64,000 nucleotides of DNA, taken from Streptomyces xiamenensis. Its GTDB lineage: Bacteria > Actinomycetota > Actinomycetes > Streptomycetales > Streptomycetaceae. Numbering within the stretch: position 1 is the stretch's first letter; each line of letters opens with the position of its first letter. The DNA lies in contig NZ_CP009922.3 of assembly GCF_000993785.3 (NCBI RefSeq), forward strand, positions 744,001 through 808,000, read 5' to 3'. Shown piece by piece: positions 1 through 64,000 of this stretch. Both the position numbers and the translations under genes were made by a program. The notes under the pieces were generated by a model. That model was not told where the DNA came from and made no database searches. It worked only from the letters and a program-made list of their open reading frames with translations.

Positions 1-461
1 TAGTAGCGGGGCATCAGGCCGCCCTGCGAGTGGCCGACCAGGTCGACCTCGCTCGCCCCGGTGCGGGCCAGGACCCGGTCGACATGGGCGGCGAGTTCAC
101 CGGCCGAGTCCTCCATCGGGGTCAGGCCGCCGACGAGCGGCACGCCCGGCAGCCGGCCGTAGTCGAAGGAGTGGACACAGTAGCCGCGCTGGACGAGATA
201 GGGCGCCAGGCCCAGCCAGTTGTTGGTGCCGTCGGCGAAGGTGCCGTGCACCAGGACCACGGGGCGGGGGTGGGCGGCGGCGGGGACGCAGTTCTCCTTG
301 TTCCAGCCGCCGGTGGCGGCGGCAGCGGCCGGGGCACCGGTGGAGGCGGGGGCGGTGGCGGCCGTGGCCGGGGCGGGCAGCACGGCGAGCAGGGCGGCCA
401 GCAGCAGGCCGGTGGTCAGTCGTCTCGTGCGGATACGGGTGTCGTTCCGGGGCAGCTTCAC
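1..461 (-). CDS. Secreted triacylglycerol lipase / alpha-beta hydrolase (partial, C-terminus outside window)
   Basis: Only the first 153 residues are visible because the gene runs off the left edge. The GTG start at 459-461 has an AGGAG ribosome site 7 bases upstream. A basic N-terminus followed by a hydrophobic stretch (TTGLLLAALLAVLP) and an APATA region is a typical secretion signal. After an Ala-rich linker come PVVLVHGT, the oxyanion strand of lipases, and GHSQGG, the nucleophile elbow with the catalytic Ser, near residue 144. This matches extracellular Streptomyces lipases that hydrolyse acyl esters outside the cell. The Asp and His of the triad lie beyond the window. It is divergent from the dipeptidase gene. 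Confidence 0.85.
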   Translation of the reverse strand, partial: MKLPRNDTRIRTRRLTTGLLLAALLAVLPAPATAATAPASTGAPAAAAATGGWNKENCVPAAAHPRPVVLVHGTFADGTNNWLGLAPYLVQRGYCVHSFDYGRLPGVPLVGGLTPMEDSAGELAAHVDRVLARTGASEVDLVGHSQGGLMPRY

Positions 462-666
462 GGGGCGGCTCCTCGCTGGACTCACATGGGGGGGTGACAG
501 CGCGGCAGCTGCTGGGGTCCGGACCACAGTTACTGCTGAGTACCCCTCACGTTACGAGCGGGTAACCCCGTCGCCCAGCACCCGGTACGTGAAGAATCCG
601 GCACACCGTCACCACCTTGGCCGCACACCTGTCGCGGCACGGGACCACCCCTGATAGGAACCGGTT

Positions 667-1395
667 ATGCGCCGCTCCCCCGCCCTGCTGGCCGTCGCCG
701 CGGTCGCCGGTACCGCTCTCGTCCTGCCGCTGTCCGGCTCGCAGGGGCCGCCGGCGGTCACGGACACCGCCCCCGCCGACTTCGTGGCGCTGCGCGAGGT
801 CGCCCCGGCCATCCGGCAGGAGATGCGGTACGCGGGTCCGCACAACTTCACCGGCGAGCGGGTGGACGGGTACGAACAGGCCGAGTGCCTGCTCACCTCG
901 GACGCGGCGCACGCCCTGGAACGCGCCGCCCGCGCGCTGGAGGCCCAGGGCTACGGGCTGCTGGTGTACGACTGCTATCGGCCGCAGCGTGCCGTGGACC
1001 ACTTCCTGCGCTGGATGGAACAGCCCGAGGACGGCCGCACCCGGGCGGAGTTCTATCCCCGGGTGCCCAAGGAGCGGCTGGTCGAGGACGGCTACCTGGC
1101 CGAGAAGTCGGGTCACAGCAGAGGCAGTACGGTCGATCTGACGCTGACCGGGGCGGACGGGGGCGATCCGGTGGACATGGGCACCGGATTCGACTTCTTC
1201 GATCCGCGCTCGCACGGCGACTCCCCCGACGTCCCCGGGGAGGCACGGGCCGCGCGCCGGGTGCTGGCCTCAGCCCTGGGGGCGGAGGGGTTCGCACCGG
1301 TGGAGACCGAATGGTGGCACTTCGGCCACCGGGCCGAACCGTACCCGGAGACCTTCTTCGACTTCCCCGTGTCCCTGGACTCACTCGGTCGTTGA
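667..1395 (+). CDS. VanX-type D-alanyl-D-alanine dipeptidase (M15D), exported
   Basis: A 242-residue protein that should cleave D-Ala-D-Ala, the peptidoglycan precursor or breakdown dipeptide. The zinc and catalytic pattern of the VanX/DdpX family is complete: SGHSRGSTVD gives His150 and Asp157 (spacing seven, as in VanX His116/Asp123), and ETEWWH gives catalytic Glu215 and zinc ligand His218. CYRPQRA supplies the conserved Arg. Unlike cytoplasmic VanX of resistance operons, it begins with a signal-like segment (residues 1-22), so it probably acts outside the membrane in wall turnover. No vanH, vanA or vanRS genes are adjacent, so a resistance role is not indicated. AGGA lies 8 bases before ATG. 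Confidence 0.88.
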   Translation: MRRSPALLAVAAVAGTALVLPLSGSQGPPAVTDTAPADFVALREVAPAIRQEMRYAGPHNFTGERVDGYEQAECLLTSDAAHALERAARALEAQGYGLLVYDCYRPQRAVDHFLRWMEQPEDGRTRAEFYPRVPKERLVEDGYLAEKSGHSRGSTVDLTLTGADGGDPVDMGTGFDFFDPRSHGDSPDVPGEARAARRVLASALGAEGFAPVETEWWHFGHRAEPYPETFFDFPVSLDSLGR

Positions 1396-1565
1396 CACGG
1401 GCAACGGCGGCGGCCACCGGAGCCACCCCCGTGGGTCCCGATGACCGCCACCGTCGCTGATCACCGACGCGCCGGGCGCGCCGAATGGTTTCGCCCTTCC
1501 GGGCGTTGTCACCTTTTCGCGACACGGGCGGGACAACCTCAGGACGTCACGGCCGCAACTCCCGT

Positions 1566-2171
1566 TCAGGACACGGCTGAGCGCTGCCGTGCCGACCGGT
1601 GCAGCGCGTGCTCCACCACCGCGACCAGCGCGTCCCTGGCCGAGGAACGCTCGCGTGCGTCGCACAGCAGCACCGGGACGTCCTCGTCCAGATCCAGCGC
1701 GCGCCGCACCTGCTCCGGCGGGTAACGCACGGCCCCCTCGAAGCAGTTGACCGCCACCGCGAACGGCAGCCCCCGGGTCTCGAAGAAGTCGACCACCGAG
1801 AAGCTGTCCGCGAGTCGCCGCGTGTCCACGAGGATCAGCGCGCCCAGCGCCCCGCGCGCCAGCTCGTCCCACAGGAAGCGGAACCGCTCCTGCCCCGGTG
1901 TGCCGAAGAGGTACACGATCACCGAGTCGCTGATGGTGATCCGGCCGAAGTCCATTGCCACGGTGGTGGATCGTTTCCCCGCCACCCCCCGGATGTCGTC
2001 CACCGGCCGTCCGGCCTCCGTCAGCGACTCCTCCGTCTGGAGGGTCTTGATGTCGCTGACGGCGCCGACCAGCGTCGTCTTCCCGACACCGAAGGCCCCC
2101 GCGACGAGGATCTTCAGTGCCGTGGGGTCCGCGGACCTGCCGCGGCCGCGTTCAAAGGGCCCGGAGACCAT
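1566..2171 (-). CDS. cvnD: Conservon small GTPase-like ATP/GTP-binding protein CvnD
   Basis: The last gene of the conservon, 201 residues. P-loop GAFGVGKTT is at about residues 26-34. A switch-II-like GTPGQERF resembles Ras/Arf-type G proteins, and AVNCFEG replaces the usual NKxD specificity loop, as is common in CvnD proteins. In characterised Streptomyces conservons, CvnA-B-C-D form a membrane-associated complex likened to eukaryotic GPCR signalling, controlling development or antibiotic onset. The start overlaps the end of cvnC by 20 bp, so translation is probably coupled. No P450 (sometimes the fifth conservon gene) follows. Confidence 0.93.
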   Translation of the reverse strand: MVSGPFERGRGRSADPTALKILVAGAFGVGKTTLVGAVSDIKTLQTEESLTEAGRPVDDIRGVAGKRSTTVAMDFGRITISDSVIVYLFGTPGQERFRFLWDELARGALGALILVDTRRLADSFSVVDFFETRGLPFAVAVNCFEGAVRYPPEQVRRALDLDEDVPVLLCDARERSSARDALVAVVEHALHRSARQRSAVS

Positions 2172-2550
2172 CGATCACCTCACGGAGTGTGCTGTCGTCC
2201 TGCAACTGGGAGGCGGGGACCGGGCGGCTGACCCGTACCAGACCGGCGTCGAGCAGATCACTGATGAGCACCCGTACCACCCCGACCGGCAGGTCGAGGC
2301 CGGTGGCGAGTTCCGCCACCGACTCGGTGGTACGGCGGCAGCGGCGCATGATCTCGGCGTGCTCGGGGGCCAGTTCGCGGTCGGTGAGATCGCTGCCGGT
2401 TCCGGCCGCGCCCTCCTGGTCACCGGTCTTGGCCGTCACCAGGGCGATCAGGTCGAGGGGGTGATCGACGGTCCCGCGGGTGCGGCCGCGCGTCATCGCG
2501 TAGGGCCGCACAATGGGTCCCGCCTCCTCGTCGAACCAGCCGTGGCTCAT
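2152..2550 (-). CDS. cvnC: Conservon DUF742 protein CvnC
   Basis: 132 residues, DUF742 family. The conserved opening FDEEAGPIVRPYAMTRGRT, with the RPY(A/T)xTxGR motif, is diagnostic. The C-terminal half (EIMRRCRRTTESVAELATGL, then VLISDLLDAGLV) looks like a winged-helix fold. It lies between the roadblock gene cvnB (11-base gap) and the GTPase gene cvnD (20-bp overlap). In studied conservons CvnC binds its partners. The function is inferred from family and order, with no enzymatic motif visible. Confidence 0.93.
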   Translation of the reverse strand: MSHGWFDEEAGPIVRPYAMTRGRTRGTVDHPLDLIALVTAKTGDQEGAAGTGSDLTDRELAPEHAEIMRRCRRTTESVAELATGLDLPVGVVRVLISDLLDAGLVRVSRPVPASQLQDDSTLREVIDGLRAL

Positions 2551-2561
2551 CGGCCGGCCGG

Positions 2562-2999
2562 TCAGCTCTCGCCCGGGCCACCGCGCGGCGCGGTGCCCAG
2601 GTGCGCGCCGACCCGCTTGATCAGCAGCGTCATCTCGTAGCCGATCTGTCCTATGTCCGCCTCGATCTCGGCGAAGACGGCGAGCGCGCTGCCCTGGCCC
2701 GCCGCGGCCACGAAGAGAAACGCGTCATCCAGCTCCACCAGGGTCTGGCGGACCCCGCCGGTCGCGAAGTGGCGTCCCACCCCCCTGGCCAGTGAGTGGA
2801 ACCCGGAGGCCACGGCCGCCAGTTGCTCGCTGTCCTCCCGGCTCAGCGCCTGGGAGGCGCCGCGCGCCAGACCGTCGGCGGAGAGTATCAGCGCATGGCG
2901 GATTCCCGCCACTCGTCCGACGAGTTCGTCGAGCAGCCAGTCGAGCCGCTCACCATCCTGAGGTGTGCCGTCCTGGGCGTCGGCCCCCGGTGCAGTCAT
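2562..2999 (-). CDS. cvnB: Conservon roadblock/LC7 protein CvnB
   Basis: 145 residues of roadblock/LC7 fold (MglB-like), starting at the ATG at 2999, 11 bases after cvnA. Family features are LDWLLDELVGRVAGIRHALILSADG (helix then strand) and the central LARGVGRHFATGGVRQTLVE. Roadblock proteins usually act as scaffolds or GTPase-activating partners of small G proteins, which fits the partner GTPase encoded two genes downstream. Confidence 0.93.
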   Translation of the reverse strand: MTAPGADAQDGTPQDGERLDWLLDELVGRVAGIRHALILSADGLARGASQALSREDSEQLAAVASGFHSLARGVGRHFATGGVRQTLVELDDAFLFVAAAGQGSALAVFAEIEADIGQIGYEMTLLIKRVGAHLGTAPRGGPGES

Positions 3000-3010
3000 G
3001 GGTCTGCCCC

Positions 3011-5596
3011 TTACGGTGTCGGTGCCTGCGGGTCATCGTCCCGCCTGGTGTCGTTGCGGTTGTCGCGGTGGTCGTTGTGCTGCCGGCCGCGCCGCCAGCC
3101 GAGTTGCAGTGCGGCCATCCTGGCCCGCACCTCGTCGGCGTCCTGCTCCGTCAGGTCGGTGACGGTGGCGTGGGCGCCCGGCTCCTCGTCGTCCCAGGTG
3201 TCGGGGACCGCGGCGGGGGCGGAGGCGGGCGGCGTGCGGCGCTGCCGGCGCGGCAACCCGGCGACGGTGGTGCCACCGCCGTCCTCCTCCTGGTGACCGG
3301 GCGCGGGATTCTCCTCGCCCGGTGGTTCGCCGACCTGCCGCCCGTGGTCGGCGACCAGCACCGGGGTGCGGCGCCGCTGCGGCAGCGGGATGGGCGGTGC
3401 GGGATCGGCCGCGGTGGTGTGCTCGGCCTGATCCACGGGGTCCGCGGGGCGCGGTGGCGCGGGGTACGCGGAGGGTTCGTGGTGTGCGGGGTACTCGTCG
3501 GGGCGGGCGTGCCGGGGCCGTTCGCCGCGCCGCCCGTCGCCGTCGCCATCGCCGTCGTCGGGGAAGGGGTAGGGACCGAAGCCGCGTGCGCCCTCCCCGG
3601 CATGCTCCAGGCTCCGGAAGCCGACCGGCGCCTCCAGCTCGACGGGCCCGTCCACCGGGCCGTTCAACAGCTCGGGCGGCGCGGGGCGTTCGGGCAGCGG
3701 ATTGCGCTCCCCGGGGCCGTCGCCGGTCTCGGTGAGCAGTTCGCCGGGCAGCAGCACGACCGCGGTGGTGCCGCCGTACGGGGACTCCTTCAGGGAGACG
3801 CGCACCCCGTGCCGCTCCGCCAGCCGGGATACCACGAACAGGCCGAGCCTGTCGGTGTCGGACAGGTCGAACTCGGGGGTGTGCGCCAGCCTTTCGTTGG
3901 CCTCGTGGAGCGCCTCGGCGGTCATGCCCAGGCCCCGGTCGTGGATCTCCAGGGTGTAGCCGTGCGGGACCCGTTCCCCGGACACCTGAACGGCGGTGTG
4001 CGGCGGGGAGAAGACCGTCGCGTTCTCCAGGAGTTCCGCGATCAGATGCGTCAGGTCGGCCACCGCGCCGCCGGCCACCGCCAGTTGGGGCATCCGGTGC
4101 AGCTCCACGCGCTCGTAGTCCTCGACCTCGGCCACCGACGCCCGCACCACGTCCATGAGCTGGACGGGCTTGCGCCACTGCCGGGCCGGGGCCGCGCCGG
4201 AGAGGATGACCAGGCCCTCGGCGTGCCGGCGCATCCGGGTGGTGAGGTGGTCGAGGCGGAAGAGATCGGCGAGTTCGTCGGCGTCGTCGGTGCGCCGCTC
4301 CATCGCGTCCAGCAGGCCCAGCTGACGGTGGAGCAGCACCTGGTTGCGGCGGGCCAGATTGACCAGGACGTCGGAGATGCCGCGCCGCACGGTGGCCTGT
4401 TCGACGGCGGCGGCGACTGCGGCGCGCTGCAGGGTGTTGAGGGACTGGCCGACCTGGCCGACCTCGTCGCGGCCGTACTCCAGGTGCGGTGCCTCGGTCT
4501 CCACGTCCACCCGCTCGCCGGCTGCCAGGCGGCGCAGCACGCCGGGCAGCCGTACCTCGGCGGCGTCCTTGGCCTCCTTGGAGAGCGTCATCAGGTCGCG
4601 GATCAGCGCACTGCCGATGCGCAGCGAGACGATCAGCGAGAGGATCACGGCGGCGGCGCCGAGCACGCCGGCCGCCCCGGCCCGTACCAGCACGGCCGTG
4701 GCCTCGGGGTCGACGGCGTCCTGGTAGCGCTCCTGGGCGGCCTCCCCGAGGGAGCGCAGCTGTTCCAGGGCATTGCCGCCGGTGTCCACCCACTGGTCGG
4801 CGCGGGCGGAGCGGGTGCCGCCGTCCAGCAGCCGGCCCTCGACGACAGTGAGGACGTGGCCGGGGCCGGTGTCCCAGAAGGTGTCGTGGGCCTGCTGGTC
4901 GTGCAGCGGGAGGTCGGGGAGGTAGGTGGTGTAGGCCAGGTCGCGTTCGGTGATGCGGTCGCCGACCTGGCGCAGTTCGGTGTCGGTGATGCGCCCCGCC
5001 GCCAGCGCCCCGGCCACCAGCGCGTCCTCGCGCGAGAGGTACTCGCGGGCCTGCGCGATGCCGACGACGGCGCGGCCGTGCCGGTCGAGGTCGACGTTCT
5101 CCACGAGGTGCAGGGCGGCCAGGAACCGGAATCCCGGGTCGATGACGACCGTGTAGGCATTGAGTGCGGCGGTACGGGAGATGGTGTTGCTGTGGACCTG
5201 ATCGCGCAGCGCGGAAAGACCGTCCAGACCGGACAGAAAGGCGTCCAGCCGTTCCTTGGCGCCCCCGTTGAGGTCGTCGCGAGCGCCGCCCGCGGCTTCT
5301 TCGCGTACCTCGGCAACGGTGTTGTCGGTGGACTCCTGGGTGGTGCGCAGCTGAGCGAGGGCGTCCGAGCGGCGCGGGTCGGCGAGGAACACCAGGGTCT
5401 GGCGGCGCTCTTGCTGGATGGCGTGGATGACGCTCTCGGCGGGGGTGCCGAGTCTGTCGGAGACGGAGGCGACGGCGAGCAGGGATCTGGCCTCGGCGAC
5501 GGTGATGGCCGTGGCGAACGCCCAGATCGACACGAGCGACAGCAGGGGTACCAGCAGCAGGGCCCCTATCTTCCGTCGGATCGACTTCCCTCGCAC
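3011..5596 (-). CDS. cvnA: Conservon sensor histidine-kinase-like protein CvnA
   Basis: 861 residues from the GTG at 5596, chosen because GGGAGG lies just upstream; the open frame extends further but reads through non-coding DNA. TM helix 1 is at about residues 9-30, followed by an extracytoplasmic nitrate/nitrite-sensing-like helical domain to about 300. TM helix 2 is at 302-324, then a HAMP region. A DHp-like segment (LFRLDHLTTRMRRHAE, about 450) carries a His in a nonstandard context. The HATPase domain has an N box (ELLENATVFSPP, about 522) and G box (DRGLGM, about 554). The last 200 residues are Pro/Arg/Asp-rich and disordered. Autophosphorylation has not been shown for most CvnA proteins. 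Confidence 0.93.
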   Translation of the reverse strand: MRGKSIRRKIGALLLVPLLSLVSIWAFATAITVAEARSLLAVASVSDRLGTPAESVIHAIQQERRQTLVFLADPRRSDALAQLRTTQESTDNTVAEVREEAAGGARDDLNGGAKERLDAFLSGLDGLSALRDQVHSNTISRTAALNAYTVVIDPGFRFLAALHLVENVDLDRHGRAVVGIAQAREYLSREDALVAGALAAGRITDTELRQVGDRITERDLAYTTYLPDLPLHDQQAHDTFWDTGPGHVLTVVEGRLLDGGTRSARADQWVDTGGNALEQLRSLGEAAQERYQDAVDPEATAVLVRAGAAGVLGAAAVILSLIVSLRIGSALIRDLMTLSKEAKDAAEVRLPGVLRRLAAGERVDVETEAPHLEYGRDEVGQVGQSLNTLQRAAVAAAVEQATVRRGISDVLVNLARRNQVLLHRQLGLLDAMERRTDDADELADLFRLDHLTTRMRRHAEGLVILSGAAPARQWRKPVQLMDVVRASVAEVEDYERVELHRMPQLAVAGGAVADLTHLIAELLENATVFSPPHTAVQVSGERVPHGYTLEIHDRGLGMTAEALHEANERLAHTPEFDLSDTDRLGLFVVSRLAERHGVRVSLKESPYGGTTAVVLLPGELLTETGDGPGERNPLPERPAPPELLNGPVDGPVELEAPVGFRSLEHAGEGARGFGPYPFPDDGDGDGDGRRGERPRHARPDEYPAHHEPSAYPAPPRPADPVDQAEHTTAADPAPPIPLPQRRRTPVLVADHGRQVGEPPGEENPAPGHQEEDGGGTTVAGLPRRQRRTPPASAPAAVPDTWDDEEPGAHATVTDLTEQDADEVRARMAALQLGWRRGRQHNDHRDNRNDTRRDDDPQAPTP

Positions 5597-5768
5597 GTGC
5601 GGGCCCTCCCAGGGGTGTGTCCGTGCTGTTGCGTGCTGCGACAGCGCGAGCCTACTACCGCTGATAGCGGCTGGGCGTGAGGACTTGGTGAGGGCGTGAG
5701 CGGGGCGGGGCCGTACCATGGAGCGGCAGGACATACCAGCACATCTCACCGTACCGGAGGACGGCGGA

Positions 5769-6059
5769 GTGTATGCGAGACCCCGGATGCCCGATCCGGT
5801 GCGCAACGCGGCGGTGCGGGCCGTCATCATCATCGCACTGACACTCAGTCAGGTCGTCGTGGTCCTGCTGTGCACGCTGGCCGGATCCTGGCTGGCGCTG
5901 CCGATGACGATCTCGTCGGTGGCCTCCACGGTCGTGGCGACCTGGGCGGTGCTGGACATCTGGATCACCCGGCAGGCGTGGCGGCAGCGGAACGGCGTGA
6001 TGTCCGTACCGAGCAGTGTGGCCCGCCGGCGCACCTCCCTGTGGCACTACGATCAGTGA
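5769..6059 (+). CDS. Small two-helix membrane protein of unknown function
   Basis: 96 residues with no recognised family. I chose the GTG at 5769 because GGAGG sits 8 bases upstream; the ATG at 5718 in the same frame lacks a good ribosome site. Two hydrophobic segments are visible, AVIIIALTLSQVVVVLLCTL and WLALPMTISSVASTVVATWAVL, followed by a basic tail ending in TSLWHYDQ. It is transcribed away from cvnA (173 bp divergent gap) and its last 7 bp overlap the 3' end of the SMC-like gene on the other strand. A role beside the conservon is only positional inference. Confidence 0.75.
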   Translation: MYARPRMPDPVRNAAVRAVIIIALTLSQVVVVLLCTLAGSWLALPMTISSVASTVVATWAVLDIWITRQAWRQRNGVMSVPSSVARRRTSLWHYDQ

Positions 6060-9000
6060 GCCGGCGCCTCCGGGCTGTCGGCGGGCTTGCGGTAGACCCG
6101 GGTGGCGGTGATCTCCCCGTGGATGGCCTCTGATTCAGCGCCGCGCTGCTGCGGCAGCCCGGGCCGCAGATGCTCCTCGACGCTGATGTACTTGAGCCCG
6201 GCCCGCAGGTCCGCGTCGTTGCGCAGCCTGATGACCAGCGGGAACTCGGCGAGCGCGGTCGTGTCGAACAGCCCTGTGGTGTAGAGGAGCTGGACGCCCA
6301 GCGCGTCGGCGACCGCCCGCTGGAGCTCCAGCAGATAGGTGGCGTTGGCGCGGCCGATGGGGTTGTCGAGGAACAGGGTGCCGGCGTGCCGGTGCTTGTC
6401 CCGGCCCCGGTCGTTGCTGCGCAGCGCGGCCATGGTGCAGTACAGGGCGATGGCGGCGGTCAGCAGCTGGCCGCCGGAGAACACGTCGCCCATCTGTCCG
6501 ACCGGCACCCGCTCGGCGCGCAGCACGGCGTCCGGCTTGAGGATCTCCACGGACACACCGCCCGGGCGCAGCGCGGCGTGGGTGCCGCGCAGCAGCAGGG
6601 ACATGCCGTCCCGGCGCAGGTCGGAGTTCTTCTTGACGGCGGCGCGGGTGGTCTCGTCGATGACCTCGCCGAGCCGTTCGCTCAGGGTGGCCTGGTCCGG
6701 GTCCTCGAACCGGATACGCAGGAACTCCTGCCCCGACCACTCCCCGAGCCCTTCGGGCAGCCGGGACAGCCGCTGGGCGGAGCGCAGAGTGGCCAGGGAG
6801 GACTCCACCAGGCCGCGCAGCCGGTCCACGATGGAGTCGCGGTTGCGTTCGAGCTGGGCGAGTTCATCGGTGAGGACGCGCAGCCGGGGGCGAACGCCTC
6901 GGCCCAGGCGGTGGCGTGTTCGGGCAGCGCGGCGGCGGGCAGCTCGCGGATCTGCTGCCGGGCGGGGGTGCGTACCTGTTCGTAGCGGGCGGCGTTGGCG
7001 TGCCGTACGAGGAGGTCGCCCGCCTCGCGGACGGCGCTGTCGGCCGCGGAGAGCGCGGTGGCGCACGTGCGCAGGGCGCGGCGGGCGTCGGTGGCGGACT
7101 GCCGGGCCTCGGCGAGCGTGCCGGGGTAGGGCGTGTCGTCGGGCTCGGTGCCCTCGGCGGCCGGCTGGTCGGGCTGCGGGTCGCGCAGCAGATCGCGGAG
7201 CAGGGCGGCGGTCTCCTCGAAGCCGCCGGCGCCGTCGCGGGCGGTGTGATGCTCGCGCAGCAGCTCCTCGTGGGCGGCCCGGGCGGCGTGCAACGTGTCC
7301 TCCCGGGCGGCGAGTTCGGCGGTGGCGGTGCGCAGCAGGTCGCGGGCGTGCTCGGCGTCGGCCGGGACCCGGTCCTCGGGGAGGCCGGTGTGGGCGTCGC
7401 CCTGCTCGGGGGCGAGCCGTTCGGCCTCGCCGCGCAGCCGGCCGAGCTGCTCGCTGGCGGTGGAGGAGCGGGACTCCAGCAGTTGGACGTGTGACTCGGC
7501 GCGGGCGGCGGCCGCCTGCCGGGAGGGGCCGTCGGCGCCGTCGAGTTCGGCCAGGAGCTTGGCGGCCCGGGTACGGACCTTGTTGGTCAGCCGCTCCAGG
7601 GCGGCGCTGGCGGCGCTCTCGTCGCCCTCGGCGCGGGCCTGTTCGGCCCGCAGGTCGGCGCCGACGCCGACCTTCTCGTACAGCTGGGAGGCGGTGCGGT
7701 ACGCCTCGCGCAGATCGGGCAGCGCGGTGGACGGTACCTCTGCGGGCAGTTCGTCGGGGGCGCCGGTGACCTGGGCCCGTTCGGCGCGCAGCGCGCGGGC
7801 GGTGCGGCGGGTGTCGTCGGCGGTGCGCTGGGCGGCGCGGCGGTCCTCGTCGGCGGCCCTGGCCCGCTCCAGGCACTCGGTGGCGGTGGCCTCCGACTCG
7901 GCCGCCTCGACGGCGAGTTCACGGACTCTGAGCTGCCAGTTGGCGCGTTCGCGCAGCCGGAACGCCAGCCCGGCGAGGGCGTCGGCGGAGCGGCGGGCGC
8001 GCTGCACGCGTTCCTGGGCCTCGTCGCGGACGCGGGTGGCCTCGCCGGCGATCTCCTCGGCCTCGGCGCGGGCGGTGGCCGCGTGGGCGAGCCGCTGCGA
8101 GGCGGTGGCGGCGCTCTCCTTCGCCTCCCGTGCGGCGGCGGCCAGTTCGGCCAGCCGTCCGGCGGGGCAGCCGGCCCGCCAGGAGGCGAGCCGGGCGGCG
8201 AGCGTACGGTCCCCGGCGAGCCGGGCGGCCAGCGCACGGATCTCCGTGTCGCGCTCGGTGGCGCGCCGGCGCAGTGCCTGCCGCTCGTCGTCGGCGGCGC
8301 GTTCGTCGTGCATGGCCGGGTTGGGCGGGACGAGGAAGACGCCGCTGTCCACCCCGCCGGCCGGCGGGGTGGGCGCGAGCAGGGCGGCGGCGGTGCCGAC
8401 CGCGACGGTGGAGCGGGGCAGCAGGGCCGCGCCCGCCAGGGCCTCGCGGGCGCGGGCGTGGCTGCCGGGGTCGGTGATGATCACGCCGTCGACCAGCTCG
8501 GGCCGGGCGGCGAGCACGGCGGCGTGGTCGGCGGGGTCCACGGCCTGGGCGAGATAGCGCCAGCCGGGCAGCGCGGGAATGCCGTGCTCGCCGAGGAACT
8601 CGACGGTGGCCAGCACGTCGGGGCCCGGCGGCAGCAGCCCGCCGTCCCCGAGCGCGCCGAGGATCCGCGAGTCGTCGGCGGCGGCGGTGCGCAGCTCGAA
8701 CAGCAGCCGCTCGGCCCCGCCGACCCGCTCCTCCAGCAGAGCGGTCAGCGCCTCGGCGTTGCGGTCCAGCTCCTCGGCGGTGAGCGGCCCGTCCTCCTGG
8801 CGGCCGGTGGCGGACTCGGGCGTGGTGGCGTCCCGCGAGGTGTCGCCGCCGTCCCCGGCCGGGCGGCGGCCGGGGGCCAGGCTGAGCAGTTCGGCCAGCC
8901 GTGGTTCGCGGGCCAGCGCGCCTGCGGTGGCGTGCTCGGATTCCCAGGCGGCCTGCGCCGCCTGCGCCGCGTCCATCGAGCGGGCGGCGAGCAGATCGGC

Positions 9001-10713
9001 GCCCGCCTGGGCCGTGGTGGCGTCGCGCAGCTGTTCCGTTGCGCGGATCGCCGCCTCGCGCGCCGATTCCCAGGCGGCCGTCGCCGACTTCTCCGCGTCG
9101 GAGGCGGACAGGGCGGCTCGGGCCGGGTCCGCGCCCTCCAGCCAGCCGTTGCGGACCGCTTCCGCCGTCTCCGCCTCGACCTCGGCCAGCCGCTGGCGCA
9201 GATGCTCGGACTCGCTGCGGGCCCGCTGGGCGGCGGTGGCCGCCGCCGTGGCATCACGGTGCGCCGACTCGGACTCACGCTGCAGCCCGGCGGAGCGCTC
9301 CTCCTGTTCGCCGGCCGCCCGTTCGCTGTCCTCGGCCGCCGCGTGCAGCGCCCGTACCAGCTCGCCCGCCGCCTTGCCGCGGGCCGCCAGCGCGGGGGCC
9401 GCGTCCCGTTCCGCCTCCTGGATGGCCGCCGCCACCCGGGCCGAGCGGTCAGCGGCGGCCCGGTGGGCCAGTACGGTCTCGGCCGCCTGCCACGCGGCCT
9501 GCAGCGTCCTGGCGTCCGTCAGCTCCCGGCGCTGCGCCGCCGCCGCCCGCTCGGCCGCCGCCAGCGCCAGCGAGGCGTGGCGGTAGGCCAGTTCGGCCGC
9601 GATCAGGGAGGCGTCGGCGCGCTCGTGCTCGGCGGCGGCGACCGCCGCCTGTGCCGACTCGACCCCGGCGGCCAGCTCCGCCGCCCGGTCACGCTCCGTC
9701 CTGCCCCGGGAGGCCAGCCGGGCGGCCAGGGCGCGTACCCGCCGCTCGGCGGTGCCGTGCACCGTACGGGCCTGCTCGCACTCGGCGGCGGACTCGGAGA
9801 TGCGGCCCAGCAGGTCAAGGGAGCCTGCGGTGAAGTCGCGTTCGGCGGTCAGTTCGGCGCGGCGGCCCAGTTTGTGGGCGAAGCCGTGCACCAGGTCGGC
9901 GAGCCCGTCCGTGTCCCGGGTGTCGGTGACCGCGCGCAGCAGCAGATCGGTGAAGTCGGAGTCGTTCTTGACCGCGAAGAGCCCGGCCGCCTCACCCTCG
10001 TCGGCGTTCATCTCGCGCTGGTAGCGGAAGAGTTCCGGGTCCAGGCCGAGCCGCTGCAACTGCTCGATCCACCGTTCGTGGATCTCCTCCCACACCACGT
10101 CCAGGTTCGGGTAGGCCTTGCCGGTCTCGGTGAGGACGTCCCGGAACCCCTTCATGGTGCGGCGCCGTCCGCGCGCACCGGAGGCGCCCTCGCCCCGGTC
10201 CTCGCGGGGCCGCAGCGCGGTGGACTCGGCCACCGGCAGCGAGTCCAGATTCATCCCCGGGCCGGGCCGGAAGGAGTACCAGGCCTCGGCGAACTTCCGC
10301 GGGTCGCCGGACACCTGGCGCCCGCGCCACTCGCTGACCTTGCCGACCACCACGCTCTCGCCGGTGAGCGTGTGCTGCCACTCCAGGGCCACGTGACCGC
10401 AGTCGTCCGCGAGCAGGAACTTGCGGAGCACACCGGAGCTGGCCCCGCCCAGCGTGTTGCGGTGGCCGGGCAGCATCACCGAGAAGATCAGCTTCAGCAG
10501 GACGGACTTGCCGCCGCCGTTCTCCAGGAAGAGCACCCCGGCGGGCGCGGGGCGGCGCGGCGGCCCGGTGGGCTCCTCCTCGAAAAAGTCCGCCTGGGCG
10601 GGGGCCGGGGTGGGCACCACATCGCCGACTCCGCGCAGATCGAGGACGGTGTCGGCGTAGCGCGCGCCGGCCGGTCCGATCGAGTAGAGGCGGACCCGGG
10701 ACAACTCGTACAT
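6053..10713 (-). pseudogene. MukB/MksB/JetC-like SMC ATPase, interrupted by one frameshift
   Basis: About 1553 residues if one base is restored. Walker A ENGGGKS is at residues 64-70, after an N-terminal strand typical of MukB and SbcC-like ATPases. Roughly 1000 residues of Ala/Arg/Glu-rich coiled coil follow, with a hinge-like globular part near the middle. The C-terminal head has an ABC-type signature FSGGQLLTAAIAL (about 1412) and Walker B TLFLDNP (about 1448), where Asn replaces the usual catalytic Glu. The frame breaks at 6886-6890: the upstream frame reads to AEAFAPG and the correct frame resumes at RLRVLTDELAQLERN. Adding one C to the run fixes it. It is the last gene of a three-gene operon; no TOPRIM nuclease (JetD/MksG) follows. 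Confidence 0.82.
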
Positions 10714-10796
10714 GTGGCTGGGCTCTCGTAGGTCGTGGTGGTGTCGGGTGGCCGGCCGGCGGGGAACGGCCGAGGGCGGGGCCGGAAGCGGAACGG

Positions 10797-11693
10797 TCAG
10801 CTGTGGAACGGCAGTCCCGCGCCGTCCACCAGGTCGAGGTCGTCGGTGGTGTCGGGTGGCAGCAGCGAGGCGCTGCCGTCGCTCACCGGCACGATGCCCA
10901 GCTCCAGCAGTTCGCTCAGCGCGGCCCCGGCCGCCATGTCGCGGACCTGGAGCTGGTAGCGGGCGGTGGTGCGGTACGCGCCGCCCGCGTCGTCCCCGGT
11001 GCGCTGGAGGAAGCCGGAGTCGGTGAGGAACGCCACCGCCTTGCCGACGATGCCGGTGGTGGAACCGGCCAGCCGCCGCGCGTCCTTGGTCGCCCCGGTG
11101 GCACTGCGCCGCGCGTACACCCGCCAGGCGGCTTCCAGGCCGGGCGCGCCGGAGGCCGGGTCGGTGTTCTCCCCCTCCTCGGCGGCGCGCTGCTCCAGGC
11201 GCCGGCAGGCCTGCCGTACGAAGGAGTCCACCCCGTTGATGGTGATGCGGCCGATGTAGCCGTCGTCGGCGAGGTCCTGGGGGCGCGGGAAGGCCAGAGC
11301 GGCGACGGCGAGATGGGCCAGGCCGTGCAGAAAGCGGTCGGTGGAGTCGGCGGTGGTGCGGCGGGCGTACTCGCTCATGCGGACCGCGAACACGGAGTCC
11401 TCGGCGGCGGTCATGGCCATCCCGGCGCGGGTGGACACCTCCAGGACGACCAGCCCGAGCCCGGTGGCGACGGCGTCGGCGAGCCGGGCGAACGTGGGCT
11501 CCTCCTGGTAGCGGCGCAGCAGTCCCGCGTATTCGGCGTCGCGGGCGGGCAGCAGCTTGGGCTGGAGCCCGAAGCTGACCAGCCGTGCGGCGTCGGCGGC
11601 GTCCGCCGGGGTGACGGGGGCGGCTGCCGACGGCGGGGGCGCGGCGCCCTCGTCGTCGCCTTCCGTTCCCAGGGCGTCGGCTGCGGTGGTCAT
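10797..11693 (-). CDS. MksE/JetB-like subunit of the SMC-like complex (hypothetical)
   Basis: 298 residues, largely helical, from the ATG at 11693, which overlaps the stop of the upstream gene (ATGA), so translation is coupled. The SMC-like ATPase follows after an 83-base gap. Segments such as YAGLLRRYQEEPTFARLADAV and GIVGKAVAFLTDSGFLQR look like tandem winged-helix folds, as in the KITE subunits of MukE/MksE type. Size (200-300 aa), position between a 500-aa kleisin-like protein and a giant coiled-coil ATPase, and shared direction are the main evidence. I cannot confirm the family without a profile search. Confidence 0.72.
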   Translation of the reverse strand: MTTAADALGTEGDDEGAAPPPSAAAPVTPADAADAARLVSFGLQPKLLPARDAEYAGLLRRYQEEPTFARLADAVATGLGLVVLEVSTRAGMAMTAAEDSVFAVRMSEYARRTTADSTDRFLHGLAHLAVAALAFPRPQDLADDGYIGRITINGVDSFVRQACRRLEQRAAEEGENTDPASGAPGLEAAWRVYARRSATGATKDARRLAGSTTGIVGKAVAFLTDSGFLQRTGDDAGGAYRTTARYQLQVRDMAAGAALSELLELGIVPVSDGSASLLPPDTTDDLDLVDGAGLPFHS

Positions 11694-13204
11694 GACGTGC
11701 TCTCCGAGCGGTCGGCGGCCATCGAGGCCGCGTCCAGCAGTGCGGTGCCGACGATCAGGTCGGCGCCGCCGAACTCCGGGTCCCGCAGCACCGTGCCGTC
11801 GTCGACGGCGAACAGCAGCCGGCGTTCGCCCTGCCGATAGGCGGTGCCCACCGGAGGGCTGGCGGCGTGCACGGCCAGCAGGGTCAGCAGATAGGGCAGT
11901 TCCGGGTCCGCGGGGGCCTTGCGGCGGGCCTGCTCCAGCAGTCCGGACAGCCGGCGCGGGGCGTCGGGCGGCAGGTCCAGTATCTCCAGGGCGGCGGCCA
12001 GCTGTTCCTCGCTGAAGCGGGAGTCGTCGGGGGTGGCGACGAGGTCCGGCTCCGGCAGTTCCGCGCCGAGGTGTTCGCGGGGCGCGGGCGGGGTCAGCAG
12101 CAGTTCGGTCAGGTCGGCCAGGCGCACCGCACCGGGGGTGCGCGGTCCTGTGCCCTTGGCGAAGTAGGCGTCGGTGACCCGGGCGGCCCGCTCCAGCGGC
12201 TCGGGCAGCAGCGGGGCCAGCAGTTGACCGTAGAGGTCGACGCCGGCCCGGGCGGCCCGCGGGGCGAACGCCTGCCGGTCCTGCTCGGCGCGGAACAGCG
12301 GCCCGGCCTCCAGCAGCCGGGACTGGAGCTGGGTGTGGCGGCGGATGCAGTCCTTGACGATGTCGACCAGTTCTGCGGCGCGCAGCTTGTTCTCGGGCTC
12401 TATGGCCTCGTCCCTGGCGCGCCGGATGTTGGTGAGGATGGCGTTCTCGTGCCGGTAGCGGTCGGCGATGTGCTCCAGCGCCTCGCCGATGAGGTCGGGC
12501 ACGGTGCGCAGCCAGTCGACGGCACGGACGTTGCGCCGGGTGGCCTCCAGGGCGCGGCGCAGCGTCTCGGCGTACTGGACGGTGCGGTAGCGGGCGGCCT
12601 CGGCGGCGAGTTGGGCGTCGGCGAGCCGGCCACGGCTGATCAGCACCTCCAGCTTGACCTCGGCGGCGATCTGGGCGCTGGTGACGTCGGTGTCCAGCGC
12701 GCCGACCAGGACGTTGACGGCCTCGTCGGTGGTGCGCAGGTACACCCCGCCGCCAGGCCCCGGCACTTCCTCGATCAGCTTGAAGTCGTAGTCGCGGCGC
12801 ACATAGGCGCCGTCGGGCCCGAAGGTGCCGTAGACGGCGCGGAAACCGCGGTCCACGCTGCCGACGTTGATGAGGTTGTCGAGCACCCAGCGGGCCACCC
12901 GCTCGTGTTCGGCGGCGGCCCGCCGCGGCGCCTGGGCCGCGACGCGCGGCAGCAGCCGCAGAACGACCTGCTCGTGGTCGGCCCCGGTGTCGAAGTCCAT
13001 GCTGAGGGTGACCAGATCGATGGCGGCGAGCGCGACCTCCGCCATGGCGTAGGTGCCGTACTCGCCGGCGAGGTTGGCCTTGCGGGCGTCCAGGTCGTGC
13101 AGGGGCGCGGTGCAGGCCAGCGCGCGCAGCCGCCGGGCGAGCCCTTCGTCGGCGGCGGGACCCGGGGCCGGGGTCGCGTGGGTCGTTCCTGCTGGTGCGG
13201 TCAC
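11690..13204 (-). CDS. MksF/JetA-like kleisin candidate of the SMC-like complex (hypothetical)
   Basis: 504 residues from the GTG at 13204. This start is preferred over in-frame GTG 13249 and ATG 13234 because a TAGTGT -10 box ends exactly 7 bases before it, a leaderless arrangement repeated elsewhere in the window. The protein is helical with no enzymatic motif; it contains LARRLRALACTAPLHDLDARK near the start and a C-terminal LLFAVDDGTVLRDPEFGG. It is the first gene of the kleisin-MksE-SMC order that is standard for MksFEB and JetABC operons, and its size fits MksF/JetA. The assignment rests on architecture and synteny. Confidence 0.7.
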   Translation of the reverse strand: MTAPAGTTHATPAPGPAADEGLARRLRALACTAPLHDLDARKANLAGEYGTYAMAEVALAAIDLVTLSMDFDTGADHEQVVLRLLPRVAAQAPRRAAAEHERVARWVLDNLINVGSVDRGFRAVYGTFGPDGAYVRRDYDFKLIEEVPGPGGGVYLRTTDEAVNVLVGALDTDVTSAQIAAEVKLEVLISRGRLADAQLAAEAARYRTVQYAETLRRALEATRRNVRAVDWLRTVPDLIGEALEHIADRYRHENAILTNIRRARDEAIEPENKLRAAELVDIVKDCIRRHTQLQSRLLEAGPLFRAEQDRQAFAPRAARAGVDLYGQLLAPLLPEPLERAARVTDAYFAKGTGPRTPGAVRLADLTELLLTPPAPREHLGAELPEPDLVATPDDSRFSEEQLAAALEILDLPPDAPRRLSGLLEQARRKAPADPELPYLLTLLAVHAASPPVGTAYRQGERRLLFAVDDGTVLRDPEFGGADLIVGTALLDAASMAADRSESTS

Positions 13205-13211
13205 GGATCCC

Positions 13212-13217
13212 ACACTA
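13212..13217 (-). promoter_or_regulatory. -10 box of leaderless promoter for the SMC-like operon
   Basis: On the minus strand TAGTGT is followed by 7 bases and the GTG start, with no Shine-Dalgarno sequence between them. No convincing -35 box is present, which may mean that an activator is needed. The repeat block at 13248-13312 begins about 30 bases upstream. Confidence 0.5.
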
Positions 13218-13247
13218 AGCGGTGGCACGGACATTGATCGATTCGGC

Positions 13248-13312
13248 ACGGATGGTTCGGATGACCCAGATCGTTCGGATGGTGTGGATGGTTCGTTTGG
13301 TACGGATACGGA
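13248..13312. repeat. Degenerate short direct repeats upstream of SMC-like operon
   Basis: The + strand shows four imperfect copies of a 9-11 base unit around TTCGGATGGT: near 13249, 13255, 13273 and 13284. Read on the minus strand they are ATCCGAAC/ACCATCC units. They lie between the end of the phosphatase gene and the leaderless promoter of the SMC operon, where iterated sites for a regulator would be expected. Simple-repeat drift is the alternative. Confidence 0.5.
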
Positions 13313-13395
13313 CAGGGCGGCTCAGGCTTCGACTTCGGCTCCCGCCCCGGCCTCGGCCATGGGCGCGGTCGCGGGCACGGCGGAACAGCGGCCGG

Positions 13396-15501
13396 TCACG
13401 CGGACCGCTTCTCGCTGTCGGCCCCACCCCGGTGCACCCGCGCCACCAGCAGCGCGACATCGTCCTGCGGAGCGGTGTCGCGCCCCCGGATGCCCAGCAC
13501 AGTGTCGCAGGTTTCCTCCAGTGAACCGGCCGGCCCCTCCAGCAGCCGCAGCACCGCCCGCAGCCCCTCGTCGATCGAGTGTCCGCGCTCCTCCACCAGA
13601 CCGTCCGTGAACAGCGCCAGTGTCGCCCCCGGGGCCAGCCGCAACCGGACGCTCAGGAACGGCACACCGCCCACCCCCAGCGGCACCGCCCGGGGCAGTC
13701 GCAGCAACTCGCCCCGCCCGTCCGGCTGCACCAGCACCGGGGGCAGGTGCCCGGCACTCGCCAGCTCGCACCATCCCTCGCGGGGGTCGCACTCCGCGTA
13801 CAGGCAGGTGGCGATCGAGTCGCCGAGGAACTCCGCGATGCCGTCCAGATGCCCCAGCAGTTCGGCCGGGGGCACTCCCATGCGGGCCAGCGCCCGGATG
13901 GTGGAGCGCAGTTGCCCCATGATGGCCGCGGCCCGCACCCCCTTGCCCATCACATCGCCCACCACCAGGCCGAACCGCCCCCCGGGCAGCCGCAGCACAT
14001 CGATCCAGTCCCCGCCGACCTCGGAGACGGCGGGCCGGTAGCGGTAGGCGATCTCGATGTCCGAGCGTTCCTGAGGCAGTTGCGGCAGCAGGCTGCGCTG
14101 GAGGGTGAGCGCGGTGTTCCGTTCCCTGGTGTACAGCCGGGCGTTGTCGACACTGATCGCGGCGCGCGCCGCCAGCTCCCCGGCCAGCTCCCGGTCCTCC
14201 TCGTCGAACGCCCGGCTGCCGGTGGTCCGCATGAGGGTGAGGGTGCCCAGCACCTCGCCGCGTGCGATGAGCGGGGTGACCAGGACGGAGTGCACCCCGG
14301 CGGACTCCAGCAGCCGTGCCTCCCGTTCGTCGCGGGTCAGCCGCCGCAGCCCCTGCGCGGTGGCCTTCGCCAGCAGGATCGGGCGGGAGTGCCGCACCGC
14401 CTGGGTGTTGATCCTGGCCGGGCCGAAGGTCACCGGGCTGCCGATGTCCCGCGCCGCCGGCTCCAGCGCCGTGCCCTCGCCGCCGGCGAACGCCAGCAGC
14501 CGGAAGACCGCCGAACCGTCGCGCTGGACGGGCGGGGCCGCGCCGCCGCCGAGCACCGCGTCGAGGATGTCGACGCCCGCCAGGTCGGCGTAGCGCGGTA
14601 CGGCGGCCCGCACCAGTTCGTGCGCGGTCTGCCGCAGATCGAGGGTGGTGCCGACCCTGGTGCCCGCCTCCGCGATCAGCGCGAGCCGTATCCGGGCCCT
14701 GGCCACCTCGTTGTTGGCGCGCACCCGTTCGCTGACGTCGATGGCGGACATCGCCACGCCCAGCGGGCGCCCGTCCGGCTCGTCAAGACGGTAGAAGGAG
14801 GCGGACCACACGTGGTCGCGGTCGGGGTCGGCGGGGGTACGTCCGGTGGTGCGGTGGTCGATGACGGGGCGGCCGGTCTCCAGGACCCGGCGCAGCACCT
14901 CGCCGACGCCGCTGACGTCGGTCTCGGTCAGTGTCGCGCCGAACGAGCGGCCGATCAGCTCGGATGCCGGGACCCCGTGCAGCCGGGCGAGCGCGGGGTT
15001 GACCCGCCGCCAGTTCAGATCGGTGTCGAACAGGCCCAGGGCGACCGGGGACTGGTTGATGAGCCCGGTGGACAGGGCGAGGTCGGAGGCGAGTTCGCGC
15101 AGGGTGCCGGCGTCGGCGGCCTGGCTGAGGATGCAGACGGCGCCGCCGGGCGCCGGGGCGGGGCGGCTGCGGACCTCGACCAGCCGGGTGTGCCCGTCGG
15201 CGTGCCGGGCCGGCAGCACGCCCGCCCACTCGCGCCCGGTGCGCGCCGTACGCTGCCATTCCCGCGCCGGCCCGGTGGGCCCGTCGGGGAGCAGCAGGTC
15301 AGCGGCCTGCTGCCCCAGCGCCCGCTCGGGCGGGTAGCCGAACAGCAGTTGGGCTTCCGGGCCCCACAGGATGATGGCGCCGCTCTCGTCCTGCACGAAG
15401 ACGGCCTGCCGCATCAGGTCGGTCAGGGCTCCGCTGGACCGGTCCGGCATGGCGCCGCCGGCCATGGCCCCGGCTCTGCGCTCCGGTCCGCCGTCCACCA
15501 T
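13396..15501 (-). CDS. PAS-PAS-GAF PP2C-type (SpoIIE/RsbU) serine phosphatase
   Basis: 701 residues. PAS domains lie at about 30-130 and 145-260 (INQSPVALGLFDTDLNWRRVN), GAF at about 275-445 and SpoIIE-type PP2C phosphatase from about 470 to the end. Metal-binding residues are intact: GGDWIDV (about 494), VVGDVMGKG (about 513) and the C-terminal DDVALLV (about 682). Such proteins dephosphorylate anti-anti-sigma factors to release stress sigma factors of the SigB family. The ATG follows the upstream phosphatase stop by 3 bases, so the two are co-translated and may act on related targets. Confidence 0.92.
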   Translation of the reverse strand: MVDGGPERRAGAMAGGAMPDRSSGALTDLMRQAVFVQDESGAIILWGPEAQLLFGYPPERALGQQAADLLLPDGPTGPAREWQRTARTGREWAGVLPARHADGHTRLVEVRSRPAPAPGGAVCILSQAADAGTLRELASDLALSTGLINQSPVALGLFDTDLNWRRVNPALARLHGVPASELIGRSFGATLTETDVSGVGEVLRRVLETGRPVIDHRTTGRTPADPDRDHVWSASFYRLDEPDGRPLGVAMSAIDVSERVRANNEVARARIRLALIAEAGTRVGTTLDLRQTAHELVRAAVPRYADLAGVDILDAVLGGGAAPPVQRDGSAVFRLLAFAGGEGTALEPAARDIGSPVTFGPARINTQAVRHSRPILLAKATAQGLRRLTRDEREARLLESAGVHSVLVTPLIARGEVLGTLTLMRTTGSRAFDEEDRELAGELAARAAISVDNARLYTRERNTALTLQRSLLPQLPQERSDIEIAYRYRPAVSEVGGDWIDVLRLPGGRFGLVVGDVMGKGVRAAAIMGQLRSTIRALARMGVPPAELLGHLDGIAEFLGDSIATCLYAECDPREGWCELASAGHLPPVLVQPDGRGELLRLPRAVPLGVGGVPFLSVRLRLAPGATLALFTDGLVEERGHSIDEGLRAVLRLLEGPAGSLEETCDTVLGIRGRDTAPQDDVALLVARVHRGGADSEKRSA

Positions 15502-15504
15502 CGC

Positions 15505-17922
15505 CTACCCCGGTTCCGTGTCCAGGAGCTGTTCGGTCCAGATGGTCTTGCCCCGGGAGGTGTAGCGGCTGCCCCAGCGATGGGCGAGCTGCGCGACCAG
15601 GAACAGTCCCCGGCCGCCCTCGTCGGTGGGCCGGGCGCGGCGCAGGTGCGGCTGCGTCTCGCTGGGGTCCGAGACCTCGCAGATGAGCGTCTCGTCCCGG
15701 ATGAGCCGCAGTTCGACGGGGCCGCCCGCGTACCGGATGGCGTTGGTGACCAGTTCGCTGACGATCAGTTCGGTGGCGAAGACGTTGGCGTCCAGCCCCC
15801 ACTCCGTCAGCCGGTCGAGGACGGCGTTGCGGGCCTCGCCCACCACGGCGGGGTCGGCGGCGAAACTCCAGTGCGCCGTGGCGTCCTCGGGCAGGGTGCG
15901 GACCCGGGCGACCAGCAGCGCCACCTCGCTGTCGGGTGTGCGGCGGGGCAGCAGCGCGTCCAGGACGGCGCGGCCCAGTTCGGCGGGGGTGCGGTCGCCT
16001 GCCGCCGAGAGTTCGGCGCGCAGCAGTTCCATCCGCTCCTCCGGGGTGTTCTCCGCCGGTTCGAGGATGTCACCGTCGCCGGCCCTGGCGGCGACCAGTT
16101 CGTCGCTGAACAGCAGCAGCCAGCTGTCCGGTTCGAGCCGCACCCGGACGGATTCGAAGGGGGTGCCGCCGACTCCCAGCGGCGGTCCCGCCTTCAGCGG
16201 CACGACCTCCGGCGGCCGTCCCGGCAGGGCCAGGACCGGGGGCACCCGTCCGGCGCCCGCCATGGTGCAGTCACCGCTGACCGGGTCGTACACGCAGTAC
16301 AGGCAGGTCGCGCCGACCGCCCCGGTGCCGTCGCGCGGTTCCTGCTCGGCGTCGGCCAGCCGGATGGCCAGGTCATCGAGGCGGGTGAGCAGTTCCTCGG
16401 GGGCGAGGTCGAGGTCGGCGAGGGTCTGTACGGCGGTACGCAGCCGGCCCATGGTGGCGGTGGCGTTCAGGCCGTGCCCGGCGATGTCACCGATGACGAA
16501 CGCGACCCGCGCGGAGGAGAGCGGGATCACGTCGTACCAGGTGCCGCCCGTACCGGCGGCGGTGCGGGCCGCGACGTAGCTGCCGGCGGTGCGGGCGGCG
16601 CTCAGCTCGACGACGGGCTGCGGCAGCAGGCTGCGCTGGAGCGATTCGACGGTGCGGTGCTCGCGGGTGTAACGCCGCGCGTTGTCGAGGCTGAGGGCGG
16701 CCCGGGAGCCGATCTCCTCGCCGAGCCAGGCGTCCTGGAGGGTGAAGGTGAGCCGCCCCGGCGCGCGCCACAGGTGCAGGGCGCCCAGGACCTGGCCACG
16801 GGCGGTGAGCGGCACGATCATCCGTGACCCCGGCCCCTGCGGCAGCTGGTACGCGGCCGGTCCCGGCTCGGCGCCCGGCGGGGTCAGCGGCGTGGTCCGC
16901 ACCGCCTCGGGCAGCGGCTCGCGCAGCGCGCGGTCGCCGGTCAGCCGGGGGTCTGCGAACTCTTCGACGCGGAAGAGCGCTCCGGGCGGGTAGACCTCGG
17001 CGGGCCACTCTCCGTGGGCGATCTCGCCGCCGAGCCGGCGCAGTTGTGCGCCGGGCACGGTCCACTCGGGTTCGTCGCCGCCGAGCATCAGTCCGGAGAT
17101 GTCGACGCCGGCGAGGTCGGCGAAGCCGGGCACCAGCACCTTGGCCAGTTCCTGGGCGTTGGCGGCGATGTCGAGGGTGGCGCCGATGCGTTCGGCGACC
17201 GCGTGCAGCAGGGCCATCCGGCGGCGCGAGATGTACTGCTCGGTGATGTCGGTGAAGATGCTGACGGCGCCCTGGACCCGTTCGGCGCGGTCGCGCAGCT
17301 GGAACATCTGGATGCTGAGCACCCGTTCGTCGTCGGGCGCGTCCCGCAGCCGTGCCGTGTGCTCCCAGTCGATGACGGGCTCGCCGCTGTCCACGACCTG
17401 GCGCAGCCGGCCGCTGAGGGCGTCGGCGTCCTCGGGAACCAGCATGGCGCTGATCGGGGCGGGCAGCGGCGACGGCCGCGCCTGCCCTTCATCGGTCTTC
17501 GTGGCGCTCAGCAGCACCTGCGGGGTGAGGTTGATGCGGGTGATTCGCAGGTCGGTGCGGTGGATGGCGATGCCGACGCGGCGCTGCGAGAACAGCGCGC
17601 GGACCAGCGCCTGGTCCTCCTCGTGGCGGTGCGCCGCGTCCTCGGGGGTGAGGGTTACCAGGCGGCGCGCGGTGCCACCGCCGGGAAGATCGACGGTGGT
17701 CAGCCGCAGGCGCAGGGAATCCGGGCGCCCGGGGCGGGCGAGGGTGGCGCAGCCGTGTTCGACGCGATCCAGCAGCTGGTCGAGGCGCTGCCCGGTGATG
17801 TGCTCGGCGGGCCGCCCCAGCAGTTCCGCGGCGTCCGGGGTACAGGTCAGTACCTCGTCGCGCGCGCCGAGCACCAGTACCACGGCGGCGTCCAGGGGCA
17901 GTGGATCGGGGCTGGCGGTCAC
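15505..17922 (-). CDS. PAS-GAF-PP2C phosphatase fused to an RsbW-like ATPase domain
   Basis: 805 residues from the GTG at 17922 (GAGGAGG just upstream); the longer open frame above it is not coding. Order: two PAS segments (1-250), GAF (about 265-430), PP2C (about 440-665), then a HATPase_c domain (about 680-800) with ELVTNAIRYAGG and GGRGLFLVAQLAHRWG, as in anti-sigma kinases of RsbW/SpoIIAB type. In the phosphatase part the first metal Asp motif reads GGTWYDV (Thr for Asp), while GDIAGHG is kept, so activity may be reduced. Combining kinase-like and phosphatase modules suggests both arms of a partner-switch sit in one protein. Confidence 0.91.
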   Translation of the reverse strand: MTASPDPLPLDAAVVLVLGARDEVLTCTPDAAELLGRPAEHITGQRLDQLLDRVEHGCATLARPGRPDSLRLRLTTVDLPGGGTARRLVTLTPEDAAHRHEEDQALVRALFSQRRVGIAIHRTDLRITRINLTPQVLLSATKTDEGQARPSPLPAPISAMLVPEDADALSGRLRQVVDSGEPVIDWEHTARLRDAPDDERVLSIQMFQLRDRAERVQGAVSIFTDITEQYISRRRMALLHAVAERIGATLDIAANAQELAKVLVPGFADLAGVDISGLMLGGDEPEWTVPGAQLRRLGGEIAHGEWPAEVYPPGALFRVEEFADPRLTGDRALREPLPEAVRTTPLTPPGAEPGPAAYQLPQGPGSRMIVPLTARGQVLGALHLWRAPGRLTFTLQDAWLGEEIGSRAALSLDNARRYTREHRTVESLQRSLLPQPVVELSAARTAGSYVAARTAAGTGGTWYDVIPLSSARVAFVIGDIAGHGLNATATMGRLRTAVQTLADLDLAPEELLTRLDDLAIRLADAEQEPRDGTGAVGATCLYCVYDPVSGDCTMAGAGRVPPVLALPGRPPEVVPLKAGPPLGVGGTPFESVRVRLEPDSWLLLFSDELVAARAGDGDILEPAENTPEERMELLRAELSAAGDRTPAELGRAVLDALLPRRTPDSEVALLVARVRTLPEDATAHWSFAADPAVVGEARNAVLDRLTEWGLDANVFATELIVSELVTNAIRYAGGPVELRLIRDETLICEVSDPSETQPHLRRARPTDEGGRGLFLVAQLAHRWGSRYTSRGKTIWTEQLLDTEPG

Positions 17923-18106
17923 ATTCCTCCTCGGCCGCTGGGGCGGGCCCTTTCCCTGCCCCCATTGAACGCCGGGGGCCGGGCGGGCGCGCGGCGGGAG
18001 CGGGGGCGGTGGAGGCCGGGGCGGCGCGGCAGGCGGCCGGGGATGCGGGATGCGCCCGAATGGGGTGCCATGGAGAGAACGGGAAGGCACGGGAGGAGGC
18101 GCGGCG

Positions 18107-18570
18107 ATGACGGCTTCCACGCGCTTGCTGCGGGTGCTGCCGCCCACGCACCGGGAGCGGCTGATGGCACTGGCGCAGGAGGTGTCCTTCGACCAGGGCG
18201 AACGGATCTTCGAGGAGAAGGGGCGCGCAGACCGGTTCTGGGTGCTGCGCTCGGGCACCGTCACCCTGGACATGCAGCTGTCGGGCCCGCGCCCGACCCC
18301 GGTGACCTCGCTGGAGACCGGCGATCTGCTGGGCTGGTCGTGGCTGTTTCCGCCGTACGAGTGGGATTTCGGTGCGGAGGCGCTCAGTCCGGTGCGGGCG
18401 TACGAGTTCGACGGGGCGCAGGTGCAGGCGGTGTGCGACGACGATCCGGACTTCGGGTACGCGCTGCTGCGGGTGATCGCCGAGATCCTGGCCTTCCGGG
18501 TGCGGGCGGCCCGCACCCGGCTGCTGGACCTGTTCGCGCCGCACGCCGGCCGGTACGGGCCGGGCGTTCC

Positions 18571-18574
<4 letters not shown>
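18107..18574 (+). CDS. Cyclic nucleotide-binding-fold (Crp-like sensor only) protein
   Basis: 155 residues from the ATG at 18107, with GGGAGGAGG 7 bases upstream. The sequence follows the CNB fold: ALAQEVSFDQGERIFEEKG, DRFWVLRSGTVTLDMQ, then SLETGDLLGWSWLFPPYEW. The last segment is the phosphate-binding cassette, but the GE...RxA residues that contact cyclic nucleotide are replaced (LGWSWL), so ligand binding is uncertain. There is no helix-turn-helix. It is divergent from the tandem phosphatases. Its stop codon shares the CTAG palindrome with the stop of the convergent oxoprolinase gene. Confidence 0.85.
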
Positions 18575-22245
<3,671 letters not shown>

Positions 22246-22340
22246 CCGCGCTCCTCGGTCATCCGGAGACCCTGCGTGACGCCGAGCATACGTACCGTCG
22301 CCGCGCGTGAGGGGCGGCGGGCGGGTGAGCGGCCGCGGTG

Positions 22341-23174
22341 TCACCCGGTGACGGTGTCCCGGATCCACTCCCGCTCGGCGTGGCTGGAACCGTAGACGCC
22401 GTGCTGGTCGAGGCTGCCCCGGGAGACCACCCCGACGACGGTCCAGGTGCCGTGGGTCCGCGTCAGCAGGGGGCCGCCGGAGTCGCCCGCCCGCGCGGTC
22501 TGCGGCCACGTGCTGCCCTCACCGGGCAGGGCCCGCACGCACAGCTCCCCGGGAAGGATGGGTTCGCCGCTGATGCCGGTGCAGCGTTCGGGGGCGATGA
22601 GGCGCGAATCCAGCTGCCGCAGCTTCACCGGACGCGGTCCCCACGGGTCGCCCGGGTTCTCCGGCAGCCGGTGGTCGCCCCAGCCGATGGTGCGCACGGG
22701 GTCCCCGGTGTCCGGGGCCCGGCGGGGCAGGGCGGCGGGCGCGGCCGCGACCGGGGCGTCCAATGCGAGCAGGGCCATGTCCTGGCCGCTGTCCGGGTCC
22801 GCCGGGGCGGCGACGATCCGTTCGCCGCGACGCACCTCGCCGCCCCGGGTGCGGTCGTTGCTGCCCACCCGGACCTGGATCGTGGCCGGATCCCGCAGGT
22901 CGCTCTCGGCGTCGCCCGGGTCGGCCAGCACGCAGTGCTCGGCGGTGAGGATCCACCGCGCCGCGATGAGCGTGCCGCCGCAGAAGTGTTCGCCGCCCGT
23001 GTCCTGGAGGGAGGCCATGAAGGAGTAGGTGGTGGTGGCCTGTTCGCCACCGGTGATGGCCTGTGCCGGTGGGGCGCCCACCACTGCCCCGGCCGCCACC
23101 GCGCCGGCCGCGCACCACACCCGCAGCTTCCGGGGCGCCCGCCCCACCCGTCCGTCGTTCGCTGTGCTCTTCAT
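22341..23174 (-). CDS. Secreted S1-family (trypsin-fold) serine protease
   Basis: 277 residues. A signal peptide ends at about APPAQA (residue 39), and the mature chain would begin ITGGEQ, resembling the IVGG neo-N-terminus of active trypsins, so signal peptidase cleavage alone could activate it. The triad is His80 (LTAEHC), Asp132 (QDMALL) and Ser232 (GDSGGP). The residue six before the Ser, the S1 pocket position that is Asp in trypsin, reads Thr here, so basic-residue specificity is unlikely. It is followed by the oxoprolinase gene in the same direction after about 95 bases. Confidence 0.9.
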   Translation of the reverse strand: MKSTANDGRVGRAPRKLRVWCAAGAVAAGAVVGAPPAQAITGGEQATTTYSFMASLQDTGGEHFCGGTLIAARWILTAEHCVLADPGDAESDLRDPATIQVRVGSNDRTRGGEVRRGERIVAAPADPDSGQDMALLALDAPVAAAPAALPRRAPDTGDPVRTIGWGDHRLPENPGDPWGPRPVKLRQLDSRLIAPERCTGISGEPILPGELCVRALPGEGSTWPQTARAGDSGGPLLTRTHGTWTVVGVVSRGSLDQHGVYGSSHAEREWIRDTVTG

Positions 23175-23269
23175 GAACTCAGCTCAGCACGGGGGCGATT
23201 GCAGCGCCGTAAGGCCGGCCGCGGGCGCGCGGGGCAGCCGGCGTGTCCGCCCTTGCGGCACCCGCCCGC

Positions 23270-24772
23270 TCAGGACGGTGCCAGCCGGCCCCTGACCGCC
23301 GTCTGGACGCCCTCCTGCTCGGCCGGGTCCGCTGCCAGGGAACGCAGCCGGTCCAGGACGCGGGCGTCCGCCGTGGCGGCATGGTGGGCGGCGACCTCCC
23401 TGGTCTCCTCCTCGCAGTCCCACAGGCACTCCACCGCGAACCCCGAGGCGAACGTCGGGTCGGTGACGGCCAGCGCCCGGGCGGTGTGGCCGCGCAGCTG
23501 GGAGGAGATGGTCTGCCGGTAGATGTGCCGCAGCACCGGCACCGCCGGTCCTATGGCCAGCCGGGCCGAGCCCTCCACCAGGGCCCGCAGTTCCTTGGCG
23601 TCGGTACCCCTGGTGCGCACCACCCGGCGCAGCGCGGCCAGCACGCCCGGCGCGTCCGGCGCGGAGCCGCGGCGGGCGAGCATCACGGCGGCGGTGCGGC
23701 CCAGTTCGTCCGTCCGCTCCAGCCAGCCGCGCGCCTGGCGCAGCGCGCCGTCGTCGTTCATCCGGGCGTACGCGGTGACCGCCGCCTGGGCCAGCTCCTC
23801 GTCCGGCTCCTCCGCCGCCCGCTGGATCAGCTCGAAGACGGCCGGGTCGCCGCGTTCGGCGAGGTGGCGCAGGGCGGCGGCCCGCACCACCGGGCTGGGC
23901 CCTTCCACGGCCGCCCGGAGCAGCACCTCGCGGTCGCCGGGGCCCGCCACCGCGCCGAGACAGCGAGCCGCGGCGGCCTCCCGCCACTGGCGCGGGGTCT
24001 GTTCGTACCCTTCCCTGGCCCAGTCCAGGACGGCACGCACACTCCAGCCCGGCTGCGGGGTCGGCGGGCGCAGCTGGCGCTGCCAGCGGTCGAAATCGCC
24101 GATCTCCAGGGCTCTGGCCAGCCGCTCGCGCTGGCCGGAGCGGGCGGGGTCCTCGGCCCACAGGTGCCAGGGGCGGGGTTCGAAGGAGTCACGGACGGCT
24201 TCGATGAGGGCGCGCTCGCCTGCCTCGGTGCCGGGGAAGCGGGCCAGGATCGCGGGGCCCAGTTCGCGCAGCCCGGCGTCGTCCTCGCGCACCGCCAGCT
24301 CGTCCAGGGCCCAGCGCCAGTTGGCGCCGGTCACCGCGTACCGGCGCAGCAGCGCCAGCGCGTCCTGCCGCCCCGCGGTCACCAGGTGGCCCAGGACGGA
24401 CAGCGCGAGTCCGGTGCGCTGCTCGCACTCCTCCAAGGCGTCGACGGGGTCGAAGAGGTGCTCGCCGATGGCGTCGAGCGGGGCGTCCAGCTCGCGGTAG
24501 AGGCGCGCGTAGTAGAGCGACCGGTGTTCGAGTTGCCAGTCCGGGCGTGGGTCGCGGAGCACGCAGTGGTTCAGCGCGGCGACGGCGTCCGGCCGTGGCG
24601 CCGCGAGGGCGTGCAGCCATCCGTCGCCGCGCCCTCGCTGGAGAAGCCCGAGAAGGGTTCCGCTGGGCGCTATGTCTGTTTCGATGGGACTGGCGAACAT
24701 ATGAGTCAGCATCCGGTTGGGGAAGTCCGGTGGCAACGGGATTTCCGGATCGAGCAGTGGGACGCCGGTCAT
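23270..24772 (-). CDS. HEAT-repeat protein of unknown role
   Basis: About 500 residues from the ATG at 24772; the start is uncertain, and another ATG lies 20 codons in. Repeated helical pairs such as VVRAAALRHLAERGDPAVFELI and ELAQAAVTAYARMNDDGALRQA have the spacing of HEAT/PBS-lyase repeats and fill the C-terminal two thirds. It has no signal peptide or TM segment. Such proteins usually serve as binding scaffolds. It is divergent from the third PP2C phosphatase gene (about 200 bases apart). No enzymatic motif is seen. Confidence 0.8.
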   Translation of the reverse strand: MTGVPLLDPEIPLPPDFPNRMLTHMFASPIETDIAPSGTLLGLLQRGRGDGWLHALAAPRPDAVAALNHCVLRDPRPDWQLEHRSLYYARLYRELDAPLDAIGEHLFDPVDALEECEQRTGLALSVLGHLVTAGRQDALALLRRYAVTGANWRWALDELAVREDDAGLRELGPAILARFPGTEAGERALIEAVRDSFEPRPWHLWAEDPARSGQRERLARALEIGDFDRWQRQLRPPTPQPGWSVRAVLDWAREGYEQTPRQWREAAAARCLGAVAGPGDREVLLRAAVEGPSPVVRAAALRHLAERGDPAVFELIQRAAEEPDEELAQAAVTAYARMNDDGALRQARGWLERTDELGRTAAVMLARRGSAPDAPGVLAALRRVVRTRGTDAKELRALVEGSARLAIGPAVPVLRHIYRQTISSQLRGHTARALAVTDPTFASGFAVECLWDCEEETREVAAHHAATADARVLDRLRSLAADPAEQEGVQTAVRGRLAPS

Positions 24773-24970
24773 CCTTGCCGTTGGAAGCCTGTCTACACCT
24801 GCGGTCGGCCCGCTGTCGAAGTGTCCTCGGCCATGCCCCGGCGGCAAGCGGCCGAATCTCTTACGGAGCGGCGCGCGGCATGGCACAGTCGGTAGTCAAC
24901 CGCGCCTGGTTCCGACCGGCGTCGGTGTCCGGCACGAACCGCGCGCCGTACCAGGTATCAGGGATCAGAC

Positions 24971-26464
24971 ATGCTCTCCTCCCCCCATTCGGAATCCTCC
25001 GCGAACGATCTGCCAGCAGGGAGCGACACCTTCGACACCCTCGATCAGTTCGACACCCTGATGGCCAGGGCCCGCCGGCTGCGGGAGGACGCGCGGACGC
25101 TGCGGCACGCGGAACGCTCGCCGCTGCGCCGGGCGGCCTGGGACGCGGCGACCGAGCGGCTGGACGAGTTCGGCCGGCAGCTGGCGGAGCTGCGGCCGCT
25201 ACCGGCCGCAGCTCCGCAGCTGCCCGGAGCCGCGGCGCATCCGGCGCGGGCGGCGGAGGAGGCCGGGACGGTACGGCTGGGGGCGCGGATCGGCAGTGCG
25301 GAGTGGAGCCTGCTGACGGATGGGGCGGTGTGGTCGCAGGAGCTGTTCGCGATCTTCGGGCGCTCGGAACGGGACGGGCCGCTCACCCTGGACCAGCTGC
25401 CGTCCTGCCTGGTGGCCGCGGATCAGCCGGCGCTGTCGGCCGCGATGACCGGCTGTCTGGTGGACGGGCGGGCGATGGACTGCGAGTTCCGCGTCAACCG
25501 CCCCGACGGTTCGCGGCGCACGGTGCGGATGGCGGGCGAACCGGTGCTGGACGAGGCGGGTGGCACCGTCGCGATGTGGGCGGTGATCCGTGACATCACC
25601 GGGCTCGACGAGGAGGACAGGGAGCGGGAGGACGAGGAGGGGCGGCCGGGGGAAGAGACGCGGCAGCTGCGACGGCTGGCGCTGGCCGGGCACCGGCTGA
25701 CGGTGGAACTCCAGGAACCGGCGGAGAGCGGTCCCGCGCCCTGGCTGGCGAGACCGGCGTCACGGACCGTGCCGGCGCAGCGCGGACCGTCCGGTTCGCT
25801 GGAGCTGGCCGCCCGTTATCTGCCCGCGCTGGACGGCGGGGCGCCGGGCGGGAAGTGGTACGACTCGCTGGAGCTCGCGGACGGCGGCACCGTGCTGAGC
25901 CTGGGCGATCTGCCGGGCCGGGGGGCGGTGGCCACGGCGGGTACGGCGACGGCGCTGGGGGCGATCCGCGGGATCGCGCTGACGGGGGCGGGCCCCGGGA
26001 CGGTGCTGGGGCATCTCAACGAACTGCTCGATCTGGGCAGTCATCCGCTGCTGGCCAGCGCGCTGTGCTGCCGCTACCAGCCGGGCGAACGGCTGCTGAC
26101 CTGGGCGCAGGCGGGCCATCCGGCGCCGCTGCTGTGCCGGGCGGGCGCGGGGCGGGCGCTGGCGCGGCCGGTGGGCCCGCTGCTGGGCACGCTGTCGGGG
26201 GCGGGGTACGAGGAGCGGGTGGAACGGCTGGAGCCCGGGGACGTGCTGGTGCTGCACACCGACGGGCTATTTTCGGACAGCCGGGCCGCCGGGGCGCCGC
26301 GGGAGGATCACGACGGGAACGAGCGGCTGCTGGCGCTGGCCGGCCGGCTGGCGGCGGCGGGCAGCGCCGGGGAGTGTCTGCGGGTCCTGGTGTCCGCGTC
26401 GCAGGAGGCCGGGATGCCGCGCGAGGACGACGCGTGTGTGCTGGTGGTGCGGATCCGGCCGTGA
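24971..26464 (+). CDS. PAS-PP2C phosphatase-like protein with altered active site
   Basis: 497 residues. A charged coiled N-terminus (to about 70) precedes a PAS domain (about 95-215, WSLLTDGAVWSQELFAIFG) and a PP2C/SpoIIE domain (about 270-495). Motif 1 reads GGKWYDS (about 293) with Lys where the metal-binding Asp of GGDWYD belongs; motif GDLPGRG (about 312) and the C-terminal EDDACVLV are kept. With one metal ligand changed to Lys it may be a weak phosphatase or a regulatory pseudophosphatase. It is the third PP2C-family gene in 13 kb and the only one on this strand. Confidence 0.87.
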   Translation: MLSSPHSESSANDLPAGSDTFDTLDQFDTLMARARRLREDARTLRHAERSPLRRAAWDAATERLDEFGRQLAELRPLPAAAPQLPGAAAHPARAAEEAGTVRLGARIGSAEWSLLTDGAVWSQELFAIFGRSERDGPLTLDQLPSCLVAADQPALSAAMTGCLVDGRAMDCEFRVNRPDGSRRTVRMAGEPVLDEAGGTVAMWAVIRDITGLDEEDREREDEEGRPGEETRQLRRLALAGHRLTVELQEPAESGPAPWLARPASRTVPAQRGPSGSLELAARYLPALDGGAPGGKWYDSLELADGGTVLSLGDLPGRGAVATAGTATALGAIRGIALTGAGPGTVLGHLNELLDLGSHPLLASALCCRYQPGERLLTWAQAGHPAPLLCRAGAGRALARPVGPLLGTLSGAGYEERVERLEPGDVLVLHTDGLFSDSRAAGAPREDHDGNERLLALAGRLAAAGSAGECLRVLVSASQEAGMPREDDACVLVVRIRP

Positions 26465-26865
26465 CGGACGGCGTCCGCCGGTGTCCGTGATCCGCCCCGG
26501 ATGACTGTCCCGGCGCGTCCCCCACCCGTTCGGTGCCCGCTCCGTGCCCGATCCCGGCTCACGCGCCGTCGGTGCGCACAGTGCCCGGCGGGCGGTGACT
26601 CCCCTCGCGGTCGGCGTCCGTGATCGGGTGCGGGACCCGGGCACCGGTCCCGGCCGCGACGGCCGTGTCCACCTCGCCCATCGGATCTCCCTCCATCAGG
26701 TGGGCGGGATTCTCCCGGAGCGGCCCGGCGCGCCGGGTGGCCCGGTCCGCGGAGGGCACCCGGGTGCGCGGGGCCGGAGGGCTGTCACCTCCCGCCCGGC
26801 CCGCGACGCTCCCGGCCCGGCGGCCGGGAGGTGTCCCCGGGTGGGCGGGATGTGCCGGACAGCCC
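26465..26865. other. 401-base gap between the PP2C-like gene and the XRE/TPR regulator
   Basis: The stretch holds a weak small reading frame on the minus strand (26559-26681) and a large nested inverted repeat at its right end (26777-26867). I see no other gene. Confidence 0.5.
26559..26681 (-). CDS. Possible 40-residue peptide (low confidence)
   Basis: The ATG at 26681 has GGAGGGAG 6 bases upstream, one of the best ribosome sites in this area. The predicted peptide begins MGEVDTAVAAGTGARVPHP, is polar and has no recognised family. It lies downstream of the XRE/TPR regulator on the same strand but beyond a likely terminator. The good ribosome site is the only argument for it; the frame could be chance. 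Confidence 0.3.
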   Translation of the reverse strand: MGEVDTAVAAGTGARVPHPITDADREGSHRPPGTVRTDGA

Positions 26866-26867
26866 TC
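26777..26867 (-). terminator. Nested inverted repeat after the XRE/TPR regulator gene
   Basis: A perfect 10-base outer pair (26777-26786 with 26858-26867) overlaps the regulator stop codon. Inside it, CACCTCCC (26786-26793) pairs with GGGAGGTG (26826-26833). The strong GC stem directly after the gene suggests transcription termination without a U-tract, as is common in Streptomyces. Confidence 0.5.
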
Positions 26868-28334
26868 AGACCCTGGCGCTGCCCGAGGGCAGTGCCCTGG
26901 GCATGGCGGCCTCCAGTTCCTCCCGCAGTTCGTCCACCGTGGCGTAGCCCCGGTAGTAGGCGCTGAGCCGGTACATCTGGCGCAGCCGGTCCCAGGTCCG
27001 CAGGGACGAGTTCTCGCGGATGCTGTGCAGGGCCAGCCGCGCCGTGTTCGTGGCCTGATCGGGTTCGTCCGCGATGAAGTGCGCGGAGGCCAGCGAGATC
27101 TGGTCGAACAGCATGGCCCGCTGCCGGTCCTTGATCCGCAGCGCCAGCGCCTCGTTGGCGTGCCGCTCGGCGATCCGGGCCGCCGCCGGGTCGTGTTCGG
27201 CCAGGGTGCGGTACGCCAGGGCCTGCATCCCGTGCAGATCCGCCTCGTCGAACATCTGCATCCAGCTCGGCGGCGGCACGTCGGTGCGGTCGGAGACGAA
27301 CAGGTCCTCGGCCTCGCCCAGGGTACGGCGCATCGACTGCCCGCGTCCCAGGGACGCCTGTGCCCACGCCTCGATGGTGAACAGCATGGCGCGGGTGCGC
27401 GGCAGCGCCTCGTCCCCGGCGCCGCGCTTGGCGAGCTGCATCAGGTCCAGCGCCTCGTCGGGCCGGCCCAGGTGCACCATCTGGCGTGCCGCCCGGGACA
27501 GCGCCTCGCCGGTCCGGGGCCGGTCACCACTCTCCTTGGCCGCGTGGGCGGCTATCACGAAGTACTTCTGTGCGGTGGGTTCCAGGCCCACGTCGTGGGA
27601 CATCCAGCCCGCCAGGACGGCCAGGTTGGCCGCCACCCCCCACAACCGCCGCTGCAGATGCGGGGGTGGCGGTAGGCGAGTATGCCGCCCACCTCGTTGA
27701 GCTGGCCGACCACCGCCTTGCGCTGCAGTCCGCCGCCCTTCTTGGCGTCCCAGGCGCGGAAGATGTCGACGGAGCTTTCCAGGGCGTCGATCTCCTCGGA
27801 GCCGACCGGGGCCGCCTCGTACCGGTCGAGGCCCGCTGAATCGATACTGCCGGAAGTGAGTTCGGAGGGGGAGGAGGCACCTGAGCCGGGAGGGGTCAGA
27901 AGCCAGTCGTGCATGGCGTCGCTGAGTGCGGAGCCTGCGGCGAGCGCGGCGCCCGCGCCCACCATGCCGCGTCGGTTGAGCATGAGGTCCATTCCCGTGA
28001 ATTCGGTGAGAACCTCGGCTGTCCGCCGGGGAGCCCACGGCAGCCCGTTGATGGACTGGCGTGTCCCCGCATCCCCTGGCCGGCGCAACCCGAGATCCTC
28101 GATGGTCACGACACGGCCGAGTCGCTCGGTGAACAGCGCCGCCAGCACCCCGGGCACCGGATCGCGGGGGGTTTCCCCCACCTCGATCCAGCGCCGTACC
28201 CGTGAGGTGTCCGTGGACAGCTGGGGATGGCCCTGGGCGGCCGCCTGGCGGTTGACCAGGCGGGCGAGTTCGCCCTTGGACCACCCCGCCAGCCTGAACA
28301 GGTCGGCCAGGCGGGTGTTGGGTCGTCTGCTCAC
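26866..28334 (-). pseudogene. XRE-family regulator with TPR domain (NsdA-like family), one frameshift
   Basis: About 489 residues if one base is restored. The first part, from the GTG at 28334, has a helix-turn-helix (LADLFRLAGWSKGELARLVN, then HPQLSTDTSRVRRWIEVGE) typical of the large Streptomyces family containing NsdA. The second part is TPR-like: DEALDLMQLAKRGAGDEAL and a C-terminal YATVDELREELEAAMPRAL. The frame breaks near 27661-27665: the first frame ends in AYRHPR and the correct frame continues HLQRRLWGVAANLAVLAGW. Adding one C to the run fixes it. It is divergent from the phosphotransferase-like gene. Members of this family often repress differentiation or antibiotic production. Confidence 0.82.
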
Positions 28335-28567
28335 GTCAAGCCCCCAGGATCTCGGCTGAGTTGACAGTAACCGCCAAGGAGGGTCGCGATGCCCATTCGC
28401 CAGGGTTCGCCAGGGTCCGCCTGGTGGTGCGCCACCCGCCCGGGGCGGTGCTGTAGAACCGCGCAACCCCGTCCCGGTCTCCGGCGGGCATTCCCCAGGA
28501 TGCCCGTGCGGGCCCGGGCCGGGAGCGCCCTCGAACGTACCGGCGTACGAAGGGACCCTGCCCGCCC

Positions 28568-29689
28568 ATGTACTCAGCACCCTCACCCGTGTTCAACCGG
28601 CCCCGGCCGCGCCTGGCCGACCGGACCGGCGCAGGCGCCCAGACCGCCGCACTCACCGCTGAGCGACCCGTCCGGGCCGGCGGCCGTGCCGTCCCGCCGC
28701 CGGGCGGTGCCCGGCTGGACCTCTCGGGTGCGCGTGGGGCCCGGCTGCGTGCGGCGCTGGCCGCGGTGCAGGAGATCTGTCCGGAGTTCAGCGCGGTCCA
28801 GGTCCTGCGGGAGCGCGGCCCCTCCCTGGTGATCGCCGGGATGACGGGGCGGCGGGCGGCCGTCGCCAAGTGCCTGCTGGACGCCCCCGCCCAACCGGCG
28901 CGGGCCGAACGGGCCCGGCAGGAGATAGCGGCGTACCGCAGCTTCGTACGGCACCGGCCGCCGGTCCGGGTGCCGAAGCTGGTGGCCGCCGATCCGCACA
29001 GCTGCACGCTGGTGACGGAGTTCATCCCGGGGCGGCCGGCCGCCGGCGTGCGGCATCCGCTGTCGCCGCCGAGCGTGGCGGACGAGCGGGCACTGCTGGG
29101 CGCGCTGGTGCGGCTCGGCCAGTGGCAGCCGCCGCCCGGTGCCTTCGACGACGCCGTCAACTATCCGGCGCAGCTGGCCCGCTACCACGCGCTGGGGCTG
29201 CTCACCGATCGCGACATCGGCGATCTGCAGGCGCTGCTGCACGGGCTGCGCGGGCTGCGGGACCCGGGGCAGGAGCTGCCGCGGCAGTTCTGCCACGGCG
29301 AGGCGCTGGTGAGCAGTGTGGTGCTGTCGCCGACCGGCCCTGTGCTGGTGGGCTGGGACGCGGCGGGCTGGTACCTGCCGGGGTACGACCTGGCGACGCT
29401 GTGGGCGTGTCTGGGGGACGCGCCGCTGGCGCGCCGCCGGATCAGCCAGACGGCGCAGACGTCGGGCCCGGCCGGACGGGACGCCTTCCTGGTGAATCTG
29501 ATGCTGATCCTCACCCGGGAGATCCGGATCTGTGAGGAGGCGGTGCAGCGGGCGATGCGGGCGGCGCCGGGTCCGGCGACGGCGGGCGGGATGGCGTACG
29601 GCGAGGAGCAGCGGCTGTTGCTGCGCCGGCTGCACGACGACTGGGCGCTGGCGCGGCGGGCGGTACGGGCGGCGGTGGGGACGCGCTGA
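28568..29689 (+). CDS. Aminoglycoside-phosphotransferase-fold protein, probably divergent active site
   Basis: 373 residues. A disordered N-terminus (1-45) precedes a kinase-like fold: AVAKCLLD carries the ATP-contacting Lys, [12 protein letters not shown] resembles the helix-C Glu region, and [10 protein letters not shown] the hinge. The catalytic loop reads [12 protein letters not shown] instead of HGDLHxxN, and the following strand [18 protein letters not shown] replaces the IDW(E) metal motif, so catalytic Asp and Asn appear altered. It may phosphorylate an unknown small molecule weakly or act as a pseudokinase. It is divergent from the XRE/TPR regulator (233 bases), which may control it. 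Confidence 0.75.
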
Positions 29690-29724
29690 GGCGGTGCGGG
29701 CCGGGCGGCGCGCGGGTGAGGTCG

Positions 29725-29751
29725 TTGACTCGCGCATAGCGGACATATAGT
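29725..29751 (+). promoter_or_regulatory. Promoter of leaderless amidase gene
   Basis: TTGACT (29725-29730), a 15-base spacer and TATAGT (29746-29751) lie 9 bases before the GTG start at 29761. There is no ribosome-binding site between them, so the transcript probably begins at or just before the start codon. The spacer is shorter than the 17-18 optimum. Confidence 0.6.
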
Positions 29752-29760
29752 CATACGAGC

Positions 29761-31569
29761 GTGGAGTCCGTACACCGCGCCGGCGGCCGCGCGTCCCGCG
29801 CCGCCCTTGGCCTCGCCGTCGCGACGGCACTGCTGCTCCCCGGCGGCGCACTCGCCGCGGCACCGGCACCGGCACCGCCGCACGAAACGTCCCTGCGGCA
29901 GGCGTTCGGCGCCGCCGCCGAGCGCTACGAGGTGCCCGAGGCGCTCCTGCTCGGCCTCGGCTACCTCCACTCCCGCTGGGAACACCACGACGGCGCCCCC
30001 TCGGTCACCGGCGGCCACGGCCCGATGCATCTGCGGGAAGACGGCCCCGGCTGGGCCACCGTGAAGCGCGCCGCCGAACTGACCGGCCTGCCCGCCGAAC
30101 GGCTGCGCACCGACCGGGCCGCCAACGCCGCCGGCGGGGCCGCGCTCCTCGCCCGCGCCCAGCGCGACCTCGGCCTGCCCGCGAGCCCCGACCCGGCGAA
30201 CTGGTACGGGGCGGTGGCCCGTTACTCCGGCGCCGACACCGCGCAGGGCGCCGCGGCCTTCGCCGACGAGCTGTACACCGTCCTCGCCGAGGGCCAGGCC
30301 CGCCGCACCCCGGAGGGCCAGTACCTGCACCTGCCCGCCCACCCGCGCCTGTCCCCCGCCACCGCCCAACTGGCGCTGCTCGGCCTGCCCGGCGCCGCGA
30401 ACGCCACGGCGGACGCCACCGAATGCCCCGCCGACGTGACCTGCGTGTGGCAGCCCGCCGCGTACGAGGAGTACCCCGGCGCCGACGGCGAACCCGACTA
30501 CGGCAACCACGACAAGGCCGACCGGCCCGCCTCACAGCGCGTGGAATACATCGTCATCCACGACGTCGAGGGCTACTTCGACAGCATGACCGAGCTGATC
30601 GAGGACCCGCGCTACGTCTCCTGGCACTACACCCTGCGCTCCTCGGACGGCCTGATCGCCCAGCACGTGCCCACCTCGGACGTCGCCTGGCACGCCGGGA
30701 ACTGGTACGTCAACAGCAAGTCCATCGGCATCGAGCACGAGGGCTTCCTGGCCGAGCCCACCGCCTGGTACACGGAGGCCATGTACCGCTCCTCCGCCCG
30801 CCTGGTGCGCCACCTGGCCGCCGCGTACGACATCCCGCTGGACCGGCACCACATCATCGGCCACCACAATGTGCCGCCCATGCTGCCCGAGAACGCCTCC
30901 GCCATGCACAACGACCCGGGCCCGTACTGGGACTGGGCGCACTACTTCGACCTGCTCGGGGCGCCCTTCGGATCGGGGGCCGAGGAAGTGGCCGACGGCC
31001 CGCTGGTGGTCATCGACCCGCCGTACGCGGGCGGCACGGGCGACGGCTTCTCCGGGGTGGCGCTGCGCTCCTCCCCCGACCCGAAGGCGCCGCTGCTGGG
31101 CAACTCCTCGCTGGACATCGGGGACACCGGCGCCCGCGCCGGGGCCGGACAGACCTTCGTGCTCGCCGAGCAGCGCGGTGAGTGGACGGCGATCTGGTAC
31201 GACGGCCGCAAGGGCTGGTTCCACAACCCGCCGGACGCCCGGACCGCGTACCGCGCCGACGGCGCGCGCGTCACCGGGTTGAGCGGCACCGGCAAGGGGG
31301 ACACCGTACCGGTGTACGGCCGCGCCTACCCCGAGGCGGCCGCCTATCCGCAGGACCTGCCGCCGGAGAAGGTGACGCCGATCGCGGAGTTCCCGGCGGA
31401 CCAGGAGTACGCGCTCGGGCTGAGCACATCCGCCGAGTTCCTCGCGGCACGCTCCTTCGACCCGGCGCGGCACCGGGTGATCAGGGGCGAGGAGTACCAC
31501 CAGATCCAGGTCGGCCACCGGATCGGGTACGTACGGGCGGCCGACGTGCGCCTGCTGCCGCCCTCCTGA
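29761..31569 (+). CDS. Secreted N-acetylmuramoyl-L-alanine amidase (Amidase_2)
   Basis: 602 residues with a GTG start and signal peptide ([20 protein letters not shown], cleavage near 34). Residues 40-160 resemble a lysozyme/transglycosylase-like helical region ([19 protein letters not shown]) that lacks an evident catalytic Glu motif. The amidase_2 core spans about 250-400: [30 protein letters not shown] and [10 protein letters not shown] supply zinc-binding His residues and the catalytic Glu. The C-terminus contains SH3-like strands ([26 protein letters not shown]) that probably bind cell wall. It would cleave the muramyl-L-alanine bond during wall remodelling or against other bacteria. Confidence 0.92.
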
Positions 31570-31602
31570 GGCGGCCCGGGCCGGCCCCGGCCGCGCCGTG
31601 CG

Positions 31603-32100
31603 CTACTGCTGGAACATCTCCGCGGGCAGCGGCTTCAGCAGCTGGTACAGCTCGTCGGTGATCGGCCGCTCCCAGCTGGCGATGGTGACCAGCACCCCGT
31701 CGCTGCGGTCGAACTGCACGCAGGACACCCGGCTCTCCGAGCAGGTGATCCGGTGCACGATCAGCAGGTTGTCGTCGTGCATCACCGGGATGTCCTCGGA
31801 CCCGATGACCCGCACGTCCTCGTCGATCTCCAGGGCCGCGAGCAGCTGATGCACCTCGAAGGGCACATCGTCCTCTTCGATGTCGCGGGCCGGCGATCCC
31901 TGCGGGAGGTTGCCGATGACCATCGCGGGGCCGCGCCCGCCGAACAGGTCGTAGCGCAGCACCACACCCTGGCAGCTCCCGTCGGGCGCGGGCAGCAGGC
32001 CGGCGCCCAGAACTCCCGGCCAGTCACCGGGATCCATGGCCAGTACGTCGAAGTCCGGGCCCGCGGGGGACGCGGCGCTGCGGCGGCGGAGAAAGGACAT
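31603..32100 (-). CDS. Conserved hypothetical protein, 165 aa
   Basis: No recognised catalytic motif. The ATG at 32100 gives MSFLRRRSAASPAGPDFDV; TACCAT lies 7 bases upstream, so it may be leaderless. The sequence is acidic and compact, with predicted strands (GVVLRYDLFGG, AMVIGNLP, NLLIVHRITCS, GVLVTIASW) and a C-terminal helix ITDELYQLLKPLP. It has no signal or TM segment. It lies 28 bases downstream of the Ser/Thr kinase gene on the same strand and could be a partner, but nothing in the sequence shows this. Confidence 0.78.
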   Translation of the reverse strand: MSFLRRRSAASPAGPDFDVLAMDPGDWPGVLGAGLLPAPDGSCQGVVLRYDLFGGRGPAMVIGNLPQGSPARDIEEDDVPFEVHQLLAALEIDEDVRVIGSEDIPVMHDDNLLIVHRITCSESRVSCVQFDRSDGVLVTIASWERPITDELYQLLKPLPAEMFQQ

Positions 32101-32107
32101 ACCCGCA

Positions 32108-32113
32108 ATGGTA
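32108..32113 (-). promoter_or_regulatory. -10 box for the 165-aa hypothetical gene
   Basis: TACCAT on the minus strand ends 7 bases before the ATG at 32100. No ribosome site is present. It lies between the kinase stop and this start, so the gene could also have its own transcript. Confidence 0.4.
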
Positions 32114-32128
32114 CGTGGCCCGCGCCGG

Positions 32129-33946
32129 TCATCCGCCGGGACCGGCACCGCTGTCCCAGCCGCTCTCCCACCCGTTGTCCCAGCCGTCGGCCGCCCGCCG
32201 GTACAGCAGTGCCGCCTCCTGCGGGCGGCCCAGGCGTTCCAGGCAGTACGCCTCGTCGTTGCGGCTGGTGGCGGTGTCCGGATGGGCGGCGCCGAGCACC
32301 TTCTCCCGGGCCCGGCGCACCTGCCGGTACTCGGTCAGCGCCTCCGCCCAGCGGCCCAGCCAGCCCAGCGCGATGGCGATCTCGCGGCGGCTGACGAGGG
32401 TGTCCCGGTCGTCGGGGCCCAGCACCCTGGCGCGCAGCGACCACACCTGCCGGGCCTCCGCCAGTGCCTCCGCCCAGCGGCCCAGCCGCCCCAGCGAGAT
32501 GCCCCGGCCGTGCCGGGCGCGCAGCGTCCGCGGATGGCGGTCCCCGAACCGGCCGGCGCACACCGCGATCAGCTCCTGGTACAGGGCCAGCGCCTGGTCG
32601 GGGTGGCCGAGCCGGCCCAGGCAGATGCCCATCTCGAACCGGGCGTCCAGCGCCTCGGGCGCCCCGGTGGCGGCGACCGGCCGGTGGGCGGCGAGCGCCT
32701 CGGCCCAGCGGCCCAGGCGGCGCAGCGCGTGGGCGAGCTGGTACTGGCTGGCCAGAGTGTCCGGATGAGCGGCTCCCAGGGCGCGTTCGCGTTCGGCGGC
32801 CAGCGCGCGGTGTGCCTCGTACGCCTCGGGCCAGCGGTCGAGACGGCCCAGCGCGAGGGCGGCGCGGTGCCGTCCGGCGAGCACGGCCAGGTACTCGGGG
32901 GCGGGGCGCGGCCCGGGCAGCGTGCTGGTGACCGGGCCGGTCCACGGTCCGGTGAGGCCGGACGTGCGGTCGGGGGGCGGCAGGCGCAGCGACCACGAGC
33001 CGCTGGCCCGGGATCCGGCGCGCATCCCGCGGGTCCACTCCGGCAGCGGTCCCTCGCCGTCGACGCCGCTGCCGCCGCCGTTGCCGCCGGCCGGGGTCAC
33101 CGGGCCGGCGTCCAGCTCCCGTACCAGCACAGCGGCGTCCGCCGGGCGGTCTTCGGGACGTTTGGCGAGCAGCGCGAGGATCAGCCGGTCCAGCGGTTCG
33201 GGGATCTCCGGGCGGTGGCTGCTGGGCGGTACCGGGAGGTGGTCGCGGTGGCCGATCAGGATGGCCCAGGGGTCGCCGAGGTCGAAGGGCGGTGCGCCGG
33301 TGGCCAGCTCGTACAGCACACAGCCCAGCGAGTACAGATCGCCGCGGTGGTCCACGGGCTGTCCGGCGATCTGCTCGGGCGACATGTAGTGCGGGGTGCC
33401 CATGGCCATGCCGAAGCCGGTCAGTTTGGTGGAGAACCCGATGTCGTGGGCGAGCCTGGCGATGCCGAAGTCGCAGATCTTGACGGTGCCGTCGGTCAGC
33501 CGCATCACGTTGGCCGGCTTGAGGTCGCGGTGCACCACACCCTGTTCGTGGGTGTAGGCGAGGGCGGCGGCGGTCTGGGCCGCGATGTCGGTGACGTCCT
33601 CGACGGGCAGCGGGGCGCCGCCGCCCTCGTTCAGCACCTGGCTGAGGTTGCGGCCGACGAGCAGTTCCATGACGAGGTACAGCAGTCCGTCGTCCTCGCC
33701 GAAGTCGTGGACGACGGTGATCCCCCGGTGCTGGAGCCCGGCCGCCACCCGCGCCTCGCGCCGGAAGCGCTGCCGCAGCACCCGCAGGAAGGACTCCTCG
33801 CGCCCCGACCCCAGCGGCTTGAGGCATTTGACGGCCACCCGCCGGTCCAGTGCCTCGTCCCTGGCGCTCCAGACCTCCCCCATGCCGCCCCGGCCGATCA
33901 GCTCCAGCAGCTGATACCGGCCGTGAATCACCGGACGCTCCGTCAT
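32129..33946 (-). CDS. Hanks-type serine/threonine protein kinase with TPR domain
   Basis: 605 residues from the ATG at 33946 with GGGGGA upstream. The kinase domain (about 10-275) is complete: glycine loop IGRGGMGEVW, catalytic Lys in VAVKCLK, HRDLKPANV catalytic loop, DFGIARL metal motif and TPHYMSPEQ activation segment. After a Gly/Pro linker, at least six tetratricopeptide-like repeats follow (for example RLDRWPEAYEAHRALAAERE and RLGRWAEALAEARQVWSLR). There is no TM helix, so unlike PASTA kinases it is cytosolic; the TPRs probably hold substrates. Confidence 0.94.
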   Translation of the reverse strand: MTERPVIHGRYQLLELIGRGGMGEVWSARDEALDRRVAVKCLKPLGSGREESFLRVLRQRFRREARVAAGLQHRGITVVHDFGEDDGLLYLVMELLVGRNLSQVLNEGGGAPLPVEDVTDIAAQTAAALAYTHEQGVVHRDLKPANVMRLTDGTVKICDFGIARLAHDIGFSTKLTGFGMAMGTPHYMSPEQIAGQPVDHRGDLYSLGCVLYELATGAPPFDLGDPWAILIGHRDHLPVPPSSHRPEIPEPLDRLILALLAKRPEDRPADAAVLVRELDAGPVTPAGGNGGGSGVDGEGPLPEWTRGMRAGSRASGSWSLRLPPPDRTSGLTGPWTGPVTSTLPGPRPAPEYLAVLAGRHRAALALGRLDRWPEAYEAHRALAAERERALGAAHPDTLASQYQLAHALRRLGRWAEALAAHRPVAATGAPEALDARFEMGICLGRLGHPDQALALYQELIAVCAGRFGDRHPRTLRARHGRGISLGRLGRWAEALAEARQVWSLRARVLGPDDRDTLVSRREIAIALGWLGRWAEALTEYRQVRRAREKVLGAAHPDTATSRNDEAYCLERLGRPQEAALLYRRAADGWDNGWESGWDSGAGPGG

Positions 33947-34399
33947 GTCCCCCTTCTTCCGCCATTCCCGACCCGGGCGGAGACGTCTCCGCAGGGGCCA
34001 GTATGACGGCCCCATCCGCTCCCGTGACGGTGAGCGGCCGGGCCGGGGAGGCGCTGGAGGCGGCCCGGGCGGCGGCCACGGCGGCCATCGGGTCCGGCAG
34101 CGCGTCACTCAAGGAGGTGACCGCCTTCGCCGGGCGGCGTGCCGCGGTGCGGGGCCCGGATCAGCGGGCGGCGGCGGTGACGGCGGTGACGGGCGTTCGG
34201 CGCAGGCGCCGACGGGTGGCGCCGGCCGGGCCGAAGCCGACCACCCGGCGCGGGTACGCGCGGTACCCGGACCGGGCCCGTGAGCTGATCGACGGCACGC
34301 GTGGGCGCCGGCCCCGCGCGGCGCGCGCCGCGGGGCGCACCGTGCCCGATGATGCGGGAACAAGGACGGACCGCCCAGCGCCATACAGGAGTCGCCCCG
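33947..34399. other. 453-base gap upstream of kinase and aldolase genes
   Basis: Divergent promoter region of the kinase and the aldolase. A frame from the ATG at 34003 has high third-position GC for about 280 bases but runs on through the aldolase gene in the wrong frame and shows no domain. I treat it as non-coding. Confidence 0.45.
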
Positions 34400-35020
34400 A
34401 TGACGGATCTTCCCCTCCCCCGCTCCACGTTCTTCGACGAGGCGTTCGCCGGTGTCCCGGTGATGGGGATCTTCCGGGGCTACGACCCGGAAGCCACCGT
34501 GGAACTGTGCGAGCGGGCCTGGGACCTGGGTATCCGGATGGTCGAGGTGCCGGTCCAGGATCCGTCCGCGTTCTCCTCCCTGCGGGCCGCCGTCGCCGCC
34601 GGGGCCGAGCGCGGGCTGCCGGTCGGGGCCGGGTCCGTGCTCTCGGCGGCGCAGGTGCGGGAGGTGGCGGTGGCGGGCGCCGCGTTCGCCGTCTCACCGG
34701 GGATGCTGCCGGAGGTGGCCGGGGCCTGCGGTGAGCACGGACTGCCGTATCTGCCGGGGGTCGCGAGCGCCACGGAGATCGCGCAGGCGCTGGCGCTCGG
34801 CCTCGGCTGGCTGAAGGTGTTCCCGGCCGCCCAGCTGACCCCGGGCTGGGTCCGTGCCCAGCTCGCCCCGTTCCCCGACGTGTCGCTGGTGGCGACGGGC
34901 GGCGTCGACGCCTACAACGCCCAGGACTTCCTGGCGGCCGGCTGCCGGGCGGTGGGAGTGGGTTCGGCTCTGGAGGACGGGGCGCAACTGGAGCAGCTGG
35001 CGGACTTGATGCGGGCCTGA
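34400..35020 (+). CDS. KDPG/KDPGal-type aldolase
   Basis: 206 residues from the ATG at 34400, with GGAG 11 bases upstream. This is the class I aldolase (Eda/DgoA) fold: VPVMGIFRGYDPE, then RMVEVPVQDPSAF, GAGSVLSAAQV, FAVSPGM and LKVFPAAQL with the Schiff-base Lys. ATGGVDAYNAQDF binds phosphate. The substrate loop reads VEVPVQDP, closer to the EIPLNSP of phosphogalactonate aldolases (DgoA) than to the EVTLRT of KDPG aldolase, so 2-dehydro-3-deoxy-6-phosphogalactonate is a reasonable substrate. No sugar kinase or dehydratase gene is adjacent. Confidence 0.88.
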   Translation: MTDLPLPRSTFFDEAFAGVPVMGIFRGYDPEATVELCERAWDLGIRMVEVPVQDPSAFSSLRAAVAAGAERGLPVGAGSVLSAAQVREVAVAGAAFAVSPGMLPEVAGACGEHGLPYLPGVASATEIAQALALGLGWLKVFPAAQLTPGWVRAQLAPFPDVSLVATGGVDAYNAQDFLAAGCRAVGVGSALEDGAQLEQLADLMRA

Positions 35021-35056
35021 CGCCGGACCGGGACCGGTCGGGCCCGGTCCGACCGC

Positions 35057-35446
35057 TCAGCCGTCGGCGGCGTGCTCGGCGCGCTGGGACGCGCTGCGCA
35101 GCACACAGAACTCGTTGCCCTCCGGATCTGCCAGGACGACCCACCCTGTTCCGTCGGGCCGCCGGTGGTCCGCGACCAGGGTGGCGCCGAGGTCCAGCAG
35201 CCGTGCGGTCTCCTCCTCGCAGCTGGTGTCCGGGCGCAGACACAGGTGGATGCGGTTCTTGACGGTCTTGGGCTCCGGCACCTGGTTGAAGTGCAGCAGC
35301 GGCCCGGAGGGCAGCAGCACCTGGGTCTCCTCGGCGCCGGGACCGTCCTCCGCGTGCTGCGGGTATCCGGTCACCTTGCTCCAGAACTCGGCCAGCTCGT
35401 AGGCGTTCGCGCAGTCGATCGCCACGTTCTCCACTATCGACACCAT
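35057..35446 (-). CDS. VOC (glyoxalase/bleomycin-resistance fold) protein
   Basis: 129 residues. Two beta-alpha-beta-beta-beta modules are visible: ENVAIDCANAYELAEFWSKVTGY with LLHFNQVPEP, and NRIHLCLRPD with VVLADPEGNEFCVL. The DPEGNEFCVL ending is typical of the subgroup often annotated as glyoxalase-like. Metal ligands would be the His of RIHLCL and the Glu of NEFCVL. The substrate is unknown. The gene starts inside the 3' end of the DUF1275 membrane-protein gene (13-bp overlap), so the two form an operon. Confidence 0.88.
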   Translation of the reverse strand: MVSIVENVAIDCANAYELAEFWSKVTGYPQHAEDGPGAEETQVLLPSGPLLHFNQVPEPKTVKNRIHLCLRPDTSCEEETARLLDLGATLVADHRRPDGTGWVVLADPEGNEFCVLRSASQRAEHAADG

Positions 35447-36108
35447 GGCGCCGACCCTCCCCCACCACCCGGCCCCGCCGCCACCGGTTTACCCCAGGCG
35501 GCGGCCACCACCAGTACCGCCACCTGGGTGAGCAGCGCCGGCAACAGACCCAGGAGCGGATGCCAGTGAATCAGCAGAGCCCCGCCGAAGGCGCCCAGCA
35601 GCAGCGCCACCGGGGCCGCCGGCCTGCGCCTCCGCCGCGGGGACTCGGCGATCGCCAGCGCGGTGAGCGTGCTGGTGATGACGGTGGTGGGCAGGTCGGC
35701 GACGCCCAGCCGCCGGACGGCGCCGCCCTGCAGCCCCATGGCGAAGCCGAGCAGCCCGGCCAGCACGTCACGGGTGGCGACCGCCCACAGGGCTGTCACC
35801 AGGACCAGGGTCAGGGTGCTCGCGGTCAGTGCCGCGACGACCCGGGCCGGCCAGGCGCCGGGCGGCACCGTCTCCCGTACGACCCGTCCGGCCGCCACCG
35901 CGCCGACCACGAACGCCGCCAGCGCGATGCCCGTGCGCAGCAGCGGGATCTCGCCGTGCCCCGCGGCGGCGAAGCCGAGCAGCGCCACGTTGCCGGTCAT
36001 GTTGGCGGTGAAGACCCGGTCCAGGGTCAGATAGCTGACGGCGTCCACCGAGCCGGTGGCGAAGGTCAGCGCGATGAGCAGCGCCACCCGCAGTCTGCTG
36101 TGCGTCAC
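35434..36108 (-). CDS. DUF1275 (YoaK-like) membrane protein
   Basis: 224 residues from the GTG at 36108 with GGAGGAGG upstream. Six hydrophobic segments are visible. The family signature near the N-terminus is SVDAVSYLTLDRVFTANMTGNVALL, here at about residues 20-44, which fixes the DUF1275/YoaK assignment. No transport substrate is established for the family. It is divergent from dhaK across 158 bases and overlaps the VOC gene. Confidence 0.9.
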   Translation of the reverse strand: MTHSRLRVALLIALTFATGSVDAVSYLTLDRVFTANMTGNVALLGFAAAGHGEIPLLRTGIALAAFVVGAVAAGRVVRETVPPGAWPARVVAALTASTLTLVLVTALWAVATRDVLAGLLGFAMGLQGGAVRRLGVADLPTTVITSTLTALAIAESPRRRRRPAAPVALLLGAFGGALLIHWHPLLGLLPALLTQVAVLVVAAAWGKPVAAGPGGGGGSAPWCR

Positions 36109-36254
36109 CTCGGCCTCCTCCGCCCGCCGCCGCGTCCCCCTCCTCCCTCACCCTGTGCGGCGCGGCGCCGCTCCGCATCCGGCCCGCCCGCGCTCTCCGG
36201 GTTCCCGCTCCCCCGGACGCCGCGCGCCCGGGTGCCGTACCGGTCCCGCGTCCG

Positions 36255-36260
36255 TAGGCT
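36255..36260 (+). promoter_or_regulatory. -10 box of leaderless dhaKLM promoter
   Basis: TAGGCT is followed by 6 bases and the ATG of dhaK at 36267, with no ribosome site. The -35 region (around 36232-36237) is weak. Confidence 0.5.
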
Positions 36261-36266
36261 GGCCGA

Positions 36267-37259
36267 ATGAAGATGCTGATGAACGTCCCGGAACGGGTGG
36301 TCTCCGACGCACTGCACGGAATGGCCCTGGCCCACCCGGAGTTGGTCGTCGACGTCGACAACCGGGTGATCGTGCGGCGGGACGCCCCGGTGGCCGGCAA
36401 GGTGGGCCTGGTCTCCGGCGGCGGATCGGGTCACGAGCCGCTGCACGGCGGCTTCGTCGGCCCCGGCATGCTGGACGCCGCCTGTGCCGGGGAGGTCTTC
36501 ACCTCTCCCGTTCCCGATCAGATGGTACGAGCGGCCGCCGCCGTCGACAGCGGTTCCGGTGTGCTGCTGATCGTCAAGAACTACACGGGCGACGTCCTCA
36601 ACTTCGACATGGCGGCCGAACTGGCCGAGGACGAGGGCGTACAGATCGCCAAGGTCCTCGTCCAGGACGATGTGGCCGTCACCGACAGCACCTACACGGC
36701 CGGCCGGCGCGGCACCGGCGGCACCCTGTTCGTGGAGAAGCTGGCCGGCGCCGCCGCCGAGGAGGGCGCGGACCTGGACCGGGTGGCGGCGATCGCCCGC
36801 CAGGTCTCCGACTCCTCCCGCAGCTTCGGGGTCGCGCTCAGCGCCTGCTCCACTCCCGCCAAGGGCGGCCCCACCTTCGATCTGCCGGCGGGCGAACTGG
36901 AACTGGGCATCGGCATCCACGGCGAGCCGGGCCGCGAGCGGCGCGCCATGATGACCTCGGGTGAGATCGCGGATGTCGCGGTGGACGCGCTGCTGGAGGA
37001 TCTGCGCCCGGACGGTCCGGTGCTGGCGCTGGTCAACGGCATGGGCGGGACGCCGCTGCTGGAGCTGTACGGCTTCAACGCCGAGGTGCAGCGGGTTCTG
37101 ACGGCCCGCGGGATCCCGGTGGCGCGTACCCTCGTCGGCAATTACGTCACCTCGCTCGACATGGCGGGCGCTTCGGTGACGCTGTGCCAGGTGGACGAGG
37201 AGCTGCTGCGGCTGTGGGACGCGCCGGTGAGCACGCCGGGGCTGCGCTGGGGCCGTTGA
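36267..37259 (+). CDS. dhaK: Dihydroxyacetone kinase subunit DhaK
   Basis: 330 residues. DhaK binds dihydroxyacetone covalently through a His and passes it to the phosphorylating DhaL. Family motifs are SGGGSGHEPLHGGFVG (about residues 50-65), KNYTGDVLNFDMA (about 105-117) and LGIGIHGEPGRER, which carries the substrate-binding His near residue 214. It is the first gene of dhaK-dhaL-dhaM, with dhaL 23 bases downstream. The protein stays in the cytosol and feeds dihydroxyacetone phosphate to glycolysis. Length matches the bacterial PTS-dependent type. Confidence 0.96.
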   Translation: MKMLMNVPERVVSDALHGMALAHPELVVDVDNRVIVRRDAPVAGKVGLVSGGGSGHEPLHGGFVGPGMLDAACAGEVFTSPVPDQMVRAAAAVDSGSGVLLIVKNYTGDVLNFDMAAELAEDEGVQIAKVLVQDDVAVTDSTYTAGRRGTGGTLFVEKLAGAAAEEGADLDRVAAIARQVSDSSRSFGVALSACSTPAKGGPTFDLPAGELELGIGIHGEPGRERRAMMTSGEIADVAVDALLEDLRPDGPVLALVNGMGGTPLLELYGFNAEVQRVLTARGIPVARTLVGNYVTSLDMAGASVTLCQVDEELLRLWDAPVSTPGLRWGR

Positions 37260-37282
37260 GCCAGGGGAGTGTGAGGACGAGG

Positions 37283-37891
37283 ATGGACGCGGAATTCTTC
37301 CGTCGCTGGCTCACCGCGACGACACGGGCCGTGGAGGAGGAGGCCGACCGGCTCACGGAGCTGGACGCGGCCATCGGCGACGCCGATCACGGCGCCAATA
37401 TGCGGCGCGGCTTCCGGGCGGTGTCCGAGGCGCTGGCTGCTCAGGAGCCCGATGTGGTGCTCACACCCGGCGCGGTGCTGATGCTGGCCGGGCGGACGCT
37501 GATCTCCAAGGTCGGCGGGGCGTCGGGGCCGCTGTACGGGACGCTGCTGCGGCGTACCGGCAAGGCGCTGGGCGACGCGCCCGAGGTGTCGGACGCCGAA
37601 CTGCGGGCCGCGCTCGACGAGGGCGTGCGGGCGGTCGGGACGCTGGGCAAGTCCGAGGCGGGTGACAAGACGATGCTGGACGCGCTGATCCCGGGGGTCC
37701 GGGCGCTGGCCGAGTCCTATCCGGCGGCGCGGGACGCGGCCGCGCGCGGGGCGGAGGCCACCATCCCGATGCGGGCGCGGCGCGGCCGGGCCAGCTATCT
37801 GGGTGAGCGCAGCATCGGGCACCAGGATCCGGGGGCGACGTCCTCGGCGCTGCTGTTCGCGACCCTGGCGGAGGTGGCCGGCGATGTCTGA
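37283..37891 (+). CDS. dhaL: Dihydroxyacetone kinase subunit DhaL
   Basis: 202 residues from the ATG at 37283. DhaL carries a tightly bound ADP that is rephosphorylated by DhaM. The Mg-binding Asp cluster is in LDAAIGDADHGANMRRGF (residues 29-46), and KVGGASGPLYGTLL and SIGHQDPGA are the other conserved segments. Its stop overlaps the dhaM start by 8 bases (ATGTCTGA), showing tight translational coupling. Confidence 0.96.
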   Translation: MDAEFFRRWLTATTRAVEEEADRLTELDAAIGDADHGANMRRGFRAVSEALAAQEPDVVLTPGAVLMLAGRTLISKVGGASGPLYGTLLRRTGKALGDAPEVSDAELRAALDEGVRAVGTLGKSEAGDKTMLDALIPGVRALAESYPAARDAAARGAEATIPMRARRGRASYLGERSIGHQDPGATSSALLFATLAEVAGDV

Positions 37892-38297
37892 GGAGGAGGC
37901 GCTGGTCGGGGTCGTGCTGGTCTCGCACAGCAAGGAGGTCGCGGAGTCGGTGGTACGGCTGGCGGCCGGGCTGGCCGGCGGCGGGCGGCTGACGCTGCTG
38001 GCGGCGGCCGGCGGTGACGCGGACGGCGGTCTGGGAACCAACGCGGAGCTGATCACCGAGGCGGTGCGCCGGGTGGACCGGGGCGCGGGGGTGGCGGTGC
38101 TGGCGGACCTGGGCAGCGCGGTGCTCACCGTGCAGGCGCTGCTGGCCGAGGGCGACGAGCTGCCGCCGCGTACCCGGCTGGTGGACGCCCCGTTCGTGGA
38201 GGGCGCGGTGGCGGCGGTGGTCACGGCCTCGGCGGGGGCGGACCTCCAGGCGGTGGCGGACGCCGCCGGGGACGCCTACACCTTCCGCAAGATCTGA
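37884..38297 (+). CDS. dhaM: PTS-type phosphotransfer subunit DhaM
   Basis: 137 residues forming only the EIIA-mannose-like domain. The phosphorylated His is in VLVSHSKEVAESV near residue 15, and ADLGSAVLTVQALL is a family motif. It accepts phosphate from EI and HPr and regenerates the DhaL cofactor. HPr or EI domains, fused to DhaM in E. coli, are absent here, so separate PTS proteins must supply phosphate; they are not encoded in the window. Confidence 0.93.
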   Translation: MSEEEALVGVVLVSHSKEVAESVVRLAAGLAGGGRLTLLAAAGGDADGGLGTNAELITEAVRRVDRGAGVAVLADLGSAVLTVQALLAEGDELPPRTRLVDAPFVEGAVAAVVTASAGADLQAVADAAGDAYTFRKI

Positions 38298-38325
38298 GGG
38301 CCGCCCGGCCCGGGCCGACCCGGTC

Positions 38326-38810
38326 GTGGCTCGGGCGGGTGCCGGCCGGCGGGACATCGCCCACGTGGCCGAGGTCCGCCGCAGTACTTCGCACCGCTAC
38401 TTCCCGATCGGTCGGCGCCGGTCCGGGCCCTGTTGGTCGACTGCGCGGGGACCGGCCCAGCGGAGGCCAGACCCGACGACGGCCCGGTCTCCGAGGCCTT
38501 CCGCCGGCTGGTACGGACGATGTTCGACCTCGGATTCCGGGTCGGCTTCCTGTTCAACGAGGTCGGCGCGGGCGACTGGGACGACACGGCTTGGGAACGG
38601 GCGCACATGCCGGTCGCCATGCTCTTCCAACGCGGCCAGCGGGAGCGTTACTTCGACCACGAGCTGGAGCTCGACTGGTTCATCCGCACCCTGTGGTACC
38701 TGATCCCCGCCGGCTGGGAGTTGACGGACAAGAACGGCACGCCCCGGCACATCGCCCTGGACCGCGTCATCAGGACGCTGGAGGGCGGAGTCCGCGGGCC
38801 GCATGACTGA
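38326..38810 (+). pseudogene. TetR-family regulator remnant, truncated and frameshifted
   Basis: The C-terminal part (about 38433-38810) is a clean TetR ligand domain: EAFRRLVRTMFDLGFRVGFLFNE, then HELELDWFIRTLWYLIPAGWE. Upstream, in another frame, RRDIAHVAEVRRSTSHRYFP is the recognition half of a TetR helix-turn-helix. Adding one C at TTCCCGAT (about 38403) would join them as HRYFPDRSAPVRALL. The first helix of the DNA-binding domain (ILxAAxxLF) is also missing because the frame runs back into the end of dhaM. It is therefore probably a decaying gene, unlike the other two frameshifted genes. Confidence 0.7.
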
Positions 38811-38856
38811 CCGGTCCGCCCCCGGTCACGCCCTGCTCCGGCCCCTCCGGGACGGC

Positions 38857-38862
38857 TAGGGT
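38857..38862 (+). promoter_or_regulatory. -10 box of leaderless NUDIX gene
   Basis: TAGGGT, 6 bases, then the ATG at 38869. No Shine-Dalgarno sequence. Confidence 0.5.
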
Positions 38863-38868
38863 CGGGCC

Positions 38869-39363
38869 ATGGCTACCCCAGACTTCATTCGCGACCTCCG
38901 GCGGTCCGCAGGGCACCAGTTGCTGTGGCTGCCGGGCGTCAGCGCCGTCGTCATCGATGACCGGGAGCGGGTGCTGCTGGTACGCAGGGCGGACAACGGC
39001 GCGTGGACCGTCATCGGCGGGATCCCGGAGCCCGGCGAGGAGCCGGCCCTGACGGCGGTGCGCGAGGTGTACGAGGAGACCGCCGTCGAGGTCGAGGTGG
39101 AACGGGTGGTGTCGGTCGGGCCGACCGATGTCGTGGAGTACCCGAACGGCGACCGGTGCCAGTACATGGACATCTGCTTCCGCTGCCGCCCCGTCGGGGG
39201 CACGGCGCGGGTCAATGACGACGAGTCCTCGGAGGTCGGCTGGTTCGCACCGGACGCCCTGCCACCGCTCGCCGACCGTCAGCTGGCCCGGATCGCGCGG
39301 GCCCGGGTCGCGGACGCGGCGACCTGGTTCGGGTCGCCGCTCAGTCCGCGCGTCTCCGGGTAG
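38869..39363 (+). CDS. NUDIX hydrolase
   Basis: 164 residues. The Nudix box is complete at about residues 49-71: GGIPEPGEEP then TAVREVYEETAV, with the REVYEE metal-binding core. The substrate cannot be inferred; most such Streptomyces proteins are annotated as NUDIX domain or ADP-ribose-pyrophosphatase-like, acting on nucleoside diphosphate derivatives. The last 85 bases overlap the 3' end of the convergent racemase gene; both proteins look intact through the overlap. Confidence 0.92.
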   Translation: MATPDFIRDLRRSAGHQLLWLPGVSAVVIDDRERVLLVRRADNGAWTVIGGIPEPGEEPALTAVREVYEETAVEVEVERVVSVGPTDVVEYPNGDRCQYMDICFRCRPVGGTARVNDDESSEVGWFAPDALPPLADRQLARIARARVADAATWFGSPLSPRVSG

Positions 39364-40097
39364 GCGAGGGCGGCGGCCGGCAGCGGTGCCTCCCGGCCGC
39401 CCGCCAGCACCAGCAGAGCGCCGGTGGCGGGCGCGTCCGGCGCGGGCGCGGCACCGATCCGGCGCAGCGCCTGCGCGGCGACGGCGTCCGCCGAGCCGTA
39501 CAGCGGCACCGGGCCCAGGTGCGCCAGGTGCTCCCGGATGGGGCCGGTGACGAGTTCGTAGTGGGTGCAGCCGAGCACGACGGCCGTGGTGCCGGCCGGG
39601 GTGAGTGCGGCGGCGGCCGTCACGGCGGCGGCGACGGCGTCGCGGTCGGCGCGTTCCACGGCGTCGGCGAGCCCGTGGCAGGGCACCTCGGTGGCGGTGG
39701 CACCCCCGGCGAAGTCCGCGATGAGCCGGCGCTGGTAGGGGCTGCCGGTGGTGGCGGGGGTGGCCCAGATCGCGAAGGGGCGGCCCGCGGCGGCGGCCGG
39801 CTTGATGGCGGGCACCGTGCCGATGACCGGGATGCCCGGTTCCAGCTCGGCCCGCAGCGCCTCCAGGGCGTGGACCGAGGCGGTGTTGCAGGCGACGATC
39901 AGAGCGTCGGGGCGGTGCCGGGCGGCCGCCCGGGCGCACTGCAGCGCCCGGGCGGTGATGTCCTGCGGGGTCCTGGGGCCCCAGGGCATGCCCTCGGGGT
40001 CGCCGGAGAGCAGCAGGGTGGCGTCGGGCCGCTGCCGGCGTACGGCGGCAGCGGCGGCCAGCAGCCCAAGACCGGAGTCGACGAGTGCGATCTTCAC
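39279..40097 (-). CDS. Glutamate/aspartate racemase family protein (MurI-like)
   Basis: 272 residues from the GTG at 40097. MurI motifs are ALVDSGLGLLAA (residues 4-15), VACNTAS with the first catalytic Cys (about 70) and LGCTHYEL with the second (about 177). A role in supplying D-glutamate for peptidoglycan is possible, but the genome presumably has a housekeeping murI elsewhere, and the VDSGLGLLAAAAAVRR opening departs from the FDSGVGGLTV of typical MurI. It could be a racemase of another amino acid. TAGGCT lies 7 bases before the start (leaderless). Confidence 0.85.
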   Translation of the reverse strand: MKIALVDSGLGLLAAAAAVRRQRPDATLLLSGDPEGMPWGPRTPQDITARALQCARAAARHRPDALIVACNTASVHALEALRAELEPGIPVIGTVPAIKPAAAAGRPFAIWATPATTGSPYQRRLIADFAGGATATEVPCHGLADAVERADRDAVAAAVTAAAALTPAGTTAVVLGCTHYELVTGPIREHLAHLGPVPLYGSADAVAAQALRRIGAAPAPDAPATGALLVLAGGREAPLPAAALAYPETRGLSGDPNQVAASATRARAIRAS

Positions 40098-40104
40098 ACC
40101 CGCC

Positions 40105-40110
40105 AGCCTA
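40105..40110 (-). promoter_or_regulatory. -10 box of leaderless racemase gene
   Basis: TAGGCT on the minus strand is followed by 7 bases and the GTG at 40097, with no ribosome site. Confidence 0.45.
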
Positions 40111-40127
40111 CGTGCGCGGGGATCCGT

Positions 40128-41366
40128 TCACTTGCTGCCGGGGGTCCACTGCATGCCCCAGCCGTAGGCGTAGTCGACGGTGCGCTGCGGGCTGACCCGG
40201 GGCTCGGGCACCAGGTAGCGGGCCTCGCGCTGGACGATCAGCTCGCCGTTGGTGTTGGTGAGCAGGGCCAGGACACACACCGGGGAGTCGACGGTGCACT
40301 CGTCGAGGGTGAACTCGACGGGGGCGCCGTTCTGCGGGGTGAGCGTGACGGTGGCCGCGATGTCCTTGAAGCTCGCGGCGCCGGAGTAGATCGTCACGAA
40401 GATCACGATGCGACGCAGATCACGGACGTGATCGAGGTTGATGGTGAGGTTCTCGCCGGCGGCCACCGCACCCGTGCGGTCATCGCCGTCGAGGTGGATG
40501 TACGGGGGCTGGTGCAGGGCGCCGAACGCGTTGCCCAGGGCCTGGACGACACCCTTGCGGCCGTCGGCCAGCTCGAACAGGGCGCACAGGTCGAGGTCGA
40601 GGGCCCCGCCCATGGCCTTGCTGAACTTCTGCTTCCAGCTCTGCTGCTCCTGGGCGCGTTCCTGCCAGTTGAGGTTGACGCGGATGGTGCCGCTGGTGGC
40701 GCCCTGCTTGGCCAGCGAGATGCTGGGGGCGCTCTTGGTGAGCGTGACCTTGCTCAGCCGGACCGGGGCGGCGGGCGCGGCAGCGGGCCGGGCGGCGGGC
40801 GGCGGTGGCGCCTGGGCCGGTACGGGCGGGGCGGCGGGCGGCGCCGGGGTGTCGTCCACCGAGATGCCGAAGTCGGTGGCGAGCCCGCTCAGCCCGCTGT
40901 CGTAACCCTGGCCCACGGCGCGGAACTTCCAGCCGCCGCCGCGCCGGTACAGCTCGCCCAGGACGAACGCGGTCTCCGTGGAGGCGTCCTCGCTGTCGAA
41001 GCGGGCGAGTTCGGCACCGGTGTCGCCGTCCAGCAGCCGAATGTGGAGTCCGGGCACCGCGCCGAAGGCGCCGCCGTCGGCGGAGGCGGCCAGCACCACG
41101 GTCTCGATGCCGGGCTCCACGGAGCCCAGGTCGACGCCGAGCCGGTCGGTGACGGTGCCGCCGGTGGGCTGCTTGCCCTCGTGCCGCACGGCGCCCGAGG
41201 CGTGCCGGGGCTGGTTGTAGAAGATGAAGTCGTCGTCCGAGCGGACCTTGCGGTCGGCGAGCAGCAGCGCCGAGGCGTCCACGTCGGGTGCGCCGGGGGC
41301 GGCCTGCCAGCCGATCTCGACACGGACCGAGCGTGCCGTCACCGGGACATTGGCACCTTTGAGCAT
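40128..41366 (-). CDS. TerD-family protein with two TerD domains
   Basis: 412 residues from the ATG at 41366, with GGAGGAAG 5 bases upstream. Domain 1 (about 1-185) has [22 protein letters not shown] and the TerD ending [22 protein letters not shown] Pro/Ala linker (about 190-230) leads to domain 2 (about 230-412), with [20 protein letters not shown] and the calcium-site-like HLDGDDRTG. TerD proteins bind calcium and belong to the tellurite-resistance/stress gene set; many paralogues exist in Streptomyces. It lies beside the encapsulin cluster, but a link is unproven. Confidence 0.9.
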
Positions 41367-41519
41367 CTTCGCTTCCTCCGCGTCGGGTGGCCGGGCCGGC
41401 GCGCCGCTGTCCTGGGGCGCGTCATCAACTATGCACCACCGGTCCAACTACCCTCGGGTACGCCCCCGTCGGCGGGGGCGCGGCGGCGGTATGTGATCAC
41501 TCATCGGCCATTTTTCTCC

Positions 41520-41543
41520 GGTTTTCCCGATATTCACGGGTAT
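41520..41543 (+). promoter_or_regulatory. Possible SigB-type promoter upstream of the disordered-protein gene
   Basis: GGTT (41520-41523), 14 bases, GGGTAT (41538-41543) fits the loose Streptomyces SigB-family consensus GNNT-N14-16-GGGTA(C/T). It lies about 87 bases upstream of the start codon. The consensus is permissive, so confidence is low. Confidence 0.3.
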
Positions 41544-41616
41544 CGCGTGCTCGGGGACCCTCCGGGGACGGTAAAAGACCCGCTAATCGCTCTCCCCAAC
41601 CACCACACGGTGGGCT

Positions 41617-41622
41617 TAACTT
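41617..41622 (+). promoter_or_regulatory. -10-like box, possible leaderless start for the disordered-protein gene
   Basis: TAACTT, 7 bases, ATG at 41630. A GGAG also lies in the spacer only one base from the ATG, too close to work as a ribosome site. Confidence 0.35.
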
Positions 41623-41629
41623 ATGGAGC

Positions 41630-42316
41630 ATGACCTCCCCTCGCCCCTACGGCGGTGGCTACTCCTCACCGTCATTCCCTGACACGCCCATCTACGACAG
41701 GTTGGTGGCCGAGCGGGGAACCCCGCAGATCGCCCCCATCCGGGTCTCGCTGCCCTACGATCAGCTGCACGGCTTCCCGTCCGCCAACCCCGTGCCCAGC
41801 GCCCAGCCGGCCCTGCCCGCGCTGCCGGCCCTGCCCTCGGCGGCCTCGCCCGCCCCGGCCCCGCAGCAGCACGGCTACCAGCCGAACGGCTACCCCGAGT
41901 ACCAGTCGGCGATGCCGGCGCGCCAGCAGCTTCCGGCGCCCGCGCCGCAGGCTCCGGCCGCCTACATACCCCAGCAGGCGCCGGTGCAGCGGCCGTACCC
42001 GGGCCAGCAGGGGGCGCCCGCACCGGCCCCGCAGCAGATGCGGCCGGCCGCCGCCGCGCCCCGTCCGGCGGCGCCGCGACCGGTGCAGCCCGGCGGGTAC
42101 GGCTACCCGAACCAGGGGCACAGCCAGGGGCAGGGCCAGAACTACGCGCAGGCCGCCCAGCAGAGCCACGGACCGGGGCAGGGACCGGGACAGGCGCAGG
42201 GGTACCAGGGTCAGTACCCGGCGGCGCAGCAGCAGCATCAGCAGCACCCGTACCCCGGTGCGGCTCAGCAGGGGCAGGGTCAGGGTCATCAGGGCGGCTA
42301 CTGGAGCGAGCAGTAG
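41630..42316 (+). CDS. Disordered Pro/Gln/Ala-rich protein (DUF6643-like)
   Basis: 228 residues from the ATG at 41630. A short conserved-looking head (SFPDTPIYDRLVAERGTPQIAPIRVSLPYDQL, residues 15-46) precedes about 180 residues of low-complexity Pro, Gln, Ala, Gly and Tyr with PQQ, GYP and GQGQ runs. It has no signal peptide or TM segment. The head resembles the DUF6643 family, by recall only. It is convergent with the encapsulin operon. Family 2 encapsulin cargo proteins often carry disordered targeting segments, so a shell-associated role is possible, but this is speculation. Confidence 0.72.
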   Translation: MTSPRPYGGGYSSPSFPDTPIYDRLVAERGTPQIAPIRVSLPYDQLHGFPSANPVPSAQPALPALPALPSAASPAPAPQQHGYQPNGYPEYQSAMPARQQLPAPAPQAPAAYIPQQAPVQRPYPGQQGAPAPAPQQMRPAAAAPRPAAPRPVQPGGYGYPNQGHSQGQGQNYAQAAQQSHGPGQGPGQAQGYQGQYPAAQQQHQQHPYPGAAQQGQGQGHQGGYWSEQ

Positions 42317-42357
42317 GGCGGCGCGGGCGGGTTCGTCACCGGTTGCGGTAAACCGGC

Positions 42358-42387
42358 CCGCGGGGGCTCCGGGCGAAACCCCCGCGG
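42358..42387. terminator. Bidirectional hairpin between disordered-protein and encapsulin genes
   Basis: A perfect 9-bp stem, CCGCGGGGG (42358-42366) with CCCCCGCGG (42379-42387), and a 12-base loop lie in the 114-base convergent gap. It can serve both strands. Confidence 0.6.
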
Positions 42388-42430
42388 TGGCCGGCGTTCG
42401 TGCTGTCCGAAAAGCGGCGGTGGATTACGG

Positions 42431-43834
42431 TCAGATTTCGACGTCCTCCAGAATGCCGAGGGCGTCGGGCACCAGGACGGCCGCCGAGTAGTAGGCACTG
42501 ACGAGGTAGGAGATCACCGCCTTGTCGTTGATGCCCATGAAGCGGACGTTCAGACTGGGTTCGTATTCATCGGGAATTCCCGTCTGATGCAGCCCGACGA
42601 CACCCTGGTTCTCCTGACCGGTACGCAGGGCGAGGACGGAGCTGGTGCCGGCTGCGGTCACCGGGATCTTGTCGCAGGGCAGCAGCGGGATGCCGCGCCA
42701 CGAGCGCAGCCGTACGCCGTCGATCTCGGTGTCCTGCGGATAGATCCCCCGGGCGCTGCACTGGCGCCCGAAGGCGGCGATGGTGCGCGGGTGGGCCAGC
42801 AGGTACTGGGTCTTGCGGCGCCGTGAGATGAGTTCGTCGAGGTCCTCGGGGGTGGGCGGCCCGGTGCGGGTGTGGATGCGCTGCCGCAGATCGGCGTTGT
42901 GCAGCAGGCCGAACTCGCGGTTGTTGACCAGCTCGTGCTCCTGGCGTTCGCGCAACGCCTCGATGGTCAGCCGCAGCTGCTCCTCGACCTGGTCCATGGG
43001 TTCGCTGTAGAGGTCGGCGACCCGGGTGTGGACGCGCAGCACGGTCTGGGCGACGCTCAGCTCGTACTCGCGCGGGTGCAGGTCGTACTCGGCGAAGGTG
43101 CCGGGCAGTGCGGGCTCGCCGGTGTGTCCGGCGGCCAGCGCGATGTCGGCCTCGCCGCGCTTGTTGCGCGCGGGGGCGCTGCGGGCGGCGGCGGCCACCT
43201 CTTCCAGATGGGTGCGGAGCGCGGGCGCCACGTCGGCGACCGCGCGGACCCGGGCGAGCGGCAGGGCCAGGACGGTGGAGCGGGTGACGGCCTTGAGGGT
43301 GTGCGGCCAGGTACCGGGTTCGGGGGCGGCCAGGGCGTCGTCACCGGTGAAGTCGCCGTCGGCGAGGGTGCCGAGCTCCGCGGCCTCGTCGTAGGCGGCG
43401 GGGCCGAGCTTCCTGATCTTGCCGTGGGCGATCAGCAGGATCTCCTCGACCGGCCGGCCGAGGGCGGCGATGACGTCGCCCGGCCCGTACTCGCGCTGTT
43501 CGCAGTGGCCGGCGAGGGTGGTGAGCAGTTCGTGGTCGGTGATGCCGTGCAGCGCGGGCAGTTCGGTGAGCTGGGCCGGGATGACCCGGACCTGCGCGCC
43601 GGAGCTGACGAATTCCACCCGGCCGTTCCCGACTGTGTGGGTGAGCCGCCGGTTGACGCGGAAGGTGCCGGCCGAGACCTGCACCCAGGGCAGGATTTTC
43701 AGCAGCCACCGCGAGGAGATTCCCTGCATCTGCGGGGGCGTCTTGGTGGTGCTGGCGAGATTCCGCGCGGCAGCGGTGTCGAGGCTGGAGGCGGCGGGCG
43801 GTACGGAGGCCGCCGGATCGAGGGAAGTCGTCAT
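42431..43834 (-). CDS. Family 2B encapsulin shell protein, second copy (EshA-like)
   Basis: 467 residues, downstream member of the pair, starting 2 bases after the first copy stops. The HK97-type shell fold is interrupted by a cyclic-nucleotide-binding-like domain at about 93-212, the defining feature of family 2B. Conserved blocks are [22 protein letters not shown] (32-53), [43 protein letters not shown] and the C-terminal [28 protein letters not shown]. The binding cassette [11 protein letters not shown] lacks the canonical Glu and Arg. Such shells assemble into 60-subunit compartments; two-copy systems make mixed shells. Confidence 0.93.
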
Positions 43835-43836
43835 GG

Positions 43837-45261
43837 TCAGTGCCCGATCTCCACGTCCTCGAGAATGCCGAGCGCGTCCGGCACCAGAACGGCCACCGAG
43901 TAATAGGCGCTCACCAAATAGGAGATGACGGCCTTCTCATTGATACCCATGAAGCGCACGGAAAGGCTGGGCTGGTATTCGTCGGGGATTCCGGTGCGGT
44001 GGAGTCCGACGACGCCCTGGGCCTTCTCGCCGGTGCGCAGGGCGAGGATCGAGGTGGTGCCGCGGTCGGTGACCGGGATCTTGTCGCAGGGCAGGACGGG
44101 GACGCCGCGCCAGGCCGGGACGGCGTGGCCGTCGAGGTCGGCGTTGGCGGGGTAGAGGCCGCGGCGGCTGAGTTCCCGGCCGAAGGCGGCGATGGCCTTG
44201 GGGTGGGCCAGGATGACGCTGGGCTCCTTCCAGACGGAGGCCAGGAGTTCGTCGAGGTCGTCGGGGGTGGGCGGGCCGGAGCGGGTGTGGATGCGCTGCC
44301 GCAGGTCGGCGTTGTGCAGCAGGCCGAACTCGCGGTTGTTGACCAGCTCGTGCTCCTGGCGTTCGCGCAACGCCTCGATGGTCAGCCGCAGCTGCTCCTC
44401 GACCTGGTTCATCGGCTCGTTGTACAGGTCGGCGACCCGGGTGTGGACGCGCAGCACGGTCTGGGCGACGCTCAGCTCGTACTCGCGGGGGCTGAGGTCG
44501 TAGTCGGCGAAGGTGCCGGGGAGGTCGGGTTCCCCGGCGTGCCCGGAGGCGAGTTCGATGGCGGATTCGCCGTGGGCGTTGTGGGACCGGGCGGAGGCGT
44601 CCCGGTCGCCGGCCCGGGCCAGGTGGGCGCTCAGCGTCTCGGATCGCTCGCGCACCCGGTCGAAGGCGGCCCGGCTCAAGGTGAGGACGGTGCCGCTGGT
44701 CAGGGCCGTCAGTCCGTGTTCGAGGCGGCCGGTCTCGGCGTCGGCGCCGGTGAGGGCGGCGTCCCCGTAGAAGTCGCCGTCCGCGAGTACCCGGAACTCG
44801 GTCTCGGCGTCGTAGAGTCCGGCGCCGCGTTCGCTGAGCTTGCCGTGGGCGATCAGGACCACCGTGTCGGCGGGCGCGCCGGCTTCGAGGATCGTCTCGC
44901 CGGGAGTGAAGTCCCGCTGCACGCAGGAGGCGGCGAGTTCCGCGAGGACCTCCTCGTCGGTGAATCCGGACAGGGCCGGGAGTTCGGCGAGTTCCGCGGG
45001 GATGACCCGCACTTCGGCGCCGGTGGACACGAATTCGATCCGGCCGTTTCCGAGAGTGTGGCTAAGGCGCCGGTTCACCCGGAACGTACCGCCGGAAACC
45101 TGCACCCAGGGCAGGACTTTGAGCAGCCACCGGGAGGTGATGCCCTGCATCTGCGGGGGCGTTTTGGTGGTGGTGGCGAGATTGCGGGCGGCCGCGGTGG
45201 CCAGGCTCAACTGGGCGTGGGAAGGGTTGCCGCCGGAGGACGGTTCCGTCGAAGTCGTCAT
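43837..45261 (-). CDS. Family 2B encapsulin shell protein, first copy (EshA-like)
   Basis: 474 residues from the ATG at 45261, the same MTTS opening as its paralogue. No ribosome site precedes it. A TTGCCG-N18-TACCGT promoter ends 8 bases upstream, so translation is probably leaderless. The CNB insertion lies at about 95-215; its cassette reads GDFYGDAAL (162-170) with Asp for Glu and no Arg at the phosphate site, so canonical cAMP binding is doubtful. The HK97 parts match the second copy closely. Homologues in other Streptomyces sit with terpene cyclase or 2-methylisoborneol synthase cargo genes; none is found here. Confidence 0.93.
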
Positions 45262-45269
45262 GGTGCGAG

Positions 45270-45299
45270 ACGGTAGGAGGAAGGAAAGACACCCGGCAA
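45270..45299 (-). promoter_or_regulatory. Promoter of the encapsulin operon
   Basis: Minus strand: TTGCCG (45299-45294), an 18-base spacer and TACCGT (45275-45270), then 8 bases to the ATG at 45261. Start of transcription is predicted at or next to the start codon. Confidence 0.5.
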
Positions 45300-45325
45300 T
45301 CACTCAAAAGAGAAGGCCATTTGAG

Positions 45326-45351
45326 GATTCTCGTAAAATCATCAGGGGTAT
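45326..45351 (+). promoter_or_regulatory. Possible SigB-type promoter facing the beta-helix/AAA+ gene
   Basis: GATT (45326-45329), 16 bases, GGGTAT (45346-45351) on the + strand fits GNNT-N14-16-GGGTA(C/T). It would give a leader of about 200 bases. Low confidence because the consensus is loose. Confidence 0.28.
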
Positions 45352-45557
45352 CCGAGCGCCTTTTCTCCCCGCGCCACCACGGAGCGTCCCCAAGTCCCCA
45401 CCATCGGTGACTCTTTGGGGCGAGCACGAGCGGATGTGCGAGATAGTGTTTGCGCAGGCCGCTGCGGTCATCCCATCAGCCCGCAGCACGCTACGGTGGG
45501 TTCTCGTACGCGTGTCAGCGCGCTCCGTCATCGCATCAGGTTGGGGCACACAAGTCC

Positions 45558-47966
45558 ATGGCAGAAGGCTCGGTCCAGGTCACGCACACCGGAACTTCCC
45601 GCTGGCGGCGCCGGACCGCCGTCTATGGCACCGTCACCGAAGCCCTGGCCGCCGCCGCGGACGGTGACATCCTCGTGCTGGGCCCCGGCACCTACCGCGA
45701 GAACCTGGTGATCGAGCAGTCCGTCACCGTACGCGGCCCCGAGGAGAAAGAGGGCTCGGCCCGGATCGCGCCCGCCGACGGCGTACCGCTGACCGTACGC
45801 GGCTCCGCCATCGTGCAGCGCCTGCGCATCGAGGGCCAGGACATCGCGGCCCCCGCCGTCCTCATCGAGAACAGCACGCCGGAGCTGGCCGAACTGCTCG
45901 TCCGCACCTCCTCCGCCTCCGGCATAGAGGTGCGCGGCGGCGCACGGCCCACCGTGCGCCGCTGCGCGGTCAGCAACGCCACCGGCACCGGGATCAGCGT
46001 CCTGGACAGTGCCGGCGGCCTGTTCGAGGAGTGCGAGATCACCGAGTCGGGACAGACCGGCATCTCGGTGCGCGGCCCGGCCCACCTGCGGCTCGAACGC
46101 TGCCGGGTGCGGCGCGGCCAGGGCGCCGGGCTCGCCGTGGTGGGCGCGGACAGCGCGGTGGACGCGGTGGACTGCGACATCCACGACATCAAGGGGGCCG
46201 GGGTGCGGCTGGCCGAGCGCGCCACCGCCCACCTGACCGACTGCCGGGTGAGCGCCACCACCGGGGACGGCGTCACGCTGGAGTCGGAGGCCGTCCTGAC
46301 CCTGACCGACTCCGAGATCCACGACATCCCGGAGAACGCGCTGGACCTGCGGTCGCGTTCGGTACTGACCCTGGTGCGCTCCACCGTGCGGCGGTTCGGC
46401 CGCAACGGGGTGTCGGTGTGGGACCCGGGCACCCACGTGGACGCCCACCACACCCGCATCCACGAGTCGACCGGTGACTACCCGGCGGTGTGGGTCAGCG
46501 ACGGCGCGACGACCGTACTGGAGTCCTGCACCGTCGACCATGTGCCCGACGCGCTGTTCGTCCTGGACGCGGGTTCGCGCGCCGATGTGGTGGACAGCGA
46601 GATCGAGCACGTGCGCGGCTCGGCGATCTCGGTGAGCGACGGTGCCACCGCCCGGGTGGACGCGACCCGGATGCACCGGGTGGGCACCGGCGCCTGGTTC
46701 CGCGACCGGGGCAGCGGGGGGACGGTCACCGGCTGCACCATCGACCAGGCCACCACGGGCGTCATCGTCAGCAAGGACGCCGACCCCGCCGTCGAGGACT
46801 GTGTGATCACCGCGCCCGCCGAGGCCGGTTTCTACGTCTCGGCGCGCGGCAAGGGCACCTTCACCCGGTGCCGGGTGACGGGCTCACGCGGCTACGGCTT
46901 CCACATCATCGACGGTTGCCGCAGCGAGCTCATCCGCTGCCGCACGGAGCGGTGCGCGCGCGGCGGCTACGTGTTCTCCGAGAAGAGCCCGGTGCTGACG
47001 GACTGCCACAGCGACGAGGCGGTCGCGCCGGGCGAGAGCGTCACGCCCGAGCCGGTGGCCCCGCCGGTGACGCAGGTCAAGGCCACCGCGAAGGCGAAGC
47101 AGCCGCCGGCCGCCGCGGACCCGGCGACCGCCGCGCCCGCCGAGGAGCCCGCCGCGAGCCGCCCCTCGGACGAAGTACTGGCCGAACTGGAGTCCCTGGT
47201 CGGCCTGGACAGCGTCAAGCAGGAGGTCAAGGCGCTCATCGACATGATCGAGGTGGGCCGGCGCCGCCAGGCCGCCGGTCTCAAGGCCGCCTCGGTCCGC
47301 CGCCACCTGGTGTTCACCGGCTCCCCCGGTACCGGCAAGACCACGGTGGCCCGGCTGTACGGCGAGATCCTGCACTCCCTCGGGGTGCTGGAGCGCGGCC
47401 ACCTCGTGGAGGTCTCCCGGGTCGATCTGGTGGGCGAGCACATCGGCTCCACCGCGATCCGCACCCAGGAGGCGTTCGACCGCTCGCGCGGCGGGGTGCT
47501 GTTCATCGACGAGGCGTACGCCCTGTCCCCCGAGGACGCCGGGCGCGACTTCGGCAAGGAGGCGATCGACACCCTGGTGAAGCTGATGGAGGACCACCGC
47601 GAGGCGGTCGTCGTCATCGTCGCCGGCTACACGGCGGAGATGGAGCGCTTCCTGGCCGTCAACCCCGGGGTCGCCTCCCGCTTCTCGCGCACCATCACCT
47701 TCGGCGACTACAACGCGGAGGAACTGCTGAGCATCGTCCGCCAGCAGGCCGGCGACCAGGAGTACGCGCTGGGCGAAGGCGCCGAGGAGGCGCTGCTGAA
47801 GCACTTCACCGACCTCCCCAAGGGGCCCACCTTCGGGAACGGCCGCACCGCGCGCCAGACCTTCGAGGCGATGGTCGAACGGCACGCCGGCCGGGTCGCC
47901 CAGCTCTCCGACCCCAGCACCGAGGATCTGACGCTGCTGTACCCGGAGGACCTGCCGGGCCACTGA
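45558..47966 (+). CDS. Right-handed beta-helix protein fused to CbbX/EccA-type AAA+ ATPase
   Basis: 802 residues. Residues about 15-480 form roughly twenty parallel beta-helix coils (units such as ENSTPELAELLVRTSSASGIEVRGG and VRGPAHLRLERCRVRRGQGAG). A Pro/Ala/Lys linker (about 485-535) leads to an AAA+ module of the CbbX/SpoVK/EccA family: LESLVGLDSVKQEVKALI, Walker A GSPGTGKTT (about 589), Walker B GVLFIDEAYAL (about 648) and sensor and Arg-finger segments (SRFSRTITF). Such ATPases thread or remodel proteins; the beta-helix is an unusual scaffold partner. It is divergent from the encapsulin operon over 296 bases. Confidence 0.92.
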   Translation: MAEGSVQVTHTGTSRWRRRTAVYGTVTEALAAAADGDILVLGPGTYRENLVIEQSVTVRGPEEKEGSARIAPADGVPLTVRGSAIVQRLRIEGQDIAAPAVLIENSTPELAELLVRTSSASGIEVRGGARPTVRRCAVSNATGTGISVLDSAGGLFEECEITESGQTGISVRGPAHLRLERCRVRRGQGAGLAVVGADSAVDAVDCDIHDIKGAGVRLAERATAHLTDCRVSATTGDGVTLESEAVLTLTDSEIHDIPENALDLRSRSVLTLVRSTVRRFGRNGVSVWDPGTHVDAHHTRIHESTGDYPAVWVSDGATTVLESCTVDHVPDALFVLDAGSRADVVDSEIEHVRGSAISVSDGATARVDATRMHRVGTGAWFRDRGSGGTVTGCTIDQATTGVIVSKDADPAVEDCVITAPAEAGFYVSARGKGTFTRCRVTGSRGYGFHIIDGCRSELIRCRTERCARGGYVFSEKSPVLTDCHSDEAVAPGESVTPEPVAPPVTQVKATAKAKQPPAAADPATAAPAEEPAASRPSDEVLAELESLVGLDSVKQEVKALIDMIEVGRRRQAAGLKAASVRRHLVFTGSPGTGKTTVARLYGEILHSLGVLERGHLVEVSRVDLVGEHIGSTAIRTQEAFDRSRGGVLFIDEAYALSPEDAGRDFGKEAIDTLVKLMEDHREAVVVIVAGYTAEMERFLAVNPGVASRFSRTITFGDYNAEELLSIVRQQAGDQEYALGEGAEEALLKHFTDLPKGPTFGNGRTARQTFEAMVERHAGRVAQLSDPSTEDLTLLYPEDLPGH

Positions 47967-47982
47967 CACGGGCGGTGCGCGG

Positions 47983-48004
47983 GCGGTGCGCCCGGGTGCA
48001 CCGC
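47983..48004. terminator. Short hairpin in the convergent gap after the beta-helix/AAA+ gene
   Basis: GCGGTGC (47983-47989) pairs with GCACCGC (47998-48004) across an 8-base loop. It sits in a 51-base gap between two convergent genes. No U-tract. Confidence 0.4.
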
Positions 48005-48017
48005 GCGTCCCGCCACC

Positions 48018-50294
48018 TCACGGCGCCTTCTCCGCGGCCCCCTCCCCCGGCTGCTGGTGCGGCAGCGCCACACCCGCCCCGCCGCCCGCCAGCCGCTCGA
48101 AGAGATCCGCCCGCGCCCGTCCGAAGGCCGGGTCCGCCGCGTAGTCGGCGTGCCCCAGGATCGGCTCGGGCAGCGGGCGGCGCAGATTGCGCCCGTAGTA
48201 CAGGGGGTCGGGCAGCGGTCCCACATCCACCGGCTCCTGCCCCACCGGGCCGCCGATCGGATCGGTCTCGCGCCACAGATTGCTCCAGCACGGCAGCTCC
48301 GCGCGCAGCGCGTCCAGCCGGCGGGCCCCGAAGTACGCGGGGAACCACCGGCTGTACAGCCGTTCCAGCGGGGAGCCGTACGTCAGCAGCGCCACCCGGC
48401 TGCGGGTGGCCGGATCCAGCTGCCACACGGCCGCCGCCGCCAGCACGCTGCCCTGCGAGTGACCGGAGATGATCACCCGGCCGCCGGTCGAGTCGATCCA
48501 GGTGCCCATCCGCCACGACAGATCGGGCACCGCCCGCTCCGCGTAGCACGGCGGCGCGAACGGGTGGGCCGCGCGCGGCCAGAAGGTGCCGACGTCCCAC
48601 AGGATGCCGATGGTGCGCCGCGCCGCCGCGTCCCGGTACGCGCGCCGGCCCACCGCCAGCAGCGCCACCACCATGAACCCGGCCAGCCACGACCCCAGCG
48701 TCTGCGAGAACTCCGCGAACCCCCGCACCGGCGCGGGGGCGTCCGCCGCCGCCACCGCCGGCGGCTCGCCGGTCAGCGTTCCGGCCACCACCGCGATCCC
48801 GAGCACCACCGAGGCCGCCGTCAGCACCCCTATCAGCTTCGGCGCCGCGTCGGTGAGGCGGGCCCGGGCGACGGCGGAGGCGATGGCGCGGCTGCGGTCC
48901 TGGTCCGGCGGGCAGTTCTCCCGGGCGTAGCGGTGCACGATCCCCGGTTCCAGCGCGGCGCGACGCCGCGCCACCGTCCGCAGCGCCACCACCAGCAGCA
49001 CCAGCAGCACCACCAGCAGCGCGGGAATGGCGCTGGACTGCCAGCTCAGCTGCACCGGCGGACCCGCGATCACCGCCTCCGGGCCGCCGGTGGCGGCCGA
49101 CTCCGGTTCCAGCCAGGCGCCCAGCCACTGCACCACCGCGCCGGTGAGCATGCCGCCCAGCGCGCAGGCGATCATCGCCACCGAGGCCCCGCCGATCCCC
49201 AGCAGCGCGCCCCGGTCGGTGCTCGGCGCGTGCCGGTGCAGATGGAAGGCGGTCAGCGCCAGGCCGAGCACCAGCACCCCCTGGACGATGGCGAGCACCG
49301 GATAGAAGGCGTCGCCCGCCGGGAGCGCGCCCTCGGCGGTCCACTGCGGCCGGCTCCAGCCGGTGTGCACCAGCGTCACCGCCAGCAGCGCCAGCGAGGC
49401 CCACGGCAAGGCGCTGACCACCGCGGGCGCCCCCGACTCGTCCGGTTCCTCCTCGCTGCGGCCGTGCCCCGCCTCCATGGCCGCCACCGCCACCCAGCCG
49501 CTCGCGGTCAGTACGGTCAGCGCCCACCACCACACCGTGCGCTCAAAGGTTCCCGTCGCGGTCAGCAGGACCGCGGTGATGGTCAGCAGCCCGACCGCGG
49601 TGTGCGCGGCCCGCAGCCGGCTGACCAGGGTGCGCCCGTACCAGAAGCCGGGCAGACTCAGCAGCGGCCGCTCGGGGCCGTCCGCCAGGGTGCGCACCGG
49701 CGGTGAGGCCGACTCGTACGCGCTCCAGGTGCGGTGCGAGAGCCACCACAGCAGCGCGGTCAGGGCCAGCGGCAGCACGGTGGCCAGCGCCAGGCGGCGC
49801 CCGGGCTGAGCCCACCAGCCGCCGTCGGGGCCCCAGAAGGCCAGCCAGGAGACGTCGGCGGTGCAGGCCGCCGAGGCGCCGCACTGCCAGGCGAGCAGGT
49901 CGAGCGCCGCCGAGCAGGCCCCGGCGACCAGCAGCACGGTGAGGGAGAGGGCGAGCAGGCGTACCAGCAGGTCATACAGCCGCTGGGTGCGGCGGGTGCC
50001 GCGGACGTCGGGCCGCATCCAGTGCGCGAGGTTGACGACCATGAAGGGGAGTAACAGCAGCCACAGGGCGCGGGCGCCGTTGCCCGAGGTCAGGTTGGAC
50101 CAGGAGTACGCCTCGCGCAGCGGAGTGCCGTCGTCCCAGGGCCGGTCGGCCGCGTCGTCGGTACGCCGGTGGACGGAGGCCGTGTTGTCGCCGGTGATGC
50201 GGGTGGTACGGGGGTCCTCGAGCATCTTCTGCGGCGTGGTTCCGCCGACCCCGTGTACCAGCAGCTCCACCCCGGGTTCCGGTGAGGTGCTCAT
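48018..50294 (-). CDS. Multi-pass membrane protein with C-terminal serine-hydrolase domain
   Basis: 758 residues; the ATG at 50294 is preferred, and the longer frame above it enters the promoter of the DeoR gene. The N-terminus reads VELLVHGVGGTTPQKMLEDP, like a hydrolase oxyanion strand, although the nucleophile comes much later. About ten hydrophobic segments follow between residues 75 and 540, for example LWLLLLPFMVVNL, LTVLLVAGACSAAL and IPALLVVLLVLLVVAL. A GHSQGSVLAAAAVWQL nucleophile elbow lies near 613, with TYGSPLERLYSRWFPAYFG after it. The arrangement suggests an alpha/beta hydrolase whose chain is interrupted by a membrane domain. The substrate is unknown, perhaps a lipid. Confidence 0.82.
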   Translation of the reverse strand: MSTSPEPGVELLVHGVGGTTPQKMLEDPRTTRITGDNTASVHRRTDDAADRPWDDGTPLREAYSWSNLTSGNGARALWLLLLPFMVVNLAHWMRPDVRGTRRTQRLYDLLVRLLALSLTVLLVAGACSAALDLLAWQCGASAACTADVSWLAFWGPDGGWWAQPGRRLALATVLPLALTALLWWLSHRTWSAYESASPPVRTLADGPERPLLSLPGFWYGRTLVSRLRAAHTAVGLLTITAVLLTATGTFERTVWWWALTVLTASGWVAVAAMEAGHGRSEEEPDESGAPAVVSALPWASLALLAVTLVHTGWSRPQWTAEGALPAGDAFYPVLAIVQGVLVLGLALTAFHLHRHAPSTDRGALLGIGGASVAMIACALGGMLTGAVVQWLGAWLEPESAATGGPEAVIAGPPVQLSWQSSAIPALLVVLLVLLVVALRTVARRRAALEPGIVHRYARENCPPDQDRSRAIASAVARARLTDAAPKLIGVLTAASVVLGIAVVAGTLTGEPPAVAAADAPAPVRGFAEFSQTLGSWLAGFMVVALLAVGRRAYRDAAARRTIGILWDVGTFWPRAAHPFAPPCYAERAVPDLSWRMGTWIDSTGGRVIISGHSQGSVLAAAAVWQLDPATRSRVALLTYGSPLERLYSRWFPAYFGARRLDALRAELPCWSNLWRETDPIGGPVGQEPVDVGPLPDPLYYGRNLRRPLPEPILGHADYAADPAFGRARADLFERLAGGGAGVALPHQQPGEGAAEKAP

Positions 50295-50427
50295 GACTAG
50301 AGGCTTCTCCGCGTCAGTGGTGGTTCGAACATGCGAAGATGACTCCTTCATCAGCCAATGGGGCGAACGCCGGTCAAGCGCTCCCCGCGCACGCGCGGAC
50401 GTCCCCCGGCACCCCGGAGAGGATCCC

Positions 50428-51267
50428 GTGGCCGACAACCAGAACCTGCTGGCGGGGCAGCGACGCGCCCTGATCCTGGAGGAGGTTCGCCGCCGAGGTG
50501 GAATCCGGGTCAGCGAGTTGACGCGGATGCTCCAGGTCTCGGACATGACGGTCCGGCGGGACCTGGACGTACTCGCCCGGCAGGGCACCTTGGAGAAGGT
50601 GCACGGCGGCGCGGTGCCGGTCGATCAGGCGCGTACCCATGAGCCGGGCTTCGAGGCGAAGTCGGAGCTGGAGCTGACCGCCAAGAGCGACATCGCCCGC
50701 GCGGCGGCTGCCCTGGTCGTGCCCGGCACCGCGGTGGCGCTCGCGGGCGGCACCACCACCTTCGCCGTCGCCCAGCAGCTGGTGGACATCCCGGACCTCA
50801 CCGTGGTCACCAACTCGGTGCGGGTCGCGGACGTCTTCCACGCGGCACGCCGCCCGGCGGAGGGGCGCGGCGCGGAGAGCGGAGCGGCCACGGTGGTGCT
50901 GACCGGCGGAGTGCGCACGCCCTCCGAGACATTGGTCGGCCCCGTGGCGGACGCGGCGATCAGCTCGCTCCACTTCGATGTGCTCTTCCTCGGCACGCAC
51001 GGCATCTCGGTGGAGGCCGGGTGCTCGACGCCCAACCTCGCCGAGGCGGAGACCAACCGGCACTTCATCCGCTCGGCGCGCCGGGTGGTGGTGGTCGCGG
51101 ATCACACCAAGTGGGGCACCACGGGGCTGAGTTCGTTCGCCTCACTGGACGAGGTGGACACCCTGGTGATGGACGCCGGGCTCGCGGCGGCCGACCGGGA
51201 GGAGATCGCGGAGCAGTTCGCCGAGCTGATCATCGCGGGCCCGGACACCGGCGGCAACGGCGGCTGA
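50428..51267 (+). CDS. DeoR/GlpR-family transcriptional regulator
   Basis: 279 residues from the GTG at 50428 with GGAGAGG upstream. The N-terminal helix-turn-helix is GGIRVSELTRMLQVSDMTVRRDLDVLARQGTLEKVHGGAV (residues 24-63). The sugar-phosphate-isomerase-like sensor domain includes VALAGGTTTFAVAQQL, VVTNSVRVADVF and LFLGTHGISVEAG, with the DHTKWG segment typical of sugar phosphate binding. It is divergent from the membrane hydrolase gene. DeoR proteins usually repress sugar catabolic genes, but no such operon is adjacent, so the target is unclear. Confidence 0.93.
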   Translation: MADNQNLLAGQRRALILEEVRRRGGIRVSELTRMLQVSDMTVRRDLDVLARQGTLEKVHGGAVPVDQARTHEPGFEAKSELELTAKSDIARAAAALVVPGTAVALAGGTTTFAVAQQLVDIPDLTVVTNSVRVADVFHAARRPAEGRGAESGAATVVLTGGVRTPSETLVGPVADAAISSLHFDVLFLGTHGISVEAGCSTPNLAEAETNRHFIRSARRVVVVADHTKWGTTGLSSFASLDEVDTLVMDAGLAAADREEIAEQFAELIIAGPDTGGNGG

Positions 51268-51291
51268 CCCGGGCGCCGCCGCCGCGCGCCG

Positions 51292-52425
51292 TCAGCAGCT
51301 CCACCGCCCGGTGCGCAGGAAACCGTCGATGGCGCGGCGGTAGGGGTCCACGTCAAGGCCCTGCCGCGCCAGCCAGTCGTCCGAGTAGTACTTGTCGAGA
51401 TAGCGGTCGCCGGGGTCGCAGATCAGCGTGACCACCGAGCCGGTACGCCCCTGCTCCACCATCTCGGCGACGATCTTCAGCGCGCTCCACAGCCCGGTGC
51501 CGGTGGAGCCGCCCGCCTTGCGGCCGATGGCGCCCTCCAGCGCCCGTACGGCGGCCACGCTGGCGGCGTCGGGCACCTTCATCATCCGGTCGATGGCGCC
51601 GGGCATGAAGCTGGGCTCCATCCGGGGCCGGCCGATGCCCTCGATGCGCGAGGCGCAGTCGCTCACCGCGCCCGGGTCGCCGGCCAGCCAGCCGTCGTAG
51701 AAGCAGGAGTTCTCCGGGTCGGCGACGCAGATGCGGGTGTCGTACTGCATGTAGTGGACGTAGCGGGCCAGGGTCGCCGAGGTGCCGCCGGTGCCCGCGG
51801 TGGCCACGATCCAGGCCGGTTCGGGGTAGCGCTCCAGGCGCAGCTGCTGGTAGATCGACTCGGCGATGTTGTTGTTGCCGCGCCAGTCGGTGGCGCGCTC
51901 GGCATAGGTGAACTGGTCCATGTAGTGCCCGCCCTGCTCGGCGGCGAGCGCGGCGGAGACCTCGTACACCGTGGCCGGGTCGTCCACCAGGTGGCAGCGC
52001 CCGCCGTGGAACTCGATCAGCCGGGTCTTGGCGCTGGAGGTGGTGCGCGGCATGACGGCGATGAACGGGACGCCGATCAGGCCGGCGAAGTACGCCTCGG
52101 AGACGGCGGTCGAGCCGCTGGACGCCTCGATCACCGGCCGCCCGGGGCGGATCCAGCCGTTGCACAGGCCGTACAGGAACAGTGAGCGGGCCAGGCGGTG
52201 CTTGAGGGAGCCGGTGGGGTGGGTGGACTCGTCCTTGAGGTAGAGGTCGATGCCCCAGGACTCCGGCAGTGGGAAGCGCAGCAGATGAGTGTCGGCGCTG
52301 CGGTTGGCGTCGGCCTGGACCTTGCGCACCGCGTCCTTGAGCCAGGCCCGGTACGCGGGGTCGCTGCGGTCGGTGTCCCCGGTGGCCACGACCGGCGGGC
52401 GGGCCTGCTGCTCACTGCTGTTCAC
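51292..52425 (-). CDS. PLP-dependent cysteine synthase/desulfhydrase family (Cds1-like)
   Basis: 377 residues, fold type II. PLP Lys is in [12 protein letters not shown] (about residue 75), and [16 protein letters not shown] and [14 protein letters not shown] bind cofactor and substrate. The long form, opening with [20 protein letters not shown] and containing [18 protein letters not shown], matches the mycobacterial Cds1 group, which releases sulfide and pyruvate from cysteine, rather than CysK. A TATGAT box ends 6 bases before the GTG start, so it is leaderless. Confidence 0.88.
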
Positions 52426-52431
52426 GCCGCG

Positions 52432-52437
52432 ATCATA
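52432..52437 (-). promoter_or_regulatory. -10 box of the Cds1-like gene
   Basis: TATGAT, near-consensus, ends 6 bases before the GTG at 52425, with no ribosome site. Confidence 0.55.
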
Positions 52438-52565
52438 GGCCGCGCCGTCCTCGTACGAGGAGGGCCCGGCGGAGCGGACGGTCCAGCAAGTCGCTCAGGT
52501 GTGCGAACGGCCCTGCGGTGCGGCGTGTGGCGCGCCCGTCGGTGACACCTGCAAGAATCGAGAAT

Positions 52566-54215
52566 GTGTACGAATACGGGGGCCGTTGGGCCCTGGCGGA
52601 GCAACCCGACGGTTCGGCCCTGGTGTGCGCCCTGGACGAGCGGGGCCGGCCGGGCGGGCCGGTGGCGCACGAGCCGGACGCGGCCACCGCGATCACCGCA
52701 CGGCCCGGAGTCGCCCGCTGGGTGTGGCGCTCCACCGCCGCGCTCTACCCGCGGCTGCTGGCGGCGGGCGTACGGGTGGAGCGGTGCTACGACGTGGAGG
52801 CGGCCGAGGCGCTGCTGCTCGGGTACGACGGCGGGTTCGGGCTGCCCCGTTCGCTGCCGGCCGCCTGGGCGCGGCTGCACGGAAGGCCGGCCCCCGAGGA
52901 CCCCCGGCCGGCCGCCGCCGACTCCGGGCAGCCCTCCCTCTTCGACACCGGCCCGCCACCACCGCCCGCCGGCACCGATCCGCTGACCGCGCTCGTGGAG
53001 GTGTACGCGGACCAGCTCGTGCGCACCGCGCGGACCGACCGCCCCGGCCGGATGCGGCTGCTGCTGGCCGCCGAATCGGCCGGCACCCTCGTCGCCGCCG
53101 ACCTGACCCGGGCCGGGCTCCCGTGGCGGGCCGACATCCACCGCGCGATGCTCGACGAGATGCTCGGCGAGCGCTACCCCGGCGGTCAGGAGACGCGGCG
53201 GCTGGCCGAACTGGCCGAGGAGATCTCCCACGCCTTCGGACACGGCCGGCGGGTACGTCCTGACCTGCCCGCCGACATCATCCGAGCCTTCGGGCAGGCC
53301 GGCATCAAGCTCACCTCCACCCGGGCCTGGGAGCTGCGCGAGATCGACCACCCGGCGGTGGAACCGCTGCTGGAGTACAAGAAGCTGTACCGCATCCACA
53401 CCGCGCACGGCTGGTCCTGGCTGCGCACCTGGGTGCGGGAGGGCCGCTTCCGCACCGAGTACATCCCCGGCGGCGCTCCCTCGGGCCGCTGGACCTCCAA
53501 CGGCGGCGGAGCGCTCCAGATCCCCCGGGTGGTACGGCGCGCGGTGGTCGCCGACCCGGGATGGCGGCTGGTGGTGGCGGACGCGGACCAGCTGGAGCCG
53601 CGGGTGCTGGCGGCGATCTCCGGCGACAGCGGACTGATGGAGGTGGCCGGCGGGGCGGGCGACCTGTACACGGCACTGTCGCACCGGGGGTTCTCCGGCG
53701 ACCGGGAACAGGCCAAGCTGGCGCTGCTCGGCGCGATCTACGGGCAGACCTCGGGGGACGGCCTGAAGCACCTGGCCGACCTGCGCCGCCGCTTCCCGGC
53801 GGCCGTGGCCTACGTGGACGAGGCGGCGCGGGCCGGGGAGCGAGCCGCCCTGGTCCGCACCTGGCTGGGCCGCACCTGCCCGCCGGAGCCGAACACCGAC
53901 GACTGGTCGGACACCTCCCCCGCGGCCCGCGCCCGGGGCCGCTTCACCCGCAACTTCGTGGTGCAGGGCAGCGCCGCCGAATGGGCGCTGCTGCTGCTCG
54001 CCGCGCTGCGCTCGGCGCTGCGCGGGATGCGGGCCGAGCTGGTGTTCTTCCAGCACGACGAGGTGATCGTGCACTGCCCGCAGGAGGAAACGGACCGGGT
54101 GCGCGCCGCCCTGGTCCACGCGGCGCAGACCGCGGCGACCACCACCTTCGGCCCCGGCCCGGTCCGCTTCCCGTTCACGACGGCGGTGGCCGAGTGCTAC
54201 GCGGACGCCAAGTGA
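52566..54215 (+). CDS. DNA polymerase I-like protein (family A), exonuclease domain degenerate
   Basis: 549 residues from the GTG at 52566; a GTG at 52518 in the same frame is possible, and neither has a strong ribosome site. The family A palm is evident: motif A VVADADQLEPRVLA, motif B QAKLALLGAIYGQTSG, with PSGRWTSNGGGALQIPR before motif A, and motif C FFQHDEVIVH. The N-terminal 200 residues resemble a 3'-5' exonuclease-like fold, but I see no intact DEDD set. There is no 5' nuclease domain. It is shorter than PolA (about 900 aa), so it is a second, specialised polymerase, likely for repair. Confidence 0.9.
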   Translation: MYEYGGRWALAEQPDGSALVCALDERGRPGGPVAHEPDAATAITARPGVARWVWRSTAALYPRLLAAGVRVERCYDVEAAEALLLGYDGGFGLPRSLPAAWARLHGRPAPEDPRPAAADSGQPSLFDTGPPPPPAGTDPLTALVEVYADQLVRTARTDRPGRMRLLLAAESAGTLVAADLTRAGLPWRADIHRAMLDEMLGERYPGGQETRRLAELAEEISHAFGHGRRVRPDLPADIIRAFGQAGIKLTSTRAWELREIDHPAVEPLLEYKKLYRIHTAHGWSWLRTWVREGRFRTEYIPGGAPSGRWTSNGGGALQIPRVVRRAVVADPGWRLVVADADQLEPRVLAAISGDSGLMEVAGGAGDLYTALSHRGFSGDREQAKLALLGAIYGQTSGDGLKHLADLRRRFPAAVAYVDEAARAGERAALVRTWLGRTCPPEPNTDDWSDTSPAARARGRFTRNFVVQGSAAEWALLLLAALRSALRGMRAELVFFQHDEVIVHCPQEETDRVRAALVHAAQTAATTTFGPGPVRFPFTTAVAECYADAK

Positions 54216-54302
54216 TCCACCGGGAGCCGCCGGGCCACGGGGCCCGCTCGGCCCCACGGACGCGCGCCCGCGTAACCCCGCAGCGGCTTCGGCGGCGTAC
54301 GG

Positions 54303-54863
54303 CTACTCCCTCCCCGCGTCCCCCGCACCGCCCGGCCCGCCCCCGGCGGGCGCGGCCCGCCCGCCGGGCCTGCGCATGCAGATCCGGGGCCAGCGGTCCA
54401 GGCCCAGTTCCGCCTCGTGGGCGCGGATCGCGCGCAGCCCCGGGGTCAGCTCCCGTGCCGGCACCTCCCGGAAGCCCAGCCGGGCGTAGTACGGGGCGTT
54501 CCACGGCACCTGCGTGAAGGTGGTCAGGGTCTGCGGCACACCGGGCTCGGCCGCCGCGTCGATCAGGGCCCGGCCGATGCCGCGCCGCGCCCGGTCGGGG
54601 TGGACCGACACCTGCTCGATGTGCACGGCCCCGTCCACCTCGTCCGCCAGCAGATAGCCGCCCACCTCACCGGCCCCCGTGTCCCACACCCACAGCCGCC
54701 CGCGCCGCCGGTAGCCGTCCAGCACCGCGTGCGAGGGCGGTTCGTCGTCCGCGACCGCCGCCATGCCCAGGGCGCGGAAGGGTTCGCCCGCCGCCCGTTC
54801 GATCTCCCGCAGCCGCTCCAGCTCCCCCGCGTCGGCAGCCCTGATCCGGCCTACGCCCGTCAT
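54303..54863 (-). CDS. GNAT-family N-acetyltransferase
   Basis: 186 residues. The acetyl-CoA site is visible: HIEQVSVHPDRARRGIGRALI (motif A, R/QxxGxG/A), then WNAPYYARLGF (motif B). The N-terminus gives IRAADAGELERLREIERAAGE. The start codon overlaps the upstream MocR stop (ATGA), so the regulator and this enzyme are co-translated. The substrate is unknown; the pairing with a MocR regulator suggests an amine or amino acid. Confidence 0.92.
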   Translation of the reverse strand: MTGVGRIRAADAGELERLREIERAAGEPFRALGMAAVADDEPPSHAVLDGYRRRGRLWVWDTGAGEVGGYLLADEVDGAVHIEQVSVHPDRARRGIGRALIDAAAEPGVPQTLTTFTQVPWNAPYYARLGFREVPARELTPGLRAIRAHEAELGLDRWPRICMRRPGGRAAPAGGGPGGAGDAGRE

Positions 54864-56368
54864 GCGGTGTACCCCCTCGGTGTCTGTGTTCCGTACCGCG
54901 CTCCCTCGGCCACGAACCGGGCCGCCGCCGCCAGCCGGGCCGCCGCCTCGGAGGCTGCGGGTTCCCCGATGGTGAACGGGATCCGCACGTAGCCCTCGAA
55001 CGCCCCGTCCACCCCGAACCTCGGCCCGGACGGCACCCGTACGCCGAACCGCTCACCGGCGTCCGCGATCCGCGAACCGGACAGCCCTCCGGTGCGCACC
55101 CACAGCGTCAGCCCGCCGCTGGGCACCGCGAACTCCCACTCGGGCAGGTGGGCCCGCAGGGCCGGGACGATCGCCGCGCGGTGCTCGCGGATCCGCTCCC
55201 GGCGCTCCTCGACGGCCGCCTCCCAGCCGCCCTCCGTCATCAGCGCGGCGATCGCCAGCTGTTCCACCACCGGGGTGCCCAGGTCGGCGTAGGCGCGCCG
55301 CGCCACCAGTTCGCGGATCACGTCCGGGGTGGCCCGCACCCATCCGATCCGCATACCGGCCCAGAACGACTTGCTGGCCGAGCCCACCGTGATGACGGTC
55401 GAGCCGCCGGGATCGAAGCCGCTCACCGGTCGCGGCGCCGCCTCACCGGGCGCCCGGTCCAGCGCGAGGTCCGCCATGGTCTCGTCGACCACCAGGACGG
55501 TGCCGGCCGCCCGTGCGGCGGCGACCAGTTCGCGGCGCTGCTCGTCACCGGCCAGCGCTCCGGTCGGGTTGTGGAAGTCGGCGACCACGTACGCCATGCG
55601 CGGTGCCGCCTCGCGCAGCACCCGGCGCCAGCCGGCCAGGTCCCAGCCGCCGAGCCCGTTGTCGAGCATGGGCACCGGCACCAGCCGCACCCCGGCCTCC
55701 CGCATCAGCTGGAGCACGTTGGCGTAGCTGGGGTGTTCCACCGCCACCCGTTCGCCGGCCGGGGTGAACATCCGGCAGATGGCGGCCACCGCGCCCATCG
55801 CCCCGGTGGTCACCATGATCTGCTCGGGCATGGTGGGTACGCCGCGCGCCGTGTACCGGTCGGCCAGCGCCCGGCGCAGCGCGGGCAGCCCGGCCGGGAA
55901 GTCGCCGTGCGTGCCGGCGGCGGGGCCCAGGGCGCCCAGCGCGCTGTGGAAGCCCTGGGTCAGCCAGGGTTCGGGGGCGGTCAGCGCGGCGCAGCCCAGG
56001 TCGATGATCCCGGCGGCCGATTCGGGAGGCAGCGGGTCGAGCGAGCGGGTGGGCAGCGGCTTGCCCGGCGGGACCGCCGTCCAGCTGCCGGCGCCGCGCC
56101 GGGACTGCAGGAAGCCCTCGGCGCGCAGCGCGTCGAAGGCGGCGGCCACGGTGGTGCGGCTGACCGACAGGGCGGCGGCGAGTTCCCGTTCGGCGGGCAG
56201 CCGGGCGGCCACCGGTACCCGGCCCTCCAGGACCAGCAGGCGGACACCGTCGGCCAGGTTCCGGTAGGCGGGGGCGCGGCGCCCCGGCGCCGCGGCGGGG
56301 GCGGAGTGCTGGGAGCCGAGCAGCCGGGCCAGCTGGGCGGCGCCCACGGTTGAGGTCCACTGGGGCAT
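54860..56368 (-). CDS. MocR-type regulator (GntR winged helix + aminotransferase domain)
   Basis: 502 residues from the ATG at 56368. The GntR winged helix lies at about 30-105 (RLPAERELAAALSVSRTTVAAAFDALRAEGFLQSRRGAG). The aminotransferase fold I domain follows (about 130-500), with PLP Lys in GSASKSFWAGMRIGW. MocR proteins bind PLP and regulate vitamin B6, GABA or transporter genes; the divergent neighbour is a YczE-like membrane protein, a known pairing. An imperfect palindrome lies in the divergent gap. Confidence 0.93.
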   Translation of the reverse strand: MPQWTSTVGAAQLARLLGSQHSAPAAAPGRRAPAYRNLADGVRLLVLEGRVPVAARLPAERELAAALSVSRTTVAAAFDALRAEGFLQSRRGAGSWTAVPPGKPLPTRSLDPLPPESAAGIIDLGCAALTAPEPWLTQGFHSALGALGPAAGTHGDFPAGLPALRRALADRYTARGVPTMPEQIMVTTGAMGAVAAICRMFTPAGERVAVEHPSYANVLQLMREAGVRLVPVPMLDNGLGGWDLAGWRRVLREAAPRMAYVVADFHNPTGALAGDEQRRELVAAARAAGTVLVVDETMADLALDRAPGEAAPRPVSGFDPGGSTVITVGSASKSFWAGMRIGWVRATPDVIRELVARRAYADLGTPVVEQLAIAALMTEGGWEAAVEERRERIREHRAAIVPALRAHLPEWEFAVPSGGLTLWVRTGGLSGSRIADAGERFGVRVPSGPRFGVDGAFEGYVRIPFTIGEPAASEAAARLAAAARFVAEGARYGTQTPRGYTA

Positions 56369-56422
56369 TACTTGCGGGCCACCCTTCCTCGATTGGCCAT
56401 GGTTCGGCGATCCAACCGGGTC

Positions 56423-56438
56423 ACACAATGCCATGTGT
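56423..56438. promoter_or_regulatory. Possible operator between MocR and YczE genes
   Basis: ACACA (56423-56427) and TGTGT (56434-56438) are inverted, with flanking bases partly symmetric. The 115-base divergent gap is where MocR should bind. Short arms, so tentative. Confidence 0.3.
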
Positions 56439-56483
56439 CAGTCCAGTTCGGGAAAGTTTTCGTGCCACCCTCCAGGAGTCCAG

Positions 56484-57191
56484 ATGCACCGGGCCCGCCG
56501 TCTCCTTCAACTGCTCGTCGGGCTGGTGCTCTACGGCACCGCGGCCGCCCTGCTGGTCCGTTCCGAGCTGGGCACCAACCCCTGGGACGTACTCCATCAG
56601 GGGATATCCCGGCAGACGGGCGCCACCATGGGCACCGTCTCGATCATCGTGGGCGCGCTGGTGCTCCTGCTGTGGATCCCGCTGCGGGAGCGCCCCGGGG
56701 TGGGCACGGTGGCCAACGTGGTGCTGGTCGGCCTGTCGCTGGACGCCGTGCTGGCCGTTTTCCCCGAGGTGGCGGCGGACGCGTGGGCGGCCAGGGTGGG
56801 CCTGATGCTGGGCGGCATCGTGCTGCTGGGGGCGGCCACCGGCCTGTACATCACGGCGCGGATGGGATCGGGTCCCCGGGACGGCCTGATGACGGGTCTG
56901 CACCGGCGCACCGGACGTTCGGTGCGGCTGGTGCGGACCGGCATCGAGGTGCTGGTGCTCGCGGTGGGGTTCGCGCTGGGTGGCACGGTGGGGATCGGTA
57001 CGGCCGTTTTCGCGCTGACCATCGGCCCGGTGGCGCAGTTCTTCCTGCGGCTTTTCGGCACAATGATCCCGTCGCCATCCGAGCGGATGTCCGACCGGAT
57101 TTCGACGCAGGGGCGGCGGACGGGTATTCTACGCGTTCGATCCCATCGGACGGACCGTAACCGCGAGCCATCCTGTGCGGACGCCGGGTGA
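56484..57191 (+). CDS. YczE/YitT-like integral membrane protein
   Basis: 235 residues from the ATG at 56484 with GGAG 6 bases upstream. Five or six TM segments (LLQLLVGLVLYGTAAALLV, TVSIIVGALVLLLWIPL, VGLMLGGIVLLGAATGLYI, VLVLAVGFALGGTVGIG) and the conserved motifs GTNPWDVLHQGIS and GSGPRDGLMTGL identify the family. Its C-terminal 35 residues are polar. It is divergent from MocR, consistent with regulation by it; the transport substrate is unknown. Confidence 0.9.
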   Translation: MHRARRLLQLLVGLVLYGTAAALLVRSELGTNPWDVLHQGISRQTGATMGTVSIIVGALVLLLWIPLRERPGVGTVANVVLVGLSLDAVLAVFPEVAADAWAARVGLMLGGIVLLGAATGLYITARMGSGPRDGLMTGLHRRTGRSVRLVRTGIEVLVLAVGFALGGTVGIGTAVFALTIGPVAQFFLRLFGTMIPSPSERMSDRISTQGRRTGILRVRSHRTDRNREPSCADAG

Positions 57192-57271
57192 CATCTCAGC
57201 CCTGATGTGACAAACCGGACGTCGGTGGGTACAAGAAGAGGCGGCACGACGGGCGACGCATGACCCACACG

Positions 57272-57297
57272 GGAATCTTTACCGCCGACCGGACGTT
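57272..57297 (+). promoter_or_regulatory. Sigma-R promoter of rbpA
   Basis: GGAAT (57272-57276), exactly 18 bases, GTT (57295-57297) matches the Streptomyces SigR consensus GGAAT-N18-GTT. It lies about 60 bases upstream of rbpA, known in S. coelicolor to have a SigR promoter, induced by thiol-oxidative stress. Confidence 0.8.
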
Positions 57298-57359
57298 GAC
57301 CTGACCGATGACGACAGCGACACCTGTCCTGTGGGCGATGAGCCCGGGAGGCACGATTC

Positions 57360-57734
57360 ATGAGTGAGCGAGCTCTTCGCGGCACGCGGCTCGTGGTGAC
57401 CAGCTACGAGACCGACCGCGGCATCGACCTGGCACCTCGCCAGGCCGTGGAGTACGCATGCCAGAACGGACATCAATTCGAGATGCCGTTCTCGGTCGAG
57501 GCAGAGATCCCGCCGGAGTGGGAGTGCAAGGTCTGTGGCGCGCAGGCCCTGCTCGTGGACGGCGAGAGCCCCGAGGAGAAGAAGGGCAAGCCCGCGCGTA
57601 CACACTGGGACATGCTGATGGAACGGCGCACGCGTGAGGAGCTGGAGGAGGTGCTGGCCGAGCGGCTGGCCGTCCTGCGCTCCGGCGCCATGAACATCGC
57701 CGTGCACCCGCGCGACAGCCGCAAATCCGCCTGA
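57360..57734 (+). CDS. rbpA: RNA polymerase-binding protein RbpA
   Basis: 124 residues, with GGGAGG 8 bases before the ATG. RbpA binds the principal sigma factor and RNA polymerase, stabilises open complexes and increases rifampicin tolerance. The zinc ligands Cys34, His38, Cys56 and Cys59 are all present (EYACQNGH; WECKVCG). The C-terminal sigma-interacting segment includes TRTHWDMLMERRTREELEEVL-type helix residues from about 80 onward. It stands alone between YczE and a strong terminator, with its own SigR promoter. Confidence 0.96.
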   Translation: MSERALRGTRLVVTSYETDRGIDLAPRQAVEYACQNGHQFEMPFSVEAEIPPEWECKVCGAQALLVDGESPEEKKGKPARTHWDMLMERRTREELEEVLAERLAVLRSGAMNIAVHPRDSRKSA

Positions 57735-57758
57735 CGGAGCGGCGCACGGATCGCGGAA

Positions 57759-57790
57759 GGGCCCGGGTCACCGAAAGGTGACCCGGGCCC
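57759..57790 (+). terminator. Terminator hairpin after rbpA
   Basis: A perfect 14-bp stem (57759-57772 with 57777-57790) closed by a GAAA tetraloop, 25 bases after the rbpA stop. The palindrome also faces the convergent fxsA end, so it may serve both strands. Confidence 0.85.
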
Positions 57791-57814
57791 TCGCGCGGTG
57801 CTGGGACCGTACGG

Positions 57815-58441
57815 CTACGGGTGGCCGCCGCCGTCCCGCGGCCCCCGGCCCCCGTGCCCGCCCTCGTCGTCGTCCTCGTCGAGCACCTCGCCCTGGACGA
57901 CCTTGCCGTCCGGGCGCCGCATCCGCATCTGCTGGTTCGCGCTCCGCACGTCATGGAAGAGCGAGCCGATGGGCCCGGTGCTGCGCCGCAGCCAGTGTCC
58001 GCCCAATCGGGTGAGCAGCGCGGCGGTGGGCGGAAAGACCAGCAGCAGACCGAGGACGTCCGACAGCAGACCCGGCACCATGATCATCAGGCCGCCGAGC
58101 ATGGTCAGCGCGTTGCTGCGGCGCCGCCCGGGAGCGGCCGCCGGCTTCTGCTCGCCCGGCTGCTGAGCCGCCCGTACGCTCGCCGTCAGCTGCTGCCAGG
58201 CCCGCCGCCCCGCCACCTTGATCACCAGCGCGCCCACCAGCAGCCCGCCGGCCAGCAGCAGGAAGACGGTGAGCCCGCCCCACGCCTGCCCCACCAGCGT
58301 CAGCAGCCAGATCTCCAGGACCGCCCAGATCGCCACCCCCAGGGGCAGCAGCGGCCGGGAACGGCGCCGCGTCGCGACCGAGTGCGCGCCATGGGGACGC
58401 CCGCGGGCGCCTTCGTACGGGTTCGGGATGCCGCTTGTCAT
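57815..58441 (-). CDS. fxsA: FxsA-family membrane protein
   Basis: 208 residues from the ATG at 58441. Hydrophobic segments PLGVAIWAVLEIWLLTLVG and LTVFLLLAGGLLVGALVI, then ALTMLGGLMIMVPGLLSDVLGLLLVFPPTAAL, carry the FxsA signature (MVPGLLSDVLGLLLxxPP). The N-terminus is basic and the C-terminus acidic and Gly-rich. The family affects phage exclusion in E. coli, but the mechanism is unknown. Its start overlaps the ppm stop (ATGA). Confidence 0.9.
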   Translation of the reverse strand: MTSGIPNPYEGARGRPHGAHSVATRRRSRPLLPLGVAIWAVLEIWLLTLVGQAWGGLTVFLLLAGGLLVGALVIKVAGRRAWQQLTASVRAAQQPGEQKPAAAPGRRRSNALTMLGGLMIMVPGLLSDVLGLLLVFPPTAALLTRLGGHWLRRSTGPIGSLFHDVRSANQQMRMRRPDGKVVQGEVLDEDDDEGGHGGRGPRDGGGHP

Positions 58442-59199
58442 GATTCCAGTGTGCCGGTCCGGGTCAGTTTCCTGAACCTGGAGGCCACTCCCCACGCCGT
58501 CACCCGCCACAACGCCTCCACCACGATGTCCCGGCTCATCTTGCTGTCGCCGTGCGAACGCTCCACGAACGTGATCGGCACCTCGGCCACCCGGTGCCCG
58601 GCCCGCACCGCCCGATGGGCCAGGTCCACCTGGAAGCAGTACCCCTGCGAGGCCACGTCGGCCAGCAGCCCGGCGTCCAGCACATGGGCCCTGAAGGCCC
58701 GGAACCCCCCGGTGACATCCCGGATCGGCAGCCCCAGCAGCAGCCGCGAGTACGTGCTTCCGCCCCGGGACAGCAGTTCCCGGTACTTGGGCCAGTGCAC
58801 GATCCGGCCGCCCGGTACCCAGCGCGAACCGATGACCACGTCCGCCCCGCCGCGCACCGCCCGCAGCAGCCGGGGCAGCTCCTCCGGCTGGTGCGAGCCG
58901 TCGCCGTCCATCTCCACCAGCACGTCGTACCCGCGCTCCAGGCCCCACGCGAAACCGGCCAGATAGGCGGCGCCCAGGCCCTCCTTGCCCGCGCGGTGCA
59001 GCACCCGGATCCGTGCATCACCGGCGGCGGCCTCCTCGGCGATCCGGCCGGTGCCGTCCGGGCTGTTGTCGTCCGCGACCAGGATGTCGCACTCCGGGAC
59101 GGCCAGACGCAGCCGTTCCAGCAGCGGCGGCAGGTTCTGGGCCTCGTTGTACGTCGGGATGATCACCAGCACCCGGCCGTCCGCCGGGTCCTGCGTCAC
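58438..59199 (-). CDS. ppm: Polyprenol monophosphomannose synthase (Ppm1 catalytic subunit)
   Basis: 253 residues from the GTG at 59199, GT2 family. VLVIIPTYNEAQNLPPLLERL is the nucleotide-binding start, DDNSPDGTG and MDGDGSHQPEE hold the metal and catalytic Asp residues, and HWPKYRELLSRGGSTYSRL plus DVTGGFRAFR are typical of dolichol/polyprenol-phosphate mannose synthases. The product is the mannose donor for protein O-mannosylation and lipoglycans outside the membrane. The start overlaps the lnt stop (GTGA). In mycobacteria the two are fused as Ppm1; here they are separate and overlapping. Confidence 0.95.
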   Translation of the reverse strand: MTQDPADGRVLVIIPTYNEAQNLPPLLERLRLAVPECDILVADDNSPDGTGRIAEEAAAGDARIRVLHRAGKEGLGAAYLAGFAWGLERGYDVLVEMDGDGSHQPEELPRLLRAVRGGADVVIGSRWVPGGRIVHWPKYRELLSRGGSTYSRLLLGLPIRDVTGGFRAFRAHVLDAGLLADVASQGYCFQVDLAHRAVRAGHRVAEVPITFVERSHGDSKMSRDIVVEALWRVTAWGVASRFRKLTRTGTLES

Positions 59200-61001
59200 G
59201 GGGTCGCCCCGGCGCCGGCCGCTCCGTCCCCTTGGTCCCCGCGCGCCGCGTTCTCCTCGCGGCGCCCCCATCTCGCCCGTACCGGCACGGCCAGCCACGC
59301 CAGTGCCCCCAGGCCCGCCAGCGCCCACTCCGGGGCCGCGCCGACCCGGTCGGCGACCGTACGGGCGTCCCGCAACGGCAGTTCGCCGACCAGCACGTCC
59401 TGGGTGAACTCCTCGGTCACCTGCTCCACCGTGCCGTCCGGGGCCACGATCGCGCTCAGCCCGCTGGGCGCGGCGGTGACGATCGCCCGGCCGTGCTCGA
59501 CGGCGCGCAGCGAGGACATGGCGAGCTGCTGCTCGGGCTGCCCGGTCTTGCCGTAGGTGGCGTTGTTGGTCTGGATGACCAGGGCGCGGGCCCCGGCGTT
59601 GACGGTGTCCCGCACGATGCCGTCATAGGCCACCTCGAAGCAGATGACATCGCCGAGCCGGGCGGGGCCGACGTCCAGCACCCCGGTGTGGTCACCGGGC
59701 CAGAAGTCGCGCGGCACCCGGTCGAGCCGGGAGATGAAGGTGCTCAGCTGCTCCCGGAACGGCACGTACTCGCCGAACGGCACCGGGTGCTGCTTGGTGT
59801 ACGAGGCGCCGGGGCCGGTGACCGGGTCCCACACGATGCCCTGGTTCTCGACGTACCCCTCCCTGGTGGGGTGGTCGACCAGCGCGCCCACCAGGACCGG
59901 TACCCCGACCGCGGCGACCGCGCGCTCGATGGCCCGGCGTGCCTCGGGGTACTTGTACGGGTCGAGGTCGGAGGCGTTCTCCGGCCAGATCACCAGATCG
60001 GGCTGTTCGACCCGGCCGGCCGCGACATCGGCGGCGAGCTGCTCGGTGGCCTCGACGTGGTTGTTGAGGATCAGCATGGGGCGGCCGAGGAAGTCCATGC
60101 CCGGTTGCTGCACATTGCCCTGCACGACGGCGATCCGCACGGTGTCGGCGGCGTCCGTGCCGACCGGGACGGCGTAGCCGGACAGGCCCACGGCGGCGGC
60201 GAGGGAGGCCGCGCCGGCGGCGGGCAGCGCGCGCCGCGCCAGGGGGGCGGCCCCGCGCGCGCCGGCGGGGCGGGCCCGGTGCTCGGCGGCAAGCCGCCAT
60301 CCCGCCCAGGCTGCCCAGGCCAGCAGGGCGCCGCTGAGCGCCACGGCGAAGGTCACCAGCGGCGCGCCGCCGAGCGCGGCCAGCGGGGTGTACGGGGTCT
60401 GGGTGTTGGCGAACGCGAGCCGCCCCCAGGGGAAGCCGCCCAGCGGCTGCCGGTCGCGGACCAGTTCCTCGGCCACCCACAGACAGGCGGCCCACAGCGG
60501 CCAGGCCGGGAGCCGGGAGGTGAGGGCGAGGGCGGAGCCCATCACCATCATGAACAGCGCCTGGAGCAGGGAGAGTCCGACGACGACGTCCCAGCCGATG
60601 GTGTTCAGCCACTTCAGCAGCACCAGGAAGAACGGGAAGCCGAACGCGAGGCCGAACCAGGCGCCCTGCTTGCCGGTGCGGCCCCGGGTGACCAGCGACA
60701 GCACGGCCACCGCCAGCACCGACAGCGGCCACACGTCGTAGGGCGGGAAGGCCAGCGCCAGGGCCACCCCGGCGCCCGCGGCGGCCAGCGAGGCCGGCCA
60801 GTGCCGCCGGGCGGCCGCGCCGATCCGGCGCAGCCGGCCCGGACGCCGCCCGGCCGGCGCGTCCCGTGCGGCGCGCGCGGCGCCGGCCGCGCCGTCGCCG
60901 CCCGGGTCGGCGGGGAGCGAGGCGGCGGGGATGACCGGCCGCGTGCCGGCGTCGCCGTCCTGGGGGCCGGTCACGGCGGTGGTCTCAGGGCCCGATGGCA
61001 C
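59196..61001 (-). CDS. lnt: Apolipoprotein N-acyltransferase
   Basis: 601 residues from the GTG at 61001 with GAGGAAGG upstream. A disordered head (1-60) precedes about six TM helices (70-270) and the extracytoplasmic nitrilase-fold domain (285-560). Catalytic residues are Glu in WPENASD (about 339), Lys in YTKQHPVPFGEYVPF (about 400) and Cys in VICFEVAYD (about 453). Lnt adds the third acyl chain to lipoproteins. The open frame continues upstream to 61529, but I see no coding support there. Confidence 0.95.
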   Translation of the reverse strand: MPSGPETTAVTGPQDGDAGTRPVIPAASLPADPGGDGAAGAARAARDAPAGRRPGRLRRIGAAARRHWPASLAAAGAGVALALAFPPYDVWPLSVLAVAVLSLVTRGRTGKQGAWFGLAFGFPFFLVLLKWLNTIGWDVVVGLSLLQALFMMVMGSALALTSRLPAWPLWAACLWVAEELVRDRQPLGGFPWGRLAFANTQTPYTPLAALGGAPLVTFAVALSGALLAWAAWAGWRLAAEHRARPAGARGAAPLARRALPAAGAASLAAAVGLSGYAVPVGTDAADTVRIAVVQGNVQQPGMDFLGRPMLILNNHVEATEQLAADVAAGRVEQPDLVIWPENASDLDPYKYPEARRAIERAVAAVGVPVLVGALVDHPTREGYVENQGIVWDPVTGPGASYTKQHPVPFGEYVPFREQLSTFISRLDRVPRDFWPGDHTGVLDVGPARLGDVICFEVAYDGIVRDTVNAGARALVIQTNNATYGKTGQPEQQLAMSSLRAVEHGRAIVTAAPSGLSAIVAPDGTVEQVTEEFTQDVLVGELPLRDARTVADRVGAAPEWALAGLGALAWLAVPVRARWGRREENAARGDQGDGAAGAGATP

Positions 61002-61384
61002 AGTCGTGGCCTTCCTCGGTCGAGCGGTGCTGAGGTGACGGTACCTCGGATACACCGCCCGGCAGGGTTCCTCCCCCGCCTCATCGAGCAGGGGTGCCCC
61101 GTGCGGAGACCATCGCGCTGCGGGATCGGGGCCCGGGTGCCCTTCGGGCCGACCTGGGACCCGCTGGCTGCGGGTCGACCGAAAGCCGTTGTCTACTGAG
61201 CATCCGGGCCCCACCCGGGTCGCACCAGCCGGCCGGACGAAACCTCCGCCCCCGTGCCGCGGGCGCTGGACCTGGCTCCCAGTGACGGGGCGCCGGATCA
61301 GCGGCGCCCCACCCTCTGGCCCAGCAGCGTTCGACGACTGCGCGGAAAGAGCGCCGGCCGGACGTCCTGTGGTGGACCCGGCCG

Positions 61385-61415
61385 AACCTACCGCTCGCCG
61401 ACCGCCGCCTGTCAA
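61385..61415 (-). promoter_or_regulatory. Promoter upstream of lnt-ppm-fxsA
   Basis: TTGACA (61415-61410), a 19-base spacer, TAGGTT (61390-61385) on the minus strand. The -35 box is perfect. Transcription would start near 61378. Confidence 0.5.
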
Positions 61416-61422
61416 CACTCTT

Positions 61423-61457
61423 CTGACCTGGGGATTCTCATCAAAACTCCAGGTCAG
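61423..61457. repeat. Inverted repeat beside the lnt promoter
   Basis: CTGACCTGG (61423-61431) and CCAGGTCAG (61449-61457) are perfect 9-base arms around a 17-base A/T-richer centre. It lies 8 bases upstream of the TTGACA box and after the amidohydrolase gene; an operator or a hairpin are both possible. Confidence 0.6.
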
Positions 61458-61525
61458 TGCCAGCCCGCGCCGCCGGACCGACAGACCCAGCACACATCGT
61501 TCGGCGGTATCACCGGGTCCGCGGA

Positions 61526-63172
61526 TCACTCATTCAGCCGGTCGTGGACGGTCCGTCCGGCCACCACCGTGCGCAGACAGTCGGGGGTCGGACCGCCCGG
61601 GGTGAGATCGGGCAGCCCCGGCGTGGCGGCCCGCGGGTCGGTGGACCAGCGCGCGATGCGGTCGTCGGGGGTCTGGACGATCAGCTCCCCGGTGCTCCAC
61701 AGCGCGTAGTCGGCGGGCGCGCCGGGCACCAGGGCGCCCGCGTCGTCACGGCCGATGGCGCGCCAGCCACCGCGGGTGTGCGCGGTGAAGGCGGCGCGCA
61801 CCGAGATCCGGTGTTCGGGGGTGCGGTGGAAGGCGGCGGCGCGCAGCGTCCCCCACGGGTCGAGCGGGGTGACGGGGGCGTCGGAGCCCAGGGCCAGCGG
61901 CACCCCGGCTCGCAGCAGGGCGGCGTACGGGTTGAGCGTACGGGCCCGGTCGGCGCCCAGACGCTGCGCGTACATGCCGCTCTCGCCGCCCCACGCGGCG
62001 TCGAAGGCGGGCTGTACGGAAGCGGTCAGGGCGAGTTCGGCGAAGGCGTCGATGTGCCCGGCGGTGAGCAGCATGGCGTGTTCGACGCGGTGCCGCATGG
62101 CACGCACCCGGGTGAGCCCGACCTGCTCGGCGGCTGCGCGCACGCCCTGGGTGACGGAGCCGATGGCGGCGTCGCCGATGGCGTGGAAGCCGGCCTGGAG
62201 CCCCGCCTCGGTGCAGGCGGCGACGTGGGCGGCGATGGTGTCCGCGTCCAGGTGGGCGGTGCCGGTGTGGTCCGCGTCGTGGTACGGGGCGTGCAGGTGG
62301 GCGGTGTGGGAGCCCAGGGAGCCGTCCGCGAAGAAGTCGCCGCCCGCGCCGATCGCGCCGAGGTCGCGCACCCGGGCGGCGTCCTTGGCGCCGGTGACCA
62401 GTTCGCCCCAGTAGCCGACGACGCGCGGGCCGGGCTCGGCGGCGGCGAGCGCGAGCAGCCCCCTGAGGTCGTCCTCGCTGGAGATGTCGGGCCCGGCGCA
62501 CTCGTGCAGGGTGCCGATGCCCAGGGCGGCGGCGCGGCGCAGTGTGGCGCGCTGGGCGTCGGCGCGCTGGGCGTCGGTGAGGGCGGCGTCGGCGGCGTGC
62601 CGTACTGCGTGGTGGGCGTCCCCGGTGAGTGCGCCGTCCGCCCGGTAGCCGGGCAGGGCGGTGACGCCGGGCACCAGGTCGAGCAGGGCGGTGGTGGCCA
62701 GCGCGGAGTGGGCGTCGACGCGGGTCAGGTAGAGCGGGCGGTGGCCGGCCGCCTCGTCGAGTTCGGCGCGGGTGGGCGGGCGTCCGCCGGGCCAGCCCGA
62801 GGCGTCCCAGCCGTGGCCCAGCAGCGCCGCGCCGGCCGGGCGGCCCGCGACGTACTCCCGGATCCGGGTGAGCACCTCGCCGGGGGTGGCGGAGCCGGTG
62901 AGGTCGAGCCCGGTGAGCGCGAGCCCGGTGGCGGTGGCGTGCACGTGCGCGTCGGTGAACGCGGGGGTGACGAGGGCCCCGTCGAGGTCGATCACCTCGT
63001 CGGCGGTGGCGGCGAGCGAGTCGGCGGCGCCCTCGGAGCCGACCCAGGCGATGCGGTCGCCCTCGACGGCCATCGCGGTGGCGAAGGGATCGGCGGGGCT
63101 GTGCACCTCGCCGCGGCGCAGCAGTACGGTGCGGGGCCGCCCGGGGGTGGTGCTGGTGGAGCTGTCGGTCAT
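61526..63172 (-). CDS. YtcJ-like amidohydrolase
   Basis: 548 residues from the ATG at 63172. The metal-binding HxH is in TDAHVHATATG (about residue 75), HAIGDAAIGSVTQGV and RHRVEHAMLL supply further His ligands, and LGSDAPVTPLDPW gives the final Asp. The beta-sandwich wraps both ends (VLLRRGEVHSPADP; ADYALWSTGELIVQ). This is the family of exoenzyme-regulatory AepA and N-substituted formamide deformylase; the exact amide is unknown. It is downstream of the Lrp regulator (31-base gap, same strand). Confidence 0.92.
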   Translation of the reverse strand: MTDSSTSTTPGRPRTVLLRRGEVHSPADPFATAMAVEGDRIAWVGSEGAADSLAATADEVIDLDGALVTPAFTDAHVHATATGLALTGLDLTGSATPGEVLTRIREYVAGRPAGAALLGHGWDASGWPGGRPPTRAELDEAAGHRPLYLTRVDAHSALATTALLDLVPGVTALPGYRADGALTGDAHHAVRHAADAALTDAQRADAQRATLRRAAALGIGTLHECAGPDISSEDDLRGLLALAAAEPGPRVVGYWGELVTGAKDAARVRDLGAIGAGGDFFADGSLGSHTAHLHAPYHDADHTGTAHLDADTIAAHVAACTEAGLQAGFHAIGDAAIGSVTQGVRAAAEQVGLTRVRAMRHRVEHAMLLTAGHIDAFAELALTASVQPAFDAAWGGESGMYAQRLGADRARTLNPYAALLRAGVPLALGSDAPVTPLDPWGTLRAAAFHRTPEHRISVRAAFTAHTRGGWRAIGRDDAGALVPGAPADYALWSTGELIVQTPDDRIARWSTDPRAATPGLPDLTPGGPTPDCLRTVVAGRTVHDRLNE

Positions 63173-63203
63173 GGGCCCAGTCTCCCCGGTGCGGGCGCGG
63201 GGC

Positions 63204-63644
63204 TCAGATCCGGGGCGGGCGGGCCTCGTACGGGGTGGACAGGACGACGGTGGTGCGGGTGGAGACGCCGGCCAGCGAACGGACCCGGGCCAGCAGGTGC
63301 TCCAGCTCGATGGGCGTGCCGACCCGGACCTTCAGGATGTAGTTCTCGTCGCCGGCGACGCTGTGGCAGGCCTCGATCTCGGGCACCTCGGCGAGCCGCT
63401 CCGCGATGTCGTCGGGGGCGCTGGGGTCGAACGGTTTGACGGAGATGAAGGCGGTCAGCGGCAGACTGATGGCCTGCGGGTCGACGATGGCGCTGTAGCC
63501 GCGGATGACGCCGCGCTGTTCCAGGCGGCGTACCCGCTGGTGCACGGCCGAGGTGGAAAGCCCGGTGGCCTTTCCGAGGTCGGTATAGCTCATCCGCCCG
63601 TCCTTGACGAGCAACTCCACGATCCGGCGATCCAGTTCCTCCAC
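63204..63644 (-). CDS. Lrp/AsnC-family transcriptional regulator
   Basis: 146 residues from the GTG at 63644. The helix-turn-helix is LLVKDGRMSYTDLGKATGLSTSAVHQRVRRLEQRGVI (residues 11-47). The C-terminal RAM domain has AFISVKPF, IEACHSVAGDENYILKVRV and the ligand-contact Gly/Asp/Asn segment. It probably responds to an amino acid and may control the amidohydrolase gene that follows it in the same operon, or the divergent HAD gene. The TAGGTT box 7 bases upstream indicates a leaderless transcript. Confidence 0.95.
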   Translation of the reverse strand: MEELDRRIVELLVKDGRMSYTDLGKATGLSTSAVHQRVRRLEQRGVIRGYSAIVDPQAISLPLTAFISVKPFDPSAPDDIAERLAEVPEIEACHSVAGDENYILKVRVGTPIELEHLLARVRSLAGVSTRTTVVLSTPYEARPPRI

Positions 63645-63651
63645 GGTGCGT

Positions 63652-63657
63652 AACCTA
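63652..63657 (-). promoter_or_regulatory. -10 box of leaderless Lrp gene
   Basis: TAGGTT, 7 bases, GTG at 63644, with no ribosome site. Confidence 0.5.
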
Positions 63658-63698
63658 CCGGACGCGGGCGGGGCCCGGGGGCGTACCGGCGGCGGGGG

Positions 63699-63704
63699 TA
63701 GGGT
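63699..63704 (+). promoter_or_regulatory. -10 box of leaderless HAD gene
   Basis: TAGGGT, 6 bases, GTG at 63711. The Lrp promoter faces the other way 42 bases away, so one operator could control both. Confidence 0.5.
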
Positions 63705-63710
63705 GCGGGG

Positions 63711-64000
63711 GTGTCTTCCGCTATCGAACTGGTGATTTTCGACTGCGACGGGGTGCTGGTGGACAGCGAGCCCCTGGCGCTGCGCGTGTGTGTGGAGCTG
63801 GGCGCCGAGTTGGGCTGGCCGCTGACCGAGCGGGAGATCGTCGACCGGTTCCTGGGGCGCTCCGAGCGCTCGGTGAGCGCGCAGGTCGCCGAGCGGCTGG
63901 GCGAGGAGGCGGCGGCACGGTGGAACGCGCTGTACCGCTCCCGGCTGGCGGCGGCGATCGACGCGGAGCTGCTGCCGGTACCCGGGGTCCTCGAGGCGCT
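63711..64000 (+). CDS. HAD-family phosphatase (partial, C-terminus outside window)
   Basis: The first 96 residues, cut by the right edge. FDCDGVLVDSEPLALRV is HAD motif I with both Asp residues, here at residues 10-26, and the cap helices follow (REIVDRFLGRSERSVSAQVAERLG). This is the beta-phosphoglucomutase/phosphatase-like subgroup. GTG at 63711 has no ribosome site and follows a leaderless-type promoter. The substrate cannot be read from the fragment. Confidence 0.88.
   Translation, partial: MSSAIELVIFDCDGVLVDSEPLALRVCVELGAELGWPLTEREIVDRFLGRSERSVSAQVAERLGEEAAARWNALYRSRLAAAIDAELLPVPGVLEA

Follow-up and report, generated by a model that had tools for sequence, protein, structure and literature searches.

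The two-shell encapsulin operon described here has no recognisable cargo gene beside it, and we propose a geosmin synthase, encoded elsewhere in the same genome and carrying a C-terminal targeting-type tag, as its candidate cargo. At a probability of roughly 60%, we consider that the two shell proteins, Enc1 and Enc2, form a mixed shell which is loaded in trans with this enzyme. The operon lies in the window, i.e., the whole stretch of 64,000 nucleotides that was analysed (G000:C1:744001-808000), in a genome of 5.96 Mb assembled in one contig. An earlier reading made from the sequence only had left two possibilities for such a compartment, a new cargo or a distant locus from which it is loaded; of these, the second is better supported, with the geosmin synthase as the specific candidate. 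The identity of the shells, their two-component signature and the tag with its conservation are read directly from sequences, while the placement of the tag in a disordered tail comes from a structure prediction. It is the unlinked, tagged cargo candidate for a cargo-free two-shell encapsulin that is the new part, and a literature search with partial coverage (titles, abstract openings and passages) brought up no report that we recognised as a trans-loaded geosmin synthase in a two-shell encapsulin.

Shell genes and their neighbourhood

The sequence-only reading had described two adjacent minus-strand genes for Family 2B shells, both with MTTS starts, and ORFs, NCBIfam and Pfam agree with this description (Table 1). 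The two genes are separated by 2 nt, and both ORFs begin with MTTS. Both products match encap_f2b (NCBIfam NF041163, cut-off 400 bits) and the SrpI-like family of Pfam (E 3.9e-139 for Enc1 and 5.4e-137 for Enc2), and they align over their full length to solved shells, Enc1 to 9bje and Enc2 to 9bix. The cyclic-nucleotide-binding-like domain said to interrupt each shell was recovered as Pfam cNMP_binding (E about 1e-8 in both), and the long segments said to be shared amount to 67% identity (317/472). Judged by the shell domain, the inserted cNMP-like domain, a spacing below 10 kb and motif 1, the pair is a two-component Family 2B encapsulin operon; motif 2 of both proteins resembles the S. lydicus motifs in pattern, without identity. 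In the whole genome, only Enc1 and Enc2 exceed the cut-off of the Family 2B model, with two additional matches (46.7 and 25.5 bits) under it. In the divergent region upstream of Enc1, a simple scan found no sigma-70-like site. The sequence-only reading was silent both on the cargo-free two-component operons already reported and on the Enc1/Enc2 signatures of the solved shell.

Table 1. Coordinates (window positions) of the shell gene pair, its domains and motifs, and the adjacent features
Feature	Position	Strand	Basis and remarks
Enc1, Family 2B encapsulin shell protein, 474 aa	43837..45261	-	upstream gene of the pair; NCBIfam NF041163, 750.9 bits; 9bje, 671.1 bits
Enc2, Family 2B encapsulin shell protein, 467 aa	42431..43834	-	downstream gene of the pair; NCBIfam NF041163, 740 bits; 9bix, 670.3 bits
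cNMP-binding-like domain inserted in Enc1, residues 116-206	44644..44916	-	Pfam PF00027
cNMP-binding-like domain inserted in Enc2, residues 114-199	43238..43495	-	Pfam PF00027
Enc1 diagnostic motif 1, SVWK (Sl-Enc1: TVWK)	44227..44238	-	sequence; motif described in passages of PMC12407261
Enc2 diagnostic motif 1, RRRK (same in Sl-Enc2)	42812..42823	-	sequence; motif described in passages of PMC12407261
Divergent intergenic region upstream of Enc1, 296 nt	45262..45557		sequence
Divergent neighbour: right-handed beta-helix and SpoVK/CbbX-like AAA ATPase	45558..47966	+	Pfam, NCBIfam; in 42 of the best 80 of 469 loci

The absence of a local cyclase or prenyltransferase cargo, also claimed earlier, holds: Pfam scans of 35 window proteins (7+10+10+8), set against 50 heuristically predicted ORFs of which about 15 lie outside the scan, gave no terpene cyclase, polyprenyl synthase, FGGY kinase or class-V aminotransferase, and the absence of a methyltransferase near the shells was judged through these Pfam scans only. 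A genome-wide search for terpene cyclases, as the sequence-only reading had recommended, returned three, at 1.26, 4.51 and 5.53 Mb, the window being at 0.744-0.808 Mb. The genome has eight polyprenyl synthase matches, the nearest about 86 kb from the shells. XylB gave a single match over the cut-off, at 0.18 Mb, and weaker ones at 0.12, 0.55, 1.51 and 5.31 Mb; with the shells at 0.79 Mb, the pair has no xylulokinase gene near it as XK-type loci do, and xylulokinase was rejected or considered less likely as the cargo of this shell. Elsewhere in the window, dhaKLM-like dihydroxyacetone kinase genes are present at 36267-38297, with relatives in 14 of the best 80 of 469 related loci.

Related shell loci

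Scanning contigs for relatives of Enc1 yielded 469, of which the best 80 loci were analysed. Their classification rests on matches in the available flanks of at most 10 kb, some contigs being shorter and cysteine desulfurase being outside the query set. On this basis, 42 of the best 80 of 469 loci have the beta-helix/AAA gene and no cargo match, 10 have a xylulokinase match in the flank, 12 a flanking cyclase 55-74% identical to the window genome's own geosmin synthase, and 5 a prenyltransferase match, one of them together with a weak cyclase match, while the remaining 11 have no match to AAA gene, xylulokinase, cyclase or prenyltransferase. Two shell stretches were present in 72 and one in 8 of the best 80 of 469 loci, three of the eight (L022, L024 and L025) being cut at the contig end; these stretches were located by BLAST, as a regular expression for shell genes missed 43 of the 80 loci. 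A known cargo gene close by in relatives, named beforehand as counter-evidence, did not turn up: terpene cyclase, prenyltransferase and xylulokinase are all absent from the available flanks of the 42 syntenic loci. Within these 42 loci, the beta-helix/AAA gene is found upstream within 3.5 kb in 40; it marks the clade of loci to which the window belongs and is probably not cargo.

In the shell tree (FastTree, 172 shell sequences, with 20 of the 42 AAA-type loci used), the clade around the window's Enc1 (local support 99) and that around its Enc2 (96) have 23 rows each, made up of the window itself, 21 AAA-type rows and L040, a locus with a truncated flank. Shells of XK and other cargo-free Streptomyces loci branch near the window clades, and the cyclase-linked shells of Nonomuraea, Saccharopolyspora and others are further out, many of the deeper forks being weakly supported.

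The geosmin synthase and its tag

The genome has a single geosmin synthase, a two-domain terpene cyclase on the minus strand (G000:C1:5529642-5531966), lying 4.74 Mb from the shell pair and thus not linked to it. Its C-terminus ends VGPLGLGTSAARLFAGG, and the tail carries the tag GPLGLGTSAARL, of the P-x-GLGTSAAR type. An AlphaFold2 model of this protein, built with 27 locus sequences, has a mean pLDDT of 86.5 and falls below 50 in two segments, residues 331-355 in the linker and 718-748 in the tail; the tag is at 728-735, so that a GPTGLGTSAAR-like tag is placed within a region predicted to be disordered. In passages of Andreas and Giessen 2021 (PMC8346489), GPTGLGT(SAAR) was proposed as a possible targeting sequence, and in bearing a motif of this type the enzyme is like the terpene cyclases of loaded Family 2B encapsulins treated there.

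The same tag accompanies cyclases located directly beside shells. Among the best 80 of 469 loci, 12 of 13 such cyclases carry, close to their C-terminus, a tag of the GLGT or GLGM type, which some of them also have in the linker; the cyclase beside the shells of L083, 30% identical to the window genome's own geosmin synthase, shows no tag. The pattern P.G[LI]GT[SA]A gave 15 matches in 11 genes among the 1150 predicted genes (470,150 residues) of these best 80 of 469 loci, and all 11 genes are geosmin-synthase-like cyclases beside shells. At the DNA level, the seven-residue core has a single pattern match in the window's own genome, inside the geosmin synthase; a reversed control pattern occurs twice, hence the uniqueness count alone is not significant and it is the location that counts. 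A single DNA match to GPTGLGT, reading GPTGFGT in L104, was dismissed as noise, since a longer, plausible reading frame runs opposite to the one that contains it. As for the two other terpene cyclases of the genome, both were rejected or considered less likely as cargo: the one at 1.26 Mb has a tag-like tail, GPTAGSTSRAAR, common only to S. harbinensis among seven homologues, and in the one at 4.51 Mb the tag was not seen.

Conservation of the tag was followed in the genomes of 50 of the best 80 of 469 loci, the other 30 being mostly short contigs, non-Streptomyces or near-duplicates. A geosmin synthase match with both domains was found in 49 of the 50, a full geosmin synthase being absent from one genome of the window type (G014, L025), and 52 copies were taken, a second G023 copy with an internal stop being left out. 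Adding the 44 genomes that a class-wide draw supplied for the window's genus group, and removing 5 duplicates, gave a set of 91 copies. In this set, 51 of the 53 copies that come from two-shell genomes and 15 of the 38 remaining ones match a broad regular expression for the tag, compared with 46/53 and 12/38 for a strict version; the two copies missed by the broad version read GPRGIGTMAAR and GPTGPGTSAAR, and a slightly looser version finds the tag in all 53 copies from two-shell Streptomyces. In these 53 copies the tag columns hold 3.2-4.3 bits (2.1 in the variable x column), and columns more than three residues from the tag about 1-2 bits. Expressed as consensus, the tag reaches 92%, the cyclase core 79%, the linker 50%, and the stretches before and after the tag 56% and 29%.

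In the class-wide sample, all 33 shell-linked geosmin synthases have the tag by the loose regular expression (19/33 by the strict version). Beyond the window's genus group, the loose version finds it in 49 of 50 genomes, and, inside this Streptomyces group, in 10 of 10 two-shell genomes and 11 of 34 genomes without the pair, which means that the tag can outlive the pair or dispense with it. Of the genomes with no tag, 20 group in one supported clade, in which the tail is different; 19 shell loci from 14 of these 20 include no tandem shell pair, and 14 of the 19 have a prenyltransferase match. Three genomes (G085, G364 and G385) keep the tag, and the sole shell found in each is prenyltransferase-linked, so the tag may also serve prenyltransferase-linked shells, or linger. 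The raw association of the tag with two-shell genomes is strong (Fisher 1e-9), but it is not phylogenetically independent, since tag and shell pair each need about 5 changes on the geosmin synthase tree, and a phylogeny-aware sign test is left with 3 to 5 independent pairs (p about 1).

Co-occurrence of geosmin synthase and shells

In the class-wide sample of 393 genomes, with thresholds of E ≤1e-100 for geosmin synthase and E ≤1e-60 for the Family 2B model, geosmin synthase was found in 94 genomes and Family 2B-model matches in 119, of which 112 over the cut-off. All 94 geosmin synthase genomes have a Family 2B match, compared with 25 of the 299 others. Matches below 1e-200 are present in 90 of the 94 (the exceptions being G067, G134, G201 and G318) and in 10 of the 25 matching genomes without geosmin synthase; the weaker matches to the Family 2B model may be Family 2A. 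A geosmin synthase genome devoid of any Family 2 match, which would serve as a negative control, does not occur among the 393. By the criterion of a geosmin synthase start at most 10 kb from a listed shell, the two are linked in 32 of the 50 geosmin synthase genomes that lie outside the window's genus group, against 1 of the 44 within it; in this count, four genomes have no listed shell place, and genes on separate contigs are treated as unlinked. In the window's own genome and in five of the window type (G126, G263, G312, G336 and G392), the tandem pair is the only Family 2B-model match at 1e-60, and the geosmin synthases of all six bear the tag. Provided that the tag acts as a docking signal for Family 2B shells, the pair would be its only destination in these six genomes.

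Proposed mechanism and alternative explanations

In the mechanism that we propose, the geosmin synthase, encoded in trans, would be recruited by its C-terminal P-x-GLGTSAAR tag, which would dock on the inner (luminal) face of the shell. Farnesyl diphosphate could then enter via pores near the cNMP-like domains, germacradienol would be retained and turned over within the shell, and geosmin would exit from it.

Alternatively, the cargo could be some other trans-encoded protein with no recognisable tag, for example a prenyl diphosphate synthase or a cysteine desulfurase, the tag of the geosmin synthase then being unrelated, and we regard this as unlikely. Prenyltransferase and cysteine desulfurase are established putative Family 2B cargo types according to passages of PMC8346489, the genome offers its eight polyprenyl synthase matches, and tagged geosmin synthases also occur in some genomes whose one shell is prenyltransferase-linked. 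However, none of the eight synthases has, by eye, the N-terminal extension of 50-100 residues described for such cargo, and all eight were rejected or considered less likely as cargo for this reason; a stretch of about 28 low-complexity residues is present in the one encoded at 2.76 Mb. Prenyltransferases are, moreover, missing beside the shells in the available flanks of the 42 syntenic loci (best 80 of 469). A shell that is empty, or that has an EshA-like structural, storage or developmental role of its own, with the tag being an ancestral remnant of linked systems, would agree with the finding that the three unlike Streptomyces neighbourhoods of the pair share no cargo gene within reach, and with the tagged genomes that have no pair. 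A remnant in a disordered tail should nevertheless drift, and in two-shell genomes the tag is instead more conserved than the catalytic core and its own flanks; we regard this explanation as rather improbable.

The remaining explanation turns to the conserved neighbours, the beta-helix/AAA ATPase (45558-47966) or the dihydroxyacetone kinase genes, as cargo or partner. Their recurrence, the former mostly at short distance upstream of the shells and the latter in the 14 loci mentioned above, speaks for it. Still, the AAA gene moves with a syntenic block, the next gene being also present in 40 of the 42 loci, and was unseen in the available flanks of XK, other cargo-free, cyclase-linked and prenyltransferase-linked loci, and the tag expression matches neither neighbour in the best 80 of 469 loci, so we consider a role of these neighbours as cargo or partner very improbable.

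Relation to known systems

Since two-component Family 2B operons without obvious cargo have already been reported as the "Other" class (passages of PMC12407261), the window operon, with two shells and no obvious cargo nearby, is of a known kind; for the "Other" operons those passages propose no cargo, whereas here a trans-encoded candidate is named. The closest solved relatives are those of S. lydicus, where passages of Dutcher et al. 2025 (PMC12407261) give motif 1 as TVWK in Sl-Enc1 and RRRK in Sl-Enc2, and the data statement assigns the structures 9BJE to Sl-Enc1 and 9BIX to Sl-Enc2. The window pair is like this system in gene order, in the VWK/RRRK motif 1 and in having no cargo directly beside it, and the best solved-structure match of each window shell, known from its sequence, is the corresponding S. 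lydicus half. In S. lydicus, according to the same passages, Enc2 assembles into shells of about 28 nm and Enc1 does so only together with Enc2, and the insertion domain of a relative reportedly does not bind cyclic nucleotides. By analogy with these homologues, the window's Enc1 and Enc2 would most likely assemble together, giving a mixed shell of some 28 nm.

A combination of geosmin synthase and cNMP-domain shell genes, as in the window genome, is also known from geoA-cnb-cnb geosmin operons of cyanobacteria and Deltaproteobacteria, the cyanobacterial shells having 471 and 469 aa (passages of PMC7251104), and from geosmin clusters with encapsulins in Myxococcota (passages of PMC12224551). 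In these systems the genes are linked, whereas in the window genome the cyclase is encoded megabases away. It is also beyond the range of the survey described in passages of PMC8346489, in which cargo was sought within 20 ORFs of the shell gene. If the geosmin synthase is indeed the cargo, encapsulin cargo searches limited to the gene neighbourhood miss trans-encoded cargo, and geosmin, the smell of earth, would be made inside a protein compartment in part of Streptomyces, its synthase being the best candidate for the content of the shell. A related case, the compartmentalised synthesis of 2-methylisoborneol, was reportedly the subject of a 2024 paper. For cargo-free and XK two-component encapsulins alike, a named, unlinked and address-tagged candidate makes the question of their cargo testable, and, if the proposal is right, the clade of species that lost the tag offers a natural control.

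The same reasoning puts in question xylulokinase as the cargo of "XK" shells, for which passages of PMC12407261 state that no native cargo is known. S. lydicus is filed there under the XK type, unlike the window pair, which is without a nearby xylulokinase, and the beta-helix/AAA neighbourhood of the window differs from that of the XK loci examined. Extending the proposal, all two-shell encapsulins of Streptomyces, AAA-neighboured, other cargo-free and XK, could be geosmin compartments with a trans-encoded, tagged cargo and with xylulokinase as a bystander, a generalisation that we put forward tentatively, at slightly less than even odds. In the XK loci (10 of the best 80 of 469), a distance of about 1.5-6.5 kb separates the kinase and the shells, and another gene family is found at most 3.5 kb upstream in 9 of these 10 loci and in 7 of 10 other cargo-free loci. 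In all seven XK genomes searched (L060, L064, L066, L068, L075, L081 and L082), a tagged geosmin synthase is encoded elsewhere, in eight copies altogether.

Geosmin synthases without the tag, and others beside single shells

Twenty genomes of the genus group to which the window belongs form one supported clade (L168, L169, L171, L174, L176, L178-L180, L183, L185-L188, L191, L195, L197, L198, L201, L202 and L211), in which the geosmin synthase tail lacks the proposed shell-targeting tag (P-x-GLGTSAAR) and carries in its place a sequence resembling KAEYLSRRxHGFLPDRPPA. This clade represents a natural control for the hypothesis that geosmin synthase is recruited to the shells in trans via the tag.

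In two other genomes, L059 and L063, the geosmin synthase adjacent to a single shell gene shares 74% identity with that of the window genome, and each genome holds a second, unlinked geosmin synthase. The L059 shell mixes the signatures that distinguish the two shell paralogues, being Enc2-like at motif 1 (ISRRRK) and Enc1-like in the motif 2 region (GHQVPAW).

Surroundings of the shell genes

Both antisense matches exceed the gathering score of 50 for RF02735, described in Rfam as Sernc350, "Saccharopolyspora sRNA 350", antisense. This family was perhaps built on RNA antisense to some 2B shell gene.

Features of the window and of loci L059 and L063
Feature	Positions	Strand	Remark
RF02735 match opposite Enc1 5' part	44710-45220	+	74 bits
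RF02735 match opposite Enc2 5' part	43293-43787	+	66.8 bits
856-aa ORF	48018-50588	-	relative in 40/80 loci
Right-handed beta-helix fused to SpoVK/CbbX-like AAA ATPase	45558-47966	+	Pfam, NCBIfam
dhaKLM-type dihydroxyacetone kinase genes	36267-38297	+	Dak1, Dak2, EIIA-man (Pfam)
Single shell, L059	10001-11356		immediately upstream of geosmin synthase
Single shell, L063	10001-11356		immediately upstream of geosmin synthase

The 856-aa ORF had no Pfam match at a threshold of 0.001. Among the best 80 loci, taken from a scan that gave 469 Enc1 relatives, the beta-helix/AAA gene, divergent from Enc1, was found in 42, and relatives of the dhaKLM-type genes occurred in 14.
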